Shown here: positions 1-64,000 of the stretch, one piece after another
Position numbering within the stretch: position 1 is the first letter of the stretch
Layout of the letters: each line of letters starts with the position of its first letter
Source: Nostoc sp. CENA543
GTDB taxonomy: Bacteria > Cyanobacteriota > Cyanobacteriia > Cyanobacteriales > Nostocaceae
Length of the DNA stretch: 64,000 bases
Direction of reading: 5' to 3'
Assembly: GCF_002896875.1 (NCBI RefSeq)
Contig: NZ_CP023278.1
Coordinates: 1,054,001 to 1,118,000, forward strand
Notes under the pieces: generated by a model
What the model saw: only the letters and a program-made list of their open reading frames with translations
Databases searched by the model: none
Told to the model about the DNA's origin: nothing
Made by a program: the position numbers and the translations under genes

Positions 1-1927
1 ACTGATCAAATATGAGAATGATTGTACAATTGCGCTCAACAGCCAGTCGGATTTTTTCTATCAGAATACTGGGCGTAAATTCCATAGCGATGGGAATATC
101 TATTTGGGCAATAGCTTGATTAATCAAGTGACCTAAAGTTGTTACCCAATCTGTGTACCCAGATATAAAAACTGGTAAAGGAATCCGTTCACCAATCACT
201 TTCCCTCTTAAAAAAGGCAGTAAACCCGCTTTCAGAAGGGAACTTTTACCCACTCCTGACGGGCCATGAATAATTGTCAGTTTATAATCAGCCCGTGTCA
301 GTCTTTCAATTAATCTATTAATATCTTGCTGTCTACCAGATACAGATATTTCCTGGGCAATTTCTTCAGGAATGGATTCGATTTTTTGTGCGGCTAGTGC
401 TTGATTGATTCTGTAGCGTTGCGGTTGTAACTGACTAGCACCGATGAAAGCGCGAAATCCATATTGGTGTTCTATTTGAATTTTTTCTTGCTTGAGTTTA
501 AAGGCTTCTAGATAATCATGACGTTCGATGCAATAAAGCGATCGCAATTCTTCTAAAATTTCTAAATATAATGCAGGCTCATACTGTAATTCACAAACTA
601 CCTTCGCCCATTCTAGATTGCTAATGGCTTCTTCCCAATTACCTAAGTGCCATTGTGTCTTGGCTAAGATTAATAGATATCTACTTTCTTGAGGCTGAGA
701 AATATCTGTAGCTTTTTCTGCGATCGCTAGGGATGTATTAGCTAATTCATGAGCTAATACCCAATTCGATTCTGTAATCGCCACTGTAGCTAAAAAACTA
801 TAATCTTGGGCAATTTGGGCGGCACTACCATATTTTTTATGTAATTTTAAGGCTTTTTGTGCTAGTTCTTTTAGTTCTTGCCAAGCTTGTAAATTTTGCA
901 GGATTTCACAAGCAGCAATAATAAATTTGGCAGTTAAATCTTCCCTTTGTACTTCTGTCAATATCTCCAAACACTGTTGAAACCACGATAAAGCTCTTTG
1001 CCAATAACTAGTTTTATTCCCTCTGTGTAAATCTGCCATACGGCGATAGCAAAGACCTAAATGAAATGATATAGTCGCCTGCCATAATTCATGGATATGA
1101 TTACACTTAAGAGTATTTAAATCTTTGATTTTTCTTAATTCTTGTTGCCATAAAGCTAGACTTTTTTGATAGTGAGATAAACTACTATTGATTTGATCAT
1201 TAGCATATTTATCTCTGCCGAGGAAGAATTCTAGACTAGCTTCTAGTCCAGGTTCTAGTTTTACACTGTACAACCGCAATAAATCATTCCGGGCAGATTC
1301 AATTTCGTGGCGATGCTGAGATTTAGGGTCTAAATTTAAAGCGGTATTGGAGATAAATTTCTCAGCCCCAGTTTCTAAAATTTTGGCAAATAAAGATTCT
1401 GTTTCTTGTCGGATCAAGGCAACTAAATCTTCTTTAGCCATTTCAAACTTAATTGTAGTTGCTGCCCAACTTTTAAAGTCAGGTGCTAATTTGGAAAGCA
1501 CTGAGGCAACTTCATCCTGTAACCACAAAATTAGAGGAAAAGAAAAACTGGCCGCATAGATATCTCGTGCTTGATTAATCCCAATAATTAAATCATCTAG
1601 GGCGACAACTGATTCTAAACCAAAAACCATCACGGCTGATGGTAAGGAATCTGTACCCACAGCAGGATGATCTAAAAATAATTCTGATGATATGGTCGTA
1701 TGTAGAGAGTTAGTAGAAGATGAGAGATAGATTTCCCTGAGATTAATGTCTTGAGTGTGAGAGCGTAATTCGGTAAGCATTTGCTCTCGGAGATGACTAT
1801 AATTACAACGGACTAAAATTAAGGCGAAGTGGCCTTGAGAGAGATTAATAGCCCTAATTAATCTCTGTAGTGAGTTCAAATTATTAGGTGTAATTTCTGT
1901 TGTCAATTGATATGATGTAGAAAGCAT
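1..1927 (-). CDS. STAND-type P-loop NTPase with TPR-like helices (partial, cut by window edge)
   Basis: I read this frame directly from the sequence; it is open without a stop from the ATG at 1927 to base 1, about 642 codons, and continues outside the window. The N-terminal ~200 residues form an unassigned domain (contains LPLILWLQDE-like and FKSWAATTIKFE segments). Then come ~300 residues of helical, TPR-like repeats (LALWQQEL, WQRALSWFQQ, WEEAISNLEW). A P-loop NTPase domain follows, with Walker A GPSGVGKSS encoded near 230-260 and a Walker B-like IILIFDQ at the very edge. This order resembles nSTAND signalling ATPases, which act as nucleotide-switched scaffolds. The gene lies 205 bp downstream of another P-loop ATPase on the same strand, so the two may be one unit. 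The effector or sensor end is not visible, so its role (defence, regulation) is inference. Confidence 0.75.
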   Translation of the reverse strand, partial: MLSTSYQLTTEITPNNLNSLQRLIRAINLSQGHFALILVRCNYSHLREQMLTELRSHTQDINLREIYLSSSTNSLHTTISSELFLDHPAVGTDSLPSAVMVFGLESVVALDDLIIGINQARDIYAASFSFPLILWLQDEVASVLSKLAPDFKSWAATTIKFEMAKEDLVALIRQETESLFAKILETGAEKFISNTALNLDPKSQHRHEIESARNDLLRLYSVKLEPGLEASLEFFLGRDKYANDQINSSLSHYQKSLALWQQELRKIKDLNTLKCNHIHELWQATISFHLGLCYRRMADLHRGNKTSYWQRALSWFQQCLEILTEVQREDLTAKFIIAACEILQNLQAWQELKELAQKALKLHKKYGSAAQIAQDYSFLATVAITESNWVLAHELANTSLAIAEKATDISQPQESRYLLILAKTQWHLGNWEEAISNLEWAKVVCELQYEPALYLEILEELRSLYCIERHDYLEAFKLKQEKIQIEHQYGFRAFIGASQLQPQRYRINQALAAQKIESIPEEIAQEISVSGRQQDINRLIERLTRADYKLTIIHGPSGVGKSSLLKAGLLPFLRGKVIGERIPLPVFISGYTDWVTTLGHLINQAIAQIDIPIAMEFTPSILIEKIRLAVERNCTIILIFDQ

Positions 1928-2132
1928 ATTTTTTTAAAGAATTATAGATAATCAAAAAAAACACAAAATATATTTACTAAATGATATAAACACATAAAAT
2001 ATGTCTATCAAAAAATAAATTATTTTGCGGAATATTTCTAACTATTTCAAAAACATGATAATTCAAACATTAATAAAGTTTAAACTTATAAGTTTGAATT
2101 TTTATTGTTGAATTACTGAAGCTATTGTTGGC

Positions 2133-3464
2133 TTACTTAAGTTGTTGCCAAGCGACGACTTTTTCTGTTTCTGCTAAGGCTGGACTAATACCAAACCAAC
2201 GGCCTCTAGGGTCGCGATATTCAAATAAGTACATACTTCTAAGTAAGCTTTGGTAGTCTGATTCACCTTTAACGCTCTGCTGTTGTACGACTTCAAATAA
2301 TAATTCCCATTGACATTCATCAATAGCTAGGAGCAAATCATCACGATAGTCTTTAATCACAGCTTCTAAGCAGTCTCTAGAAAAGGGCGGATCTTGTCTT
2401 TGCAAGCAACTGTAAAGTAAACCCAGTAAATTACGTATGTGTCCACCACTGACGCGACATAAACGATCTAAAGTTTCGGAAGTATCAAATAACTCTGTAA
2501 TGAATTTTTCTCTTTGTTCAGAGGGGAATTCTGGGAAGGCTCTAGCTAGAACTAATTGACGTAGCAAGGACATTCCTGGGTCATAATCACTACCATCTCT
2601 TTGTCGCACTAATACCATCGGTAAAACTTTGGGTGCGATACCTCCACCTAGACGATTTTTCAATGCTTCGTATTCATTGGAGAAAATTAACGCTAGTGGA
2701 ATCGTGTAAACTACGTGACATTTTAGCCTTCTTAATTGTTCGCCTCTATCGATGAAGAGATATTCTGGTTGTGTGCGTCCAGAGGCCATAGGACGCATAT
2801 CGACTCGATCTAAGTTGTCTACAATTACTACTAGTCCTTTTTGCCCCCGTAACTTCAGCTGTTCAGTAGCTTTTTCTAATATCTCTTCGTTAATTGCTTG
2901 CAAAATGCTGTTAGTACGAGGTTCGAGATATTGTCGGAGTTGATTACGTAGTTGAGTGCTGTCTTTGGTTTTGGCGGTAATTTTAGCAATACCCAAGGAA
3001 AATTCGGCTTCTCCAGATAGTTCTATGGGTGTTTGTAAAAAATCCCCTATTTCTTTGAATAAATTGGTGAAGTAACCGGCTTTCGGCTTGACTCCGATTG
3101 CTTCTAAGCTGACACTAACTTGACGAGCGACACTTAGTAAGATGTCACTGATGTCAATATCTGCCATATCTAAGTCTTGGCTAGACTCAAAATAAACTAC
3201 GTGAAATCCTGCTAATTCTAGCTCTGCTTTGAGGCGTTGTAATTCTGTTGATTTGCCACAACCTATATGACCTGTAAATAATTGACAAGTAGGCTCATCA
3301 GGAGAAATCCGGCTGATGGTACGTTGTAGTTCTTCGACAATCTTGCATCCACGCACATCAGAAAAGTCTATATAGTATTGCCGATCTAACGTCACACCCA
3401 TGTTTAAGGTGTAGCTAGGATTACAGGCTTTATAGAAGCGTGACAAATTTAGTTTATTTCCCAT
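2133..3464 (-). CDS. P-loop NTPase of the AAA/STAND class
   Basis: This 443-residue protein has a clear Walker A, GHIGCGKST (residues 65-73), and a Walker B, LVVIVDNLDR (211-220). A C-terminal helical region holds a RVSGGHIRNLL segment resembling the sensor-2/winged-helix part of ORC/STAND ATPases. There is no signal peptide or membrane segment, so it is probably cytoplasmic. A long stretch between the Walker motifs (residues 80-205) includes a predicted helical insertion. It sits upstream of the partial STAND gene ending at 1927 on the same strand, suggesting co-transcription and a possible two-ATPase partnership. Composition is like its neighbours. I do not recognise a named family; the ATPase assignment is secure but the function is not. 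Confidence 0.8.
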   Translation of the reverse strand: MGNKLNLSRFYKACNPSYTLNMGVTLDRQYYIDFSDVRGCKIVEELQRTISRISPDEPTCQLFTGHIGCGKSTELQRLKAELELAGFHVVYFESSQDLDMADIDISDILLSVARQVSVSLEAIGVKPKAGYFTNLFKEIGDFLQTPIELSGEAEFSLGIAKITAKTKDSTQLRNQLRQYLEPRTNSILQAINEEILEKATEQLKLRGQKGLVVIVDNLDRVDMRPMASGRTQPEYLFIDRGEQLRRLKCHVVYTIPLALIFSNEYEALKNRLGGGIAPKVLPMVLVRQRDGSDYDPGMSLLRQLVLARAFPEFPSEQREKFITELFDTSETLDRLCRVSGGHIRNLLGLLYSCLQRQDPPFSRDCLEAVIKDYRDDLLLAIDECQWELLFEVVQQQSVKGESDYQSLLRSMYLFEYRDPRGRWFGISPALAETEKVVAWQQLK

Positions 3465-3916
3465 TTTGAAAATGTAGATGCTGTTTTCCGACTTCCTGGA
3501 TTCTTATTATCGCTAAATATCAGAGTCTATTCCTATGTATTTATGCGTATTTTATTGTTTATTTGTCATAAAAGTTATAGCTACAAGTTTTGTTCTGACT
3601 CGGAAGTAGCTGGCGGTTAACAAGATTTTTATCACAACAACGTTGACAATAAATGATTGTTTTGTCTAACTAGAAGCTACTTAGCAGATGTTTGATGTCA
3701 AAACAAATTAATCAACATTTGAAGTCTCCACTGACTAGAGCGATCGCATCAATCAACCGCGCAGTACCTGCATTTTATAAGGGTTACTGTAAAGTGTTAC
3801 TAGCAATCACACTAGTTTTCCAAGGAGCAACTATTTCATGGCAGTATTTATACTGAAGTACATCAATCATCCCCGTCTGACAATCCATCTAGACTGCAAT
3901 CAACAATGAGGTATTA
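3465..3916. other. Divergent intergenic region upstream of ftsQ
   Basis: About 450 bp separate the minus-strand ATPase from ftsQ. No open frame of coding character was found. The region must hold the promoters of two divergent genes, but I cannot pick convincing -10/-35 boxes by eye. A HIP1-like GCGATCGC lies near 3738. murC or murB, which often precede ftsQ in cyanobacteria, are not present here. Confidence 0.5.
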
Positions 3917-4759
3917 ATGCCTGACATCGTATCGGTTTCTCAGAAAGATTTAGCTCAACGCCGTCAAAAATTACGCCGACAACGCCGAGTCCAAATTTTG
4001 CAAACAATTTGGCGGACTATTGCTATCAGTGGATTAGCTGGCGGTTTGCTGTGGGTGGCTGTTCAACCCACATGGGTACTTAAAACACCGAAACAAGTAT
4101 TGATGCGCTCTGGTGATCAATCACTGTCACCAGAAGCAGTTCAAACACTCCTACCCTTGTCTTATCCCCAATCTTTGTGGCGAATTCAGCCTTCAGTGAT
4201 TGCTGAATCTTTGAAGAAACAACCAACTATTGCACAAGCAACTGTTAGTCGTCGTCTTTTCCCTCCAGGATTAATTATTGAGATAGAAGAGAGAGTTCCC
4301 GTAGCTTTAGCACAAAAGACTAGAAATCAAGCAAACAATCAAAAGGAAAATACGGGTTTAATCGACACTAAAGGTATGTGGATACCTTTAGAAAAATATA
4401 CTCTGATGAATCCGAATGAGACTTTACCTAGTCTCAAAGTGATTGGATTACCGGAACAATACGCCCAATACTGGAGCCAGCTATATACTTACGTTCGTCA
4501 AAGCTCCGTGAAAATTACGGAAATTGATTGCCAAGATCCCACAAACATCAAGTTGAAAACAGAAATAGGCAATGTTTATCTAGGTGCTTTTAGTCCCCAG
4601 TTACCTGAGCAAATTAGTTTACTAAATAGAATTAGAAACTTACCTAAAAAAGTTAATCCGAGTGACATAGAATATATTGACTTGACAAATCCTGAATCTC
4701 CCTTAGTACATATGATCCAAAAAAAGGCGGATGAATCTGCGAATTCTACTAATCCTTGA
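3917..4759 (+). CDS. ftsQ: Cell division protein FtsQ (POTRA domain)
   Basis: FtsQ is a bitopic inner-membrane protein that links early and late divisome proteins. The 280-residue product has a basic, Arg/Lys/Gln-rich cytoplasmic N-terminus (residues 9-26), one transmembrane helix at about 28-49, and a POTRA-like domain at about 58-128 ending in the conserved FPPGLIIEIEERVPVA segment. A β-rich FtsQ C-terminal domain follows, with a final Ser/Asn-rich tail. The gene precedes ftsZ on the same strand, the usual cyanobacterial order. The ~730 bp between them suggests ftsZ also has its own promoter. Length fits cyanobacterial FtsQ. Confidence 0.93.
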   Translation: MPDIVSVSQKDLAQRRQKLRRQRRVQILQTIWRTIAISGLAGGLLWVAVQPTWVLKTPKQVLMRSGDQSLSPEAVQTLLPLSYPQSLWRIQPSVIAESLKKQPTIAQATVSRRLFPPGLIIEIEERVPVALAQKTRNQANNQKENTGLIDTKGMWIPLEKYTLMNPNETLPSLKVIGLPEQYAQYWSQLYTYVRQSSVKITEIDCQDPTNIKLKTEIGNVYLGAFSPQLPEQISLLNRIRNLPKKVNPSDIEYIDLTNPESPLVHMIQKKADESANSTNP

Positions 4760-4994
4760 TGCAGTCAGTCATTAACTGTTCTATAGCTGCTCTAGATATG
4801 ATCCCTGATAGCGAAATTTCGTGATCAACAACAGTTATAGAACTAAATTATTGACGAAATCGGGAAATATACCCAATTGCGAAACCTATCAACTATATTA
4901 TTAAGTCAGATCAAAAGTTCTGTACCTGCTTTTTGGCAGCTATGTGATCATCTAAAAACTTGACGGATGTATTATTTGTATTTTTATTAAGTGT

Positions 4995-5300
4995 ATGTTG
5001 AATTGCCTAGATTTAACCCCTAAAACTAATCATCAGGGGATGACAGCCATTTATTCTCAGTGTTTAATTTTAGTCAATCATAAAAAAAAGCACAGCCCAG
5101 AAACCGTAGATAATACGGCAATTCAGATTAAAACCAATAAAGTGAATAGTAATATTGATGATCAATCCTTAACAAAGGAAGTGTATCGTCTATGCCAAGG
5201 ATATACTATGCAAAATCAGCAATGTGGCAAAAATCTTGATGTCTTGCGGAAGTTATACAGATCAATTTTAGGTAAATATAGGTATACTTCTCTAGAATAA
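4995..5300 (+). CDS. Small hypothetical protein between ftsQ and ftsZ
   Basis: This 101-codon frame lies in the ftsQ-ftsZ gap on the same strand. An internal Met at residue 16 could be the true start. The C-terminal half (EVYRLCQGYTMQN, then LRKLYRSILGKYRY) looks helical and basic, more like real protein than random frame. There is no clear ribosome-binding site and I recognise no family. It may be a small lineage-specific gene, or just leader DNA of ftsZ. Confidence 0.3.
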   Translation: MLNCLDLTPKTNHQGMTAIYSQCLILVNHKKKHSPETVDNTAIQIKTNKVNSNIDDQSLTKEVYRLCQGYTMQNQQCGKNLDVLRKLYRSILGKYRYTSLE

Positions 5301-5488
5301 TTAGCTGTGTGAGCAGCTGCCTTCATTGCTTATCCCATAGCAAAATGCAGCACTGACAATCCTGTTAAGGTGACGAGTAGAGACAACAATCTAATAGCAT
5401 TGCCGTAAATTTAGGCAGTGTGTCACTATAGTTGATTTCTAGACAAATAACATCTGCATAAAGTCGTTTATCTACCTTTCTGAATCCA

Positions 5489-6772
5489 ATGACACTTGAT
5501 AATAACCAAGAGCTTACCTATAAAAACTCCCAATCGTTAGGGCAACCAGGTTTATCTCTAGCTGTTAACTCCTCTAACCCCTTTAATCACTCTGGGCTGA
5601 ATTTTGGACAAAATCACGACAGCAAGAAGATTATCACAGAAGCTAGCAGAATCGGAGAGATTGTTCCAGGAAGAGTCGCCAATATTAAAGTCATAGGCGT
5701 AGGTGGTGGTGGTGGTAATGCGGTTAACCGCATGATTGAATCTGATGTTTCTGGGGTGGAGTTTTGGTCAATTAACACCGATGCTCAAGCTTTAACTCTA
5801 GCAGGCGCGCCTAGTCGCTTACAAATTGGACAAAAACTCACACGAGGATTAGGTGCAGGTGGTAATCCTGCTATTGGCCAAAAGGCGGCGGAGGAATCTA
5901 GAGATGAAATTGCTACCGCCTTAGAAGGAGCTGATTTAGTATTTATTACTGCGGGAATGGGAGGCGGTACAGGTACAGGTGCGGCTCCCATTGTTGCAGA
6001 AATAGCCAAGGAAATGGGTGCTTTGACTGTTGGTGTGGTGACACGTCCTTTCGTGTTTGAAGGTCGTCGCCGCACTACTCAAGCAGAACAAGGGATTGAA
6101 GGACTTAAAAGTCGGGTAGACACGCTGATTATTATCCCTAACAATAAACTTTTGGAAGTGATTCCAGAACAAACGCCAGTACAAGAAGCTTTCCGTTATG
6201 CAGACGATGTATTGCGTCAAGGTGTGCAGGGAATTTCCGATATCATTACTATTCCTGGGTTAGTTAACGTAGACTTTGCTGATGTGCGAGCTGTGATGGC
6301 TGATGCTGGCTCGGCGTTGATGGGAATTGGTGTGAGTTCTGGAAAATCGAGGGCGAGAGAAGCCGCGATCGCAGCTATTTCTTCACCACTGTTAGAATGC
6401 TCTATTGAAGGTGCAAGAGGTGTTGTATTTAACATCACTGGAGGTAGTGATTTAACTCTCCATGAAGTTAACGCCGCCGCCGAAACTATCTATGAAGTAG
6501 TTGACCCCAACGCTAATATTATTTTTGGTGCAGTGATTGATGACAGGTTACAAGGTGAGGTGAGAATTACCGTCATCGCCACCGGATTTACTGGGGAAGT
6601 ACAAGCAGCACCTCAACAAACTACTGCTAATACACGCGTCACACCAATGACAAAACGCACTTCTCCCCAGCCACCGCCTACTACCCCTCCCGCCACCACT
6701 CCAGAACCTAAAGAAAAAACTGGTTTGGATATTCCTGAATTTCTCCAAAGACGACGACCGACAAAAAACTAG
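5489..6772 (+). CDS. ftsZ: Cell division GTPase FtsZ
   Basis: FtsZ polymerises with GTP into the Z ring at the division site. The 427-residue protein carries the GTP-binding start ([17 protein letters not shown], residues 66-82) and the tubulin signature GGGTGTG (158-164). It also has the T7-loop region [11 protein letters not shown], a Pro/Thr-rich linker (~375-410) and the C-terminal anchor peptide DIPEFLQRR. Residues 1-62 form a polar, Asn/Ser-rich extension ahead of the GTPase core, longer than in E. coli and typical of filamentous cyanobacteria. The gene follows ftsQ, and gshB converges from the other side. Confidence 0.97.
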
Positions 6773-7012
6773 GGGGTTCTTAGATTTGAGATTATTAAAA
6801 TTTATAGTCTTAGGTCAGGCTGAGTGCTATTGACTACTCTGCCACAATATATTTTGATTAGCACTCTGCACCAATTGGGAATGAAAAGCATTGATTCTGA
6901 GAATTTGCTAGCAGCAAACAGAATCATCCGCACAGTTACAATCTACAAGACAGGCGCAGTTGTGTATCTACCTTTTTGATGTGTATAACTCACAGTAGAA
7001 AATTAATGCAAA

Positions 7013-7050
7013 ATTCAACATCAATCAAAAAAGTTAGATTGATGTTGAAT
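7013..7050 (-). terminator. Perfect 14-bp hairpin between convergent ftsZ and gshB
   Basis: Arms at 7013-7026 and 7037-7050 are perfect inverted repeats (ATTCAACATCAATC) around a 10-nt loop. On the minus strand the stem is followed by a T-rich stretch, which fits a terminator for gshB. There is no strong T-run on the plus side, so it is a weaker candidate for ftsZ. Confidence 0.5.
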
Positions 7051-7140
7051 CTTGATTGATCAAGGTGAAGTGCAGCTTTTGCAACACCAAAGGTAGATCA
7101 AGTCAAAAGCATAAGCGTAAATGTCAATTATTTTAGTTTT

Positions 7141-8109
7141 TTATTTTTGCAAAGTTTCTGCAATCCATTGAATGACTTGCTGTCCTAGTCGAGTACCATC
7201 AAGTCTGTCGATTTCGCGTACACCAGTAGGACTAGTGACATTGACTTCTGTTAAGTAACCACCAATCACATCAATACCGACAAAAATTAAGCCATCTTGG
7301 CGTAACTTATTAGCCACTTGCTGACAAATGTCATACTCCCTGGGGGTAATTGCTGTTGATGCGACTGTACCACCAGTTGCCATATTGTTGCGAAAATCGT
7401 TGCCACTCGATAATCGATTGAGTGCGCCAATAGGTTCTCCATTGAGCAGAATAATCCGCTTATCGCCGTCTTTAGCTTCTGGAAGATAGGTTTGTACCAT
7501 TACAGGTAATCGCCCCTGTTGGGTGCTGAGTTCGACAATAGAGTTAAAATTGCGATCGCCTGATTGTAAAAATAAAATTCCTTCCCCAGCTTTGTTACCC
7601 AATGGTTTGATAATTGCTGCGCCCTTGGCTTCCACAAATTGCCGAATGAACTGCTTATCAGCACTCACAATAGTTTCGGGAATAGCATTGGTAAACTGGA
7701 GAGCATACATTTTTTCGTTGGCACTGCGGATACCACTAGGATTATTGATTACCAAAGTTTTAGTTTGGTTAATGTAATCCAAAACGTAGGTAGCGTAAAG
7801 GTAAGCATCATTTACCGGTGGATCTGTCCGCATAAATACAGCATCCATCGTTTCTAGAGAGATAAAAGAACGCTGGCCTAACTTATACCAAGGATTTGCT
7901 GCTATCCAGCGTCCTTCTACCAACTGGATGGGAACTAATTCCACCTGCTGCAAAATCGCCCAAGCTTTGCTTTCTACTACACTCAGCCAATTGGCTTGAG
8001 TTACCCAGACTTCATGACCTAAAATTTGTGCTGCTTCCATCAATGCAACACTGGTATCATGACAAGGGTCAAGCTGATGGATGGGGTCAATAATAAAAGC
8101 CAGTTTCAC
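7141..8109 (-). CDS. gshB: Glutathione synthetase
   Basis: GshB joins gamma-glutamylcysteine and glycine using ATP to make glutathione, in the cytoplasm. The 322-residue length and order match prokaryotic GshB. The N-terminal domain starts MKLAFIIDPIHQLDP. An FMRTDPPVNDAY loop follows, then the ATP-grasp core with IIKPLGNKAGEGI and the metal-binding end EVNVTSPTGVREID. It lies 117 bp downstream of the glutaredoxin gene on the same strand. The pairing of a glutathione-making enzyme with a glutathione-using one points to an operon for thiol redox balance. Confidence 0.96.
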   Translation of the reverse strand: MKLAFIIDPIHQLDPCHDTSVALMEAAQILGHEVWVTQANWLSVVESKAWAILQQVELVPIQLVEGRWIAANPWYKLGQRSFISLETMDAVFMRTDPPVNDAYLYATYVLDYINQTKTLVINNPSGIRSANEKMYALQFTNAIPETIVSADKQFIRQFVEAKGAAIIKPLGNKAGEGILFLQSGDRNFNSIVELSTQQGRLPVMVQTYLPEAKDGDKRIILLNGEPIGALNRLSSGNDFRNNMATGGTVASTAITPREYDICQQVANKLRQDGLIFVGIDVIGGYLTEVNVTSPTGVREIDRLDGTRLGQQVIQWIAETLQK

Positions 8110-8226
8110 ACTTTTTGCCTCAATTGCCAGAACATTCCCAGGATATTTAATTTACATTATCTTTTGATGATCTGATTGATTGACGATTTTGGGTAGTGGA
8201 AAAGTCCCATCTCCAGTAAAATCTGA

Positions 8227-8487
8227 TTATCCTGCTAGTAGCTCATCTAGCTTACCTTTAGCTTCTAAAGCGTGGATATCATCACAACCACCTACATGGC
8301 GATCGTTGATAAAAATTTGTGGTACAGAACGTCTACCATTGGCTCTGTCAGACATCTGATCTCTTGCATCTTCGTCGCCATCAATACTGTATTCGATAAA
8401 GTCAACACCCTTACGCTTCAGCAAACTTTTGGCACGAATGCAAAATGGACAACTTGCCCAAGTGTAAATTTCTACCTTAGCAGCCAT
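8227..8487 (-). CDS. grxC: Glutaredoxin 3 family protein
   Basis: This small (86-residue) dithiol glutaredoxin reduces disulfides and glutathionylated proteins with glutathione. The active site CPFC lies at residues 13-16 in the WASCPFCIRAK context. The glutathione-binding segment RRSVPQIFINDRHVGGCDD, containing the conserved cis-Pro, is present. Start ATG at 8487 is preceded by a good GAGGA ribosome-binding site. It is the first gene of a likely grxC-gshB operon. Confidence 0.95.
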   Translation of the reverse strand: MAAKVEIYTWASCPFCIRAKSLLKRKGVDFIEYSIDGDEDARDQMSDRANGRRSVPQIFINDRHVGGCDDIHALEAKGKLDELLAG

Positions 8488-8687
8488 AAAATCCTCAATT
8501 TTATTTCATACTTTTTAATTCTAGAACTTAATTCTAGAACTTTTTTATCTGTTCTAGTGACTGTAGCCTTTTTGGGTAATCAAGGCGTATATTTACATAA
8601 ATCTGGGAATTGAGGCTGTTATTAATATCATCGGTTATAGATTCAAGTCCGAGAACCCTTGTCAAGTCAGAATTTCTCAATTGCGAT

Positions 8688-8719
8688 CTTCTCTACGAGA
8701 GGCTGCGCCAACGTAGCGG
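8688..8719. repeat. Short palindromic dispersed repeat
   Basis: The segment around CTCTACGAGAGGCTGCGCC resembles a short GC-rich palindromic element scattered in Nostoc-type genomes. Related fragments in this window occur near 16614-16640 and 62765-62785. It lies upstream of grxC in otherwise AT-rich DNA. Confidence 0.4.
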
Positions 8720-8768
8720 GGCGGGAGCATGATTGCGAATTGATATTAGTTCTTGTACTCACAAAAAG

Positions 8769-8802
8769 TGGGTTCAGAAGCGTTTGTTTACTTCTGAACC
8801 CA
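8769..8802 (-). terminator. Rho-independent terminator of the PEP-CTERM gene
   Basis: A perfect 12-bp stem (TGGGTTCAGAAG and its complement, loop 8781-8790) is followed on the minus strand by CTTTTTGT. It sits 35 bp past the stop codon of the minus-strand PEP-CTERM gene. Confidence 0.8.
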
Positions 8803-8836
8803 TATCTCAAATAGTTTGAGAATTTAACAATGTTAT

Positions 8837-9994
8837 TTACTCTTGCGAGTCATCGTCCTGCTTTTTCTTTGTCAGTCTGAAAGCACCTAAACCAAATAGA
8901 CTTAAAGCTGCGATCGTACCAGGTTCAGGTACTGTCTTTGGTGGAGGAGCAGGTGGTTGATAGTAAGTCGTTGAAGGAGGTGTAAGTGAAGTAGTTGGGG
9001 TTGGGGTTGGAGTTGGAGTTGGAGTCGGGGTTGGAGTCGGGGTTGGGGTTGGAGTTGGGGTTGGAGTTGGGGTTGGAGTTGGAGTCGGGGTTGGAGTTGG
9101 GGTTGGAGTTGGAGTTGGGGTTGGAGTTGGAGTCGGGGTTGGGGTTGGAGTTGGAGTCGGGGTTGGAGTTGGTGTTGGAGTTGGTGTTGGTGTTGGAGTT
9201 GGTGTTGGTGTTGGAGTTGGTGTTGGTGTTGGAGTTGGTGTTGGGGTTGGAGTTGGAGTTGGAGTTGGAGTTGGAGTTGGAGTTGGTGTTGGAGTCGGGG
9301 TTGGGGTTGGAGTTGGAGTTGGGGTTGGTGTCGGGGTTGGGGTTGGGAGACTTACGAAAGCTTCACTACCACCATTACTGAAGGCTTGAACGTGGATACC
9401 AACGCGCAAACTACCATCTTTTAGACTTTTAATGATGTCGTCAAAAAGTACGCCACAGTCCAAATCAAACAGCACACTCACCCATTCTCCAGGATTCACA
9501 CCCATTTGAGAAACTGGTGTATTCGCCTTAACGGAAAAGTCAGTGGTAAATTTTTGGGCGAGAGAATTACCGCCTGGCAGATTAGCACTACCGCTTACTT
9601 TACTAAAGCTTACGTTATTACTGCCATTAGTATCGCTATCGGTAATTGATTTGATACTGCTTAACAGGCTTTTGGTTTGGTCAAAATAAATTTGGGTGAT
9701 GGAAGAGGCTGCTGTACCAAGATTACTTAACTTAAATAAAACCTGGTCTGAACCATTCTTAGTCACATCTAAAAATAGTTGACTTTCACCAGCCGCAGCA
9801 TTAACAGCACTATTGTTAGTGATGTTATCAAATCCAAAACGTACGGTAGTCGCTGAAGTAGTTGTTGAAGTGCTTGAAGAACTTCCGCTAAGGGTGCCAG
9901 CATATGCAGGGGTAACTTTTGCTGAACCTATTACAGCGAAAGTGATGATACCGACTGCTATGTAGCTTAATTTTGAGTTTAAATACTTTGACAT
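8837..9994 (-). CDS. PEP-CTERM sorted surface protein with a long Thr-Pro stalk
   Basis: The start is taken at ATG 9994, where a signal peptide begins ([10 protein letters not shown]..., cleaved near AYA|GT). The frame extends 41 codons further upstream but without signal-peptide character. The mature N-terminal domain (~200 residues) is Ser/Thr/Asn-rich. It is followed by about 59 Pro-Thr dipeptides, then a C-terminal sorting signal: [20 protein letters not shown] plus a basic tail (TKKK). Exosortase systems recognise such PEP-CTERM ends, so the protein is probably exported and cell-surface or sheath associated. The Thr-Pro stretch resembles a rigid, possibly O-glycosylated stalk. A hairpin terminator follows. 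The binding function of the N-terminal domain is unknown. Confidence 0.88.
8994..9347 (-). repeat. Hexanucleotide (Pro-Thr) repeat tract
   Basis: About 354 bp of near-perfect 6-bp units, variants of CCNACN on the coding strand, encode roughly 59 Pro-Thr pairs. Third positions vary in patches (clusters of GGAGTT, GGTGTT and GGGGTT on the plus strand), suggesting expansion by slippage and local duplication. Confidence 0.95.
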
Positions 9995-10496
9995 CTTCTC
10001 TGCTTCTTTTAGTAAGAGACTGAAATTAACAAGACACTTGCAGTTTTTTGGGAAATTCTCAATACAATTTGGCACAAACAAAATATTTTTGGAAGTTTTT
10101 ATACACCGCTTTATCAAAGATTTAACGGCTAGTAAAAAAGCAAATAATATGGTGTTAAATACAGCTATCCAATGTTTTATTTTCTCTATTAAACCAAGAA
10201 GATATACGGATTATTTGGCGTTGTGTGAATCCATTTAATAATTTTTTATCCGTTGGTTCTACATCACAGGATTTTGATTTATTTATTTAAAGCAGTTTAA
10301 ATATTAATTTGAATTAAATATAGAAAAAATACGTAGATTTTAAATATCGCTTACAAGAAATATTTATGTAAATCTAGCAACTTACTAAATAAAACATAAT
10401 TTTTGATTCCTCTTGCATAAATATTTTTTTGCTTCACACATCAGAACCGCTTGCATTAGAAGCAACTGCAAGGTAAAAACGCCACGCAAAGAAAGA

Positions 10497-10606
10497 CACT
10501 ATAGCAGTCCTATCTGATTTGTGAGAACTCGCGGTGTCCAGAACCCCGACTTCTCAAAGAAGTCGGAGTTCTGGTGTTTGATGAATGATTTAGGACTGCT
10601 ATAGTG
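10497..10606. mobile_element. MITE-like element with 16-bp terminal inverted repeats
   Basis: CACTATAGCAGTCCTA at 10497-10512 is perfectly mirrored at 10591-10606. An internal hairpin (GACTTCTCAAAGAAGTC region, about 10547-10566) lies between. No coding capacity. The size (110 bp) and structure fit a non-autonomous miniature element or a folded RNA. It lies in the gap between the PEP-CTERM gene and the oxygenase gene. Confidence 0.6.
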
Positions 10607-10639
10607 GCGTGTCTAAACTAAAATGTTGCAAAAAATTCT

Positions 10640-10745
10640 AGTTTGGGTTGACGGAAGGAAACCCAACATGGATATAAGTGTTGGGTTTTCGATATTGTTT
10701 TCGATATTAATGTTGGGTTTCGCTATCGCTCAACCCAACCTACAT
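10640..10745. repeat. TGTTGGGTT-type dispersed repeat
   Basis: Repeated units of GTTGGGTT / AACCCAAC in both orientations (near 10645, 10662, 10679, 10711, 10730) make a foldable block. A related copy lies at about 38880-38955. The rest of the gap 9995-10842 is AT-rich and shows no gene. Confidence 0.5.
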
Positions 10746-10842
10746 TTAATACTATGGGCTTTGTAGCAATTTGATTTTCAGTATTATTTCTGATTGGTGA
10801 CTAAAGATAGTATGTAGTAGTCAGTGTTTATGCTTTTTGATA

Positions 10843-11739
10843 TCAACGATGAACCCAACCGTTGACAGTAAAACGACTATCAGCAAAATCTTGAGATGGG
10901 CAACTTACAGGTAGAACTTCGTGCATATATCGGCTGAGGAAAAATACGATACTGTTATTACGAGGTTCAACAGTTTTGAAGGATTCAGCCTGCACGTAGT
11001 AGTTATTTTCAATTTTACTATCGTATATTAATAGTTCTCCACCGGAAAATCGCTTTGGCTCTTGATAAAAATAATAAACATATGTCAGTTCTCTTTTAGC
11101 AGTATCTGGACTGCCATTATCGTTGTGAATTTTATAATAATTACCGTCGTTATGTGCTGTAATTTGTCCTTCTATTTGAGATATGTTAAAAGATGGTATG
11201 TTTAATTTGCTTGTAATGTCGGGAACTATATTTTTAATTTTATCGATGATTAATTCATAAAATTCTGGAAATGAGTAGAGTACCATTGATCGCCGATAGT
11301 TTTCATCACTAGTAGAAGTGCTGGTAGGAATAAAATGAGATTCTCTAGCTAACACATACTCAATTAGTTGTTGATGTTCTGTTGATGATAGGAAGTTATC
11401 TATTTGAATGTAATTAGAATTTAAAATATTAGAATCTATAGATTTAGTATTGTTATTATTGTCTACTTGTTGTAGCCAAACAGGAGGTTCTGTCACTACA
11501 CCAACTAGTTGATCACTAGAGAAACATAAGACTGAATGACCTTCGTTGATAGGAATTTGGAATAATTTTGTACTAGCCGATTCTTGTTTATAAGCACGAG
11601 CAACTATTGTTGTTAAGAGGCTATGCAGGATAGTTGTGTCTGAGTTTAAGTAAACAGTATACTGATGTCCTCCAGCTAAAAGAAGCTGGACTTTGATATT
11701 TTGAGATGTCGATGGCTGCAAATTCTGTTGTATAGACAT
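10843..11739 (-). CDS. 2-oxoglutarate/Fe(II)-dependent oxygenase, prolyl-4-hydroxylase-like
   Basis: The C-terminal ~190 residues form a 2OG-Fe(II) dioxygenase. The iron ligands are H205 and D207 (IHNDN) and H273 (YMHEV), and R289 (SRFTVNGW) is placed to bind 2-oxoglutarate. FSGGELLIYD is the usual β-strand between them. The first ~90 residues are a separate domain (VQLLLAGGHQYTVYLNSD...) often seen ahead of such oxygenases in cyanobacteria. The family hydroxylates protein prolines or small molecules; the substrate here is unknown. It is monocistronic by spacing. Confidence 0.85.
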   Translation of the reverse strand: MSIQQNLQPSTSQNIKVQLLLAGGHQYTVYLNSDTTILHSLLTTIVARAYKQESASTKLFQIPINEGHSVLCFSSDQLVGVVTEPPVWLQQVDNNNNTKSIDSNILNSNYIQIDNFLSSTEHQQLIEYVLARESHFIPTSTSTSDENYRRSMVLYSFPEFYELIIDKIKNIVPDITSKLNIPSFNISQIEGQITAHNDGNYYKIHNDNGSPDTAKRELTYVYYFYQEPKRFSGGELLIYDSKIENNYYVQAESFKTVEPRNNSIVFFLSRYMHEVLPVSCPSQDFADSRFTVNGWVHR

Positions 11740-11885
11740 TTGATTTGGTATTTTTTGATAGTTAATATTGTGGCTAAAAAAACAAAAAGACTAATTTTGG
11801 CGTTAATTTGGTAGTGTATTTGGCACATTTACTAATGTAATAGTTTTAGCACGCCGATCTTGGATAGCTATCAAGTAAATTTTGT

Positions 11886-12506
11886 TTATATCATCCACGC
11901 AGCTTGGAAAAAATCGTATTCGCATAACATGGCATAGCGATATGTGGTGTGAGTTGAATTGTCAGCTTTGGCATAATTATTGACGACATTTTCTAATTGC
12001 TGTGCTAGTGGAGCGAAGTCTGCACTGCTGTAAGTCTCAACCCAATTAGTATATCTATGATTGGGAATACCATTACTGGCTAATTGTTCTCCTAAATAAG
12101 CATACAGTCGCATACAAGGAGACATAGCCGCCGCAGTTAACCCTACATCTGCACTCCAAGCTGTGGCTAGTAAAAAGTCCGTGTAGCGGCGGGTAGCCAT
12201 TCCAGGTTCTACAGTGGTTAAATCAACACCCCATTGATGAGCATAATTTTGATGCAGTTGTAATTCTGCTAAAACTCCTCCAGCTAAGGCGTGAAATGTT
12301 GCAAAACCATGCCAGTCTGGTGCTTTAGCCGCAGCTACACTATAAGCACGCGCGAAAGATTCTAGAAAAAATGCGTCTTGTCCTACATAGTAAGCAAATT
12401 TGTGCTGTGCTAACGAACCGTCAGCAATACCTTGGACGAAGGGATGTTGTAGACAGGCTTGTGCTATGTTTTGATTTGCTTCCCATAATTGAGTAGATAG
12501 GGTCAT
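11886..12506 (-). CDS. tenA: TenA-family thiaminase II / aminopyrimidine aminohydrolase
   Basis: TenA enzymes hydrolyse aminopyrimidine breakdown products of thiamine for salvage. The 206-residue all-helical protein keeps the presumed catalytic Cys (C131 in MSPCMRLY), the pyrimidine-binding Asp (D44 in VGQDAFFL) and the late Glu (E196 in LCEYDFF). It is therefore of the Cys-containing TenA_C type. The ATG is preceded almost directly by an STRR array (TCATTAG units at 12510-12540) and no clear ribosome-binding site is visible. Translation may be weak or the start uncertain. Confidence 0.9.
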   Translation of the reverse strand: MTLSTQLWEANQNIAQACLQHPFVQGIADGSLAQHKFAYYVGQDAFFLESFARAYSVAAAKAPDWHGFATFHALAGGVLAELQLHQNYAHQWGVDLTTVEPGMATRRYTDFLLATAWSADVGLTAAAMSPCMRLYAYLGEQLASNGIPNHRYTNWVETYSSADFAPLAQQLENVVNNYAKADNSTHTTYRYAMLCEYDFFQAAWMI

Positions 12507-12554
12507 TGTTAGTCAAAAGTCATTAGTCATTAGTCATGAGTTTGGTGTCAGCAT

Positions 12555-13325
12555 TTAAAACGGTAGGAATTGTAGTAATACTGAACCAAGACTACCTATA
12601 AAGTCAGTAAAGGTGGGTTTACCTGCGCTGACTTTTTCTGTGTAGGGGGTTTGCACTTCTTTGATAAAGGCTTGTGATGTTTGTATTCCGGTAGTGTTTT
12701 GCTGGCTGGTGAAGAGTTTTTCTGCGGTTTGAGCATCTTGAAATGCTCCTTCTCTGTCTAACATTTGATATTTGGCGACACCACGAGCTAAGTATGCACC
12801 TGCGTATTCTGGTTTGATGGCGATCGCTTGATTAAAATAAGTAATAGCTTGACGTTGATTACCTTTTTGACCTTCTGCTACTCCTAACGCATAGAATTCA
12901 TCGGCTGTAGCAATTTGTAATGGTATACCGACTGCTCCTTGAAAGTTAGCACCAGTTACGTAAGCACCAGTAAATTCTGTATTTCCTAGATAGCTACTTC
13001 GCAAGTCTGCATTTGCTAAATTTGCACCACCTAGTTTGGCTGCATTTAAGTTAGCACCAAATAAACCTGCACCATTCAAATTTGCACCCCGTAAGTCCGC
13101 ACTGCTTAAGTTGGCACGGCTAAGATTAGCACCTGTCAGGTTAGCACCACTAAGGTTTGCTCCTGATAAATCTGCCATCACTAGACTTGTATTAGATAGG
13201 TCGCAGTTTTGACATTGCTTGGTTGCTAATAGCTGTTTTAAATGTTCAGGATTTACTGCTTGAGCCGTATTGGTCAGACTAAAGGTAGTTAAAAATACGG
13301 ATGTGACTAAAATTATATTTTTCAT
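12555..13325 (-). CDS. Exported pentapeptide-repeat protein with TPR
   Basis: The start is set at ATG 13325, where a signal peptide begins (MKNIILVTSVFL... ending AQA); eleven further upstream codons look non-coding. After a CQNCDLSN segment, about 15 pentapeptide repeats of the A(D/N)LSG type form a right-handed β-helix. Then come at least one and a half TPR units (AITYFNQAIAIKPEYAGAYLARG) and a C-terminal hydrophobic end. Export to the periplasm or thylakoid lumen is likely. Such proteins act as scaffolds; no enzymatic motif is seen. Confidence 0.85.
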   Translation of the reverse strand: MKNIILVTSVFLTTFSLTNTAQAVNPEHLKQLLATKQCQNCDLSNTSLVMADLSGANLSGANLTGANLSRANLSSADLRGANLNGAGLFGANLNAAKLGGANLANADLRSSYLGNTEFTGAYVTGANFQGAVGIPLQIATADEFYALGVAEGQKGNQRQAITYFNQAIAIKPEYAGAYLARGVAKYQMLDREGAFQDAQTAEKLFTSQQNTTGIQTSQAFIKEVQTPYTEKVSAGKPTFTDFIGSLGSVLLQFLPF

Positions 13326-13509
13326 ATTGGTTGAGAAAACTGCCTCTTCAGCACTCAAATCAACTAAGACAAATTTATACTTGAGCTTATGATAAGAGTA
13401 ACCTCAGCAATTGCCCTCAGTGAACCAACGAAACTAAGTAATAAAGGGTATAAGGATGTAGGGTAAAGATATCTTTCCCTTTAGGGATGGGAACTTGCTT
13501 GATTTTGAG

Positions 13510-14712
13510 TTAGACAAATCGTTGAGCAAATTCATACATTAAATCAACTCTACCTTTTCTCAGCATTGCTGGATCTAGTCTTTCAGTGGTGTTACAAGTC
13601 ATTAATACTACTAGTCGCTGCTTGCTGTGAATTCCTGTGTCGTCAATCACGCTTTGATATAAGGTTCCATCCAATAGACTCAAAATGTGTTCTGTTTTGT
13701 TGTTATACTGGGCGACTTCCGAAGCACGATTTTGAGCTAAGTTGTCAGCTTCGTTAATAATGATGCAAATTCGCTCTAAATATGTGGGTGGAACAAAGTT
13801 AGCGATCGCATCATGATCCAAAATAAAAATGACGAATCCTAATGGTACAAGAATTTCTTGTGCTACTGCTTGTGTCCAAGCTGTTTTTCCTGTACCTGGT
13901 TCACCATGAACTACTACTGCTAGCTGATTTTGATTGAGGATGGCTTGCTGGACTGTATCTGTGAAGCTTTGAATATCTGTAGGGAAAGTGCGAATGGGGT
14001 ATTGGCTGTGAACCTTACCCACACGGCTTTGATAACCACTCAACATCACGGCTAGGTCGTATGTGGCTTTGTTGATGAGTGGCGACATATCTCTAGACAT
14101 TAGGGTATATTGTCGCCGTCCGCGATCGTAAGCTTCAATTTGTAGCCAAACATCCTGCTGTGACCAATAAGCATATACTGTATTGACTACATCTATTCTT
14201 TCCCAGTTCACAAATTTTTCTACAGGATAATAAAAATCTCTTTCTAGATAATGTTGAGTAATGATATCAGGCTGACCTAAGACGTTTAAAACACGTAAAA
14301 CTGTGATTTCTTGTAGGCGATTTAACACATAGTCAATGGGAATACTATTGCGACTAACAAATTGCAATATAGGAGTTTCCGTATTTAAGACATCTTTGTA
14401 ACGATAATCTGGTGCTTGTGGTTCTGGTGTAATATAGTGCCAAAACTTTTCTATCTCATAGCGAGTGTTTTCGGAGGCTAAACTTAAGATATTTGCCCAC
14501 CATGTATAATTATTTCTCCCTAAAATTTCCGCCATTCCACTAGCTAAATTCAAGGTTTTTTGCGTCAATTCTTTGGTGTCTTGATTAAAAAGTTCCCATA
14601 AAAATTGCCAATTTATTTCTCGTTGTAAGGGTCGCCAGCCAGTAGCCAGTAAGCTTTGGCGGTTTTGATTTTTTGGTGTACTATCGTAGCGACTAAAATA
14701 TTCAAATTCCAT
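13510..14712 (-). CDS. AAA+ ATPase of unknown role
   Basis: The C-terminal ~150 residues are an AAA+ module. Walker A is GEPGTGKT (270-277); Walker B is IIINEAD, with Asn-Glu replacing the usual Asp-Glu (320-321). A sensor-1 segment reads VVLMTCNTTERLDPA and the Arg-finger segment is LRKGRVD (R385, R388). The first ~260 residues are an unassigned domain rich in Trp/Tyr. The end just after the Arg-finger leaves no α-helical lid, so the module is short. It resembles BCS1/FtsH-type ATPases only in the core. Substrate and partners are unknown. Confidence 0.8.
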   Translation of the reverse strand: MEFEYFSRYDSTPKNQNRQSLLATGWRPLQREINWQFLWELFNQDTKELTQKTLNLASGMAEILGRNNYTWWANILSLASENTRYEIEKFWHYITPEPQAPDYRYKDVLNTETPILQFVSRNSIPIDYVLNRLQEITVLRVLNVLGQPDIITQHYLERDFYYPVEKFVNWERIDVVNTVYAYWSQQDVWLQIEAYDRGRRQYTLMSRDMSPLINKATYDLAVMLSGYQSRVGKVHSQYPIRTFPTDIQSFTDTVQQAILNQNQLAVVVHGEPGTGKTAWTQAVAQEILVPLGFVIFILDHDAIANFVPPTYLERICIIINEADNLAQNRASEVAQYNNKTEHILSLLDGTLYQSVIDDTGIHSKQRLVVLMTCNTTERLDPAMLRKGRVDLMYEFAQRFV

Positions 14713-14834
14713 ATCTTGTGTTTATTTAAAGGTAGTAGTCTATAAACAAATTATGAGAGGTTGTAGAATCCCAATTTTCTGAATAATTCAGGTATATCAA
14801 CAACCATAGCCCGTCAAAAGTAGTAATCATTTAG

Positions 14835-15275
14835 TCAATATTCAACATCTATTTCCTGCAAATCTGGATTTACCCAGTTTCGCCTAGCATTCCCAGACAT
14901 GATTAATTCTTTACTATAGTAGTCAAATATTAAATCTTTGTTACCATAATTGTGAATCAATTGATTAGTCATGGTTAATAACCCAGTATTAATGTGAATC
15001 TGTTTTAAATATTTACTTACTAGATAGATCCAAAATAACGTCATAGTTTCATGATAACCACGATTATTTGTGGTGGGAATATTCATAGATTGATTATATT
15101 TTTTTATACCCTCACGAATTAAGTGGATAGCTTCTGCTTGCGGGTAATGGGTAAGGTACCATAGAGCAACGGTTAAATGAGCATGATGATCCCAATGGTG
15201 ACAGGGTAAGGTGCAGTTGTGGAAAGATTGAATAATATATGTGATTTCCTCAACTGTTTGATATTTATCGTTCAT
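14835..15275 (-). CDS. Conserved hypothetical His-rich helical protein
   Basis: This 146-residue protein has a striking early cluster of His and Trp (LPCHHWDHHAHLTVALWYL, residues ~23-41). A helical segment (EGIKKYNQSMNIPTTNNRGYHET) and a Trp-rich helix follow. I recognise the pattern from conserved hypothetical proteins in cyanobacteria and proteobacteria but know no function. The clustered His residues could bind metal (inference). No signal peptide. Confidence 0.7.
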   Translation of the reverse strand: MNDKYQTVEEITYIIQSFHNCTLPCHHWDHHAHLTVALWYLTHYPQAEAIHLIREGIKKYNQSMNIPTTNNRGYHETMTLFWIYLVSKYLKQIHINTGLLTMTNQLIHNYGNKDLIFDYYSKELIMSGNARRNWVNPDLQEIDVEY

Positions 15276-16057
15276 TGATTATATGGAATTGAAGATTATG
15301 CCGCTTACTAACTTTGGGATAGAGTATGATTACTAACTAATTGATGAATTTTAGCTACTAAATAATATTTGGGATAATAGTCCTAGAGAATTCCTACTTG
15401 ATTTTTGCACAGATACATAGTTAGGCGTAAGCCGTGACGTACCAAAGTCCTTGGTTGTAGGTGTGGTACTCTCGTTGCTAACACACCTTACATCTACTGA
15501 GATTTTTTCTCTTAATCAAATCGGATTCCTATATCTAATTGGCGAGAATTAGCGGCTTCAGATACTCTCAAAGCATAGGTATCTTGTTTGTCATCAATGA
15601 TTGAAGGATTTCAATGTTTAGCTGCAAATATATTTTATGCTACAAATACTACACAAATAAAGAGACTATACATAATTTTACAAATTGTTATATTAAATTG
15701 AATAAATCTAAATTATTTAATACATAACAATGCAGGAGATTTGTTGACGAAATTGTATATTTTAGGTTACTGAGAGAATTTAAACCAGGAATTATACGGT
15801 CTTACAAGAAAAGATATATTAAGCTATTATGAATCTATGCAAAAAATATTCCGTAATGTTGCTGATAATAAGCAGATGTATGCTATTTGTGTAGGAATTA
15901 TTTTTCTCTCTAGAAAAATTTGCTGTTAATGAGGATGTTTGGTGTAGCCATAGAGAAATATTCCCTAATCTTAAATTGGCTTTTTGCAGTGTGACTCGTT
16001 TAATTTTTACCAATAAGAGACTTTATCTGTGTATAGGAATCGTGAACGTAAATTCTC
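15276..16057. other. Gene-free region with dispersed repeats
   Basis: About 780 bp with no convincing gene; a 64-codon minus frame at 15819-16013 has no features. The segment 15505-15540 (…AATCAAATCGGATTCCTATAT) recurs as its reverse complement at about 38786-38815, so it is a dispersed repeat. The promoter of the response-regulator gene at 16058 should lie near its end. Confidence 0.5.
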
Positions 16058-16528
16058 GTGGGATCTTCTAAAATGTATCTGGCAAAATCATTCATGAATG
16101 AGCATAAGCAGCACAAACCTCAGCAGCCGTTAATTTTAGCAGTGGAAGACCACGATGACAGTCTACTGCTGATTAGTTATGCTCTGGAGTCACTTGGCTG
16201 TAGATTTATTTGTCAAAAAGATAGCGCAACTACTGTACTAGTAGCTAAAGAGTATCAGCCAGACTTAATTATGTTGGATATTTTGTTACCTAGTGTTAAT
16301 GGAATTGATGTGATGGGGTACTTAAAACAAGAACCCCTCACTTGCAAAATTCCTGTGGTTGCTGTCACTGCTTTAGCGGATAGAGAGGATCAAGAACGGA
16401 TTATGCAAGCTGGGTTTGCAGGATATTTGTGTAAACCCTACATGATAGAAGAGTTAGAGTTAGTAATTCGCCGATTACTATGGGGTAAATTTAAGTTCTT
16501 CTTACCCTATCAGTTATGTCAAGAATAG
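16058..16528 (+). CDS. Single-domain response regulator (CheY-like)
   Basis: A lone receiver domain: acidic pair VEDHDD, phospho-acceptor Asp in LIMLDILLP, Thr in VVAVTAL and Lys in LCKPY. There is no output domain, so it probably acts by protein contact or in a phosphorelay. Starts are possible at GTG 16058, ATG 16073 and ATG 16094; the last lies closest to the receiver fold. The next two genes on the opposite strand are hybrid kinases with receiver domains, which suggests a signalling neighbourhood. Confidence 0.88.
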   Translation: MGSSKMYLAKSFMNEHKQHKPQQPLILAVEDHDDSLLLISYALESLGCRFICQKDSATTVLVAKEYQPDLIMLDILLPSVNGIDVMGYLKQEPLTCKIPVVAVTALADREDQERIMQAGFAGYLCKPYMIEELELVIRRLLWGKFKFFLPYQLCQE

Positions 16529-16787
16529 AAAATAGGGAACAGGTTATAGCCTTGCTCACCCTAGTAGAGTACAAATGACAATAGTTAAACGCAGATTCAC
16601 ACAGATATAGCTTGCTTCTCTAACGATGGCGTAAGCCTACCCGCAGGTTACACGGATAAATTTGTATCCCAGTAGACGAGGAAACGCTATATACCAATTC
16701 AAAATTGAAAATTCGTTTCGGAAAGTTTGCTCAAAGGGGGGAACCCTGCATGCAACTTTCCGCCAAATCAAAAATTGTGTGATTAAT

Positions 16788-17903
16788 CTACTTTTTGGGT
16801 AGTTGGATTGTAAATGTACTACCCTGGCCGAGTTCGGATGTCAGTCCGATTTTACCTTGATGAGCCTCAATAATGCGGCTAGATAAATGTAATCCTAAGC
16901 CGCTACCTGATCTTTTATTTCTACCTTGGCGAAATCGCTCGAAAATAGTAGCTTGGTCTTCAGGTGCAATTCCATAACCTGTGTCTGCTACTGCGATATT
17001 TACCCAATGCTGATTAGTTTCCCAAATTTTAATGCTTACACCGCCTGTGTCGGTGAATTTGATGGCGTTACCTACTAAATTATGTAAAACGCGCCTTAAC
17101 TCTAAAGCATCACCCATGACGAAAGCAGGGTTTTCGCCGGAATTGTCTAATTGACTGGTATCGACTTTGAGACTGATATTTTTTTCGTCAGCTAATGGGG
17201 TGAGTTCGCTGACTACTTCGGTGGCGATTTCTGGTAGGTTGCAGCTTTCATAGTTTAAGGTTTTTTTACCTGCCTCAAAGCGATAGACTTCTAGGAGGGT
17301 ATTGACCATTTGCATGAGATTTTTATTACTGCGAATCATCACAGCGATCGCTTGTTTCATTTCGGGGGAAATTTTGCAAAAGGTTTCTTGTTCAAATAAC
17401 CCCAGCATTCGATCAGCTGCTACTAAGGGTGTGCGTAAATCATGGGTGAGACGAGAGACAAAGTCTTCCCGTTGACGTGCCATTTTGCGTTGTTCGTCTA
17501 GACTGTGCTTGAGACGAAGAAGCGATCGCACTCTGGCTAAAAGTTCATCTGTATCAAATGGTTTGCGAATAAAATCATCAGCACCGGCATCTAAACCTTC
17601 CACAACACTGGATTCGTGAAAAGCCGTAATTAACAAAATGGGTATGTAGTTGAGATGGGGATTATTGCGAATGCGTCGAGTTACTTCATAACCATCCATT
17701 CCTGGCATCATCACATCTAGGAGAATTAAATCAGGTGGAGATTGAGCGATTTTTGCTAAGGCTGAAATCCCATCTGTGACTAAATCAATCTCATAGCCTT
17801 CACTTTCAAGAATTGTCTGGACTAAGATGAGATTATCTCTGGTATCATCAACAGCTAAAATGCGATCAGTTTGAGAGTTTTCCACAACAGACATGATAAT
17901 CAA
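16788..17903 (-). CDS. Receiver-histidine kinase hybrid
   Basis: 371 residues in the order REC (phospho-acceptor D63 in LLDVMMP), HisKA (H154 in RLTHDLRTPL), HATPase_c (N-box HNLVGNAIKF, then ADTGYGI and GSGLGLHL). It lacks any sensor domain or membrane segment, so the N-terminal receiver is the probable input and the protein is cytoplasmic. The start may be MSVVENS, three codons in. It lies 75 bp downstream of another REC-kinase gene on the same strand; the two are likely co-transcribed and may form a relay. Confidence 0.93.
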   Translation of the reverse strand: MIIMSVVENSQTDRILAVDDTRDNLILVQTILESEGYEIDLVTDGISALAKIAQSPPDLILLDVMMPGMDGYEVTRRIRNNPHLNYIPILLITAFHESSVVEGLDAGADDFIRKPFDTDELLARVRSLLRLKHSLDEQRKMARQREDFVSRLTHDLRTPLVAADRMLGLFEQETFCKISPEMKQAIAVMIRSNKNLMQMVNTLLEVYRFEAGKKTLNYESCNLPEIATEVVSELTPLADEKNISLKVDTSQLDNSGENPAFVMGDALELRRVLHNLVGNAIKFTDTGGVSIKIWETNQHWVNIAVADTGYGIAPEDQATIFERFRQGRNKRSGSGLGLHLSSRIIEAHQGKIGLTSELGQGSTFTIQLPKK

Positions 17904-17978
17904 CTGGTTAAGAATTTTTTTTGTTTAAGAAATTTTTTTAAAACTTTTCGCAATTTCTAGACTAAGGTGGAAGAAATT

Positions 17979-19283
17979 CTAAGTGCGCGATTCTGAGTTA
18001 TGATTTCTGATTTTCTGCACCGTAGATAGAATTCCTGAGCCATCAAATTGTACACCCTCTGAGGTTTTATTTGTGGTCGATAATGATATTTGTCTTGGTA
18101 GTTCTATTTTGAACATTGAGCCTACTCCTATTTGACTTTCCAGAAGAATTTTACCTCCCATCATCTGTACTAGGGAGTTGATAATGGCTAAACCCAAACC
18201 TGTACCCGGATATTTGCGGGTAATAGTTTGATCAAGCTGCCGGAAAGCTTCAAAAATATGCTGAAAATCTTGGGATGATATACCTATCCCTGTATCGCGA
18301 ACTGCGATCGCCACTCGATTTTCTTCTAGGTTTTTTACTTCCACCCAAATACTACCAGACTCAGTAAACTTAATCGCATTAGATAATAAGTTCAATAATA
18401 TCTGTTTGACTCTGATGGGGTCGTTAAACACTACAGGGTTATCTATATTTATTTTGACTATCAAAGATAACTTTTTTGCCTCTGCTAGAGAACGCACTTC
18501 ACCAACTACTGTTTTAGTCAAGTTAGCTAAATCAAAAAATTCTGGTTGTAGTGCTAATTTTCCTTCTTCTAATTTAGAAAAATCGAGGACTTCATTTACC
18601 AGCATGAGTAAATGCTTACCATTATTGAGGATACGTTCTACCATATCTGCTTGTTGGTATGTGAGTTTACCAAATTTAGGACGCAACAGGATTTGAGCAA
18701 ACCCGATAATAGCATTCATAGGGGTTCGCAACTCATGAGACATGGTAGCTAAAAACTGTGATTTTAGCTGAGAAACTTCTAGCAGTTTTAAATTTTGTAG
18801 CTGTATTTGTTGTCTTTGCTTTTCCAGTTCTTGATTTTTCCGTAATAATTGTTCATGACTTTCTTTGAGTTTTTGATGTGCTGAAGCTGCCTGCATTTCC
18901 ACCTGATGGAGGCGGATCGCATGGCGTAAAACCTGAGTTAATGTTGCTGAAGATAATCTAGATTTATCAAGATAATCTGTAGCACCTGATTTCATTAATT
19001 CAACGGCGATTTGTGCATCTCCTTGTTCTGTGATGACTACTATAGGTACTTTAATTTCCGAATCGCGGAGCTTTTTAATTAAGCTTATACCATCTTGGTC
19101 TGGTAAGCGAGCATCCAAAAAAACGCAGTCAAAAGTAGTATTTCTTAAGATAGATATCGCAGTTTTGGCATCACTTACCTCAGCCATTTCGATGTTTACG
19201 CCTGCTTGGGTGAAAGCTAAATAAACTGTTTGGCGGTCTAATTCATCATCGTCGGCGACCAAAATTCTCAACGTTTCGTTCAT
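17979..19283 (-). CDS. Receiver-histidine kinase hybrid with coiled coil
   Basis: 434 residues: REC (D57 in VFLDARLP), a Gln/Lys/Glu-rich coiled coil (~125-175), HisKA (H183 in ATMSHELRTPMN), HATPase_c (NLLSNAIKF, VRDTGIGI, GTGLGLAI). There are no transmembrane segments. As with the downstream neighbour, the receiver sits where a sensor would be, implying control by another kinase's phosphoryl group or by partner binding. The ATG at 19283 fits the conserved start of the receiver. Confidence 0.93.
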   Translation of the reverse strand: MNETLRILVADDDELDRQTVYLAFTQAGVNIEMAEVSDAKTAISILRNTTFDCVFLDARLPDQDGISLIKKLRDSEIKVPIVVITEQGDAQIAVELMKSGATDYLDKSRLSSATLTQVLRHAIRLHQVEMQAASAHQKLKESHEQLLRKNQELEKQRQQIQLQNLKLLEVSQLKSQFLATMSHELRTPMNAIIGFAQILLRPKFGKLTYQQADMVERILNNGKHLLMLVNEVLDFSKLEEGKLALQPEFFDLANLTKTVVGEVRSLAEAKKLSLIVKINIDNPVVFNDPIRVKQILLNLLSNAIKFTESGSIWVEVKNLEENRVAIAVRDTGIGISSQDFQHIFEAFRQLDQTITRKYPGTGLGLAIINSLVQMMGGKILLESQIGVGSMFKIELPRQISLSTTNKTSEGVQFDGSGILSTVQKIRNHNSESRT

Positions 19284-20359
19284 TGGTCTTGATTTGTGCT
19301 GTTAAATACAGGTTGGTATCAAACATATCTGGTGTGAAGGATCAAAGTAAATAATGTTAAATGTTGAGTTAGCTGTTTCCACAAAATGCTAAATTCTAAA
19401 TTCTAAATTTTAGACTTCAGATGATACTATTTAATCTGAAAACAAATGCTAAATCTGATGAAAGTGAGTTTAATAACTAACGGTATTAGTTTCTATTTTT
19501 TTGCTACAATTGTATGAACATACTTCAAAATCTAGATTTCCCAGTTAGCAATTTTGTTTCATGGTTAATTATCCGTGAGTACACAATAGTCCATAGGTTA
19601 ATAGTAAATAACTGCCAAAAAAGCTAGCAGTATTCCCAAGTAAAATAAAATACTTTATTAAACTTAATTACAATTCTAAAAGAATGAGTGAAGACCCGTC
19701 CTCACCCATTGGTGAGAGTTGGGAAGGAGCATTATTTACCGTTGGTTTGAGCCGTTTCAATGTCGCGATCGCTTGTATTGGAGTCAGGAAACACCTCTTG
19801 TGTAAAAATTCCGCTACAGCTAAATCTGATGATACCTTTGAGACTCAGATCAGTTAGTGGTGATCGTCACATCTACACCTGTATTGATTGTGCGATCGCT
19901 AGCCATGAGAGTTGACAAAATTCACAATTAACGATAAGTATAGCTCCGTCAATACCAAAGTCATAATCTGTTACAGTCAATTTGTGGGATTCATCCAGCC
20001 TGCGCTAGACTAGAGAGGCGTAATATCAGCCAAAAGGCTAGTCAAATTTATAATTGTGACCTCTTGACATGGAGTTTTGCTTCACCAAATAAAATAATTA
20101 TTTTTAACTACTCTCTGGATAACTGAGTAATCCATTCATCACATTGAGTCAGCAATTAATATATCCCAAGCAGGATTTTTAGCTTAGTCAAGTTTCAAAA
20201 GACATCACATTGATTATTTCTATCGGTGGATGCAAACCTATGCAAATAACATCTATCTTTGGTTTGGAAAACTCATTAAAAGCAAATTAAAAACAACTAA
20301 AACAATTTAATTTGTCGGTTTAGTTTGTCAGTTGTAGAGGGAGAAGAGTGGGTGAAGCA
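19284..20359. other. Long intergenic region, mostly empty
   Basis: About 1.07 kb between divergent signalling genes. It contains AT-rich repeats (AAATTCTAAATTCTAAATT near 19387), possible gene debris at 19740-19915 (listed separately), and nothing else I can name. Both neighbouring genes need promoters here. Confidence 0.5.
19738..19915 (-). pseudogene. Possible debris of a hemagglutinin-like exoprotein gene
   Basis: Read on the minus strand, short frames (ASDRTINTGVDVTITTN, stop; LKGIIRFSCSGIFTQE..., stop) resemble fragments of the β-helix repeats in cyanobacterial filamentous-hemagglutinin exoproteins. Frames are broken by stops. The resemblance is from memory and weak; it could be chance. 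Confidence 0.2.
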
Positions 20360-21082
20360 ATGAACGAAATCAGTATTATTTTAATTGAAGACCATGACCT
20401 GACAAGAATGGGGCTGAAAGCTGCATTGCAGTCCCACGGAGGATTGAAAGTAATTGGTGAAGCTGCTAATGCTACCCAAGGACTAAAACTTTTGGAAACA
20501 GCCAAGCCAGATGTTGCGGTGGTAGACATTGGCTTACCCGACATGGATGGAATTGAACTCACCCGCAAGTTTAAACGCTATCAAGTCGAAAGTGGACAAA
20601 CAAACACGAAAATTTTGATCCTGACAATGGATCACACAGAGGATGCGGTGCTAGCAGCCTTCGCAGCTGGTGCAGACTCTTATTACATGAAAGAGACGAG
20701 TATCAGTAAGTTGACAGAGGCGATACAAGCTACCTTCGCCGGTAACTCTTGGATTGATCCAGCGATCGCCAATGTAGTATTACAGAAAATGCGCCAAGGT
20801 ATCCCTGTAGAAACTCAATCCGCAGATAAGCCAAAAACAGTCAAAATTGAAGCCTTACCTTCAGAATACGAGCAAGTTTTAGAAACATACCCCCTCACCC
20901 AAAGAGAGTTAGAAATTCTAGAATTAATCGTTGCTGGTTGTAGTAACGGACAAATTGCTGAGAAACTTTATATTACCGTCGGTACAGTTAAAACCCACGT
21001 CCGGAATATTCTTAACAAACTCTGTGCTGATGACCGTACCCAGGCGGCTGTACGTGCTTTGCGTTCCGGTTTGGTGGCATAA
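20360..21082 (+). CDS. NarL/FixJ-family response regulator
   Basis: Start taken at ATG 20360 (MNEISIILIEDHD); four upstream codons also read in frame. Receiver domain with acidic EDHD, phospho-acceptor Asp in VAVVDIGLPDMDG, Thr in ILTMDH and Lys in YYMKET. A linker with EALPSEYEQVLETYP follows, then a LuxR-type HTH (LTQRELEILELIVAGCSNGQ...TVGTVKTHV). It is a DNA-binding transcription regulator; its cognate kinase may be one of the divergent kinases at 16.8-19.3 kb (inference). A terminator hairpin follows at 21158. Confidence 0.92.
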   Translation: MNEISIILIEDHDLTRMGLKAALQSHGGLKVIGEAANATQGLKLLETAKPDVAVVDIGLPDMDGIELTRKFKRYQVESGQTNTKILILTMDHTEDAVLAAFAAGADSYYMKETSISKLTEAIQATFAGNSWIDPAIANVVLQKMRQGIPVETQSADKPKTVKIEALPSEYEQVLETYPLTQRELEILELIVAGCSNGQIAEKLYITVGTVKTHVRNILNKLCADDRTQAAVRALRSGLVA

Positions 21083-21157
21083 TATCTTTTAGCCTTGAGA
21101 TTCGCTACATCTAGAAGCCCGATAAATCCTCGTATGTGCAGCTGATATTGCTCTCAA

Positions 21158-21189
21158 AAACCTCGACTTATCAAAGAAGCCGAGGTTTT
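21158..21189 (+). terminator. Hairpin terminator after the NarL-type regulator
   Basis: AAACCTCG.CTT pairs with AAG.CGAGGTTT around a short loop, 75 bp past the stop codon, and is followed by TTAAATTAATG. The T-run is weak. Confidence 0.5.
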
Positions 21190-21282
21190 AAATTAATGTT
21201 CTCTCAAATTCACCGTTGATATCAAGTCCGCTTAATCACTGACTATATCTCCACTCAAGGACTTTTTCAGCAAGCCCTAGTT

Positions 21283-22785
21283 CTGGAGTTTAGACTAGTT
21301 CCCGGTGCGACAACGAAAAATAAGGGGTGTGCTTGAACACAGTCCCCTATTAGCAGAAGCTGAGAGAAGAACCACCAACTCTCATCTGCCAATATGAACC
21401 GTGCCAAATTAGAGGAATTTCGTCAAGCAGCGTATAACTATCTAGGTAGAGCGCATGATGCAACATTTGAACTGATGGATGCAATATTGCTAACTCGGAA
21501 CGCTTACAGTTTGGCAGATTTATCACTATCACCAGCATTTAGACGCAAGTGGTCAAGTATTTATGAAGCGTTACAAGATAGCAGGCCACAGCGACAAAAA
21601 TTGATGCAGTTATACATCAAACAGATGCCACACCAGGGTCGTCCGTTGTTGGCTGGCGACCATACAGCTTGGCCAAGGCCAGATGCGGTAACGCTACAGG
21701 AAAGGACAATTGAACACAGCAGTGTCTCAATGGGAGGTGACAAACCAATCACCATTGGTCAGGGCTATAGCACCATTGCTTGGATACCGGAGAGTTCGGG
21801 CAGTTGGGCATTACCATTGAGACACGAGCGAATTACCAGTTGGGAAAGCCCAATCCAGAAAGCAGCATGGCAATTACAACAAGTTTGTGAAAATTTACCT
21901 ACCAGACCAATTTCGGTTTGGGATAGTGAGTACGGGTGCGCTCCTTTCGTTTTGAAGACGAGTAATATTAAAGCAGACATTTTGGTACGTTTGCGTTCAA
22001 ATCTTTGTTTATGGGGCGCACCACCACCATATTCTGGCAAGGGACGACCGAGAAAACATGGTGATAAATTTAAGTTGAATGATGCTTCGACATGGACTCA
22101 AGCCATTCAAACTATAGAAGTAAATCATCCAAAACTAGGACGTATCAAGGTGAGCTTGTGGTCAAATTTTCATTTTCGGAAAGCCGCTACACGTCCGATG
22201 TCCTTGATTCGGGTTGAGCGTCTTGATGAGCTTGGCAACTTGCGGGTGTCAAAACCTTTGTGGTTGGCTTGGCTGGGAGAACAAATGCCGCCTTTAGAAG
22301 AAGTTTGGCAACTCTACTTGCGGCGTTTTACTGTTGACCACTGGTATCGCTTTTTGAAGCAACGCTTACACTGGACTCTTCCCAAGCTACGTACCCCTAA
22401 GCAATGTGAGCGTTGGAGTGACTTAATGCCCATCATGACTTGGGAATTGTGGTTAGCCCGTGATATCGTTGCAGACAACCCTTTACCTTGGCAAAAGTTA
22501 TTAGTTAGTTTGACTCCAGGTAGGGTTGCTCAGGCGATGGGAAGTATTTTAGCGACGATTGGTACTCCTGCCCGTCCGCCCAAACCTCGCGGAAAGTCCC
22601 CTGGCTGGAAGACTGGACAACCCCGACAACGTAGAATTCGCTATCCTGTTGTTAGAAAAACTACAACTAAGCCACGTAAGCAACAATCAGAATCTGCTTA
22701 AGATTGTCGATTTTTATGTCTAATGCCTATTTATTTTCAACTCAGCCTTCCTGGGTCATTTTTTGCTGCTTAGTCTAAACTCCAG
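21283..22785 (+). mobile_element. Insertion sequence, IS4/IS701-like, about 1.5 kb
   Basis: Inverted repeats CTGGAGTTTAGACTA at 21283-21297 and its exact complement at 22771-22785 bracket one transposase gene. Flanks are CCCTAGTT on the left and TTAGGTTC on the right. I see no exact target duplication, though CTAG/TTAG near each end recall the YTAR targets known for IS701. The right end lies inside the 3' end of the minus-strand gene 22770-23345. Confidence 0.85.
21394..22701 (+). CDS. DDE transposase of the insertion sequence
   Basis: 435 residues with an RNase H-like DDE core. The first Asp is D89 (LAGDHTAW), the second D177 (VWDSEYG). The third-position motif YLRRFTVDHWYRFLKQ has Asp (D315) where Glu is usual in the Y-R-E-K signature, with K322 retained. 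The C-terminus is basic and Pro-rich. The frame is intact, so the element may be active or recently active, unless the Asp for Glu matters. The family is judged as IS4-superfamily, closest to IS701-type from memory. Confidence 0.87.
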   Translation: MNRAKLEEFRQAAYNYLGRAHDATFELMDAILLTRNAYSLADLSLSPAFRRKWSSIYEALQDSRPQRQKLMQLYIKQMPHQGRPLLAGDHTAWPRPDAVTLQERTIEHSSVSMGGDKPITIGQGYSTIAWIPESSGSWALPLRHERITSWESPIQKAAWQLQQVCENLPTRPISVWDSEYGCAPFVLKTSNIKADILVRLRSNLCLWGAPPPYSGKGRPRKHGDKFKLNDASTWTQAIQTIEVNHPKLGRIKVSLWSNFHFRKAATRPMSLIRVERLDELGNLRVSKPLWLAWLGEQMPPLEEVWQLYLRRFTVDHWYRFLKQRLHWTLPKLRTPKQCERWSDLMPIMTWELWLARDIVADNPLPWQKLLVSLTPGRVAQAMGSILATIGTPARPPKPRGKSPGWKTGQPRQRRIRYPVVRKTTTKPRKQQSESA

Positions 22786-23345
22786 TTAGGTTCAAAAAGG
22801 AGAGGAACTTCTTGACCATTGCTATCTACGAAGCCAGATGTAGCTAGATAAGCAGAAGCAAAGCTGTCAATATCAGCCAGAGAACTTCCTTGGCTATTTG
22901 TATATAAACCAGTAGCAGTATCTAAAGTGTATGTACCAGTAGAATCTGTAATGCTCTCAACTAAGTTTTTACCGCCAACTACTTTCCAGTCTTGGTCAAA
23001 AACATACAAGGATACTCTTCCACCAATGATTGTTTTATTTGTGGCGGTGGTAGAAATATTTGTGGTGACATCACCTGCTAGTCCGTGATTGACCCAAACA
23101 TAATGATAGGTTTTACCATCAATCTTGACCTGGGTCGTACCAGTAGCATTAGGCGTACCAGTAAATGCAAAGAGTTGGCTAGAGTCAACAGTCGGTGCAG
23201 TGGTAGAACTGAAGGTACTGGTTAATAAAGGAACTTCATCACCTACTGTTAATAGAGGAATGACTGCATATTTAGGTGAGCCAGGCGTATCCATAAGGTA
23301 AGCTGGTGCGGAAGTTCTACCCTGGTTACTGATATTGTTCGCCAT
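22770..23345 (-). pseudogene. N-terminal fragment of a PhoX/DUF839-like secreted phosphatase, cut by the IS
   Basis: 191 codons remain. The segments VIPLLTVGDEVPLL, LFAFTGTPNATG, VWVNHGLAGD and GGRVSLYVFDQDWKVVGGKNL recall the start of cyanobacterial PhoX/DUF839-type alkaline phosphatases, where NHEL is usual. That family is normally several hundred residues longer. The last four codons (WSLD) and the TAA lie inside the IS terminal inverted repeat (22771-22785), so the native end has been lost. DNA left of the IS does not continue the gene. Family assignment is moderate; truncation by the IS is seen directly. Confidence 0.65.
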
Positions 23346-23530
23346 AAGTATTTATACAGAATGCTATGATTAGGTTACGCTCAACTTTATACTCGATGCC
23401 ATTTTATTCGGCAACAGCAAATTTATGTATTTATACCCAATCCAGTATTGTCGATCGCAGAAAAGATTTATTCTTTGGTGTGGCTAAACTAAAGAAGAGG
23501 AAAGGAGAAAATTAAAAATTCCAAAATACT

Positions 23531-26500
23531 TTAAATAGGCTTACCCGTAATGATAAAAGCTGACCAATAATAAGGGTGGGAGTATAGCTTTTTATCCCCA
23601 TCCATTTTACTGATTCTATAAAGCTGTGTGGCTAAATAGGCGCGTAATTTCAATTCTTCTGGATGTAATTGATTGAGTAAATCTTCATACCATTGTCGTA
23701 ACTCTAAGGCTGTTAATTCTCGTAGCCATTGCGTGGCTGCGCTTAAGGCTTGATCAGGCGATCGCACCAACTGTAGTCGGCGGTAAAATTCTATAATGAC
23801 TAACGCACTAGCTGATGATTCTACAGTCCATAGGCTACTCAAAATATGCGGTACACCCCCACTCAAAAATCCATTTACTAAACTGACATATTCACTAGTA
23901 ATGGTTTGGTGACTAGTAATTGTCGTCTCACAGCTAGAAAGGGTAACTAAATTATAAGTAGCTAAATTACCTTGGATGATTTCTGCTAAAGTCAGTTTAT
24001 CTTCACCTGTGAGTGCTAAGGCTGAGGCGGTAGGTTCAGTTATAGAATTAATTACCTGTCCGGCAAAGTGGAAAAGACTATACTGATTAAAATAACGATC
24101 AAATAAATTATTTTCGACATTCTCTTTAGTGGCTGCTTGTGCCTGGATGCGTTGGGGATTATTAAACATTTGGCTGACGATTTCTGCTTCCAGATTGGCA
24201 AATTTAAAGTTTGAATGATAACTATTGATAGGATATTCAATACTTAATAATGCTTGTTCTGTTAAATCCCCCAGATTGGCATTCCGCAGAGATAAACCTG
24301 TTTGAATGCTAGGCAGGTAAGTAATACCTAAGTTTAATTCGGGACTATATTCTCCAGCTTCATCTATCTGGAATAAGACATGAAGTGGCAATCTTTGTAA
24401 ATCCCGATGCGGCACTAAAATTAATTGCTGGATATCTTCCAGTTCTTGAATGATAGTATTAATTTCTAGAATATCTTTTAATTGCTGTAATCTCGCCTCC
24501 ATTCCTAATCGCCAAGGATGATTATTTTTACTAGTTTCATCTTGGGCTTGTAGGCGATATTCTTGATAGTCTCGCTGCCAAGTTTCTAACCAATTTTCAA
24601 AAGCAATTAGTCGTCTTGTTGCTTCCGGTAAAGGTACATCTTGCAGTGATGTACCTGTTTTCTCGGCATCTTGCATGGGTGTAAAGACCAGAATTGGCGA
24701 CGGGGCTTGGTCTTTAATGATAAAGGTATGTAGGGCTGCGGGGCTAAAATGCCAGTAAATAATCGCGGTATGGGGATTGAGTAATGTTTGGGTAGCGCGA
24801 TAATTGAGACAGGAAATATCTGTATTTCTAGTAAACAACAGCCTATTTAAACAAGCATTTTTGTGATATTCGGCAATTTCCCATGCTTCTACTAAATCAC
24901 CATACTCTACAGTCACATCCACTGTCATTTGCTCTATACCAGCAAATTTGAGGGCTAACTGTCGTTTACTTTCTTCAGTACGATTGCTATCACTGAGCAA
25001 TTGTTGTAATAAGTTAGTAGCACGTTGTAATAAATCTTGTGCTTGAGCTAATTGTCCTAGTCCCAACAGTGTTTTAATCAGAGATTGTAAAACTTCTAAA
25101 TGCCACTGGGGGAAATCTTGATATGTAAGAGTTAATAGTGCTTGATTATACTCAGTTATAGCTTTGCGCCAAGAGTTGCGCGATGTCTGCTGTTTTTTAC
25201 CTTGTTCGTAGTAAGTATTACCGATCGCCAGGTGTAGTCTACCCCAGCCTTCAGGGTGGGTATCAGCGCGAACCTGTTTTAACCCTTCTTCATAACTGGC
25301 GATTTTACCTGCGTAACTACCCTGATTTAAGCCAGGATGATTTAAAGCAATAGTAGTTAAGAGATTTAAATTATCAGTATCAATTTGACCTACGGCCGTA
25401 CCTCGACCAATCCAGGCTTCCCAATAGTCGAGTTTAATTTTTAAGGCGTTGTCGTAGGCGGATATAGCCTCTAAATATCGTTCTAAATAAAATAAGGCAA
25501 CGGCTTGATTGTACCAAGCTAGGTGAAAATCTGGCTTAATAGCGATCGCCTGACTATAAGAAGCGATCGCTTCTTCTTTGCGCCCTAAGTTGTCTAAAGC
25601 GATACCTCGATTATACCAAGCTAAGTAAAAATCCGGTTGAATAGCTAAAGCTTTATCCCAAGCCGCGATCGCCTCTGGCCACCGTTTTAAATTAAATAAG
25701 ACGACACCTCGGTCAATCCAAGCCTCATGGAAATCTGGTTGAATTTCTAAGGCGTTGTCATAGGAAGCGATCGCCGCTTGATGTTGTTCATCAATACTTA
25801 AAGCAATTCCTCGGTAATACCAGTTTTCTGCATCTTGGGGTTCTAATTGCAGTGCTTGCTCATAACTAGCTATAGCTTCGGGAATTTGCCCTAATTTTAA
25901 TTCTGCCCAAGCTTTACTAGACCAAACTTCCGAGTTATCAGCATGAATATTAATGGCTTCTTGAAACGAGGCGATCGCTTCTTCAAATAATCCTAATTGT
26001 CCCAGAGTGCCGCCCCGATTGTACCAAGCTTTGTAATAATCAGACTTGATTTGAATGGCTTGGTCATAGGAGGCGAGTGCTTCCGTAAATCTTTCTAAGT
26101 GAAATAACGTTAAACCCCGATTAAACCAATACTCATGAGAGTGGGGGTTAAGTTGAATCGCTTGTTCATAGGAAGCGATCGCTGCTTTTAAATCACCACT
26201 TTTTGCTTGCTGCAAACCTTGATAAAACAACGCTTGCGCCTGCACCACACTGGAAAATTCACCTTGAATAGCAGGAAGTTGTTGCGGTTGGACAGCAAGA
26301 TTAGCTGCTAACTGCTGAACTAAACTAGCACTTTGATCCAGTCGCACTAACAATTCATCTATCGTATAAGCAACATTCGACTCTAAATTGTCTATCGACT
26401 GCTCCCATCCACCTTGATTCGCTAAAACTACCGCTCCGATATCTAAGGCTGATGTATCAAATACCACTTCACTTAAACTAGTGATGGTATCTGCTTGATC

Positions 26501-27286
26501 TGGCATAATTTCCACCGGAGTAGTGACAATCACTGCTTCCGAGTGATCATCCCAACTCAATTCAGCCAAGTTTTCGATAGTCGTCGCCACCAGAGACTCA
26601 ATAGGTGCTGCAAACTCTATTTCTTGGGGCTGTTCTTGCCAAACTAATTCTTGTGGATTTTCTGAGTCACCGTCCGTAAGTGTTTCTGTCTCTAATTGCG
26701 GACTACTGGCGGAAAATTGGATTTCTTCATCACTAGTAGATGCAAGTTCTGGTTCTTCCGACTCCCATAACAGTTCACCGAAATTACGAATCAACTCCTG
26801 TCCTGGGGTATCTAGGGGTAGATCAGTAACATCATCAATGGCAGAATCTGATATTTCTGGCTCTTGCTCCTCCAAAGACAAATCATCAGCATCTTTATTT
26901 AACAACTGGATACCGATTTCATAAGCTAGTTCACCGACCTTACCAATATCCAACTCACCTAATTGGATCATTTGTGTGGCTACGAGATGATTAGGTGCAG
27001 GCGACAAAAGCAACTTTTCACCAAAAATCAACAGCCAATCTATCCAACGGTCAATACTAATCCGGTCTTCCATCCTTTGGAAGAACTTGATTGCCCATTG
27101 TTGTCCTTTCCCTTGATGCACACCTTCTAAAAGCTGAGTGAACAAGAGTTCCAGATCCGCATTAGTTAACTCAGGTGGCATTTCCGCCATCTGTTCTTCC
27201 CTGATAGATTTAAAAGAGCCAGTTTGGTTACTAAGAACTGGGTGTGTGTCTACCGTTTTAAACCACTGCAATAGCCGAGTGAGCAT
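23531..27286 (-). CDS. TPR-CHAT caspase-like protein
   Basis: 1251 residues. An N-terminal helical domain (~35-135, shared with the upstream small gene) is followed by a Glu/Ser-rich acidic linker (~140-330). About eight to nine TPR units (~345-640, e.g. AIASYEQAIQLNPHSHEYWFNRG) and a helical middle come next, then a C-terminal CHAT domain. The CHAT catalytic pair is visible as H1073 (LFHFAGQ) and C1119 (VTLSSCETT), with the following GGVPHILSSLW motif. CHAT domains are caspase-like proteases, several of which act in bacterial cell-death or defence circuits; the TPR part would bind the trigger or substrate. Both catalytic residues being intact argues for activity. No signal peptide. Confidence 0.9.
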   Translation of the reverse strand: MLTRLLQWFKTVDTHPVLSNQTGSFKSIREEQMAEMPPELTNADLELLFTQLLEGVHQGKGQQWAIKFFQRMEDRISIDRWIDWLLIFGEKLLLSPAPNHLVATQMIQLGELDIGKVGELAYEIGIQLLNKDADDLSLEEQEPEISDSAIDDVTDLPLDTPGQELIRNFGELLWESEEPELASTSDEEIQFSASSPQLETETLTDGDSENPQELVWQEQPQEIEFAAPIESLVATTIENLAELSWDDHSEAVIVTTPVEIMPDQADTITSLSEVVFDTSALDIGAVVLANQGGWEQSIDNLESNVAYTIDELLVRLDQSASLVQQLAANLAVQPQQLPAIQGEFSSVVQAQALFYQGLQQAKSGDLKAAIASYEQAIQLNPHSHEYWFNRGLTLFHLERFTEALASYDQAIQIKSDYYKAWYNRGGTLGQLGLFEEAIASFQEAINIHADNSEVWSSKAWAELKLGQIPEAIASYEQALQLEPQDAENWYYRGIALSIDEQHQAAIASYDNALEIQPDFHEAWIDRGVVLFNLKRWPEAIAAWDKALAIQPDFYLAWYNRGIALDNLGRKEEAIASYSQAIAIKPDFHLAWYNQAVALFYLERYLEAISAYDNALKIKLDYWEAWIGRGTAVGQIDTDNLNLLTTIALNHPGLNQGSYAGKIASYEEGLKQVRADTHPEGWGRLHLAIGNTYYEQGKKQQTSRNSWRKAITEYNQALLTLTYQDFPQWHLEVLQSLIKTLLGLGQLAQAQDLLQRATNLLQQLLSDSNRTEESKRQLALKFAGIEQMTVDVTVEYGDLVEAWEIAEYHKNACLNRLLFTRNTDISCLNYRATQTLLNPHTAIIYWHFSPAALHTFIIKDQAPSPILVFTPMQDAEKTGTSLQDVPLPEATRRLIAFENWLETWQRDYQEYRLQAQDETSKNNHPWRLGMEARLQQLKDILEINTIIQELEDIQQLILVPHRDLQRLPLHVLFQIDEAGEYSPELNLGITYLPSIQTGLSLRNANLGDLTEQALLSIEYPINSYHSNFKFANLEAEIVSQMFNNPQRIQAQAATKENVENNLFDRYFNQYSLFHFAGQVINSITEPTASALALTGEDKLTLAEIIQGNLATYNLVTLSSCETTITSHQTITSEYVSLVNGFLSGGVPHILSSLWTVESSASALVIIEFYRRLQLVRSPDQALSAATQWLRELTALELRQWYEDLLNQLHPEELKLRAYLATQLYRISKMDGDKKLYSHPYYWSAFIITGKPI

Positions 27287-27513
27287 CTGCCATACTCTTG
27301 GATTTTATTTAACCTAGATTGTAGCCATCGTTGTGCCGAAAAATCGTAGCCTAGCATGATTTATGCAAAATCTACTGAAATTCTCCGAGTTTTCCGTTAA
27401 ATTTTTATAAAAAATATACAAAACTTCTTTATTGGTCATTAGTCATTAGTCATTAGTCATTAGTTTTTGCTACCTTGTCCCCAGTCCCCAATCCCCAGTC
27501 CCCAGCCCCCAAT

Positions 27514-28182
27514 TCACTCCGCCGCCGATTGACTCGCAGCATAATACTGATTGACTAAAGTCTCAACAATGACTTGCGGATCATCTGTTTCAATGGCTAG
27601 TTGGGCAGCCATTTGTTTTCTTAGGTTTTCATCTTGTTGCAACATCACAAACAATTCATCCAAGGTGACGGTTTGAAATTCTCCTTCGGGAAATTCTTCA
27701 GGGGTTGATGAGTCTGGAGTTTGTGGTATATTTGTACTATCAGCATCAGGGCCATCATATTCCCAGATGGGTTCACCTTGATTGCGGGTGAGGATCTGCA
27801 TACCGATATCATAGGCAACATCACCGATTTCTCCGATGTTCAACTCACCTAGTTGTACTAATCGAGAGGCTAATTCATTATTTGGCGAAGAGGCGGCTAG
27901 CAATTTTTCACCAAATTGCTTTAACCACTGTATCCAGCGTTCCGTTGTAATGCGATGCTCAATATTTTGCAGCCACCGTAAAGCCCATGTTTCTCCACGC
28001 GCCTGATGTACTCCTTCAAGGAGTTCAGTAAACAGAAACTCTAAATCTGTGTCGGTAAGTGGGGGTGCAGGTTCTGTGGAAATTTCCCTATTAACTTTTG
28101 CCGCAGTTGATTTTTTGCCGAATAAGCCTTGAAAAAACCCCTTAATCCATTCAATAAGCCGCCTGAGCATTTGATGTACCAT
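27514..28182 (-). CDS. Short paralogue of the CHAT protein N-terminal region
   Basis: 222 residues aligned by eye with the first ~340 residues of the downstream CHAT protein. Shared segments are the leader LLRLIEWIK vs LTRLLQWFK, the block LTDTDLEFLFTELLEGVHQA vs LTNADLELLFTQLLEGVHQG, QLGELNIGEIGDVAYDIG vs QLGELDIGKVGELAYEIG, and the end TLDELFVMLQQDE vs TIDELLVRLDQSA. It has no TPR or protease domain. It lies upstream on the same strand, 227 bp away with an STRR between. It could be a regulator, adaptor or decoy of the CHAT protein, or just a duplication remnant. Confidence 0.8.
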   Translation of the reverse strand: MVHQMLRRLIEWIKGFFQGLFGKKSTAAKVNREISTEPAPPLTDTDLEFLFTELLEGVHQARGETWALRWLQNIEHRITTERWIQWLKQFGEKLLAASSPNNELASRLVQLGELNIGEIGDVAYDIGMQILTRNQGEPIWEYDGPDADSTNIPQTPDSSTPEEFPEGEFQTVTLDELFVMLQQDENLRKQMAAQLAIETDDPQVIVETLVNQYYAASQSAAE

Positions 28183-28362
28183 TTAATATGTTTACCTGAA
28201 GATTGTAGCGATTAACTACTGTAGACGCTGACGCTATCGACTATAGTGTCCCTTGACTCTGATCAACCAAATATATATGGGCAAGTTTATTTAATTGTCT
28301 TTTCTAGGTTATGTCACTGTCGCCAAGATGGGAGGTAAAGTTTAAAATGCTTTAACCCTGGG

Positions 28363-28500
28363 GGGAGTGAGTGCTGAGTGCTGAGTAATGAGTAATGAGT
28401 AATGAGTAATGAGTGGTGAGTTGGGAAATAAATTCTACCTTGTCTACCTTGTCTACCTTGTCTACCCTGTCTGCCTTCCAATCCCCAGTCCCCAATCCCC
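28363..28500. repeat. STRR arrays upstream of dnaX
   Basis: GAGTGCT/GAGTAAT heptamers (about 28366-28420), then TTGTCTACC nonamers (28438-28475), then CCCCAGT/CCCCAAT heptamers (28480-28508). A TCATTAG array also lies at 27436-27463. Such contiguous short tandem repeats are characteristic of heterocystous cyanobacteria. The rest of 28183-28752 shows no gene. Confidence 0.85.
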
Positions 28501-28752
28501 AATCCCCAGGCTGTCTTTTTAGTAATAAGAGTTCAAGGTCAAAGAATAAAACTGGTATACTGATCAGGTTTTTGGTCTTTCAATCACCAAAGGCATTGCA
28601 TTTTTTTTTAGGGACTTCCAGAAAATAAACTATTCAATAAGTCAAAACAAATATTCTTATTGCATTTTTCCTCCCCTGCTCCCTCTACTACCCCTGCTCC
28701 CCCTGCTCGCCGAAGCAATTGTATATTTTTTAGTTGGAAGTCCGTTAGCCCC

Positions 28753-31700
28753 ATGTCTTACGAACCCCTGCACCACAAGTATCGCCCAAAGAGTTTTGCT
28801 GAACTGGTGGGGCAAGAGGCGATCGCTACCACTCTGATTAATGCTATCTGTTCAGCGAAAATTGCACCGGCTTATTTGTTCACTGGCCCTAGAGGGACAG
28901 GTAAAACTTCTAGTGCGAGGATTCTGGCTAAGTCGCTCAATTGTCTCCAAAGCCCTCAACCTACGGCTGAACCCTGCGGAATTTGTGATGTTTGTCAAGG
29001 GATCACCAAAGGTTACTCCCTAGATGTAATTGAAATTGATGCGGCTAGTAATACTGGTGTTGATAATATCCGCGAATTGATTGAAAAAGCCCAATTCGCT
29101 CCGGTGCAGTGCCGCTATAAAGTTTATGTGATTGACGAGTGTTTAACAGGAGATTCACTGGTTTTAACTACTGAAGGTCTGGTGAGAATTGATGATCCCA
29201 ACATCAAGGGCAAACAAGTCCTCAGTTACAATGACTCATTACAAAAGTGGCAATTCAAAAAAGTCCTCCGGTGGTTAGACCAAGGTGAACGCGAAATATT
29301 ACGTATCAAGACCACTCGCCAAGAAATTAGATGTACGGGAAATCATTTAATTAGGACAGATCAGGGATGGATACCAGCAAGAAACGTCAAAGAAGGAGCG
29401 AAGATACTATCCCCTGTGAATGTGGCTGCGGCAACCTCATTTACAAATTTGGCACAGATGGACGTGTCCGCCGATTTGTTTCAGGACACCAGTTCAAAGG
29501 CAATACCTACGGGAAAAAATCGTACAACCTGGAATATATTTTGCAACAGGCGGAGTTACTCCGTCCCTTGTGTGCCTGTGGCTGTGGAGAAAAGCTCGAT
29601 TTACCAGGCTTTCTACAAACAAAAGGCAAAGGAATTAAAAGTATACAGTCTCACTGGGAAAGACACCCATTCAAAAAAGGACACGGAATTTGGATTAAGC
29701 GCACAGAAAACTTTATTACCACAGCTGAAGTTATACAGCCAGAGATACTCGGACTTATTTACGGAACACTACTTGGGGATTGTTCCATCATCTATCCCAA
29801 TAAACACAGCAGATTCCCCAGATTGGCTTGGACACACGCCGAAAATCAGCTTGAGTGGTCTGATTACAAAGTATCTCGGCTACAAGTATTACGACCAACA
29901 CGACGCTTCACCACTAATCAGGGATACGGTAAAAGTTCCATCACTAGCAACACCTGTTGTCATCCCCAACTTAAAGATGTCTTTGACATCGTTAGAGCCA
30001 ATGGGGATAAGAAAACCGTCTCTTGGTCTTGGCTTAATCGAATTTCACCAGAAGGACTTGCTTGGTGGTACATGGATGATGGCTCACTCAGCCTTTCTCC
30101 AGCAGGGAGTCCAAGAATTCAATTGCATACAGAAGGATTTTCTGCCACAGAAAATCAAATCATTGCCAATTGGCTCACAACAATCGGATACCCAGCAGAA
30201 ACAAAGTCATACACCAGAAGTAGAACAGGAAAGCACTACCATTACATATCTATGGGCGCAAACACCAGTAGAAAATGGCTGGCAGACCTTAAACAGTATG
30301 CAATACCCTCAATGGATTACAAGTTTGGAACAGGTCGAATCTGTTCACCTCGCTGGAATTGAGCGAGTATATGACATTGAAGTTGAGGATAATCATAATT
30401 TTGTAGCCAATGGGCTTTTAGTTCATAATTGTCATATGCTCAGTAGTGCAGCGTTCAATGCGCTACTAAAGACATTAGAAGAACCACCTAAGCACGTAGT
30501 GTTCGTACTGGCGACAACCGATCCACAGAGGGTATTACCCACCATTATTTCTCGCTGTCAAAGGTTCGATTTTAGACGTATTGAGTTAGGGGCGATGGTC
30601 AAGCATTTAAGTGCGATCGCCGCTAAGGAAAATATTAATATTTCACCCGAAGCTGTGACTTTAGTAGCTCAACTTTCCCAAGGGGGATTGCGAGATGCGG
30701 AAAGTCTGCTTGACCAGTTGGCTTTATTACCAGGGGAAGTCATACCCGAAAGAGTTTGGGATTTGGTGGGTTCAGTCAGCGAACGGGATTTGTTGGGATT
30801 ATTAACTGCGATCGCCCAAGATAACGCCGAAGTAGTATTAGAACAAACTCGCCAAATTTTAGATCGGGGTCGAGAACCACTGACGATTTTGCAAAATCTT
30901 GCAGGTTTCTACCGTGATTTACTGATAGCAAAAACCGCACCCAACCGCCAAGATTTAGTAGCCTGCACCCAGCAAACGTGGAAAGCACTAGTTGATTGCG
31001 CCCAATCTTTACCCGTCAGTAATATTTTGCTTGGTCAAAAGCACTTACAAACCGCCGAAGCGCAAATTAAAAACACCACCCAGCCCAGGCTATGGTTAGA
31101 GGTGACATTACTAGGACTCTTACCGAGTGCTAATATACCATCGGTTCATACAGGCGTATTACCTGTTATTTCCCCCAGCGACCAGCGTTTATCCACTCCG
31201 CCACAAATACCAACTCCCAGAGTCACCCCAACGCCACCACCACCTCCACCAGTTACGCCTTCCCATCCACCCATCCCAGAGGAAAAAGTAGCCCCTGTTG
31301 CTTCATCACCCTTACCTTCCCCGACTCCAGAAACACAGCCTGTAACACCCAATTCCTCACCGCCACCTACACCAGAACCTGTTGCTACAACACAGTTAGA
31401 TTTAGGGCAAATTTGGCAACAGGTATTGAATAATATTCAGCAAATACCCAGACGGGCTTTATTGGGTCAAATGTGCCATTTGATTGAGTTTGAGGGTAAT
31501 ATCGCTCGTGTTGGTGTCAAACCTGTGTGGTTTGATAAAGTAAAATCTGATATACCGATGATTACGGCAGCTTTTCAACAGACCGTGAATCGGGAAGTGC
31601 AAGTCACTCTAGAAAAAGCCAATATATCAACTCCCTCCACAGTCAAGAAAACACCGCCAGTTAACGGTAATGGTACGGCTAATAGTTCACCCACTGTCAA

Positions 31701-31992
31701 GCAGTCCCCTGCACCCAGTTACAATAACCACCAACCAGCTACACCACAGCCACCCCCAGTCACACCCACACCAGCCAAACCCGAACCCCCAGCCAGTAAA
31801 GCCAAAACACCAGACCCCCCAACCAGTGAACCACCGATAGCTAATTGGGAAACCGATGAAGTAGCGATCGCTGCCCAACGTTTGGCACAATTTTTTGATG
31901 GGAAAGTGATCCGATTTACGGATGATGGAGAGGAATTATCAGAAATCACTACATCTGATTGGGTTGATGAAGTGGTAGATGATGATTTTTAG
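28753..31992 (+). CDS. dnaX: DNA polymerase III subunits gamma/tau (DnaX) precursor containing an intein
   Basis: DnaX is the clamp-loader ATPase of the replicase. Start chosen at ATG 28753 (MSYEPLHHKYRPKSF, the conserved DnaX start), not the in-frame ATG at 28660. Walker A is GPRGTGKT (45-52); the zinc Cys are C64, C75, C78 and C81; Walker B is VIDE, interrupted after Glu129 by the intein (residues 130-559). The sequence resumes CHMLSSAAFNALLKTLEEPP, then sensor 1 (FVLATTD), the clamp-loader lid, a long Pro-rich linker and a C-terminal tau-like domain (IWQQVLNNIQQIP...). Precursor 1079 residues; spliced DnaX about 649. Because the intein splits the ATPase site, DnaX needs splicing to work. 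Confidence 0.96.
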   Translation: MSYEPLHHKYRPKSFAELVGQEAIATTLINAICSAKIAPAYLFTGPRGTGKTSSARILAKSLNCLQSPQPTAEPCGICDVCQGITKGYSLDVIEIDAASNTGVDNIRELIEKAQFAPVQCRYKVYVIDECLTGDSLVLTTEGLVRIDDPNIKGKQVLSYNDSLQKWQFKKVLRWLDQGEREILRIKTTRQEIRCTGNHLIRTDQGWIPARNVKEGAKILSPVNVAAATSFTNLAQMDVSADLFQDTSSKAIPTGKNRTTWNIFCNRRSYSVPCVPVAVEKSSIYQAFYKQKAKELKVYSLTGKDTHSKKDTEFGLSAQKTLLPQLKLYSQRYSDLFTEHYLGIVPSSIPINTADSPDWLGHTPKISLSGLITKYLGYKYYDQHDASPLIRDTVKVPSLATPVVIPNLKMSLTSLEPMGIRKPSLGLGLIEFHQKDLLGGTWMMAHSAFLQQGVQEFNCIQKDFLPQKIKSLPIGSQQSDTQQKQSHTPEVEQESTTITYLWAQTPVENGWQTLNSMQYPQWITSLEQVESVHLAGIERVYDIEVEDNHNFVANGLLVHNCHMLSSAAFNALLKTLEEPPKHVVFVLATTDPQRVLPTIISRCQRFDFRRIELGAMVKHLSAIAAKENINISPEAVTLVAQLSQGGLRDAESLLDQLALLPGEVIPERVWDLVGSVSERDLLGLLTAIAQDNAEVVLEQTRQILDRGREPLTILQNLAGFYRDLLIAKTAPNRQDLVACTQQTWKALVDCAQSLPVSNILLGQKHLQTAEAQIKNTTQPRLWLEVTLLGLLPSANIPSVHTGVLPVISPSDQRLSTPPQIPTPRVTPTPPPPPPVTPSHPPIPEEKVAPVASSPLPSPTPETQPVTPNSSPPPTPEPVATTQLDLGQIWQQVLNNIQQIPRRALLGQMCHLIEFEGNIARVGVKPVWFDKVKSDIPMITAAFQQTVNREVQVTLEKANISTPSTVKKTPPVNGNGTANSSPTVKQSPAPSYNNHQPATPQPPPVTPTPAKPEPPASKAKTPDPPTSEPPIANWETDEVAIAAQRLAQFFDGKVIRFTDDGEELSEITTSDWVDEVVDDDF
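29140..30429 (+). other. DnaX intein (430 residues, in frame with DnaX)
   Basis: The intein starts with Cys1 (CLTGDSLVLTTEG, block A) right after VIDE. Block B has T66 and H69 (TGNHL). It ends with block F (VYDIEVEDNHNFVANG) and block G (LLVHN), followed by Cys+1 of the C-extein (CHM). All residues for standard Cys/Asn protein splicing are present. Intein residues ~1-90 and ~400-430 form the splicing domain. Residues ~90-400 in this frame look like no known domain, because the DNA there encodes a homing endonuclease in another frame. The in-frame central translation has no stop codon. Confidence 0.95.
29367..30362 (+). CDS. LAGLIDADG homing endonuclease encoded out of frame inside the dnaX intein
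   Basis: 331 residues, in a different frame from dnaX and wholly inside the intein. Two zinc-finger-like CxCGCG segments come first: CECGCG at 17-22 and CACGCG at 69-74. Each is followed by a conserved GH further on (SGH, KGH). Then two LAGLIDADG helices: EILGLIYGTLLGD (126-138) and EGLAWWYMDDGSL (229-241), with acidic ends D138 and D237/D238. WYMDDGS is typical of the LAGLIDADG_2 type known from group I introns. The frame is closed upstream by TAG at 29352-29354. AGGA (29353-29356) lies 10 nt before the ATG, so internal translation start is plausible. Such enzymes cut intein-less alleles to spread the element. Confidence 0.9.
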   Translation: MDTSKKRQRRSEDTIPCECGCGNLIYKFGTDGRVRRFVSGHQFKGNTYGKKSYNLEYILQQAELLRPLCACGCGEKLDLPGFLQTKGKGIKSIQSHWERHPFKKGHGIWIKRTENFITTAEVIQPEILGLIYGTLLGDCSIIYPNKHSRFPRLAWTHAENQLEWSDYKVSRLQVLRPTRRFTTNQGYGKSSITSNTCCHPQLKDVFDIVRANGDKKTVSWSWLNRISPEGLAWWYMDDGSLSLSPAGSPRIQLHTEGFSATENQIIANWLTTIGYPAETKSYTRSRTGKHYHYISMGANTSRKWLADLKQYAIPSMDYKFGTGRICSPRWN

Positions 31993-32104
31993 AAATTCTT
32001 TTCAGGTAGGGAATAGGGAATAGTGAGGGAAAGCAAATTAGAAACGCGCTGTCTTTCTGTTCCCTCCCACTTTGAAATCCAACTTAATAACAAGCATTTT
32101 AAAA

Positions 32105-32234
32105 GCAATACAGTTCAGTTAAGAAAATAGTTTGTAGTAAGGACTTCAGTCCTTATCTAAGGACTAAAGTCCTTACTACTAACTTTTCCTTACTTCACAA
32201 AACCCAGATTTTAGCCTTAACTGAACCGTATTGC
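32105..32234. mobile_element. MITE-like element with 19-bp terminal inverted repeats
   Basis: GCAATACAGTTCAGTTAAG at 32105-32123 matches the complement of 32216-32234 with one mismatch. Inside is a long palindrome (GTAGTAAGGACTT... mirrored, about 32134-32179). No coding capacity. It ends 1 bp before the stop codon of the minus-strand response regulator, so it forms that gene's 3' flank and could serve as its terminator. Confidence 0.7.
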
Positions 32235-32235
32235 G

Positions 32236-32613
32236 TTATAAACCCAAAACCTGCATTGATTTTTCTAGCACTTCTTTAGGGCGAAATGGCTTAGTGAGAT
32301 ATAAATCAGCACCCACATCCATACCTTTTTGCTTATCAAATTCTTGTCCCTTAGCTGTTAACATTACAATGTAAACATCAGTCATTTGTAAGTCTTGTTT
32401 AACAATTTGACAAACTTCCAAACCACTCATTTTGGGCATCATTACATCTAGAAAAACTAAATTTGGCTTTTCAGCTTTAATAGTTGCTAGTGCATCCTCT
32501 CCATTTCTTGCCGTGAGTAATTCCACTCCCTCATCTTCTAATGATTCTAAAGCTTGTTCCATTAAAATTACAATGTTCGGTTCATCGTCAACAATAAGAA
32601 TTTTTTGGGTCAT
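32236..32613 (-). CDS. Single-domain response regulator (CheY-like)
   Basis: 125 residues: acidic pair VDDEPN, phospho-acceptor Asp in LVFLDVMMPKMSG, Thr in VMLTAKG and Lys in LTKPFRP. There is no output domain. It lies 81 bp downstream of a multi-PAS hybrid kinase on the same strand and may be that kinase's phospho-acceptor. The promoter-side gap contains only an STRR array. Confidence 0.93.
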   Translation of the reverse strand: MTQKILIVDDEPNIVILMEQALESLEDEGVELLTARNGEDALATIKAEKPNLVFLDVMMPKMSGLEVCQIVKQDLQMTDVYIVMLTAKGQEFDKQKGMDVGADLYLTKPFRPKEVLEKSMQVLGL

Positions 32614-32644
32614 ATTATTTGGTGTTTTAAAAAGAGAATATTTA

Positions 32645-32704
32645 ACTAATGGCTAATGGCTAATGACTAATGACTAATGACTATTGACCATTGACTATTG
32701 ACTA
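32645..32704. repeat. STRR array overlapping the end of the hybrid kinase gene
   Basis: Heptamers of the TAATGGC / TAATGAC / TATTGAC kind run without gaps. The first units on the minus strand encode the last codons (DSQ) and TAG stop of the kinase gene at 32695. Confidence 0.85.
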
Positions 32705-35700
32705 TCCGATAACAAAATAAAACATACATTCTCTAACTCTTTTTCAAACCTGAGAGTTTTCACTAATTCAGCCTCTTCAGACAAGATAGAATCTATGATA
32801 ATCATGTCAGGTTTAACTGAGAGAGCCTTGTGAATACAATCTTGAGAATCTGCTGCTTCAATTACGTTATATCCTTGAGTTTGTAAAACATCAGACATTG
32901 TTTTTAAGGTGGATGCGTTTTGATCAACAACTAATACTTTCTTACTGGAAGTTCCTTGAGAAAGTAGTAATCCAATTTCACGCAACAGTTTTTCGGAGTC
33001 GATAGGCTTAGTTAAATAGCGGTCAATGCCAATATGAAAACCCCTTTCCTTATTTTCAACTATTGAGAGAATAATGATAGGAATATCTGCTGTCTGAGGA
33101 TCATTTTTGAGGACAGCTGCCACATCAAAACCATTGATTTGCGGCATCATCACATCTAGAACAATCAAATCGGGACGAGCTATTTTAATCTGTTGAATTG
33201 CATCCATGCCGTCTTTTGCTTCTCGGACATTGTAGCCTTCATTTTCTAATTGTTGGCGCAGGAGTTCTCGAATATTAGTATCATCATCAACCACCAAAAT
33301 AGTTTTGCGCTGGTGGTTACGTGCCGCATTGGTGGTAATAACGTGTTCTTTGAGTTGCTTAACTAGTGCATCTAGATTCAGCTTGGCAGTGATTTTATTG
33401 TCACTTTTATAAGTGGGAATAACGAATGAAAATGTACTACCTTGACCAAATTCACTTTCTACCCAGATCTTACCCCCGTGATGGTCGATAATTTGTTTGC
33501 AAATGGGCAGTCCTAACCCTGTACCTTTGGGTTTGTCTGTGAGTGTATCACCTACTTGGCGGAATTTCTCAAATACTTTCGGCTGGTCTTCGGGTGCAAT
33601 ACCAATACCTGTATCAATGACACTAATACACACACCATCATTTGCCTGTTGTACACGACAGGTAACGTTACCAGATTGCGTAAATTTCACAGCATTAGAA
33701 ATTAAGTTTATTAAAACTTGCAATAGACGATGGCGATCGCCCACAATTTGAGGTAAACCAGGTGCAATCTCAGTGATTAAATTTAAGCCATTGGTTTCAA
33801 ATAATGCGGCTGTGGAAGTGGTAGCCCAAGTTACTAACTCATCGGGATCAAGGGGCTGCATTTGCCATTCCACTTTACCTGCTTCCATCTTGGCAATATC
33901 TAAGACATCGTTAATTAAAGATGTCAGTCGTTCGGCTTCCGCTACGATAATGTTAAGATTATCACCTACTCGCTTGATGGTTTTTTGTAGCTTACGGTCT
34001 TCGGTCGTTAGAAGTGGGAAGACATCCGTTTCCAGCTTTTCTTTAATGATGGAAGCAAACCCCAGCACAGAAGTTAAAGGTGTTCGCAGTTCATGAGACA
34101 CCGTAGAGATGAAATCGGTCTTCATTTTGTCGATTTCCTTTTCTGCTGTGACATCCCGAATCAACACAGCCGAACCGAAACAAATTGCAGGTTCATAAGC
34201 TGTAGTTTGTTTAAAGATAGCAGTGGCTACGGCCTGACCAATGTGTTCTTTCGCTAAGGTAATTTCGGCTGCAAATATTTCCTGGGGATGGGACAGAGTT
34301 TTTTCAATCACATCTGCTAAACCGGCGATCGGCAGTTCCTGATAATATTGACCGACTGGAGTAGTCAGCAATTCGTGCATGGCGATAAAAGCCGGATTGC
34401 AGTGGGTGATGTGTCCGGCGGTGTCTACTACCAACAGACCATCCACTAAATTATTTAAAATGGCGTTTAACCCTTGGGCTTGTGCCAGGGTGTCTTGCAA
34501 TGCGGCTGTACGCTCAATCACTCTGGCTTCCAGTTCTTGATTGAGTTGTCTGAGGGCAATTTCTGCTTGTTTTTGCGCCGTAATATCAGTATTGATTTCC
34601 AGGATAGCGCAGGGTTTACCAGAGATGTCTCGTTGCAGTGTCCAGCGACTTTGAACTATCAGCAATCTGCCTTCACCGGTCAGGTGTTGTACTTCTCCTT
34701 CCCAATTACCTTTCTCTAGTAAGTCTGCAATCACTTCTGCTTTGGGTTTAGGAAAGGTTTTGGTGAGAAAAGTTTGAATACACTGGTCTTTGACTTGTTC
34801 GCGCTTCAAATGGTAGAGATTTTCTGCACCTTGATTCCAGTAAGAGATTCTATCAGTCATATCGCGCATGATAATCGCATCACTGGAATGATTGAGCATA
34901 TCCAATAAATGTTGATTTTCAGCTTCTGCTAGTTTGCGGTCGTGAATGTCTATACAAGTGCCAATCCATTCCCGCACGTTATCATCTGCATCTTTAACAG
35001 GTGCGCCGCAAACCGAGAAGTAGCGATAGTTACCGTCCTTACCACGTAGGCGATATTCGGTTTGATAGAGACATCGACTGGCTACGGCTGTATTCCAAAT
35101 TTGAGCCGAGCGATCGCGGTCATCAGGGTGGACTGCTTCCAGCCATCCCCAACCCTCTACTTCCGATTCTGTTTGACCTGTATAAGCCATCCAAGTCGGC
35201 ATTTCCCGGCTGATGGCCATACCTTCTGGAGTTGCACCCCAAACAATCTGAGAAGAGGCTGTAACTAAAGTGCGATATCGTTCTTTTAAACGTTGATTTT
35301 CGGCTTCTGCTAGTTTGCGGTCATGAATATCTGTGCAAGTACCAATCCACTCACGCACACTACCATCATCTTCAACCACAGGTGCGCCCCAAACCCAAAA
35401 GTAGCGATAGTTGCCGTCTTTACCCCGAATGCGGTACTCAATTTGATATTGGCTGAGGTTAGCTACGGCATGACCCCAAGCTTCTCCTGTATAACCGCGA
35501 TCGTCAGGATGCACAGCCTCAATCCACCCGCCGTTTTCGGCTTCAGCTAGGCTTTGACCTGTGTAAGCAATCCAGTCTGCCAGTTCAAAGCAAATTCCTT
35601 CTGGGGAACTGACCCAAATAATTTGCGTGTTAGTTTTGATTAAAGAACGGTAGCGAGCTTCGTTCTGTTTTAAAATTTTTTCCGCTTGTTGATGTTCTTG

Positions 35701-36069
35701 TTGCGCTTTTCGCAAGTCACTAATATTTTCCACACTCGACCAAATCAGCCATTCCCCAGCTTTTTCAACCATCTGTGCTGAGACTCGAACGGGAACTAGA
35801 TGTCCATCTTTGTGAATGAATTCCTTTTCATAAGAATTCAGGCGATCGCTTGGTTTTATACTCTTGAGCAGAGCCTGTTCAGTCACTAAAGATGTCTCCC
35901 CTGTAATTTCCCAGTAGTTGAGGTGAAGAGTTTCTGTGACAGTACGCCCCAAAATTTCGGCAAAAGTGGGGTTAATGTCGATCAGCCTGCCATCTGGGTG
36001 ATACAGCACCAGCCCGACAGGACAATGTTCTAAAAGGTAACGACTAAATTCTTCAATTTGGGTAGGCAT
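32695..36069 (-). CDS. Multi-PAS hybrid histidine kinase with two receivers
   Basis: 1124 residues, no membrane segment. Five PAS domains in a row occupy roughly residues 5-640; PAS2 and PAS3 are near duplicates, each ending in REWIGTC(T/I)DIHDRKLAE. Then HisKA (ISTVSHELRTPLTS), HATPase_c (NLISNAVKF, GTGLGLPI), REC1 (LIVLDVMMP, with Lys in YLTKPID) and REC2 (DMIIIDSILS). REC2 stops at ILLSDSQ, before the usual β5/Lys and last helix, and its stop codon is in an STRR array, so it is truncated. It is a cytoplasmic sensor of probably small ligands or redox. Downstream lies a CheY-like regulator, upstream a GAF kinase. Confidence 0.93.
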   Translation of the reverse strand: MPTQIEEFSRYLLEHCPVGLVLYHPDGRLIDINPTFAEILGRTVTETLHLNYWEITGETSLVTEQALLKSIKPSDRLNSYEKEFIHKDGHLVPVRVSAQMVEKAGEWLIWSSVENISDLRKAQQEHQQAEKILKQNEARYRSLIKTNTQIIWVSSPEGICFELADWIAYTGQSLAEAENGGWIEAVHPDDRGYTGEAWGHAVANLSQYQIEYRIRGKDGNYRYFWVWGAPVVEDDGSVREWIGTCTDIHDRKLAEAENQRLKERYRTLVTASSQIVWGATPEGMAISREMPTWMAYTGQTESEVEGWGWLEAVHPDDRDRSAQIWNTAVASRCLYQTEYRLRGKDGNYRYFSVCGAPVKDADDNVREWIGTCIDIHDRKLAEAENQHLLDMLNHSSDAIIMRDMTDRISYWNQGAENLYHLKREQVKDQCIQTFLTKTFPKPKAEVIADLLEKGNWEGEVQHLTGEGRLLIVQSRWTLQRDISGKPCAILEINTDITAQKQAEIALRQLNQELEARVIERTAALQDTLAQAQGLNAILNNLVDGLLVVDTAGHITHCNPAFIAMHELLTTPVGQYYQELPIAGLADVIEKTLSHPQEIFAAEITLAKEHIGQAVATAIFKQTTAYEPAICFGSAVLIRDVTAEKEIDKMKTDFISTVSHELRTPLTSVLGFASIIKEKLETDVFPLLTTEDRKLQKTIKRVGDNLNIIVAEAERLTSLINDVLDIAKMEAGKVEWQMQPLDPDELVTWATTSTAALFETNGLNLITEIAPGLPQIVGDRHRLLQVLINLISNAVKFTQSGNVTCRVQQANDGVCISVIDTGIGIAPEDQPKVFEKFRQVGDTLTDKPKGTGLGLPICKQIIDHHGGKIWVESEFGQGSTFSFVIPTYKSDNKITAKLNLDALVKQLKEHVITTNAARNHQRKTILVVDDDTNIRELLRQQLENEGYNVREAKDGMDAIQQIKIARPDLIVLDVMMPQINGFDVAAVLKNDPQTADIPIIILSIVENKERGFHIGIDRYLTKPIDSEKLLREIGLLLSQGTSSKKVLVVDQNASTLKTMSDVLQTQGYNVIEAADSQDCIHKALSVKPDMIIIDSILSEEAELVKTLRFEKELENVCFILLSDSQ

Positions 36070-36109
36070 ATTTCAGATTTTTTGAGGTGGCTGTGGCGGG
36101 CATTGAGCT

Positions 36110-36232
36110 AATCAATTCAAAATTCAAAATTCAAAATTCAAGAATTTTGAGTATTGGGCATGGGGGAGAAAAATTTTCTCATTTCTACCTTGTCTACCTT
36201 GTCTACTTTGTCTACTTTGTCTCCCCGATCTC
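36110..36232. repeat. Short tandem repeats between two kinase genes
   Basis: AATTCAAA heptamer/octamer units (about 36115-36142) and CTTGTCTAC/TTTGTCTAC nonamers (36185-36222). No gene. Confidence 0.8.
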
Positions 36233-36256
36233 CCCACACCCCTTGAAAAAGCTGTG

Positions 36257-38206
36257 TTAAGTGGGACAACAAAAGCAAGACAACAAGGTGGCGTAAAGTT
36301 TTAGCGAAATTGGGTGACGTTGGAATATCTCAACCATTTGCTCAGGGGATGCTCCATTGACATCTGGATTTTGCTTTGACAGTCGGCGAATCAGTTGAGT
36401 GTGGTAGGCAAGCAGTTGAGTGGGTTTGAGGCTGGGTGAGACTGATGAGATAAAGCCCTCGCTATCGACAACTGCGGCGGAATGGGGTATCAAGTCATTT
36501 TTGGGGTCAATACGGATGCTACTCGTCTCTCTAATATCTTCTTCTAGCCCACAATTGACGGGAATCTGAATCCAAAATTCTGTACCTTTGCCTGGTTGAG
36601 AACGACACTTGAGAATGCCTTGGTGTGCTTCCACAATGATTTGGTAGCTGATAGACATACCTAACCCAGTTCCTTTACCAACTTCTTTTGTAGTAAAGAA
36701 GGGATCGTAAATTCGTTGAATCACTTCTTCTGGCATACCTGGGCCGTTATCGGCAATGCGAATCACTATCGAACCGTTGTCTAGGGTATGGGTACGAATA
36801 TTGATTTGAGGTTTAGTGAATGTTTCAGGACTTTTGTCTAAGGACTCTTCTAAAGCGTCAACAGCATTGGCCAAGATATTCATGAACACTTGATTTAATT
36901 TGCCGGGGTAGCATTCCACCAGAGGCAAGTCGGCATAATCTTTAACAATGACAATCTCTGGACGATTGGTGGAGGCTTTGAGACGATGGCGCAAAATCAT
37001 CAGCGTTCCGTCAATGCCATCATGGATATTGACGGTTTTCATTTGGGCTTCATCATGGCGAGAGAAGTTTTTGAGGGATTTGACGATTTCGACGATGCGA
37101 TCTGTCCCTAATTTCATGGAATCTAGGAGTTTGGGAAGATCCTCCATGATAAATTCCACATCGATATTTTCTAGCTCTAATTGCAGTTGTGCAGGAGCTA
37201 CAGGTGAGAGTTGTTGATAATATTGCAGTAGGTGTAATAAATCTTGGGCGTACTCAGCAACGTGTCTTAAGTTGCCACAGATAAAGTTAACTGGATTATT
37301 AATTTCATGGGCTACACCGGCGATTAGTTGCCCTAAGCTTGACATTTTTTCGCTTTGAATCAGCTGAGTTTGTGCTAGTTGCAAATTATGCAGAGCCTGC
37401 TGGAGTTTTTCTGTTTGAGCTTGAGCTTGGGCTGTGGCTTTGGTGCTTTGCTCATACATTAAAGCTTTTTCAATAGCGATCGCTGTTTGTGAGGCGAAAA
37501 TGCTCACCAGTTTGAGATGTTCGGCTTTGTATGCGTCAGTTTTATTTGTGCCGATAGCAATTACGCCTGTAACTCGTTCCTTGTCTCGCAAAGGTACGCA
37601 AATCAGAGCTTTGACGTTTTCTTGTCCTTGCGATCGCAAATCTGCTGGCACATCGTTGATGAGTTCTGCTCGACCAGATTTGACAATATGTCCCACAATT
37701 CCTGTATTTATGAGTGGTTGGTGGTGGTCAAACAACTGTCCATATTCACCGATAACTTCAAACGCAGCCGTATGGGGATTTAGTAGCAGAATCATTCCCG
37801 CAGAAGATTCAACTAATTGACTCATTTCCTGAAGGACTAACTCGGCTATCTGATGCTTATCTAGACTTGTGGTTAGTTGTGTTGAAATACCCTCAAACAA
37901 ATCGATTTCTTGATATCGCTCCAGTAATTCTTTAGCCAGTTCTTTCTTCTCGGCTTCTTGTTTTGCTAAAAATGAAAGCAAAATTGCCACTACCTTGGCT
38001 TGTTCTTCTCCTAATACCCAACCAATAGTTTCTCCTGATACCTCAATCGGATGTCGCTGTTTGCCAATTTGCTCACCAATGCTCAGAAGTGTTGTACCGT
38101 CTACCGTTTCCACATCAAGTCCGATGTTGAGCGGTTTCACTAACTCTTGCAGGAGAGAGAGTAGTTCTTTTTTCTGAAAAATTTTTCTGAGGTTAACTGA
38201 ATACAT
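36257..38206 (-). CDS. GAF-domain sensor histidine kinase
   Basis: 649 residues. An N-terminal ~115-residue domain (DVETVDGTTLLSIGEQIG...) precedes a GAF domain (~120-250, GMILLLNPHTAAFEVIGEYG). Then a coiled-coil linker, a HisKA of the GVAHEINNPVNFICGNL type and HATPase_c (FMNILANAVDAL, DNGPGMP, GTGLGMSI). A C-terminal ~90-residue tail after the ATPase domain (LAYHTQLIRRLSKQNPDVNG...) is unassigned. There is no transmembrane segment. It is the first of three same-strand signalling genes (187 bp to the next), which may form one pathway. Confidence 0.92.
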   Translation of the reverse strand: MYSVNLRKIFQKKELLSLLQELVKPLNIGLDVETVDGTTLLSIGEQIGKQRHPIEVSGETIGWVLGEEQAKVVAILLSFLAKQEAEKKELAKELLERYQEIDLFEGISTQLTTSLDKHQIAELVLQEMSQLVESSAGMILLLNPHTAAFEVIGEYGQLFDHHQPLINTGIVGHIVKSGRAELINDVPADLRSQGQENVKALICVPLRDKERVTGVIAIGTNKTDAYKAEHLKLVSIFASQTAIAIEKALMYEQSTKATAQAQAQTEKLQQALHNLQLAQTQLIQSEKMSSLGQLIAGVAHEINNPVNFICGNLRHVAEYAQDLLHLLQYYQQLSPVAPAQLQLELENIDVEFIMEDLPKLLDSMKLGTDRIVEIVKSLKNFSRHDEAQMKTVNIHDGIDGTLMILRHRLKASTNRPEIVIVKDYADLPLVECYPGKLNQVFMNILANAVDALEESLDKSPETFTKPQINIRTHTLDNGSIVIRIADNGPGMPEEVIQRIYDPFFTTKEVGKGTGLGMSISYQIIVEAHQGILKCRSQPGKGTEFWIQIPVNCGLEEDIRETSSIRIDPKNDLIPHSAAVVDSEGFISSVSPSLKPTQLLAYHTQLIRRLSKQNPDVNGASPEQMVEIFQRHPISLKLYATLLSCFCCPT

Positions 38207-38983
38207 GAAACACCTCGTCTAAAACTTGATGGTAATGAAGGATTCATCTCACTGCACTACTTTTGTCAATATTTTCTGACTTTGCAGCCACCCACTGATG
38301 AGAATCAGGATGAGGTATCAAACTGGTTTAGGCTTTGCCGGACATACCGCAGGCGATCGCATGAAAACGCTCTACTATTGTTTGGGAATAGCATCAGGAT
38401 GTAATTTCAACTGTCAAATCTCAAATATTTTGCAGTTCGACTCCTGTAAACATCGAAAATGCGAGTGGTGTGGATAATTATTCACACCTGTTGGGAGTAG
38501 CAAGCTAGACTTAGCAATGCCTAATACTAGGAGATTTACCATAACCACAGAGAAATTTCATAAATCATTAAGCCTAGCTTTCCCAGAAATATGAAGACTT
38601 TAACATTGCAGTTCACAAACTTAACGAGTAAGCAATGTTACTTTCACTTATAGTTAACAAAATTTATGAATCAGCCATTATAAGCTGTAAATTTTAAGTC
38701 TTAATTGTATAATTGTTATCCGTATATTTCCGTAAGAATATTGTTTCGTTGTTTGATATCAATCTTTTTTGGTAACAAGTTAGCAAATATAGGAATCCGA
38801 TTTGATTTGAAGAAAAAATCTAAGTATATATAGTGCTGTGTTAAGCCTTAAATGTTGCAGTACAAAATACCAAAAAAATTGTAGGTTGGTTTTTCTTACG
38901 TCAATCCAATATTGATATCTATGTTGGGTTGAGCAAGGCGAAGCCCAACCTACTAGCTTTTAAAACATCCTCTTACACGTATT
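38207..38983. other. Intergenic region with dispersed repeats
   Basis: About 780 bp without a gene. It holds the inverted copy of the 15505-15540 repeat (38786-38815, AGGAATCCGATTTGATTTGA) and a GTTGGGTT/AACCCAAC repeat block (38878-38955) like that at 10640-10745. The promoter of the GAF kinase should be close to 38207. Confidence 0.5.
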
Positions 38984-39217
38984 CTACTCATCAGTTAAGG
39001 TTTCAATTAACAAATCAACTTGTTTTTGACGCTTATTGAGGAAATTTTCACATTCTTGCAGGTATTCAACAGCATTAGCAAACTGATCAAATACAGCTTC
39101 TAACTCTAAATTACCTGATTCAATCTGAGTGATAATTTTTTCTATTTCTGCTACTTTTTCCTCATAATTCCAATTACTTAAATCATCAGAATTAGGGGAT
39201 GTTTTCCGCTTGACCAT
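38984..39217 (-). CDS. xseB: Exodeoxyribonuclease VII small subunit
   Basis: 77 residues with the family signature [20 protein letters not shown] followed by [20 protein letters not shown]. XseB binds XseA to form exonuclease VII, which degrades single-stranded DNA to oligonucleotides. The gene lies 150 bp downstream of xseA on the same strand; the gap holds G-rich short repeats, unusual for so tight a pair. Confidence 0.94.
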
Positions 39218-39285
39218 TGATTGTGTCTTTGTTTTTTAGAAAATAAATTTATCAGTTTTCACCCACATTAAACCATAAATTAGGC

Positions 39286-39367
39286 AGGGGGGCAGGGTGC
39301 AGGGAGAAATGGAGCAATTTTTCTCCCCCTTGCCCCCTGCACCCTGCCCCAATTCCTCTTCCCTGCC
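39286..39367. repeat. Short G/C-rich repeats between xseA and xseB
   Basis: GCAGGG-type units (GGCAGGGTGCAGGG) near 39283-39304 are mirrored by CCCTGC units near 39340-39367, giving a foldable spacer within the operon. Confidence 0.6.
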
Positions 39368-40585
39368 CTATTTCTCTACTGCGATGACTTTTACTTTCAC
39401 TTTACCCTGTGCCAATTGCAGCCCTAATTCTTGCCCTACAGTGAGTTCATTCGCAACACGCACAATCTCGCCATTTTCTTGTCTAACTACAGCATAACCA
39501 CGCTGTAATACGGCTTTGGGGTCGAGGGTGGCTAGTTTTTGTCTTAGTAATTCTAGATGTTGTTGTGCTTGTTGCGATCGCCCTTTGATCAGTTGCAGTA
39601 ATCTTTGCCGTTGCCAAGTGAGTTTGTTGGCTTCTTGCTGCACTTGTCTATCTAAACGCAGGTTGCGTAGGCGATGGCGTAAGGTTTGCAGTTTATAGGC
39701 GGCTTGACTCTGAGAAGCTAGCAGGGCATCATACAAAGCATCAACTCGCTGACGATGTTGAGTATACAACTGTGCCAAAGCAGGAACAACAATTTCCGCC
39801 GCCGCCGTGGGTGTATGTACGCACACATCCGCTACTAAGTCCGTTAGCGATTCATCCCGTTGATGGCCAATTCCTGTAATTACTGGGATAGAACATTCAG
39901 CTACCGCCCTCACTACCCGTTCATCATTAAAACAAGCTAATTCCTCCACGGCTCCACCACCCCGCGCTAAAATTAATACTTCGGCGCGTCCATCTTGTTC
40001 TACTCTGGCGATCGCCTTCACAATCGATTCGGGGGCTTGTTCACCTTGAACGGTAGCAGGTGAAAATAACACCCGTAAACCTGGATACCTTTGCTTGAGA
40101 GTGCGTTGAATATCTCCCCAAGCCGCAGCAGTTGGGGATGTGACTACAGCGATGGTGTGGGGATGGGGTGGGAGCGATCGCTTTCTTGCTGTATCAAATA
40201 AACCTTCTTCTAATAGACGGTTACGTAATTGCTGATAACGCAGTGCTTGCAAGCCCTCACCAGCACCTAAAGCTTGCCATACTGTTAATTGATACTCTCC
40301 TCTTTGGGGATAGACGCGAATACTGCCTAAAATCATCATCTGTTCCCCAACAGCAGGTAGTTGCATCAGTTTACTAACTTGACTATTCCAGACTACACAC
40401 TTAATTGCGGCTGTTCCATTGGGATCTTGCAGTGTGAAAAATAAACCACTGCGATGTTGATTTGCGCTAGATACCTCACCAGTTACCCAAACTTGTCGCA
40501 GAATGGGATTTTCTTCTAACAAGGCTTGGAGATATTCGGTGATTCCTGCTACAGATAAAGCGGTATCAGGAAAGTCAAGATTCAT
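39368..40585 (-). CDS. xseA: Exodeoxyribonuclease VII large subunit
   Basis: 405 residues. An N-terminal OB-fold (VWVTGEVSSANQHRSGLFFTLQD) is followed by the catalytic XseA core: VVTSPTAAAWGDI, RGGGAVEELACFNDE, PVITGIGHQRDESLTDLVAD and PTAAAE. A coiled-coil C-terminal half and a β tail follow. It is the nuclease subunit of exonuclease VII in DNA repair. Size is close to the bacterial norm. Paired with xseB downstream. Confidence 0.96.
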   Translation of the reverse strand: MNLDFPDTALSVAGITEYLQALLEENPILRQVWVTGEVSSANQHRSGLFFTLQDPNGTAAIKCVVWNSQVSKLMQLPAVGEQMMILGSIRVYPQRGEYQLTVWQALGAGEGLQALRYQQLRNRLLEEGLFDTARKRSLPPHPHTIAVVTSPTAAAWGDIQRTLKQRYPGLRVLFSPATVQGEQAPESIVKAIARVEQDGRAEVLILARGGGAVEELACFNDERVVRAVAECSIPVITGIGHQRDESLTDLVADVCVHTPTAAAEIVVPALAQLYTQHRQRVDALYDALLASQSQAAYKLQTLRHRLRNLRLDRQVQQEANKLTWQRQRLLQLIKGRSQQAQQHLELLRQKLATLDPKAVLQRGYAVVRQENGEIVRVANELTVGQELGLQLAQGKVKVKVIAVEK

Positions 40586-40654
40586 TTTATTTCAACCCAC
40601 TATGCACTTAGAATCAAGATAACGCCTTTTTGATATATAGATTCAGCACTCAGA

Positions 40655-41497
40655 GTGAAGACTGACAGTATTTTTTATCAATTATTTGCAGAGTTTCCTG
40701 GTATTTTCTTTGAGTTAATCGGATACTCTGCCGATTATGCCCAAGGTTATCAATTCCGTTCGGTAGAAATCAAACAAACAGCCTTTCGCATTGATGGAGT
40801 GTTTCTACCAACAGACAACAGTTCTGATCAAACTGTCTATTTTTGTGAGGTGCAATTTCAAAAGGATGAACTGCTATATCATAGAGTGTTTGCAGAGCTA
40901 TTTCTTTTTATAGAGCAGAATCCAGCTATTTATGATTGGTATGTGGTGATTATCTACCCCAAACGTTCTTTAGAACCAAATAACAGCCGACTACATGAAA
41001 TATTGTTAGCTAGTGCCAAAGTTCAAAGAGTGTATATTGATGAAATCGAACCTAACTCCCAAACCTTGGGTATCGATATCATAAAATTAGTGGTAGAACC
41101 AGAAGCAACAGCACCAAACCTGGCTGTAGAACTGATTAATAAAACTAGACAGGAAATCACAGATCGTCTCTCTACCCAAGCCATCATAGATTTAATTGAA
41201 ACGATCATAGTTTATAAGTTTCCTCTACTAAGCCGCCAAGAGATAGAAGATATGTTGAAACTGAACGCCCTCAAACAAACTAGAGTTTATCAAGAAGCCT
41301 TAAACGAAGGTAGGGAAGAAGGAAGAGAAGAAGGGAGACAAGAAGGGAGACAAGAAGGAAGGCAAGAAGGAAGGCAAGAAGGTAAACTAGCCGCAGTACC
41401 GTTGCTCTTAAAAGCAGGTATCAGTGTAGAAGAAATAGCTCAACAGTTAGGACTGAATGTTGAAGCAGTGAGACAAATTGCCCAGCAACAGAATTGA
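40655..41497 (+). CDS. Rpn-family (DUF2887) PD-(D/E)XK nuclease-like protein
   Basis: 280 residues from a GTG start (MKTDSIFYQLFAEFPG, the conserved family start). The core carries FRIDGVFLP (D47) and YFCEVQFQK (E65, Q67), the PD-(D/E)XK nuclease pattern. A Glu/Gly/Arg/Gln repeat follows (EGRQ tetrapeptides, 41310-41388, 12-bp units), then a helical HTH-like end (AGISVEEIAQQLGLNVEAV). Family members were linked to RecA-independent recombination (RpnA) and recently to phage defence. They are multicopy in cyanobacteria. The 12-bp repeat can vary in length by slippage. Confidence 0.88.
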   Translation: MKTDSIFYQLFAEFPGIFFELIGYSADYAQGYQFRSVEIKQTAFRIDGVFLPTDNSSDQTVYFCEVQFQKDELLYHRVFAELFLFIEQNPAIYDWYVVIIYPKRSLEPNNSRLHEILLASAKVQRVYIDEIEPNSQTLGIDIIKLVVEPEATAPNLAVELINKTRQEITDRLSTQAIIDLIETIIVYKFPLLSRQEIEDMLKLNALKQTRVYQEALNEGREEGREEGRQEGRQEGRQEGRQEGKLAAVPLLLKAGISVEEIAQQLGLNVEAVRQIAQQQN

Positions 41498-41801
41498 TTC
41501 AGGTGATTAGTAACTTTTGTTACACAAAGAATGGCGATCGCTTTTCATTTGGTAAAGGCGATCGCTTTTGACAAATACCAAGTAAGAAAAGGATAAGAAA
41601 AAATTTGATGAATGGTTAGAAGTATTGACTGTTCAGGCTTTCAAGAGCCATTGAGGTTTAACTTCCTTGCGAAGCAAAGGCTTAAAAGCGTTGCATAACT
41701 ATCCGCTTCATCGCTTGATTAGCTTCTCCTTCATTACCGCTATATCTACACAAAATGATCATTATTATCATTGACTATATATTTTATTCTCTGAGAGTAC
41801 C
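41498..41801. other. Short gene-free region with paired HIP1 sites
   Basis: Two copies of GGCGATCGCTTTT (near 41531 and 41557) lie close together. No gene seen. Confidence 0.4.
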
Positions 41802-42170
41802 TTATTTTTCGACGGAAATTCCTATTATAAATAATAATATTCCTCCGGGAATTATCAACCACCATAAATTTTGAAAAATGTCTCCAATAAGCTGTAAAAA
41901 ATAATTCTTGCACAAACGATTTGTACCGCATCTTATTATCAAATTACCAATAGGATTGCTTTGATAATTATAAGTAAATAATTCAAGATTAACTTTATCG
42001 GAATTAGCCAACTCTAAATTGTTGCTATTATCGTTGAAAGCGTACAAATTTAAATTTATATCTCTATTAAACGTAGTATCTTTTGCCATGCTAGGTTGAG
42101 AAATAGATACTATAGCAATAAAGACGATTATAGACATCTTAAGGATTGATAATATTTTTCGGTTATTCAT
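41802..42170 (-). CDS. Small exported or membrane hypothetical protein
   Basis: 122 residues. An N-terminal signal peptide or anchor (LKMSIIVFIAIVSISQPSMA, cleavage near AKD) precedes a polar Asn-rich stretch. A C-terminal hydrophobic helix (LWWLIIPGGILLFIIGISV) ends in EK. Two Cys (CGTNRLC) lie before it. It is therefore probably a periplasm-facing, C-tail-anchored protein. No family recognised; base composition is AT-richer than its neighbours. Confidence 0.5.
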   Translation of the reverse strand: MNNRKILSILKMSIIVFIAIVSISQPSMAKDTTFNRDINLNLYAFNDNSNNLELANSDKVNLELFTYNYQSNPIGNLIIRCGTNRLCKNYFLQLIGDIFQNLWWLIIPGGILLFIIGISVEK

Positions 42171-42865
42171 ATTGTTTTTCTATCTAGTTTATTTTTTTTA
42201 TCAAACAAAATATTTCTCGGTAAGATTATCACTACCAATGGGCTATGTAATGCAAATTTGTTCTGCACATAAATTACGCACTGATATGTTTATGTATTTT
42301 GTCCAACACTTGCTTTTGAAGTTAATAAGATAAATGCAGACAAGCTTAGGAATGCACTAGCAAACAGCAATGCCTTTTGGATGTGCTTTTTTCTTCTCAT
42401 AGTTATAAAATACACATACTTTTTTATAACTATTTTTTTATATCACTATATTGAGGCTATTTTAGAAACTTTACATAAAAAAATTTTACTAAAAACTTTT
42501 ATTTAATCTCAGTATTAATGCTGAGATTATCTTGCTACCTTTAAAAAAGTATATTAGTGTAGTTACGTAATTAATCATAATTAAATTGATTTAAGCATTA
42601 GAGATAAGCTTTATAGTAAATCAGACTCATCTAGTTGAAATTTAGACAAGCCTATACTACGCAATAGAGATGTGCAGTTGAACCTCTCATAACCATTGAA
42701 AAATTCAACTTTTCTTTCCAAGCATTAAGAAATACACCGTAATATTTTCTTACTAACCAAATCAGTTGCTCAACCTCAATGGGTACAAATCATACATGAG
42801 GTAGAAGAAACTACTAACATGATTCAGTATTGTAAACTTGGTGTCTCAAAAATCAACTCAAAGCT
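42171..42865. other. AT-rich intergenic region with a hairpin
   Basis: About 700 bp with no gene. A 9-bp perfect stem (TAATCTCAG at 42504-42512, complement at 42521-42529) is followed on the minus strand by an AT-rich run. The promoter of the rhomboid gene should be near 42800-42865. Confidence 0.45.
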
Positions 42866-43594
42866 GTGGTACCCATTAGAGATAATAATCCAACAGAAAT
42901 TACACCTTACGTAACCTTTGGACTGATTGCTGTCAACGTCTTAGTATTTCTTTATGAAGCGAGTCTTCCTCCCCAAGCATTAGACGGGTTTCTACATTTA
43001 GCGGCTGTAGTTCCTCATGAACTGAGTTTAAGTTTTGCTGGTGTTGATGTGCATCAACCTGTACCAGAATGGACAACCTTAATTACTTCGCAATTTCTCC
43101 ACGGTGGTTTTTTACACCTAGCGGGGAATATGTTGTTTCTGTGGATTTTTGGTAACAATGTAGAAGATAAATTAGGTCACGCCAAGTATTTACTGTTTTA
43201 TCTGTCCTGCGGTATTTTAGCAGCCCTGGCACAGTGGTTTTTCTCCCAAGATTCTAACATTCCTTCCTTGGGTGCGAGTGGGGCGATCGCAGGCGTAATG
43301 GGTGCATATATTCTCCGCTTCCCTCAAGCTGAAATTCTCGGTGTTGTCCCTCTGGGCTTGTTTTTCCCGACTTTCCGTGTCCCCGCCTATTTCTTCTTGG
43401 GATTTTGGTTTTTACAACAGTCTTTTTACGGACTAGCTAGCTTAGAAACCCGCACTAACATCGGTATGGAAAGCGGCGGGATTGCTTACTGGGCGCACGC
43501 AGGCGGTTTTATCTTTGGCGCGATTCTGGCTCCTTTCTTGGGTTTATTTAGTGATAAACCACGAGAAGAATCTGATACCAATTTGGGATTTTAG
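42866..43594 (+). CDS. Rhomboid-family intramembrane serine protease
   Basis: 242 residues from a GTG start (MVPIRDNNPTEITPYVT, conserved start). Six or more hydrophobic segments. The active site is complete: H84 and N88 (LHLAGNMLF), nucleophile S138 in GASGAIAGVMGAY, and H211 in YWAHAGGFIFG. Rhomboids cleave transmembrane helices of substrate proteins in the membrane; substrates here are unknown. It converges with the CHASE2 kinase gene (12 bp between stops). Confidence 0.95.
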   Translation: MVPIRDNNPTEITPYVTFGLIAVNVLVFLYEASLPPQALDGFLHLAAVVPHELSLSFAGVDVHQPVPEWTTLITSQFLHGGFLHLAGNMLFLWIFGNNVEDKLGHAKYLLFYLSCGILAALAQWFFSQDSNIPSLGASGAIAGVMGAYILRFPQAEILGVVPLGLFFPTFRVPAYFFLGFWFLQQSFYGLASLETRTNIGMESGGIAYWAHAGGFIFGAILAPFLGLFSDKPREESDTNLGF

Positions 43595-43606
43595 ATTGAA
43601 AAGCTA

Positions 43607-45946
43607 TTAAGGAAAATCTTCTGGCCAAGGTGCGGTGGGTAGATCAGAATCATCTGGGGAGACTAATTTAATATCAGTTGTCAAAGGTTTTTGAGTATGA
43701 GTATTTTCTAACTCATGAATATCTGCTAAGACTTCTAAAACAGACTGATATCGTTCTTTATAATCATCCCGCACCATTTTAGTCAGAATTTTGGCGAAAC
43801 CATCACTAACTAAGGCTTTATCAATCCATTTCAATTCATCATCGCTATCTCTAGGAAGTTCATGGGGGGCGATACCGGTTAAGGCTTTAATTCCAATCAT
43901 TCCTACTGCATAGATGTCGCTATTGTACTGGGGACGACCAAAACATTGTTCGCTAGGTGCATAACCTTTCGTCCCTATTCCAATAGTAAAAGGAACTTGC
44001 GATTGATTTTCTATGTCTGATGTGGTGATTTCTTTAACCGCGCCAAAGTCAATTAATATTAACTGGTTATCTGCTCGACGGCGGATAATGTTGCTGGGTT
44101 TAATGTCTCGGTGAATTACTTGATTTTCATGAACAAATACTAATATTTGTAGTAGTTCCTTGACAATGTTAATTACTTTCGATTCTAAAATCCCTCTACC
44201 TGCGGCTAATTCTTGAGAGAGAGGATGACCAATAATATATTCTAGGACTAGATAAAATTCGGCTTCCTGTTCAAAATAAGCTAAAAGTTGGGGGATTTGC
44301 GGATGTTGACCCAATTTTTCTAAAGTTTGTGCTTCTGATGCAAATAAACGTTTAGCTAATTCCACAGCCTTAGTTTCAGTTTTAGCTGGTTTTAGTTGCT
44401 TGACTACACATTGTGGATTACCAGGACGCTGTATATCTTCAGCAATGTATGTTTCGCTAAATCCTCCAGCACCCAAGACTTTGACAATTTGATACCGTCC
44501 ACCGAGGATTTTTCCTGCTAGTTCTAAATCTCGTTGTTGAATCAAGTCTTGCAGATCATTTTGTTGGCTGATAATTTCCTGTACTACGGGGGAAGTTTTA
44601 TATTTTTGGAAGATAGCAACTAACTGGTGGGTTCTGATTTTTTCTTTGGCAAATTCCGCCCCCAGATATGATGTACCACTAAAAACCATCGCCAGTAGGG
44701 GTAAAGTCGTCGGTAATATTAACTGTGTATGAATAAAACTCATGTAGCTAATACCACCCCAAATACTTGCCAAAGCCAGACTAATAAAAAATCGCTTGAC
44801 TCCACTTTTGCTGGTGTTCATCACCAATGATGCACCACCAACTAAAGCCAGGACAAACAAACCCCGCACTAGGGGACTATTAATTGCTGGTGCGATCGCT
44901 TTGCCTTGCATGAGGGTAGCAATGGCGTTAGCATGAATCTCTACTCCTGCCATCTTTTCTGGGGTTAACCAACTGCTACCAATGGCGACTGCATGATAAT
45001 CGTTCGCTAATTGGGCTGTTGCTCCCACAATCACAATTTTGTTGCGAAATACCTTCCCTTGTTGTAGATAAGTATTCCAATTTTGCGGATCAAGGACGTA
45101 CCAAAAGGGAATCGTTTCAAATGTCCCAGATGGCCCCCAAAAATGAATACGTTCACCTCTGGTGGAGTTGGGGGGATAGGGAAACGATGCCGCCCTTAAC
45201 ACTGCTTCCTCAAATGCAGGTATTTTTTCTGTGAGTAAACCATTGTTAGCCAAAATCTTGGTATATTCCCCAGCAAAGCGATGAATCTTCCCGTCTACTT
45301 CTACAGGGAAATTAACTGTACCAATATTGACTGGATATTTCCGAAATTTTTCGTAGGGCAATCTCTGCTGGATAAACGTCCCTTGATGGGATGCCGAAGT
45401 ATCATATTGCGCTGCTAAGGTAACTTTGCTACCGTATTTTTGTAATGCGGCTTGCAGTTGGTGATCGTCTGCTGCACCGTAACTACCAGGTGTATCGAAA
45501 ACTATATCTAAAGCCACAGCCCGCGCTCCCGCCTGCATTAACTTTGTCACCACCTGAGCATAAGCAGCACGCTTAAAAGGAAATGCTCTCAGTGGTTCTA
45601 GGTAGGCGTTATTGTGTGGATCTGTTCTATAGTACTGTTCGGGTAATGATATGGACTGATCATCAATTGCTAAAATCACGATATCTTCTGGCGGTGCTAT
45701 TGGCCCTCGAATTTGCCAAAATGCAGATACCGCTTGGTTCTCCAACCATTGGGCTGTAGTCCCGCCGGAAGTTGCTATCATAGCTGCACCTACTGCGGAC
45801 ACAATGTTGAAGAGATTTCCCAATCTCATCATCTGTTGTGACTGGCGTAATGAAGCTGTAATATTGGCTTTTGTTGGTTTACTTGACGCTATATTGGCAG
45901 TAGAGACATATTTCTTATTAGATGTTGATGTAGGTTCTTCTGCCAT
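43607..45946 (-). CDS. CHASE2-domain serine/threonine protein kinase
   Basis: 779 residues. One N-terminal membrane segment (~45-62) is followed by an extracytoplasmic CHASE2 sensor domain (~75-355, ILAIDDQSI, ALDIVFDTPG, IVIVGATA). Two to three further membrane segments (~365-425) lead to a cytoplasmic kinase domain from residue 483: GAGGFSETY glycine loop, K516, HRD at 612-614, DFG at 633-635. The kinase set is complete, so activity is likely. The layout is that of a membrane receptor kinase sensing an unknown external signal. Confidence 0.94.
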   Translation of the reverse strand: MAEEPTSTSNKKYVSTANIASSKPTKANITASLRQSQQMMRLGNLFNIVSAVGAAMIATSGGTTAQWLENQAVSAFWQIRGPIAPPEDIVILAIDDQSISLPEQYYRTDPHNNAYLEPLRAFPFKRAAYAQVVTKLMQAGARAVALDIVFDTPGSYGAADDHQLQAALQKYGSKVTLAAQYDTSASHQGTFIQQRLPYEKFRKYPVNIGTVNFPVEVDGKIHRFAGEYTKILANNGLLTEKIPAFEEAVLRAASFPYPPNSTRGERIHFWGPSGTFETIPFWYVLDPQNWNTYLQQGKVFRNKIVIVGATAQLANDYHAVAIGSSWLTPEKMAGVEIHANAIATLMQGKAIAPAINSPLVRGLFVLALVGGASLVMNTSKSGVKRFFISLALASIWGGISYMSFIHTQLILPTTLPLLAMVFSGTSYLGAEFAKEKIRTHQLVAIFQKYKTSPVVQEIISQQNDLQDLIQQRDLELAGKILGGRYQIVKVLGAGGFSETYIAEDIQRPGNPQCVVKQLKPAKTETKAVELAKRLFASEAQTLEKLGQHPQIPQLLAYFEQEAEFYLVLEYIIGHPLSQELAAGRGILESKVINIVKELLQILVFVHENQVIHRDIKPSNIIRRRADNQLILIDFGAVKEITTSDIENQSQVPFTIGIGTKGYAPSEQCFGRPQYNSDIYAVGMIGIKALTGIAPHELPRDSDDELKWIDKALVSDGFAKILTKMVRDDYKERYQSVLEVLADIHELENTHTQKPLTTDIKLVSPDDSDLPTAPWPEDFP

Positions 45947-46079
45947 ATCATGTTAATAATTTACGTACAACTGTTTTGATTTATAGTGATCACCTAATAC
46001 TACAATCACATTGAAATAATACTTAAATGAGCAGCTTAGACATTTGTAATATAACTTTTATTTTTCATAAAACTTTACT

Positions 46080-46228
46080 CAGCAGGCAAGTCAGCAGCCA
46101 ACTACGGCAAAAGTTTGTTTGTGAGTGAGACTAAAGCAGGGTTTCTCCATGATTGGAGCCGGAAATACACCGGTTCGGATTTGGCTTGTGGCTAGCTTAT
46201 ACCCTCATTCACAGGGTATAGCTTTTGT
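46080..46228 (+). ncRNA. Possible small structured RNA ending in a terminator
   Basis: In the 665-bp gap before the NYN gene, a more GC-rich block has local hairpins: GCC.GGC near 46098-46109, CTCCATGATTGGAG at 46145-46158 and CCGG...CCGG near 46160-46173. It ends in a clean terminator at 46198-46227 (TATACCCT, loop, AGGGTATA, then GCTTTTGT). No open frame fits. The pattern suggests a small RNA on the plus strand. I do not recognise it as 6S, tmRNA, SRP RNA, Yfr1 or a known riboswitch. Confidence 0.3.
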
Positions 46229-46611
46229 AAAACGTCTATAACTGAGTGCGGATGCAAATATTGTTGACTGCATAATCTTACAGACTTTCATGAGTCCTTA
46301 TCCTCATTTCAAACCTATGTCTTACGTCTTTAGAAGTAAACTTAATGACTCAAGCGCAAATCTTCCTGTTGAACAGTCAATTTTATTGGTAGATTTTGAT
46401 TACAGGAGATCTCTTATAGTATAAGGAGTTAAAAGGTTCAATGCTCAACACATAAAATACTAGGGTACAGATAAATTTATGCTTTGCAAGAGGTAAGATA
46501 AAAGCTATACATAGCACGTTATCCTTGAGGCATTAGCATATTGATCAAATGAGAATTGCTATAATCTATTGTTCAATCTAAATTCTTTACTATTGTTAGG
46601 TGTATTTTTCT

Positions 46612-47133
46612 ATGGGTTCCCCAATGAATCGTCTGTCTATTTTTGTAGACGGAAATAATATGTTCTATGCTCAACAAAAAAATGGTTGGTTTTTTGATCC
46701 CCGACGAGTATTAGAATACTTCAAACATGAGCAGTCAGAAACAACGTTAATCAATGCTTTTTGGTACACAGGCTTAAAAGATCCGCAAGATCAACGAGGT
46801 TTTCGAGACGCGCTCATCAGCTTAGGATATACAGTCCGAACGAAAATTCTCAAAGAATATTATGATGATTCCTCCGGTCGCTACTCACAAAAAGCTAATT
46901 TAGATATTGAAATTGTTGTTGATATGTTTAATACAGTAGATCAGTACGACCGAGTAGTTTTATTTAGTGGTGATGGCGATTTTGAAAGGGCAATTGAATT
47001 ATTAAGATCCAAAAATACTCATATTACAGTAGTTTCCACGGAAGGAATGATTGCGAGAGAGTTACGTAACGCCACTGATAGATATATAGATTTAAATGAT
47101 ATTAGAGACCAAATAGAAAAAGCAGAAGGTTAA
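46612..47133 (+). CDS. NYN-domain (LabA/DUF88-like) protein
   Basis: ATG 46612 is preferred (AGG 11 nt upstream); GTG 46600 and ATG 46624 are alternatives. The product of ~173 residues is a PIN-like NYN domain with the acidic metal-site residues in IFVDGNNMFY, ANLDIEIVVDMF and LFSGDGDFERA. NYN domains are predicted ribonucleases. LabA of Synechococcus, a relative, affects circadian gene expression. Whether this copy cleaves RNA or acts in circadian output is not shown by the sequence. Confidence 0.88.
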   Translation: MGSPMNRLSIFVDGNNMFYAQQKNGWFFDPRRVLEYFKHEQSETTLINAFWYTGLKDPQDQRGFRDALISLGYTVRTKILKEYYDDSSGRYSQKANLDIEIVVDMFNTVDQYDRVVLFSGDGDFERAIELLRSKNTHITVVSTEGMIARELRNATDRYIDLNDIRDQIEKAEG

Positions 47134-47217
47134 TACTCTTAGCAATTATTTACAAAGTTAAGACACAAAAAACTAATGTAAGCGATATTAAAAGTAAAAC
47201 TAAAACGACGAGCCAAA

Positions 47218-48822
47218 ATGACAAGTAAATCAGAAAGAATCATTATTTTCGATACGACCCTCCGCGATGGCGAACAATGTCCAGGAGCAACGTTAAATAT
47301 AGACGAAAAGCTCGTAATCGCTAAACAGTTGGCACGGTTAGGTGTGGATATTATTGAGGCGGGTTTTGCTTTTGCAAGTCCTGGAGATTTTGAAGCAGTA
47401 AGTAAGATTGCTCAAGCTGTGGGGACAGAAAATGGCCCGGTAATTTGTAGTTTGGCGAGAGCCAGACATGATGATATTAAAGCCGCAGCCGAGGCGATTA
47501 AACCAGCAGCGAAAGGGAGAATTCACACCTTTATTGCTACTTCTGATATTCACTTGCAATATAAGCTCAAAAAAACTCGTTCGGAAGTAATTGCGATCGC
47601 CGAGGAAATGGTAGCTTATGCCAAGAGTTTCACCGATGATGTGGAATTTTCCCCTGAAGATGCGGGACGTTCTGATCCTGAATTTTTGTATCAAGTCTTA
47701 GAAAGAGCGATCGCAGCCGGGGCAACAACAGTTAATATTCCCGATACAGTTGGTTACACCACACCCAATGAATTTGGGGCATTAATTAAGGGGATTAAAG
47801 AAAATGTCCCCAATATCGACCAAGCAATTATTTCTGTTCACGGACATAATGATTTAGGTTTAGCAGTTGCTAACTTCTTAGAAGCTGTCAAAAATGGTGC
47901 TAGACAGTTAGAATGTACCATCAATGGTATAGGTGAACGGGCAGGAAACGCCGCCTTAGAAGAATTAGTCATGGCGTTACACGTCCGCAGACAATATTTT
48001 AATCCCTTCTTGGGTAGACCGGAAAATTCTGAAGAATCCCTCACCAATATTGACACCAAACAAATTTATAAAACATCTCGTCTGGTGTCCAATTTGACTG
48101 GAATGTTAGTCCAGCCCAATAAAGCAATTGTCGGTGCAAATGCTTTTGCTCACGAGTCAGGAATTCACCAAGATGGAGTTTTGAAAAATAAACTCACCTA
48201 CGAAATTATGGACGCTCAATTGATTGGTTTAACAGACAATCAAATCGTCTTAGGTAAACATTCTGGGCGGAATGCTTTCAGGACACGCTTGAAAGAATTG
48301 GGCTTTGAATTATCAGAAACCGAACTCAATAAAGCCTTTGTCAGATTTAAAGAAGTCGCTGACAAAAAGAAAGAAATTTCTGATTGGGATTTAGAAGCCA
48401 TTGTCAACGATGAAATTCAACAAGCACCCGATTTATTCCGCGTAGAATTAGTCCAGGTTTCCTGCGGTAGTAACGCTCAACCCACAGCTACAGTTACCCT
48501 CCGCACCCCCACAGGCGAGGAACTCACCGACGCAGCCATTGGTACAGGGCCAGTAGACGCGGTTTACAAAGCTATTAACCGTGTAGTAAATGTTCCTAAC
48601 CAGTTGATTGAGTTCTCTGTGCAGTCAGTAACAGCCGGTATCGATGCAATTGGCGAAGTAACTATCCGTCTAAGACATGAGTCGCGAGTATTTTCCGGTC
48701 ATGCAGCCAATACCGATATTATAGTTGCATCAGCACAAGCTTATGTTAATGCACTCAATCGTTTGTACGCAGCATTGCAAACGCAAGAGAAGCAAACAGA
48801 AGTAACTGCTGAAAGAGTGTAA
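47218..48822 (+). CDS. leuA: 2-isopropylmalate synthase
   Basis: First committed step of leucine synthesis: acetyl-CoA plus 2-oxoisovalerate. The 534-residue protein has the catalytic barrel with [14 protein letters not shown] near the start, INIPDTVGY-like [25 protein letters not shown] (metal His) and [13 protein letters not shown] full C-terminal LeuA regulatory domain (~400-520) is the site of leucine feedback inhibition. Stand-alone by spacing; an STRR (GTGCTGA units) follows at 48826-48850. Confidence 0.97.
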
Positions 48823-48917
48823 AAAGTGCTGAGTGCTGAGTGCTGAGTGAGAATCTCCACTTGTGTCTCAGCACTCATGACTGTAGAGATTCAAGACAGT
48901 CTCAGAGATAGCTTTAA

Positions 48918-49757
48918 ATGTGGAAATTTTATAAATACCATGCTTTGGGTAATGATTATTTAGTAATCAATCCCCAAGATTTATCGTGTGATTTAACCCC
49001 TGAGAAAATTAAAATAATCTGCGATCGCAATTTCGGCATCGGTTCCGATGGTATTTTGTTCGGGCCGCTACCATCAAACACAGCAAAATTTGCCTTACGC
49101 ATCTTCAACCCCGACGCGAGTGAAGCCGAAAAAAGCGGTAATGGACTGCGGATTTTTTCCCGTTATCTTTGGGATATGGGATGGGTAAATGAAGAGCCAT
49201 TCTCAATTGAAACTGCGGGTGGAATAGTGCAATCTGTAATCACAGATGCAGGTAAAATAGTTCAAGTCGAGATGGGGAAAGTCAGCTTTTGGAGTCGTGA
49301 TATTCCCGTTGTTGGCGATGATAGAGAAGTAATTCAAGAAAAAATCTTTCTTGATGAAGGCATTTTTACATTTTGTGCAGCCACAATAGGTAATCCACAC
49401 TGTGTCATTCTTTTAGATGACATCAATTCCGATGTCGCCAGAAATTTCGGCCCCATATTTGAAGTTTTTCCTCTTTTCCCTAATCGTACTAATGTGCAGT
49501 TTATGAAAGTATTGGATAGAAATACTATTCAAATTGAAATTTGGGAAAGAGGAGCAGGTTACACTTTAGCATCAGGTAGTAGTAGCAGTGCGGCGGCGGC
49601 TACTGCACATAAACTTGGTTTGTGTGATTCTGAAATTACCGTAAAAATGCCTGGCGGAGAAATTCTGATTCAAATTAAAGATGACTTTAATATCTCTATG
49701 ACTGGTGCTGTTACAAAAGTTGCTCAAGGAGAATTATCAGCAGAGTTATTCGCATAA
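48918..49757 (+). CDS. Diaminopimelate epimerase homologue lacking both catalytic cysteines
   Basis: 279 residues with the DapF fold throughout: YHALGNDYLVI, FGIGSDGILF, RIFNPDASEAEKSGNGLR, GNPHCVIL, ERGAGYTLASGSSSSAAAA and MTGAV. In true DapF the two catalytic Cys (E. coli C73 and C217) sit in the contexts CGNG and ACGSGA. Here both positions are Ser (S73 in KSGNG, S219 in LASGSS). Classical Cys-thiolate epimerisation of LL-diaminopimelate is therefore doubtful. The frame, length and substrate-binding motifs are intact, so it is not a decayed gene. It may be a related isomerase or a non-epimerase; a second true dapF would be expected elsewhere. Confidence 0.88.
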   Translation: MWKFYKYHALGNDYLVINPQDLSCDLTPEKIKIICDRNFGIGSDGILFGPLPSNTAKFALRIFNPDASEAEKSGNGLRIFSRYLWDMGWVNEEPFSIETAGGIVQSVITDAGKIVQVEMGKVSFWSRDIPVVGDDREVIQEKIFLDEGIFTFCAATIGNPHCVILLDDINSDVARNFGPIFEVFPLFPNRTNVQFMKVLDRNTIQIEIWERGAGYTLASGSSSSAAAATAHKLGLCDSEITVKMPGGEILIQIKDDFNISMTGAVTKVAQGELSAELFA

Positions 49758-49844
49758 AACCTGTTAGCAATATTTGAGAAAATTACTGAACCAGTATTTA
49801 GGTAGTAGCGTGTAAATTCAAAATATGGGCATCTACTACCATTT

Positions 49845-51287
49845 ATGAATAATCACAAAACAAAATCTTGGGAAGAAGTTCGTACAGCTTTTCAAAAAAT
49901 TTGGGGTTATGAAGATTTTCGTCCGCCACAAGGTGAAATTGTCAACAGTTTATTAACGCAAAAAGATGCACTAATCATTATGCCCACAGGTGGCGGAAAA
50001 TCTATTTGTTTTCAACTACCTGCACTACTACAAACTGGTTTAACTTTGGTAATATCACCATTAGTTGCACTGATGGAAAATCAAGTCCAGGAACTACTAG
50101 AACGTCAGCAAAAAGCGGCATTACTGCATAGTGAATTACCATCATTTCAACGGCGTGCCACATTGCAAGCATTAGAAAAACAGCAACTCAGATTATTATA
50201 TTTATCACCAGAAACTTTATTAAGTCCGCCAGTCTGGGAAAGATTATGTCATCCGCAATTGCAAATTAATGGTCTGATTTTAGATGAAGCCCATTGTTTA
50301 GTACAGTGGGGTGAAACCTTTCGCCCAGCTTATCGCAGATTAGGATCTATTAGACCTGCATTACTCAAACATAAACCACCAGGCACAAAAATCAGTATAG
50401 CTGCCTTTACTGCCACGGCTGACCCCTCAGCCCAAAAAACTATTCAAACTGTTGTACAATTACAACAACCGGAAATATTTCGCCTTAATCCTTACCGTCC
50501 GAATTTGCATCCTACCGTCCGCATCGCTTGGACACCAAGGGGAAGAAAACAACAATTAATTAAATTTATTCAAAATCGACCACAACAAGCTGGCTTAATT
50601 TATGTGCGGACTCGGCGAGATAGTGAAAATTTAGCTGCTTGGTTAGCAGAGATGGGTTATAAAACTGCTAGTTATCATGCGGGTTTAGGTGCAACAGAAC
50701 GCCGAGAAGTGGAAGCAAGTTGGTTGGGTGGTAAAATTCCTTTTGTTGTGTGTACCTGCGCCTTTGGAATGGGGATAAATAAGCCTGATGTGCGTTGGGT
50801 GATACATTATCACGCACCCCATCTATTATCTGAATATGTGCAGGAAATTGGGCGTGCGGGTAGGGATGGGAAACCTGCTGAGGCTTTAACCTTAATCAGT
50901 GAGCCTACAGGGTGGCTAGATCCAGAGGATAAACAAAGACAGGAATTTTTTCAAGAACAAATGCGATCGCAGCAGCAAAAAGCCCAGCAGCTAATTAAAA
51001 AACTACCACAACAGGGAGAAGTTAACGCGATAACTAAACAATTTCCCGATAGTGCGATCGCTTTAGCTCTACTTCATAGTAGTGGGCAGTTACATTGGCT
51101 TGACCCATTCCATTACAAAATAGAACATAAAGCCAAAAGTCAGCCAGTAACGCAATTACACGCTGCTCAACAAATGAATCAATATTTAAATACAAAAAAA
51201 TGCCGTTGGCAATATTTATTAACTGCTTTTGGCTTTGAGAGAGAAGCCGCTAACTGGCGTTGTGGACACTGCGATAATTGTCGTTAA
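49845..51287 (+). CDS. recQ: RecQ-family ATP-dependent DNA helicase
   Basis: 480 residues with superfamily 2 motifs: Walker A MPTGGGKS (46-53), DEAH box (147-150, DEAHCLVQWG), SIAAFTATAD (III), GLIYVRTRRDSE (IV), FGMGINKPDVRWVIHY (V) and YVQEIGRAGRDGKPA (VI). A four-Cys zinc motif closes the protein (CRWQYLLTAFGF...CGHCDNC). There is no HRDC domain and the winged-helix is reduced, so it is the short RecQ type. Role in recombination and repair. Confidence 0.94.
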   Translation: MNNHKTKSWEEVRTAFQKIWGYEDFRPPQGEIVNSLLTQKDALIIMPTGGGKSICFQLPALLQTGLTLVISPLVALMENQVQELLERQQKAALLHSELPSFQRRATLQALEKQQLRLLYLSPETLLSPPVWERLCHPQLQINGLILDEAHCLVQWGETFRPAYRRLGSIRPALLKHKPPGTKISIAAFTATADPSAQKTIQTVVQLQQPEIFRLNPYRPNLHPTVRIAWTPRGRKQQLIKFIQNRPQQAGLIYVRTRRDSENLAAWLAEMGYKTASYHAGLGATERREVEASWLGGKIPFVVCTCAFGMGINKPDVRWVIHYHAPHLLSEYVQEIGRAGRDGKPAEALTLISEPTGWLDPEDKQRQEFFQEQMRSQQQKAQQLIKKLPQQGEVNAITKQFPDSAIALALLHSSGQLHWLDPFHYKIEHKAKSQPVTQLHAAQQMNQYLNTKKCRWQYLLTAFGFEREAANWRCGHCDNCR

Positions 51288-51319
51288 TACTCTTTTTCTA
51301 TCACATCACTTGAATATGT

Positions 51320-51898
51320 TTAATTCCAAATTCGTTGCATATTCAGTACAAATCCAGGTAATACATTTTCACCAGAAATAGTTTGCGGAGATTTTAAAAC
51401 TTCTATTTCTTGTCCAGGACGATAAATTTCCACCTCTTGCTTTTTGCGATTGATTAAACAACCCAATCGGCACCCATTTAACATATACTCATTCATTTTG
51501 TCTTGCACTTTCTTCAGGTTATCAGATGGCGACATGATTTCGATGACAAAGTCAGGACATAGAGGCAGAAATCTTTCTCTTTGTTCTTTAGTCAAAGCTT
51601 CCCATCGAGATTTTTCCACCCAAGATACATCAGGAGAACGGTCAGCACCATTTGGTAATGTAAATCCAGTGGATGAATCAAAGACCTCACCGAGTTGATT
51701 TTGTTCATTCCATGATGCTATTTGCAAAATTAAATTAACGTTCTTTCTCCCAGTTTCTCCTCCCGTGGGTGGCATTATTATTAACTCTCCCTGAGCATTA
51801 CGTTCTAATTTTAAGTCTGGGTTTTCTGCACACAATTGATAAAATTGATCTCTCGTTAACTTAATTACAGAATTAAGATTTAAAGTAAGTGCTGTCAT
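51320..51898 (-). CDS. Uma2-family (DUF820) endonuclease-like protein
   Basis: Start set at ATG 51898 (MTALTLNLNSVIKLTRDQFY, the usual family start); an upstream in-frame ATG at 51961 would add 21 residues. About 192 residues with the PD-(D/E)XK-like core: ADRSPDVSWV, PDFVIEIMSPSDN and GCRLGCLINRKKQEVEIYRP. Uma2 proteins are present in dozens of copies in cyanobacteria; function is mostly unknown, possibly restriction-like nucleases or transposon relatives. Confidence 0.88.
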   Translation of the reverse strand: MTALTLNLNSVIKLTRDQFYQLCAENPDLKLERNAQGELIIMPPTGGETGRKNVNLILQIASWNEQNQLGEVFDSSTGFTLPNGADRSPDVSWVEKSRWEALTKEQRERFLPLCPDFVIEIMSPSDNLKKVQDKMNEYMLNGCRLGCLINRKKQEVEIYRPGQEIEVLKSPQTISGENVLPGFVLNMQRIWN

Positions 51899-51988
51899 AG
51901 GAATAGTTTTTGTCTTTGTGAATTCGCGTGGATACGAATCTATATCCATTTTGTGACACAAACATATAAAAGAAAGTGTAAATATTAG

Positions 51989-52654
51989 TTAAGATTTTAA
52001 CCATCTTCGCCAATCTACATTCGATTCTTCACAAGGTTGATAAAAATTGGGATTACCTGTCACCAACACTTTAGCAATCATCTGCATTGACTGAGCATCA
52101 CTTGGGAGGAAATGTCTATTAGCGGCAAAATTCCATCCATACACATTTGGATGATGCCAGTTATCTAGTTGAATTACCTGTATTAGCTCATGGGATACTA
52201 TTGATAGTAACTCCTGTTCAGTAGCTAACATTTGACTGCGGTAGTCAGAGAGTAGATAAACGAGGAGATTAAAACCAAAATTACAGTAATGGTGTTTTGG
52301 GATTGACTTAGGTTCTACAGTCAAAGATTCTCCACGAATTTTTAAATGCAAAGCATTCGTATTTTCGTAATCATCCTCGTTCTCAATTTCTACTGGATAT
52401 AGGGTTGCAAATAACCCATTTCCTATGTCTGGACGGTTGCTAAAAGCAGTAATTGCTAATACAGGTTGAATACCAGCAAGACCATACCAATGTACGAGTT
52501 CCTCAAAGACTAGAACCCAGTAATAATCATTCCGAAAACCTGTCAATCTAGCAGATACCATGTCAATGTTTATCTTGCCAAAACCTGGAAAATCAAGATT
52601 TCTATGAGCTTGGTCTAGGCACTCTAAGATTTCATGAACGGTATAAGCTACCAT
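51989..52654 (-). CDS. Conserved hypothetical protein
   Basis: 221 residues, no signal peptide or membrane segment. Mixed α/β with Trp/Tyr-rich segments (YYWVLVFEELVHWYGL; NWHHPNVYGWNFAANRHFLP) and a VSHELIQVIQ helix resembling, but not matching, a metal-site HExxH (here HELIQ). I do not recognise a family. It lies 90 bp from the Uma2 gene on the same strand; the pairing may be chance. Confidence 0.6.
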   Translation of the reverse strand: MVAYTVHEILECLDQAHRNLDFPGFGKINIDMVSARLTGFRNDYYWVLVFEELVHWYGLAGIQPVLAITAFSNRPDIGNGLFATLYPVEIENEDDYENTNALHLKIRGESLTVEPKSIPKHHYCNFGFNLLVYLLSDYRSQMLATEQELLSIVSHELIQVIQLDNWHHPNVYGWNFAANRHFLPSDAQSMQMIAKVLVTGNPNFYQPCEESNVDWRRWLKS

Positions 52655-52741
52655 ACATATTTTAATAGGCTATGTGCAAATTTGTTACATTGATTTGAAA
52701 TAAGGTTGTGACAAATGGACTGCTGAAAAGCTCAACATTAA

Positions 52742-52782
52742 AGCAGTCCAAAATCCAAAATCCAAAATCCAAAATTCAAAAT
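52742..52782. repeat. AATCCAA-type STRR array
   Basis: Contiguous CCAAAAT/TCCAAAA heptamers in the gap between the hypothetical gene and the DAHP synthase gene. Confidence 0.8.
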
Positions 52783-52796
52783 GGTGTTAGCTGTTC

Positions 52797-53840
52797 TTAC
52801 TTTAATTGTTCATGGGCAGCTAAAATAATTTTTTCTGTTTCTTCCCAACCGATACAGGGGTCAGTTACAGAAATGCCATACTTGAGTTCCTCTTTGGGAC
52901 AATTAATTGGTTGATTGCCTTCAGATAGATTTGATTCTAACATCATGCCTACAATAGATGTATTACCATCAATAATTTGTTGCACGACATTTTCTAAGAC
53001 AGAAGATTGTAATTTGTAATTTTTATTCGTATTGCCGTGGCTACAATCAATCACGATACGTGGCGGTAAATTAGCTTGTTTTAATTGTGTTTCTACTTGT
53101 TGTACACTCTCGGCATCAAAGTTGGGTTGACTACCACCGCGTAAAATTACATGACCGTAAGCATTACCTTTAGTTTCAAATACACTCACCTGTCCTTTAG
53201 GATTAATTCCTAAGAAATTATGGGGAGTTCTGGCAGAATGTAAGGCATTTAAGGCGACTTGAATGTTGCCATCTGTACCATTTTTAAAACCTACAGGCAT
53301 TGATAAACCACTGGCCATTTCACGGTGAGTTTGAGATTCAGTTGTGCGTGCGCCAATTGCTGACCAAGTAATTAATTCGCCGATGTATTGCGGAATAATA
53401 GGATCTAAGGCTTCTGTAGCACTAGGCAATCCTAATTCTGCCAATTGCACTAATAGTTTTCTCGCAATTATTAGACCCTTTTCAACATGGAAAGAATCAT
53501 CCATATTAGGGTCGTTAATTAAACCTTTCCAACCTACTGTGGTTCGGGGTTTTTCAAAATAAACCCGCATAATTAGTAATAGCTTATCTTGGACGCGATC
53601 GCTTAAATCTTTCAGTCGTTTTGCATACTCTAATGCCGCTTCTGGGTCATGAATTGAACAAGGGCCAACTACTATAAATTTACGTCTATCTTGAAAGTCT
53701 AAAATTTGTTCTATTTCTTTGCGAAATTTCCAAACAGTTTGTTCCGCAGTTTTTGTTAAGGGTACTTTAGATTTTATTTCGTTAGGGGTTAAGAGAACGT
53801 GGCAATTTTTAATATTGGTGTTAAATAATTTGTTGTGCAT
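52797..53840 (-). CDS. aroF: 3-deoxy-7-phosphoheptulonate (DAHP) synthase, class I
   Basis: First step of the shikimate pathway, condensing PEP and erythrose-4-phosphate. 347 residues with VVGPCSIHDPEAALEYA, MRVYFEKPRTTVGWKGLINDP, IGARTTESQTHREMASGLSMPVGFKNGTDG, RIVIDCSHGN and LRGG. Length and motifs fit the AroF/AroG/AroH type with an N-terminal feedback region. Which aromatic amino acid inhibits it cannot be told from the sequence, so the symbol is approximate. Confidence 0.92.
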   Translation of the reverse strand: MHNKLFNTNIKNCHVLLTPNEIKSKVPLTKTAEQTVWKFRKEIEQILDFQDRRKFIVVGPCSIHDPEAALEYAKRLKDLSDRVQDKLLLIMRVYFEKPRTTVGWKGLINDPNMDDSFHVEKGLIIARKLLVQLAELGLPSATEALDPIIPQYIGELITWSAIGARTTESQTHREMASGLSMPVGFKNGTDGNIQVALNALHSARTPHNFLGINPKGQVSVFETKGNAYGHVILRGGSQPNFDAESVQQVETQLKQANLPPRIVIDCSHGNTNKNYKLQSSVLENVVQQIIDGNTSIVGMMLESNLSEGNQPINCPKEELKYGISVTDPCIGWEETEKIILAAHEQLK

Positions 53841-53978
53841 GGAGAAGTTGTCTTGATGGTTGAGATGGAATTTTGAGTCCGATTAGTATCCATATTGTAA
53901 ATGAAACACAGGATACAGATTCATTTACTTTTTTGGCAAGTCAGAAAAATCAGACATAACAGCTAGGGTTACGGCAAT

Positions 53979-54005
53979 AAAAAAGGGAGAGTATTTCCCC
54001 TCCCT
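53979..54005 (-). terminator. Rho-independent terminator of the GH13 gene
   Basis: On the minus strand a GGGAG...CTCCC stem is followed by TTTTTT (53979-53984 on the plus strand). It lies about 35 bp past the stop of the glycosidase gene and separates it from the DAHP synthase gene. Confidence 0.75.
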
Positions 54006-54037
54006 AGAAGTTGAACCTGAGATTTCAGTATATTTTA

Positions 54038-55696
54038 TTACTGCCAAACAAATACTTTGGCTTCGTAAGACCCAATATCGGTCATAATCCCATCATCACC
54101 GGCTTCTACGTCGTAATCTCCTGTCCACTCGTGCCATGTACCACCACAGGGAAAATTAGGAACGTGATAACCTGCGAGGAAATTTTCGGAGAAATTCACT
54201 ACTACAACCACACGAGAACCTTCTTCATTCCAACGACTGTAGGCTAATACCTGAGCTTCGTGATTTTCGTGAATAAAATCAATATTTTCTGTGTAGAGGG
54301 CATGGTTATTTTTACGTAATTGAATCAACCCTTTGTAGTATTCAAATAAACTACTATTTAGGTCATTACCTAAGAGTTGCCAATCTATTTTTGCTGATTC
54401 CTGCTGTTTAGGCTTGTATTCCCCAAATTCTTCACCCATCCAAATTAGGGGTACGCCGACGGATGTTAAGAGGATAGCTACGCCGAGTTTAGCGCGTTTA
54501 AAAGCTTCCTCAGCGAAAATATTGCGATCGCCTAACTCCACCATGAGATGATGATGGTCATGGTTAGTTAAGTAATTCACCACATTAGTTGCACCTAAAA
54601 AGCCTTGACGCTTACAGTCAATGACATCTTTGAGGTTCTCTAAATCAAAGGTATCGCCGCAAATATGAGCTTTGATGGTGTGGTAGAAGCTATCATGCCA
54701 ACAGCCATCCATCGGCCCGTCAACATTAGTAATGCTAGTAGTTTCTGGGATGTGTTCTGCCACATTATAAAATGGTTTTGCACCAGCAGTTTTTTTAGTT
54801 TCCTGCACAATCCAGTGCATAAAATCGTAGTTACCTAGTTGTCTAGCAGCATCATAACGAATGCCGTCTATATGATATTCTTCAATCCAAAACCGCACCG
54901 TATCACCAATAAATTTTCGGGCTGGATAGATATCTAAATTTTCATCATAGAGTTCATAATTAAATTCTGGCCCCCAGTTATTATCAGGGTCACGGGGTTC
55001 ATGGTGGTACCAATAATCATGGTCGATTTGTGTTAATGGACTAGAGGCTTCTGAGTGGTTATAAATCCCATCCATTAAGACACGAATTCCCCGATGATGA
55101 CACTCATCAATTAAACGTTTTAAATCTGCTGTTGAACCATAGCTAGATTCTGTTGCAAAAAAATAGCGGGGATTGTAACCCCAACTATAATCACCAGGAT
55201 ATTCTTTCACAGGCATTAACTCAATAGCGTTGATGCCTAATTCACATAAGTAATCTAATTTCTCAATAACGTGTTTATATTTTCCCCGTGCATAGGGGTC
55301 ATCCTCACCACCAGAAAAATCACTAACGTGTAATTCATAAATTACTAATTCATGGTCTGCTGGTAAAGGTTGATTATCATATTGCCAGACATAAGTATCA
55401 ACAATAATTTCCCCATCTTTGATGCGGATAACACCATTATCTTTGCCGCTCAATTCATCAATATCGGTTGCGTATGGATCTGTGACATCAACCCACTGTT
55501 CTTCTTCAAAAAACCAAGATTTTGTCTGTACTCGAAATTTATATTTATAAGTTCCATCTTCCAAGTCAACATGGGTACGAAAATAACCATCATCACCTTT
55601 TTCCATAGGAATTTCCTGCCAATCTGAGAAATCCCCTATGACAGCCGCCCCTTTGTTATAGGGTGCAAATAACTTAAATTCAATGGAATTTTTCAT
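54038..55696 (-). CDS. GH13 α-amylase-family enzyme with N-terminal CBM48
   Basis: 552 residues. An N-terminal CBM48 (1-90: APYNKGAAVIGDFSDW, TYKYKFRV) precedes the TIM barrel. GH13 motifs are I DGIYNH (209-214), II GIRYDA with nucleophile D282, III NVAEH with acid/base E314, and IV TNHD with D380. A C-terminal β domain follows. The catalytic triad is complete. No signal peptide, so a cytoplasmic enzyme acting on glycogen or maltodextrin (branching-type, amylase or trehalose-related) is likely. The precise specificity cannot be read by eye. Confidence 0.9.
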   Translation of the reverse strand: MKNSIEFKLFAPYNKGAAVIGDFSDWQEIPMEKGDDGYFRTHVDLEDGTYKYKFRVQTKSWFFEEEQWVDVTDPYATDIDELSGKDNGVIRIKDGEIIVDTYVWQYDNQPLPADHELVIYELHVSDFSGGEDDPYARGKYKHVIEKLDYLCELGINAIELMPVKEYPGDYSWGYNPRYFFATESSYGSTADLKRLIDECHHRGIRVLMDGIYNHSEASSPLTQIDHDYWYHHEPRDPDNNWGPEFNYELYDENLDIYPARKFIGDTVRFWIEEYHIDGIRYDAARQLGNYDFMHWIVQETKKTAGAKPFYNVAEHIPETTSITNVDGPMDGCWHDSFYHTIKAHICGDTFDLENLKDVIDCKRQGFLGATNVVNYLTNHDHHHLMVELGDRNIFAEEAFKRAKLGVAILLTSVGVPLIWMGEEFGEYKPKQQESAKIDWQLLGNDLNSSLFEYYKGLIQLRKNNHALYTENIDFIHENHEAQVLAYSRWNEEGSRVVVVVNFSENFLAGYHVPNFPCGGTWHEWTGDYDVEAGDDGIMTDIGSYEAKVFVWQ

Positions 55697-55907
55697 GAAA
55701 ATTTATCAAATTATGAAAAGTTAGTAATCATTATTTTCTAATTAATAATCAATTTGCAAATCAATCAGAGGATATAATTAATAGCTGAGTTCCTCTATCC
55801 TGAGTTTGAGACTTCAATATATCAATAGGTTACTTATTAATCTATCTTAAAATAATTTTTACCGCTTCATATACTCAGTAATTGTCTACTACCCTCAGAT
55901 ATATATA

Positions 55908-56005
55908 AAAGCAAATATTCGGTAGCCATTTTATAGAGTCATCACAACTTCCCAAATATGAAGCGGATTCTTTTGAGACTGTGATATTTACCGAATATTT
56001 GCTTT
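55908..56005. repeat. 98-bp element with 17-bp perfect inverted repeats
   Basis: AAAGCAAATATTCGGTA (55908-55924) is mirrored exactly at 55989-56005. No coding capacity. It lies just after the stop of the DUF1823-like gene (minus strand), so it could be a MITE or a long terminator-like stem. The rest of 55697-56011 is empty. Confidence 0.6.
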
Positions 56006-56011
56006 GATTAA

Positions 56012-56395
56012 TTATTTACTTTGATCAATGGTTTGCTGCAAATGACTTAATAACCAATTAGCAGCAGTTGCTCTGCGAGTTTCCCGTGGTGTAAATGTAC
56101 CAATTTTGTAACCCTTAAAACCCAACTTTTCCTTTGTAATTTGTTTATATTGTTGAGGAATAGAGCGGGTTAACTTCATAGTAGCGGGACGGCTATCTAA
56201 AAAATTGGGTGGTTCTGGATACTCATCTCGCCATTCTGCTGCAACCAAGCTGTTATCCCACTTTTCTGTTGTAGAGTCATAGCGATAACCCAAGTAATAC
56301 CAGACTAATTGCATGACTGTTGCATCATCAATTTGGTCATTGAGAATACCCCAGATAGTATCTGTATTGAGTGGTGGTAGTTCAGACATAAGCAA
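56012..56395 (-). CDS. Conserved cyanobacterial protein, DUF1823-like
   Basis: 127 residues; true start may be MSELPPLN, two codons in. Conserved-looking segments are VMQLVWYYLGYRYD, YPEPPNFLDSRPATMKLTRSIP and LGFKGYKIGTFTPRETRRATAANWLLSHL. From memory these match DUF1823, a small family of cyanobacteria and plastids of unknown function. No signal peptide. The family call is moderate; a real gene is likely. Confidence 0.75.
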   Translation of the reverse strand: MLMSELPPLNTDTIWGILNDQIDDATVMQLVWYYLGYRYDSTTEKWDNSLVAAEWRDEYPEPPNFLDSRPATMKLTRSIPQQYKQITKEKLGFKGYKIGTFTPRETRRATAANWLLSHLQQTIDQSK

Positions 56396-56494
56396 CGCAG
56401 AATTGAAAATTTCACATTAGCAGTTTTAATTTAAAATATCAGTTCTTCAGTCACAAACCATGTAGACTGGTGATTGTAAAGTATAGATTGGTCA

Positions 56495-56800
56495 ATGCCA
56501 AATCCTACACCACAAGCAAAACTAATTCGCGCTCACGTCTTAATTTCCGGTAGAGTCCAGGGAGTAGGGTATCGCTACGCTACTGTCGATACTGCTAGCC
56601 AGTTGGGTTTAACTGGTTGGGTGCGAAATCTTCCTGATGGACGCGTAGAAGCTGTATTTGAAGGGGCGCGGGAGGTTGTGGAAGATATACTACGCTGGTG
56701 TCACGCTGGCCCCCCTGCGGCAGTGGTGCAAGATGTTAAGGTTGAGTATGAACACCCGGAAGGCTTGCGGGGATTTGAAGTGAAGCGCGTTATTGAGTAA
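56495..56800 (+). CDS. acyP: Acylphosphatase
   Basis: 101 residues. Catalytic Arg and Asn are present in ISGRVQGVGYRYATVDTA and GWVRNLPDGRVEAVFEG; the fold ends GLRGFEVKR. It hydrolyses acyl phosphates such as carbamoyl phosphate or 1,3-bisphosphoglycerate. Short, cytoplasmic, single gene; its stop lies 8 bp from that of the convergent pentapeptide gene. Confidence 0.95.
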   Translation: MPNPTPQAKLIRAHVLISGRVQGVGYRYATVDTASQLGLTGWVRNLPDGRVEAVFEGAREVVEDILRWCHAGPPAAVVQDVKVEYEHPEGLRGFEVKRVIE

Positions 56801-56808
56801 GAAAGCCG

Positions 56809-57180
56809 TCATTCAAACTTGTGCATCTTTCTACTGACAGGATCAAAACCCTTAGAAAAGCGGGTGCTGTCATCGTAATAAGCACCTGTTAAATCTGCTC
56901 CATACAACTTAGTGAGATTCAGTTTAGCACCGCGCAGATTTGCTTCATTCAATTTAACACCGCATAAATTCGCTCTAGTCAAATTAGCATTTGCTAAATT
57001 GGCTCGACTTAAGTCTGCTCCCCAAAGTTTAGCTCTCGCTAAGTTAGCACCACTCAAGTCTGCTCCCCATAAATTTATCCCTGGTAAATAAGCTCCTATC
57101 AACTTAGCTCGAATTAAGTTGGCGGCAGGAAAATATCTCTCCCCTGCTGTATAAAGCCTTTGAATATTCTCCGCATCCAT
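56809..57180 (-). CDS. Pentapeptide-repeat protein
   Basis: 123 residues, nearly all pentapeptide repeats of A(N/D)L type (LWGADLSGANLARAKLWGADL). They form a right-handed β-helix of about four turns. The N-terminus IQRLYTAGERYF and C-terminus RFSKGFDPVSRKMHKFE cap it; there is no signal peptide. Function unknown. An STRR array precedes its start codon. Confidence 0.9.
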   Translation of the reverse strand: MDAENIQRLYTAGERYFPAANLIRAKLIGAYLPGINLWGADLSGANLARAKLWGADLSRANLANANLTRANLCGVKLNEANLRGAKLNLTKLYGADLTGAYYDDSTRFSKGFDPVSRKMHKFE

Positions 57181-57195
57181 AGATGATGTATGGCT

Positions 57196-57300
57196 GTTGA
57201 CTAATGAGTAATGAGTGCTGAGTAATGAGTAATGAGTAATGAGTAATGAGTAATGAGTAATGAGTAATGACCATTGACTATTGACTCTTGACTATTAACC
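57196..57300. repeat. STRR array (GAGTAAT heptamers)
   Basis: At least ten contiguous GAGTAAT-type heptamers, with GAGTGCT variants at the start, then TTGACTA-type units. It separates the pentapeptide gene from the alcohol dehydrogenase gene on the same strand. Confidence 0.9.
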
Positions 57301-57311
57301 ACTACTTTCCT

Positions 57312-58322
57312 CTACTCTACAACTAACACAGCTGAACCCTCAATTTCACCGCTACGCAGAGCATCTAAGGCTTCATTTGCTTGAATTAAGGGAAAGGCGT
57401 TAACTTCAGTATGTATGGGAACTTGCGGTGCTAAAGCTAGAAACTCTTCCCCATCTTGACGCGTCAAATTAGCTACAGACCTTAACACCCTTTCTTCCCA
57501 GAGAATACTGTAAGGGAAAGAGGGAATATCGCTCATATGAATTCCGGCACAAACCACCACACCACCTTTAGCCACAGCCCGTAAAGCCGCAGGTACAAGC
57601 TTCCCGACTGGTGCGAAAATAATGGCTGCATCAAGCGGTTCTGGCGGTAATACATCAGAGTCTCCCGCCCAGACTGCACCTAATTGAAGGGCAAATTCTT
57701 GTCCTGCAATATCACCAGAGCGAGTAAACGCAAATACTTGGCGATTTTGATGACGGGCGAGTTGAATGAGGATATGCGCCGATGAACCAAAACCGTAAAA
57801 ACCCAACTTTTGCGCCTCCCCAGTCATTCTATAAGCACGGTAGCCAACCAAACCGCCACACAGCAAAGGCGCAACTTGCAAGTCGGAATAACTGGGATCT
57901 AGAGGGAAGGAAAAACGATGGTCAGCTACAGTATATTCCGCATAGCCACCGTCTAGATTATAACCTGTAAATTGAGCGCGATCGCACAAATTTTCCCGAC
58001 GAGAAAGACAATAAGGGCAAGAATTGCAAGTATATCCCAGCCAAGGCACACCCACACGTTGCCCAATTTGGAAGTTATGAACATCACCTGCAATCCCCTC
58101 TACAGTACCAACAATTTGATGTCCCAAAATCAAAGGTAATTTAGGGTGTGTCAACTCCCCATCAACTATATGCAAATCAGTACGACACACAGCGCAAGCA
58201 TGAACCCGAATCAGCAACTGTCCAGCATTCAAACTAGGTATTGGTACGTCAACTAATCGCAGTGGTTGACGCGGTGACTCCAAAATCATGGCACGCATAT
58301 TAGGGAATGGGGAATTGGGCAT
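57312..58322 (-). CDS. Zinc-dependent alcohol dehydrogenase family protein
   Basis: 336 residues; ATG 58298 (MRAMILES) is the more likely start, eight codons inside the longest frame. Catalytic zinc ligands are C46 (AVCRTDLH) and H68 (ILGHQIVG); structural zinc Cys are C99, C102, C105 and C113. The Rossmann fold begins at LGFYGFGSSA. It resembles MDR-family alcohol dehydrogenases with both zincs, which oxidise or reduce short alcohols/aldehydes with NAD(P)H. A TTGGGCA heptamer array lies just upstream (58310-58345). Confidence 0.9.
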   Translation of the reverse strand: MPNSPFPNMRAMILESPRQPLRLVDVPIPSLNAGQLLIRVHACAVCRTDLHIVDGELTHPKLPLILGHQIVGTVEGIAGDVHNFQIGQRVGVPWLGYTCNSCPYCLSRRENLCDRAQFTGYNLDGGYAEYTVADHRFSFPLDPSYSDLQVAPLLCGGLVGYRAYRMTGEAQKLGFYGFGSSAHILIQLARHQNRQVFAFTRSGDIAGQEFALQLGAVWAGDSDVLPPEPLDAAIIFAPVGKLVPAALRAVAKGGVVVCAGIHMSDIPSFPYSILWEERVLRSVANLTRQDGEEFLALAPQVPIHTEVNAFPLIQANEALDALRSGEIEGSAVLVVE

Positions 58323-58482
58323 TGGGCATTGGGCATTGGGAATGGGAAATGGGGACTGGGGAATGAATATTTCCCATATTAATTAAAGACTCATCTCCTG
58401 TTCATATAACCTCAGCACTATTTCCCCATGCCCAAAATTCTTTAATTTTGAATTTTGAATTTTGAATTGATTGCCCAATGTC

Positions 58483-59271
58483 CTATTTACGGAATATCTC
58501 AGCGAAAAATTGCTGCATTGCTTGCCAGGAACGTTGGTCAGCTATGGGGTTGTATTCTGCACCTTTAATTTCACCTTTGGCATCTGGGTTGGTGAAACTA
58601 TGGACTGTCCGACCATAGGAAATTAATTGCCAGTCAACATTGCCTTGACGCATTTCCGTTTCAAAAGCTTTTAGCTGTGTTTCTGGGATAAACGGGTCAT
58701 CAGCACCATGTAATACTAAGACTTTCGCTTTGATATTCTTCGCATCGCCGGGGTTGGGGGTGTCTAAGTTGCCGTGAAAACTTACCACTCCGGCAATATT
58801 CGCACCGCTACGCGCTAACTCTAAAACAGTTCCACCACCAAAACAATAACCAATGGCGGCAATACGTTTGACATCGGTCAGGGGATTTGATTGTAAAGCT
58901 TTTAACCCAGCGTTGGCTCTTGACCTTAATAAAGGTCGATTTTGACGGTATATTGTCGCCTGTTTACCTGATTCTTCCGTTGTTTTGGGTCTAATACCTT
59001 TACCGTAAATATCCGCAGCAAAAGCCACATAACCCATTTTTGCTAATTGTTCTGTGCGTCTTTTAGCGTAGGATTGTAGGCCATCCCATTCATGCACCAC
59101 CAACACACCAGGACGTTTACCTTTAATGGCATCGTCATAGGCTAGATAGCCTTCTAAAACTGTATTCCCGTCTTTATATTCGATAGTTTTAGTTTGCAGT
59201 GCGGCTAAAGCCTGACCAGAAGCTAAAAGTACAGCTACAGGTGTCAGTAAAACAGAGAGGAGTAATTTCAT
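58483..59271 (-). CDS. Exported dienelactone hydrolase family protein
   Basis: 262 residues. A signal peptide (LLLSVLLTPVAVLLASGQALA, cleavage near residue 24) precedes the DLH α/β-hydrolase fold. The nucleophile is C143 in GYCFGGG, the acid Asp is in GADDPFIP and the His in TVHSFTNP. Family members hydrolyse lactones or esters; export suggests a periplasmic or lumenal role. Substrate unknown. It stands alone, flanked by short AATTTTG repeats (58440-58470) downstream. Confidence 0.9.
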   Translation of the reverse strand: MKLLLSVLLTPVAVLLASGQALAALQTKTIEYKDGNTVLEGYLAYDDAIKGKRPGVLVVHEWDGLQSYAKRRTEQLAKMGYVAFAADIYGKGIRPKTTEESGKQATIYRQNRPLLRSRANAGLKALQSNPLTDVKRIAAIGYCFGGGTVLELARSGANIAGVVSFHGNLDTPNPGDAKNIKAKVLVLHGADDPFIPETQLKAFETEMRQGNVDWQLISYGRTVHSFTNPDAKGEIKGAEYNPIADQRSWQAMQQFFAEIFRK

Positions 59272-59454
59272 TTCTCAGCACCCAAGGGTATATCGGTAAT
59301 GATTATCTCTGGAAAATGGTCAAAAATATATACCGTTTCTGTGACTTTGTGCTAAGTGTTAACACAGTTGATTGCCGTTATCACTACATGAAAAATAGAA
59401 AAAAATTACATTACAATCGATTTTTATCCCTTCAACTGCTGCTCAAATAAAACC

Positions 59455-61560
59455 ATGAGTGCAAATACTTCTATTCCTCAAAATCCCCTACTCAAAGGTT
59501 CTGGCTTACCTCCGTTTGATGACATCACGTCAAACCAAGTCATACCAGCCTTTGAGCAGCTGTTGGCAGAACTCGACCAACAACTTACTGCTTTAGAAGC
59601 TAATGTCCAACCCACTTGGAACGATTTAGTAGAACCCCTAGAACATCTGACTGAACAGCTGTCTTGGAGTTGGGGCATAGTGAATCATTTAATGGGCGTG
59701 AAAAATAGTCCAGAATTGCGTGAAGCTTATGAAACTGTACAACCCCAAGTTATACAGTTCATGAACAAACTAGGACAAAGTCAACCTATATATAATGCTT
59801 TTAAACAACTCCAGGCTAGTGATAGTTGGCAGACTTTAGAGTCAGCACAACAAAGAATTGTAGAAGCAGCTATTCGTGACGCTGAACTGTCTGGCGTGGG
59901 CTTAGAAGGGGAAGTACGGGAACGTTTCAACGCTATTCAAATGGAATTAGCAGAACTTTCTACCAAGTTCTCTAACCATGTCTTAGATGCTACCAAAGCC
60001 TTTAGTTTAACCCTGACCACTAAAGAAGAAGTTGACGGTTTACCCCAAAGCTTACTCAGTTTAGCCGCACAAGCAGCACGCGCAGCTGGCGAAGAAAACG
60101 CCACACCAGAAAATGGCCCCTGGCATATTACATTGGATTTCCCCAGTTACAGTCCTTTCATGCAGCACAGCACCCGCCGAGATTTGCGCGAAAAAATTTA
60201 CAAAGCCTACATCACCCGTGCTGCATCTGGGGAGTTAGATAATCACCCCCTCATCGAAAGGATTTTGGAATTACGCCAAGAACTAGCGAATTTATTGGGT
60301 TTTGGGAATTTTGCCGAATTAAGTTTAGCTAGTAAAATGGCTCCCAATGTCGAGGCGGTGGAAGCACTCTTAGAAGAGTTGCGGAGTGTCAGTTATGACG
60401 CTGCTACCCAAGATTTAGCTGCACTCAAGGCTTTTGCTGCTGCTAAAGGTGCAGCCGAAGCCGAAGATTTGCGACACTGGGATTTGAGTTTTTGGGCGGA
60501 GAGACAACGGGAAGAAAAATTTGCTTTCACCGCCGAAGAATTACGCCCTTACTTTCCTCTTCCCCAAGTGTTAGCAGGCTTGTTTGGCTTAGTTAAGCGG
60601 TTATTCGGTATCACCGTCACTCCTGCTGACGGTCAAGCCCCAGTGTGGCACGAAGATGTCCGTTATTTCCAAATTGCTGATGAAACAGGTAGCCCCATTG
60701 CTTACTTTTATCTAGACCCCTACAGCCGTCCTGCTGAAAAGCGCGGTGGTGCTTGGATGGATGTCTGTATCAATCGCCGGAAAATTACGGACAATGGTGT
60801 AACGTCTATCCGCTTACCTGTGGCGTATTTAATTTGTAACCAAACGCCGCCAGTGGATGGTAAACCCAGCTTGATGACTTTCTATGAAGTGGAAACCCTA
60901 TTCCACGAATTTGGTCACGGTTTGCATCATATGTTGACTAAGGTTGACTACAGTGGAGCATCAGGTATTAATAATGTCGAGTGGGATGCAGTGGAATTAC
61001 CGAGCCAGTTTATGGAAAACTGGTGTTATGAGCGCACCACCTTGTTTAGTATGGCGCAGCATTATGAAACTGGTGAACCGCTACCAGAGCATTATTATCA
61101 AAAACTGCTAGCAGCGCGTAATTACATGAGTGGTAGTGCCATTTTGCGGCAAATTCACTTCAGCAGTGTAGATATAGAATTACATTCCCGCTATCGTCCA
61201 GGTGGGAAGGAAACCGCCGCCGATGTGCGTCACCGTGTAGCTAAAACTACGACTGTGTTACCCCCGCTTCCAGAAGATGCGTTTTTGTGTGCATTTGGGC
61301 ATATTTTTGAAGGTGGTTATGCGGCAGGTTACTACAGTTACAAATGGGCTGAAGTGCTAAGTGCAGATGCTTTTGCAGCCTTTGAAGAAGCGGGACTAGA
61401 AGACGAGGAAGCTATTAAAGCCACAGGTAGACGTTACAGAGATACTGTACTAGCTCTTGGTGGTAGTCAACACCCCATGCAGGTGTTTCAATCATTCCGT
61501 GGCCGTCAACCGAGTACAGCGTCTTTACTCAGACATAACGGGTTGTTAAACGGAAGATAG
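59455..61560 (+). CDS. prlC: M3-family oligopeptidase (oligopeptidase A type)
   Basis: 701 residues. Zinc-site HEFGH at 484-488 (ETLFHEFGHGLHHML), the third ligand Glu in NVEWDAVELPSQFMENW. N-terminal helical domain and C-terminal conserved end GYYSYKWAEVLSADAF. This cytoplasmic metallopeptidase degrades short peptides, including cleaved signal peptides. Length and motifs match OpdA/PrlC. Confidence 0.95.
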   Translation: MSANTSIPQNPLLKGSGLPPFDDITSNQVIPAFEQLLAELDQQLTALEANVQPTWNDLVEPLEHLTEQLSWSWGIVNHLMGVKNSPELREAYETVQPQVIQFMNKLGQSQPIYNAFKQLQASDSWQTLESAQQRIVEAAIRDAELSGVGLEGEVRERFNAIQMELAELSTKFSNHVLDATKAFSLTLTTKEEVDGLPQSLLSLAAQAARAAGEENATPENGPWHITLDFPSYSPFMQHSTRRDLREKIYKAYITRAASGELDNHPLIERILELRQELANLLGFGNFAELSLASKMAPNVEAVEALLEELRSVSYDAATQDLAALKAFAAAKGAAEAEDLRHWDLSFWAERQREEKFAFTAEELRPYFPLPQVLAGLFGLVKRLFGITVTPADGQAPVWHEDVRYFQIADETGSPIAYFYLDPYSRPAEKRGGAWMDVCINRRKITDNGVTSIRLPVAYLICNQTPPVDGKPSLMTFYEVETLFHEFGHGLHHMLTKVDYSGASGINNVEWDAVELPSQFMENWCYERTTLFSMAQHYETGEPLPEHYYQKLLAARNYMSGSAILRQIHFSSVDIELHSRYRPGGKETAADVRHRVAKTTTVLPPLPEDAFLCAFGHIFEGGYAAGYYSYKWAEVLSADAFAAFEEAGLEDEEAIKATGRRYRDTVLALGGSQHPMQVFQSFRGRQPSTASLLRHNGLLNGR

Positions 61561-61565
61561 GGGTA

Positions 61566-61672
61566 TAGAGAGGGGTTTAGGGGTTTAGGGGTTTAGGGTT
61601 GTAGGGAAAATAATCAATTAAATTCTTACACCCTTACACCCTTACACCCTTACACCCTTACACCCCTAAAAA
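61566..61672. repeat. GTTTAGG and CACCCTTA tandem repeats
   Basis: GGGGTTTA heptamer/octamer units (61573-61602), then ACACCCTT units (61628-61668). Together they form another STRR region after prlC. Confidence 0.85.
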
Positions 61673-61679
61673 TAAAAAA

Positions 61680-61699
61680 CCCCTACTTTCGGGTAGGGG
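61680..61699 (-). terminator. Terminator-like hairpin pointing to the minus strand
   Basis: CCCCTAC, loop TTTCGG, GTAGGGG; on the minus strand it is followed by TTTTTTATTTTT. No minus-strand gene is known upstream of it within the window, so it may end an antisense or unseen transcript, or work only as a two-way block after prlC. Confidence 0.4.
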
Positions 61700-62044
61700 A
61701 TTGGTCATTAGTCATCACTTGTTAGCGATCGCCTCCAACATATTGGTTTTTCGGATGATGGCGATCGCATCACAACTTAAAGAATTATAACAATAATCTT
61801 CATCAAGATGTCAAAGTAGATACAACATCAAGCACTTAGCTTTAGGACTCATATTGAATTTTTCAGCGATAAATCGCAACTACGAACCCCTCATTCATAT
61901 TTAATACGTCAGACCACTAGATTTATGAAGTATTGAAAATGAATGTTAAATATTGATGCAAAATCGGAATTTCTCTTGAATTTATTGCGGGATTTTTCAG
62001 ATGATATCTTCAATCATCAAAATAAATGTCAGGAGCTTATTCAG

Positions 62045-62305
62045 GTGTTAACTTCAACCTTACTCGCTGCTGCAACTGCACCATTGGAATGGAATCCCTC
62101 AATCGGCATTATCATGATTGTTGCCAATATCATTGCCATTGCCTTTGGTAAATCCAGCATCAAATATCCCAGTTCAGAACCCGCTTTACCTTCTGCTAAT
62201 CTCTTCGGTGGCTTCGGTTTACCTGCATTGTTAGCAACTACCGCATTTGGTCACATTTTAGGAGCAGGAACAATCTTAGGACTGCACTATCTAGGTAGAT
62301 TCTAG
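62045..62305 (+). CDS. psaK: Photosystem I subunit PsaK
   Basis: Start chosen at GTG 62045, giving 86 residues, the normal PsaK length, with a strong AGGAG about 10 nt upstream. An in-frame ATG at 61943 would add 34 unrelated residues. Two hydrophobic helices (IGIIMIVANIIAIAFG; LLATTAFGHILGAGTILGLHYLG) and the signature PALPSANLFGGFGLPALLATTAFGH identify PsaK. PsaK is a peripheral thylakoid membrane subunit of photosystem I, where IsiA or phycobilisomes may dock. A terminator follows. Confidence 0.94.
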   Translation: MLTSTLLAAATAPLEWNPSIGIIMIVANIIAIAFGKSSIKYPSSEPALPSANLFGGFGLPALLATTAFGHILGAGTILGLHYLGRF

Positions 62306-62426
62306 TACAAAAACCCAGAAATAAACACTCCAACAGCAAAAGTTTTTTGCTCATTTCAGGTGGTATCTCTACTTACTCCATGCTGAACTAAATAATTTAG
62401 TTATTGATTGTTGTGTCTGTATCTAT

Positions 62427-62459
62427 GAACCAGAGAAAATATTCCCTGGTTCTTTTTTT
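62427..62459 (+). terminator. Rho-independent terminator after psaK
   Basis: GAACCAG pairs with CTGGTTC across a short AT-rich loop, followed by TTTTTTT. It lies about 120 bp past the psaK stop codon. The rest of the gap to 62955 holds only TTTTGGA repeats and a short palindromic repeat near 62770. Confidence 0.85.
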
Positions 62460-62552
62460 GGCAATTTATTTTTATTGATTTTTGAGTATTGATACTCTAG
62501 ACGGCTTTGGAAACTCTCGCCATACGCCTTTAGAATTGATAGCTGATGACTG

Positions 62553-62618
62553 ATATCAATTTTGGATTTTGGATTTTGGATTTTGGATTTTGGATTTTGG
62601 ATTTTGGATTTTGGATTA
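62553..62618. repeat. TTTTGGA heptamer array
   Basis: About nine contiguous copies of a TTTTGGA-type heptamer. Typical STRR. Confidence 0.9.
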
Positions 62619-62955
62619 AAAGCCTAGATTCTTAGCCTATTCCAGAATCTGGAAACAATACTACCTATCCCAATTCAGTATGATTCCTGTTCGATGAGAA
62701 TCGGGTTTTGTGGTTCATACCCCGCAAGACAGAGGGCGGAATCAATCTCAAATACTCGCTGTGGTGCGTCTGCTACGCTAACGTCAATCTAAAATTGGTT
62801 GACTAGAGAGCGATCGCTATGGTGTAGTTTGCTTCCTATAGGCTAGAGGAACTAAAATGATATCGCACGCAACATACTCTAAAAATTATACGACTCTAGT
62901 GTTTGAAATTTAAGTAGATGTAAACGTAAATAAAGGGTATAAAAACGTTAAAATT

Positions 62956-63993
62956 ATGGAATTTCCTAATTCTTCCACAAATAATCATCCCTTAGTCACT
63001 GTAATTATTCCGACTTACGGTAGAGAAGAACCACTACGAGATAGCATTGCAGATGTTTTAAATCAAAATTACCCGAATTTTGAAGTTTTGGTAGTAGATC
63101 AATCACCCACGCATCAAGCAGACATACAAAGCTATCTAGAAGAACTAGCCGCGAAAGACAAAATTAAATGGTTTCGCTTGAATTGGGCGAGTTTACCAGG
63201 GGCGCGAAATTATGGTGTGAGAAGGTCTGCGGGTGAAATTATTATTTTCATTGATGATGATGTCAAATTAACGCCTGACTATATCTCAAATCATGTCAAA
63301 AATTATCTGCAAAACCCAGAGATAGGGGCGGTAGCTGGACGGGTGTTTGACAGAATGAAATTAGGTGAGTCTAAGGGAGAGTTTGAGATTGAATATTTAC
63401 CCCCAGAAGCAATGAACCCTGGGATTGCTTGGTATCATATCGATTTAGTACATACCATTAAGCCCCAACAAGTGTTAAGTGCGCGGGGTTGTAATATGTC
63501 TTTCCGTCGGGAAATTTTCACTAAGTATGGACTGCGGTTTGATGAGAGATTTCGCGGTAGTGCTGTCCGGGAAGAATCCGACTTTTGTCTGAGGTTCCGC
63601 AAGACAGGATATAAAATTTGGTATGACCCAGAGGCTTGTTTAGTCCATTTAGGAGAAGAAACTGGGGGGTGTCATGATATTAGTATGCGATCGCTCAAAT
63701 ATCAATTCACTTTCTACCACAATCATTTCCTGATGGCGATGAAAAACCTCACCGCTAGCCAAGCTTTACGTCTATACGCCAGGTTATTTGATTGTCACGT
63801 CCTTGGTCGTCCTCCCTGTCATAAAAGTGGTTCACCAATTAAAGTTTTGACCCGTGGTATTTTCTATATCTTGGGTTTTTTCAATGCTTTAGGGAGTCTT
63901 ATCCGATCTCTGTGGGATGATGGACAAATTTATAGTCGTCTTGATCAAGAATCAATAACTAAGAGTTCAGAGTCATTAGTCATTAGTCATTAG
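62956..63993 (+). CDS. Family 2 glycosyltransferase
   Basis: 345 residues. GT-A fold: VTVIIPTYGREEPLRDSI (15-32), VLVVDQSPTH (45-53), the metal/sugar-nucleotide DDD at 100-102 (FIDDDVKLTPDY), then ARGCNMSFRREIF and a late REESDFCLRFRKTG motif. A C-terminal hydrophobic stretch (GIFYILGFFNALGSLI) may attach it to the membrane. It transfers a sugar to a polysaccharide or lipid acceptor, e.g. exopolysaccharide synthesis; target unknown. The last codons (SLVISH) and stop lie inside a TCATTAG STRR array. Confidence 0.9.
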   Translation: MEFPNSSTNNHPLVTVIIPTYGREEPLRDSIADVLNQNYPNFEVLVVDQSPTHQADIQSYLEELAAKDKIKWFRLNWASLPGARNYGVRRSAGEIIIFIDDDVKLTPDYISNHVKNYLQNPEIGAVAGRVFDRMKLGESKGEFEIEYLPPEAMNPGIAWYHIDLVHTIKPQQVLSARGCNMSFRREIFTKYGLRFDERFRGSAVREESDFCLRFRKTGYKIWYDPEACLVHLGEETGGCHDISMRSLKYQFTFYHNHFLMAMKNLTASQALRLYARLFDCHVLGRPPCHKSGSPIKVLTRGIFYILGFFNALGSLIRSLWDDGQIYSRLDQESITKSSESLVISH

Positions 63994-64000
63994 TCATTAG
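63970..64000. repeat. STRR array at the right edge of the window
   Basis: Contiguous TCATTAG/GTCATTA heptamers that encode the C-terminal end of the glycosyltransferase and run out of the window. Confidence 0.9.

Follow-up and report, generated by a model that had tools for sequence, protein, structure and literature searches.

The intein of the cyanobacterial clamp-loader gene dnaX carries a nested gene for a LAGLIDADG homing endonuclease of the I-SceI type, placed in the −1 frame relative to dnaX and not fused to the splicing domain. We put the probability of this reading, in which the endonuclease would be made as a free enzyme that supports homing and the intein would splice as a mini-intein, at roughly 85%. 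The window, here the whole stretch of 64,000 nucleotides from Nostoc sp. CENA543 that was analyzed, holds one copy of the element (L002) with the following features.

28753..31992, + strand: dnaX, taken to start at ATG 28753 (MSYEPLHHKYRP); the ORF list instead has an upstream TTG at 28660
28753..29139, + strand: dnaX N-extein (clamp-loader gamma/tau, through ...YVIDE), from a TIGR02397/PRK14948 match
29140..29430, + strand: N-terminal splicing half of the intein, residues 1–97 (Cys1, T66/H69), from PF14890 and TIGR01445
29367..29369, + strand: putative endonuclease start ATG, lying within the intein Gly-Trp codons (GGA TGG), from the sequence
29367..30362, + strand: LAGLIDADG homing endonuclease, 331 residues plus stop, frame +2 (= −1) versus dnaX, from the ORF, PF03161, and predicted fold
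29415..29693, + strand: two Cys-rich CxCGC modules, endonuclease residues 17–46 and 69–109, with Cys/His invariant in alignments A1 and A2
29431..30303, + strand: predicted disordered spacer, intein residues 98–388 in the dnaX frame, open and unconserved, from pLDDT ≈25 and dN/dS
29742..29780, + strand: LAGLIDADG motif 1, residues 126–138 (...GLIYGTLLGD), D138 invariant in A2
30051..30089, + strand: LAGLIDADG motif 2, residues 229–241 (EGLAWWYMDDGSL), D237/D238 invariant in A2
30304..30429, + strand: C-terminal splicing half of the intein, residues 389–430 (block F, His-Asn), from TIGR01443
30430..31992, + strand: dnaX C-extein, first residue Cys+1 (CHMLSSAAFNALLKTLEEPP), from the sequence and a profile match

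The N-extein ends in what we take to be the Walker B motif. The dnaX frame of the insert matches PF14890 (6.8e-15), TIGR01445, and TIGR01443; these matches and the translation bear out the boundaries that an earlier note, made from the letters of the window, had given for an intein with its splicing motifs in the dnaX frame. The splicing blocks of a class 1 (Hint) intein are complete (Cys1, TxxH, terminal His-Asn, and Cys+1), with C1, T66, H69, H429, and N430 invariant across the 26 sequences of intein alignment A3. AlphaFold models the N-terminal half with pLDDT mostly >90 and the C-terminal half with pLDDT ≥90, and predicts disorder for residues 98–388. Because the splicing motifs are intact and activity of a Synechocystis DnaX mini-intein has been published, the intein would be expected to excise itself and join the exteins.

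The endonuclease reading frame begins at an offset of 227 nt. As the same note had proposed, it encodes a 331-residue LAGLIDADG protein on the same strand, with both motifs where they had been placed, and the suggested Pfam comparison with LAGLIDADG_2 (PF03161) returned 3.8e-21 (76.2 bits against a cut-off of 25, residues 130–272). The catalytic acids, the two motifs, and, in the predicted structure, the family fold are all present; that structure resembles I-SceI and I-WcaI (target TM 0.72–0.75, with a sequence profile match of ≈1e-7) and has PI-SceI among its fold matches. The CxCGC modules, which range in number from one to three among copies, are probably zinc-binding modules that contact DNA. 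An Rfam search of L002, which includes the entire element, gave no match at the gathering threshold, and we rejected a group I intron-encoded endonuclease on this ground. The enzyme would cut the empty dnaX site and drive homing, to which empty alleles and identity patterns point only indirectly, and from the second frame it probably helps the insert to spread.

This arrangement extends well beyond the source strain. From many genera of cyanobacteria we collected 63 distinct DnaX inteins of full length (at least 374 aa), and in all 63 the best endonuclease match lies in frame +2; one copy (L135) has an extra 5.6-bit match in the dnaX frame, as against 560.7 bits in +2. None of the 27,143 dnaX-frame codons of this set is a stop, and the third frame carries 14 to 39 stops. 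The aligned endonuclease is interrupted by a stop in eight of the 63, with a further broken copy (L186) flagged outside this count. Searched without the endonuclease as bait, 388 class-wide genomes gave 51 places, spread over 50 of the genomes, that were taken as DnaX inteins (E ≤2.8e-30), and no in-frame endonuclease was found among the 50 places that were examined (46 resolved, four read), the remaining one being L013, collected earlier. Nine loci whose boundaries motif search did not return were excluded from the counts (L056, L063, L103, L110, L139, L147, L175, L187, and L188); all except L056 have a long open dnaX frame, and contig ends cut L063, L139, and L175. Also excluded were the non-DnaX loci L025, L026, L027, L030, and L097, and L001, which repeats the window.

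In the window copy, the dnaX frame is stop-free through the whole intein, with 19 stops in the third frame over the overlap. Shuffling synonymous codons of its endonuclease produced a mean of 8.2 dnaX-frame stops (0 of 2000 shuffles stop-free), and the reverse shuffle a mean of 14.1 (0 of 500). Over 43 copies, a subset of the 63 also used for the start-codon and Shine–Dalgarno counts below, shuffles that preserve the endonuclease protein gave a mean of 5.8 dnaX-frame stops, with 37 of 86,000 stop-free, and reverse shuffles a mean of 14.2, with none of 21,500 stop-free. The view that both frames are kept open beyond chance is thus upheld by codon shuffles, which supersede the figure of 1e-7 first obtained from a uniform-codon model. 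In four relatives that occur as separate ORFs, the corresponding alternative frame holds 20 to 28 stops for every 330 codons.

The two frames are constrained in different ways. Per-frame dN/dS, proposed in the earlier note, is 0.18 over endonuclease codons 26–305, 1.20 in the dnaX frame over this greater part of the overlap, and 1.44 in the third frame; in the splicing halves, it is 0.09 (intein residues 1–75) and 0.03 (residues 409–430). The 34 unbroken copies of equal length form 561 pairs, and these values derive from the 371 whose nucleotide identity is 0.70 to 0.92. Within the overlap, variability moves from the third position of dnaX codons to that of endonuclease codons, and after the overlap it returns to the former. 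In the 41 of 43 copies of equal length used for entropy and identity, endonuclease identity exceeds that of the dnaX-frame middle in 820 of 820 pairs, and amino acid conservation of the middle is 0.529, versus 0.525 in the noncoding third frame. The endonuclease frame is under selection at the protein level, and the only constraint detected on the dnaX-frame middle is the avoidance of stops. In its conservation and its predicted disorder, the middle of the intein does behave like the by-product linker that had been suggested.

These data bear on three other readings. An error of sequencing or assembly, or compensating indels in one strain, might have displaced an ordinary in-frame endonuclease; we found no support for this, and the homologues refute it, independent assemblies from many genera repeating the same frame in 63 of 63 distinct full-length copies. 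The endonuclease frame could instead be a functionless relic of an old insertion, with the dnaX frame alone of importance, as the eight interrupted copies and the partial deletion of many DnaX inteins might suggest. Against such a relic stand the low dN/dS of the endonuclease among unbroken copies, the invariance of the motif Asp residues in the 33 copies of A2 (selected as unbroken), and the 55 full-length copies without a stop in the aligned endonuclease, which also run counter to the picture of homologues full of stops named in advance as telling against two maintained frames; a relic is very unlikely. Slightly less likely still is a function for the dnaX-frame middle as a domain in its own right, such as a splicing regulator, with the endonuclease frame secondary to it: the middle is stop-free in every copy examined, but it is no better conserved than the unused third frame, evolves with a dN/dS of 1.2, is predicted to be disordered, and is missing from many natural DnaX inteins.

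How the endonuclease would be translated is a separate matter. A start-like codon is found at the position of ATG 29367 in 43 of 43 copies; another, 12 codons upstream, occurs in 41, with an in-frame stop cutting it off in 36 of the 43. Selection on this start codon was rejected as evidence: GGA, required for the ATG, is present in all 20 unbiased mini-inteins (≤174 aa) and, among 33 shortened inteins, in 29 (the other four having GGG, hence GTG; L064 and L095 could not be anchored), so the ATG is not diagnostic, since mini-inteins without the endonuclease retain GGA-TGG too. Nor did we detect relaxation of the N-terminal overlap after endonuclease loss, the third-position ratio in mini-inteins being 0.78 versus 0.82. 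A Shine–Dalgarno-like 4-mer precedes the ATG in 25 of 43 copies, compared with 181 of 860 random places, a comparison confounded by an intein Arg codon. Alternatively, ribosomes translating dnaX might slip into the −1 frame, which would yield a fusion of N-extein, N-terminal intein half, and endonuclease, and no free protein. The endonuclease does sit exactly in the −1 frame, and an in-phase X-XXY-YYZ heptamer lies at intein nt 150–345 in 31 of 58 copies, 25 of these having it at nt 305, mostly as A-AAT-TTG. However, the heptamer is absent from the other 27, the common one falls at about endonuclease codon 26, downstream of conserved residues, and is explained by Lys-Phe codons, and the constant place of the ATG also speaks against this route. 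With no heptamer common to all copies, we rejected a programmed frameshift, and consider frameshifting in general unlikely.

The element is patchily distributed, and its two frames decay asymmetrically. It occurs in 37 of 388 order-wide genomes and in two of 13 genomes of the window's genus, its own included, and dnaX alleles without an intein exist. All 51 distinct shortened DnaX inteins are free of dnaX-frame stops. Extein and intein identities, compared for 42 of the 43 copies (L050 being too short), show an overall correlation of 0.89, as under vertical descent. Compared with eight Nostoc copies, L006 (its intein that of L035; Dendronalium) has intein identities of 0.90 to 0.93 and extein identities of 0.80 to 0.82, L010 is intermediate (0.85–0.87 and 0.80–0.82), and L003 has 0.76 to 0.78 and 0.81. 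Tree conflict was rejected as evidence of transfer. In AU tests, the exteins reject a Chroococcidiopsidaceae–Microcoleus grouping (p-AU 0.002), but the inteins are compatible with an extein-like one (0.45); the exteins are compatible with a grouping of L006 and Nostoc (0.34, 0.25), and the inteins with Nostoc minus L006 (0.54).

Phages and plasmids harbor related layouts. An identical one (intein, open host frame, and out-of-frame endonuclease) is found in a helicase of Xanthomonas phage FoX3, and phages near-identical to FoX3 have the helicase without the insert; 260 of 10,000 codon shuffles of the FoX3 host frame are stop-free, which makes the open frame alone weak evidence. The FoX3 endonuclease matched, among viral contigs, itself and four contigs with the endonuclease as a separate ORF, and the DnaX endonuclease profile gave a single weak N-terminal match there, L097, which is not a DnaX locus. 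Pectobacterium phages Ymer and Amona have a split intein whose two ORFs are both overlapped by a related, out-of-frame endonuclease, which is in the same relative frame as in DnaX. Judging by the matches listed, three more phages would belong with these two. Relatives are in frame in RNA-ligase genes of phage KLEP7 (738 mod 3 = 0) and a Miltoncostaea plasmid (864 mod 3 = 0), form a separate gene in Escherichia phage ES, and are included in a single long frame in L153 (LR756508). Serratia phage MQ-4 reads DECHH and has no insert.

We propose that reading of the dnaX frame would give a DnaX precursor with two folded splicing halves and ≈290 disordered residues between them, and that excision of the intein would restore normal DnaX. 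The internal ATG over the Gly-Trp codons would provide the free endonuclease from the same mRNA, so that one locus would make two separate proteins. This enzyme would cleave dnaX alleles that lack the intein, at the insertion site or close to it, and the element would be copied in during repair. DnaX is essential, and no stop would therefore be tolerated in its frame, whereas homing would preserve the protein sequence of the other. When homing ceases to be of use, decay or deletion of the endonuclease would follow, solely by changes that keep the dnaX frame open. We suggest tentatively, and at somewhat less than even odds, that mobile inteins have, in addition to their fused and split forms, a third architecture in out-of-frame nesting, and that this is the step from which split inteins originate; the widespread DnaX inteins and the FoX3 helicase intein, recently gained or lost, would be two members of it, and a stop gained in the host frame would leave a split intein with the endonuclease overlapping both halves, as in Ymer and Amona. 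The route toward split inteins is testable. The locus offers a clear natural example of bacterial overlapping genes: across great evolutionary distance, a cellular replication gene keeps ≈330 codons open in two frames, and the constraints are cleanly separated, one frame being held to its protein sequence and the other only to freedom from stops. The endonuclease lives in an intein outside the spliced protein, and each can therefore evolve or be lost alone. Gene finders that bar long overlaps likely miss it.

Liu and Hu are said to have published a paper on the cyanobacterial DnaX intein in 1997. An engineered Ssp DnaX mini-intein was scored +++ for splicing in E. coli, and Ssp DnaX was classed with inteins having putative (complete or partial) endonuclease domains (PMC3620165, in the portions available). 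The portions available of three DnaX-intein papers, PMC3620165 included, make no mention of an out-of-frame gene, and the excerpts of the literature matches listed contain no description of an out-of-frame endonuclease inside an intein. The final sentence of PMC11855218, in its available text, cites refs 7 and 53 for overlapping reading frames, ref 53 being Gorbalenya 1998, Non-canonical inteins. That work may contain an earlier account of an intein and an endonuclease that overlap, which we count as a real risk to the novelty of the arrangement.

In canonical bifunctional inteins such as PI-SceI, too, a single insertion point holds both a splicing domain and a LAGLIDADG endonuclease; theirs is in frame and fused, whereas the DnaX endonuclease has an ATG and a stop of its own in the −1 frame, and no full-length DnaX copy departs from frame +2. 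Fractured genes, in which Dassa et al. in 2009 reportedly described split inteins accompanied by a homing endonuclease, are alike in placing an endonuclease gene between two intein halves, as Ymer and Amona do, but in all 63 copies the dnaX frame runs on without interruption, and such an intein would work in cis. The splicing domain is that of Spl DnaX (PDB 7cfv; match 2.5e-58). I-SceI and I-WcaI are alike in fold and sequence profile but are intron-encoded, whereas the DnaX endonuclease lacks an Rfam intron and has Cys-rich N-terminal modules. Finally, in the ShiLan insertion of phage methylases, as given in the available text of PMC11855218, the host frame is also open and a hidden endonuclease is read on the same strand in a different frame; that endonuclease is of the HNH type, and the insertion, found in phage, has no splicing domain and is not thought to splice, unlike the DnaX case, in which a complete intein surrounds a LAGLIDADG enzyme and the replication gene that hosts them is cellular.

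In the window, dnaX carries an in-frame intein and, in another frame of the same strand, a LAGLIDADG endonuclease, arranged as follows (coordinates from the sequence).

28753-31992, + strand: dnaX
29140-30429, + strand: intein inside dnaX, open in the dnaX frame
29367-30362, + strand: 331-aa ORF in the +2 (= -1) frame relative to dnaX, matching LAGLIDADG_2

The splicing-domain models PF14890, TIGR01445, and TIGR01443 match the dnaX frame of the intein above their curated cut-offs, and the out-of-frame ORF matches LAGLIDADG_2 at 3.8e-21, the search proposed in the earlier note; it is the only LAGLIDADG_2 match in the genome (genome search, E 0.001). The positions and motifs which that note had assigned to the intein and endonuclease proved correct by sequence and domain matches. 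Short tandem repeats (gagtaat and ttgtctacc-like units) are found at 28380-28510, directly upstream of dnaX.

A protein search of 149 relatives recovered the whole-length endonuclease from 11 other genomes (58-82% identity) and the endonuclease whole, in pieces, or as distant relatives from 35 of the 149 in all. Scanning named genomes yielded 65 loci, spread over Nostoc, Anabaena, Calothrix, Microcoleus, Planktothrix, Microcystis, Leptolyngbyaceae, and further cyanobacteria. In these two sets we resolved 77 DnaX inteins that are distinct from one another, of which 43 are full-length and 34 shortened. The endonuclease is opened by an ATG in the +2 frame in all 43 full-length copies (intein nt 227 in 42, nt 230 in one), none of which has a stop in the dnaX frame; the third frame, used by neither protein, contains 13-27 stops over the overlap. 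One to three premature stops interrupt the endonuclease frame in seven copies (L007, L011, L042, L043, L044, L048, and L052).

Because the named-genome scan used endonuclease patterns and is biased towards endonuclease carriers, we turned to an unbiased sample, using a 138-aa mini-intein to query 388 genomes drawn evenly across the class. We took 51 places in 50 genomes as DnaX inteins (E up to 2.8e-30); one (L013) was already in the set, 46 were resolved by motif, and four were read by eye. Nineteen of these 46, the window's included, are 376 aa or longer; in all 19 the endonuclease reads in the +2 frame while the dnaX frame is free of stops. An endonuclease trace is absent from two of the 46 motif-resolved inteins (L133 and L140), and what remains in the other shortest inteins is largely the part overlapping the splicing domain. 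An order-wide search, positive in 37 of 388 genomes of the order, added further copies. In the final recount, 63 distinct full-length copies (374 aa or more) have 0 stops in 27,143 dnaX-frame codons, with the best endonuclease match in the +2 frame in 63/63; the check across cyanobacterial DnaX inteins which the earlier note had proposed thus finds the out-of-frame endonuclease in every full-length copy. A stop falls inside the aligned endonuclease in eight of the 63, and 51 distinct shorter inteins likewise have 0 dnaX-frame stops. The 376, 452-454, and 512 aa length variants, together with L187 and L188, differ in how many Cys-rich CxCGC modules they carry, from one to three, and gain or loss of a module leaves the dnaX frame open. 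These modules are N-terminal in the endonuclease (variants L138, L141, L146, L136, L137, L142, L145, L187, and L188). One genome (G228, contig 8; L147) contains a second, divergent dnaX-like gene that also bears the intein; the out-of-frame endonuclease ORF there is shorter.

The double open frame exceeds chance expectation. When synonymous codons were permuted within each endonuclease of the 43 copies, with protein and codon usage kept, the dnaX frame acquired a mean of 5.8 stops and 37 of 86,000 shuffles were stop-free, with not one in 2000 for 30 of the copies. The reverse shuffle of dnaX-frame codons gave a mean of 14.2 endonuclease-frame stops and 0/21,500 stop-free, and in four separate-ORF relatives the corresponding frame is interrupted by 20-28 stops per 330 codons. 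The 43 copies are related and are not 43 independent draws, but their nucleotide divergence of up to about 40% leaves room for stops to arise despite this kinship.

Patterns of entropy, identity, and dN/dS reveal that the endonuclease frame is maintained as a protein and the dnaX-frame middle (intein residues 98-388) merely as a stop-free stretch. In the N-terminal splicing half, variation is greatest at dnaX codon position 3 (entropy 1.19); inside the overlap it shifts to endonuclease position 3 (0.98 versus 0.53 and 0.37), returning to dnaX position 3 past the endonuclease stop (1.06). Mean protein identity is 0.72 for the endonuclease, 0.529 for the dnaX-frame middle, and 0.525 for the unused third frame, with the endonuclease above the dnaX middle in 820/820 pairs. 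Simple dN/dS, which is biased where genes overlap, was computed separately for each frame as the earlier note had suggested and is 0.18 over endonuclease codons 26-305, versus 1.20 in the dnaX frame and 1.44 in the third frame, with 0.09 and 0.03 in the splicing halves (371 pairs). Overlap bias alone would not be expected to yield one conserved-looking frame and one resembling the unused frame.

In AlphaFold models, intein residues 1-97 and 389-430 are mostly at pLDDT above 90 and residues 98-388 at about 25. The endonuclease model (mean pLDDT 80.9; first eight and last nine residues below 50) has I-WcaI (E 8.1e-12) and I-SceI (E 3.7e-11) as structural matches, with a target TM of 0.72-0.75; the endonuclease profile also recovers I-SceI at the sequence level. 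The low-pLDDT endonuclease tails are among the parts overlapping conserved splicing-domain codons. The core of the endonuclease would thus lie mostly over spacer, with disordered tails covering the splicing core, which plausibly explains how the two frames can coexist.

The endonuclease ATG is the sole start-like codon fixed at one place in 43/43 copies; another start-like codon is present 12 codons upstream in 41, but in 36 of the 43 a stop closes the frame less than 12 codons before the ATG. The GGA-TGG that forms this ATG is likewise retained in 20/20 endonuclease-less mini-inteins (those no longer than 174 aa in the series L098-L124, plus L133), and its conservation is thus no proof of start-codon use. 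Production via a frameshift is possible, but no frameshift signal is common to all copies. Splicing of the window's intein is predicted: an engineered Synechocystis DnaX mini-intein splices strongly in E. coli (PMC3620165), and the DnaX intein profile matches the solved structure of the Spl DnaX mini-intein (7cfv).

The intein is patchy, with the endonuclease in two of 13 genomes of the window's genus, its own included, and insert-free dnaX junctions are common among the matches listed (e.g., genome G007, all 92 residues at 100%). Intein L006 (the same intein as L035, Dendronalium) is 0.90-0.93 identical to eight Nostoc copies at an extein identity of 0.80-0.82; L003, at the same extein distance, reaches 0.76-0.78, and L010 (0.85-0.87) and L009 (0.82-0.84 at extein 0.78-0.80) are intermediate. 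Counting against mobility, the overall correlation between extein and intein identity is 0.89, and transfer is not separated from descent by tree tests. Weighing patchiness, empty junctions, and the excess intein identity of L006 against these two results, we consider homing in cyanobacteria likely from sequence comparison.

A second host gene comes from Xanthomonas phage FoX3, which among phages matches the endonuclease best (33% identity, 8e-28). The match sits within gp40 (L148:1959-4325), which one record labels a helicase and the other head morphogenesis. gp40 harbors an in-frame intein (PF14890 at 5e-11, TIGR01443, and TIGR01445; context LWDE-C...HN-CHH). Its endonuclease reads in the +2 frame, offset from the host gene just as in dnaX; where dnaX has the ATG, the corresponding Gly-Trp codons contain a GTG, although the open frame extends upstream beyond it. 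With 260/10,000 shuffles stop-free, the open host frame of FoX3 is by itself statistically weak, and its weight derives from the shared layout. By coverage and length, five related phages (Murka, FoX5, FoX2, FoX1, and M29) have an insert-free helicase 96.9-99.5% identical to that of FoX3 over the shared 60%. The junction was read in Murka only and matches at 300/300 bases upstream and 294/300 downstream, where the first three bases compare the intein's last codon with an extein codon owing to the flank cut. Because these near-identical helicases lack the insert, the comparison points to recent gain or loss of the FoX3 intein.

Inteins, LAGLIDADG enzymes, split inteins with endonuclease genes, and out-of-frame endonucleases in phage genes (the last in PMC11855218) are known already. 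We found no description of a complete intein enclosing an out-of-frame LAGLIDADG gene in the literature searched; since a sentence on overlapping reading frames in PMC11855218 cites Gorbalenya 1998, there is a real chance that such a case has been described before.

In-frame relatives of the endonuclease occur in RNA-ligase genes of KLEP7 and Miltoncostaea. As annotated, Pectobacterium phage Ymer (L159:1617-4727) has a helicase with a split intein: a first ORF holds the helicase N-part plus the intein N-half, a LAGLIDADG homing endonuclease follows, and a last ORF holds the intein C-half plus the helicase C-part. Read in the +2 frame, the endonuclease overlaps each flanking ORF, and between these the host frame contains many stops. 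Amona (L160) has the same order and frames per its gene table, and the further Pectobacterium phages Koroua, Abuela, and Sabo are among the matches of the hit list. This broken layout hints at nesting of an endonuclease out of frame as a possible intermediate on the way to split inteins, and it resembles the fractured-gene arrangement reportedly described by Dassa et al. in 2009.
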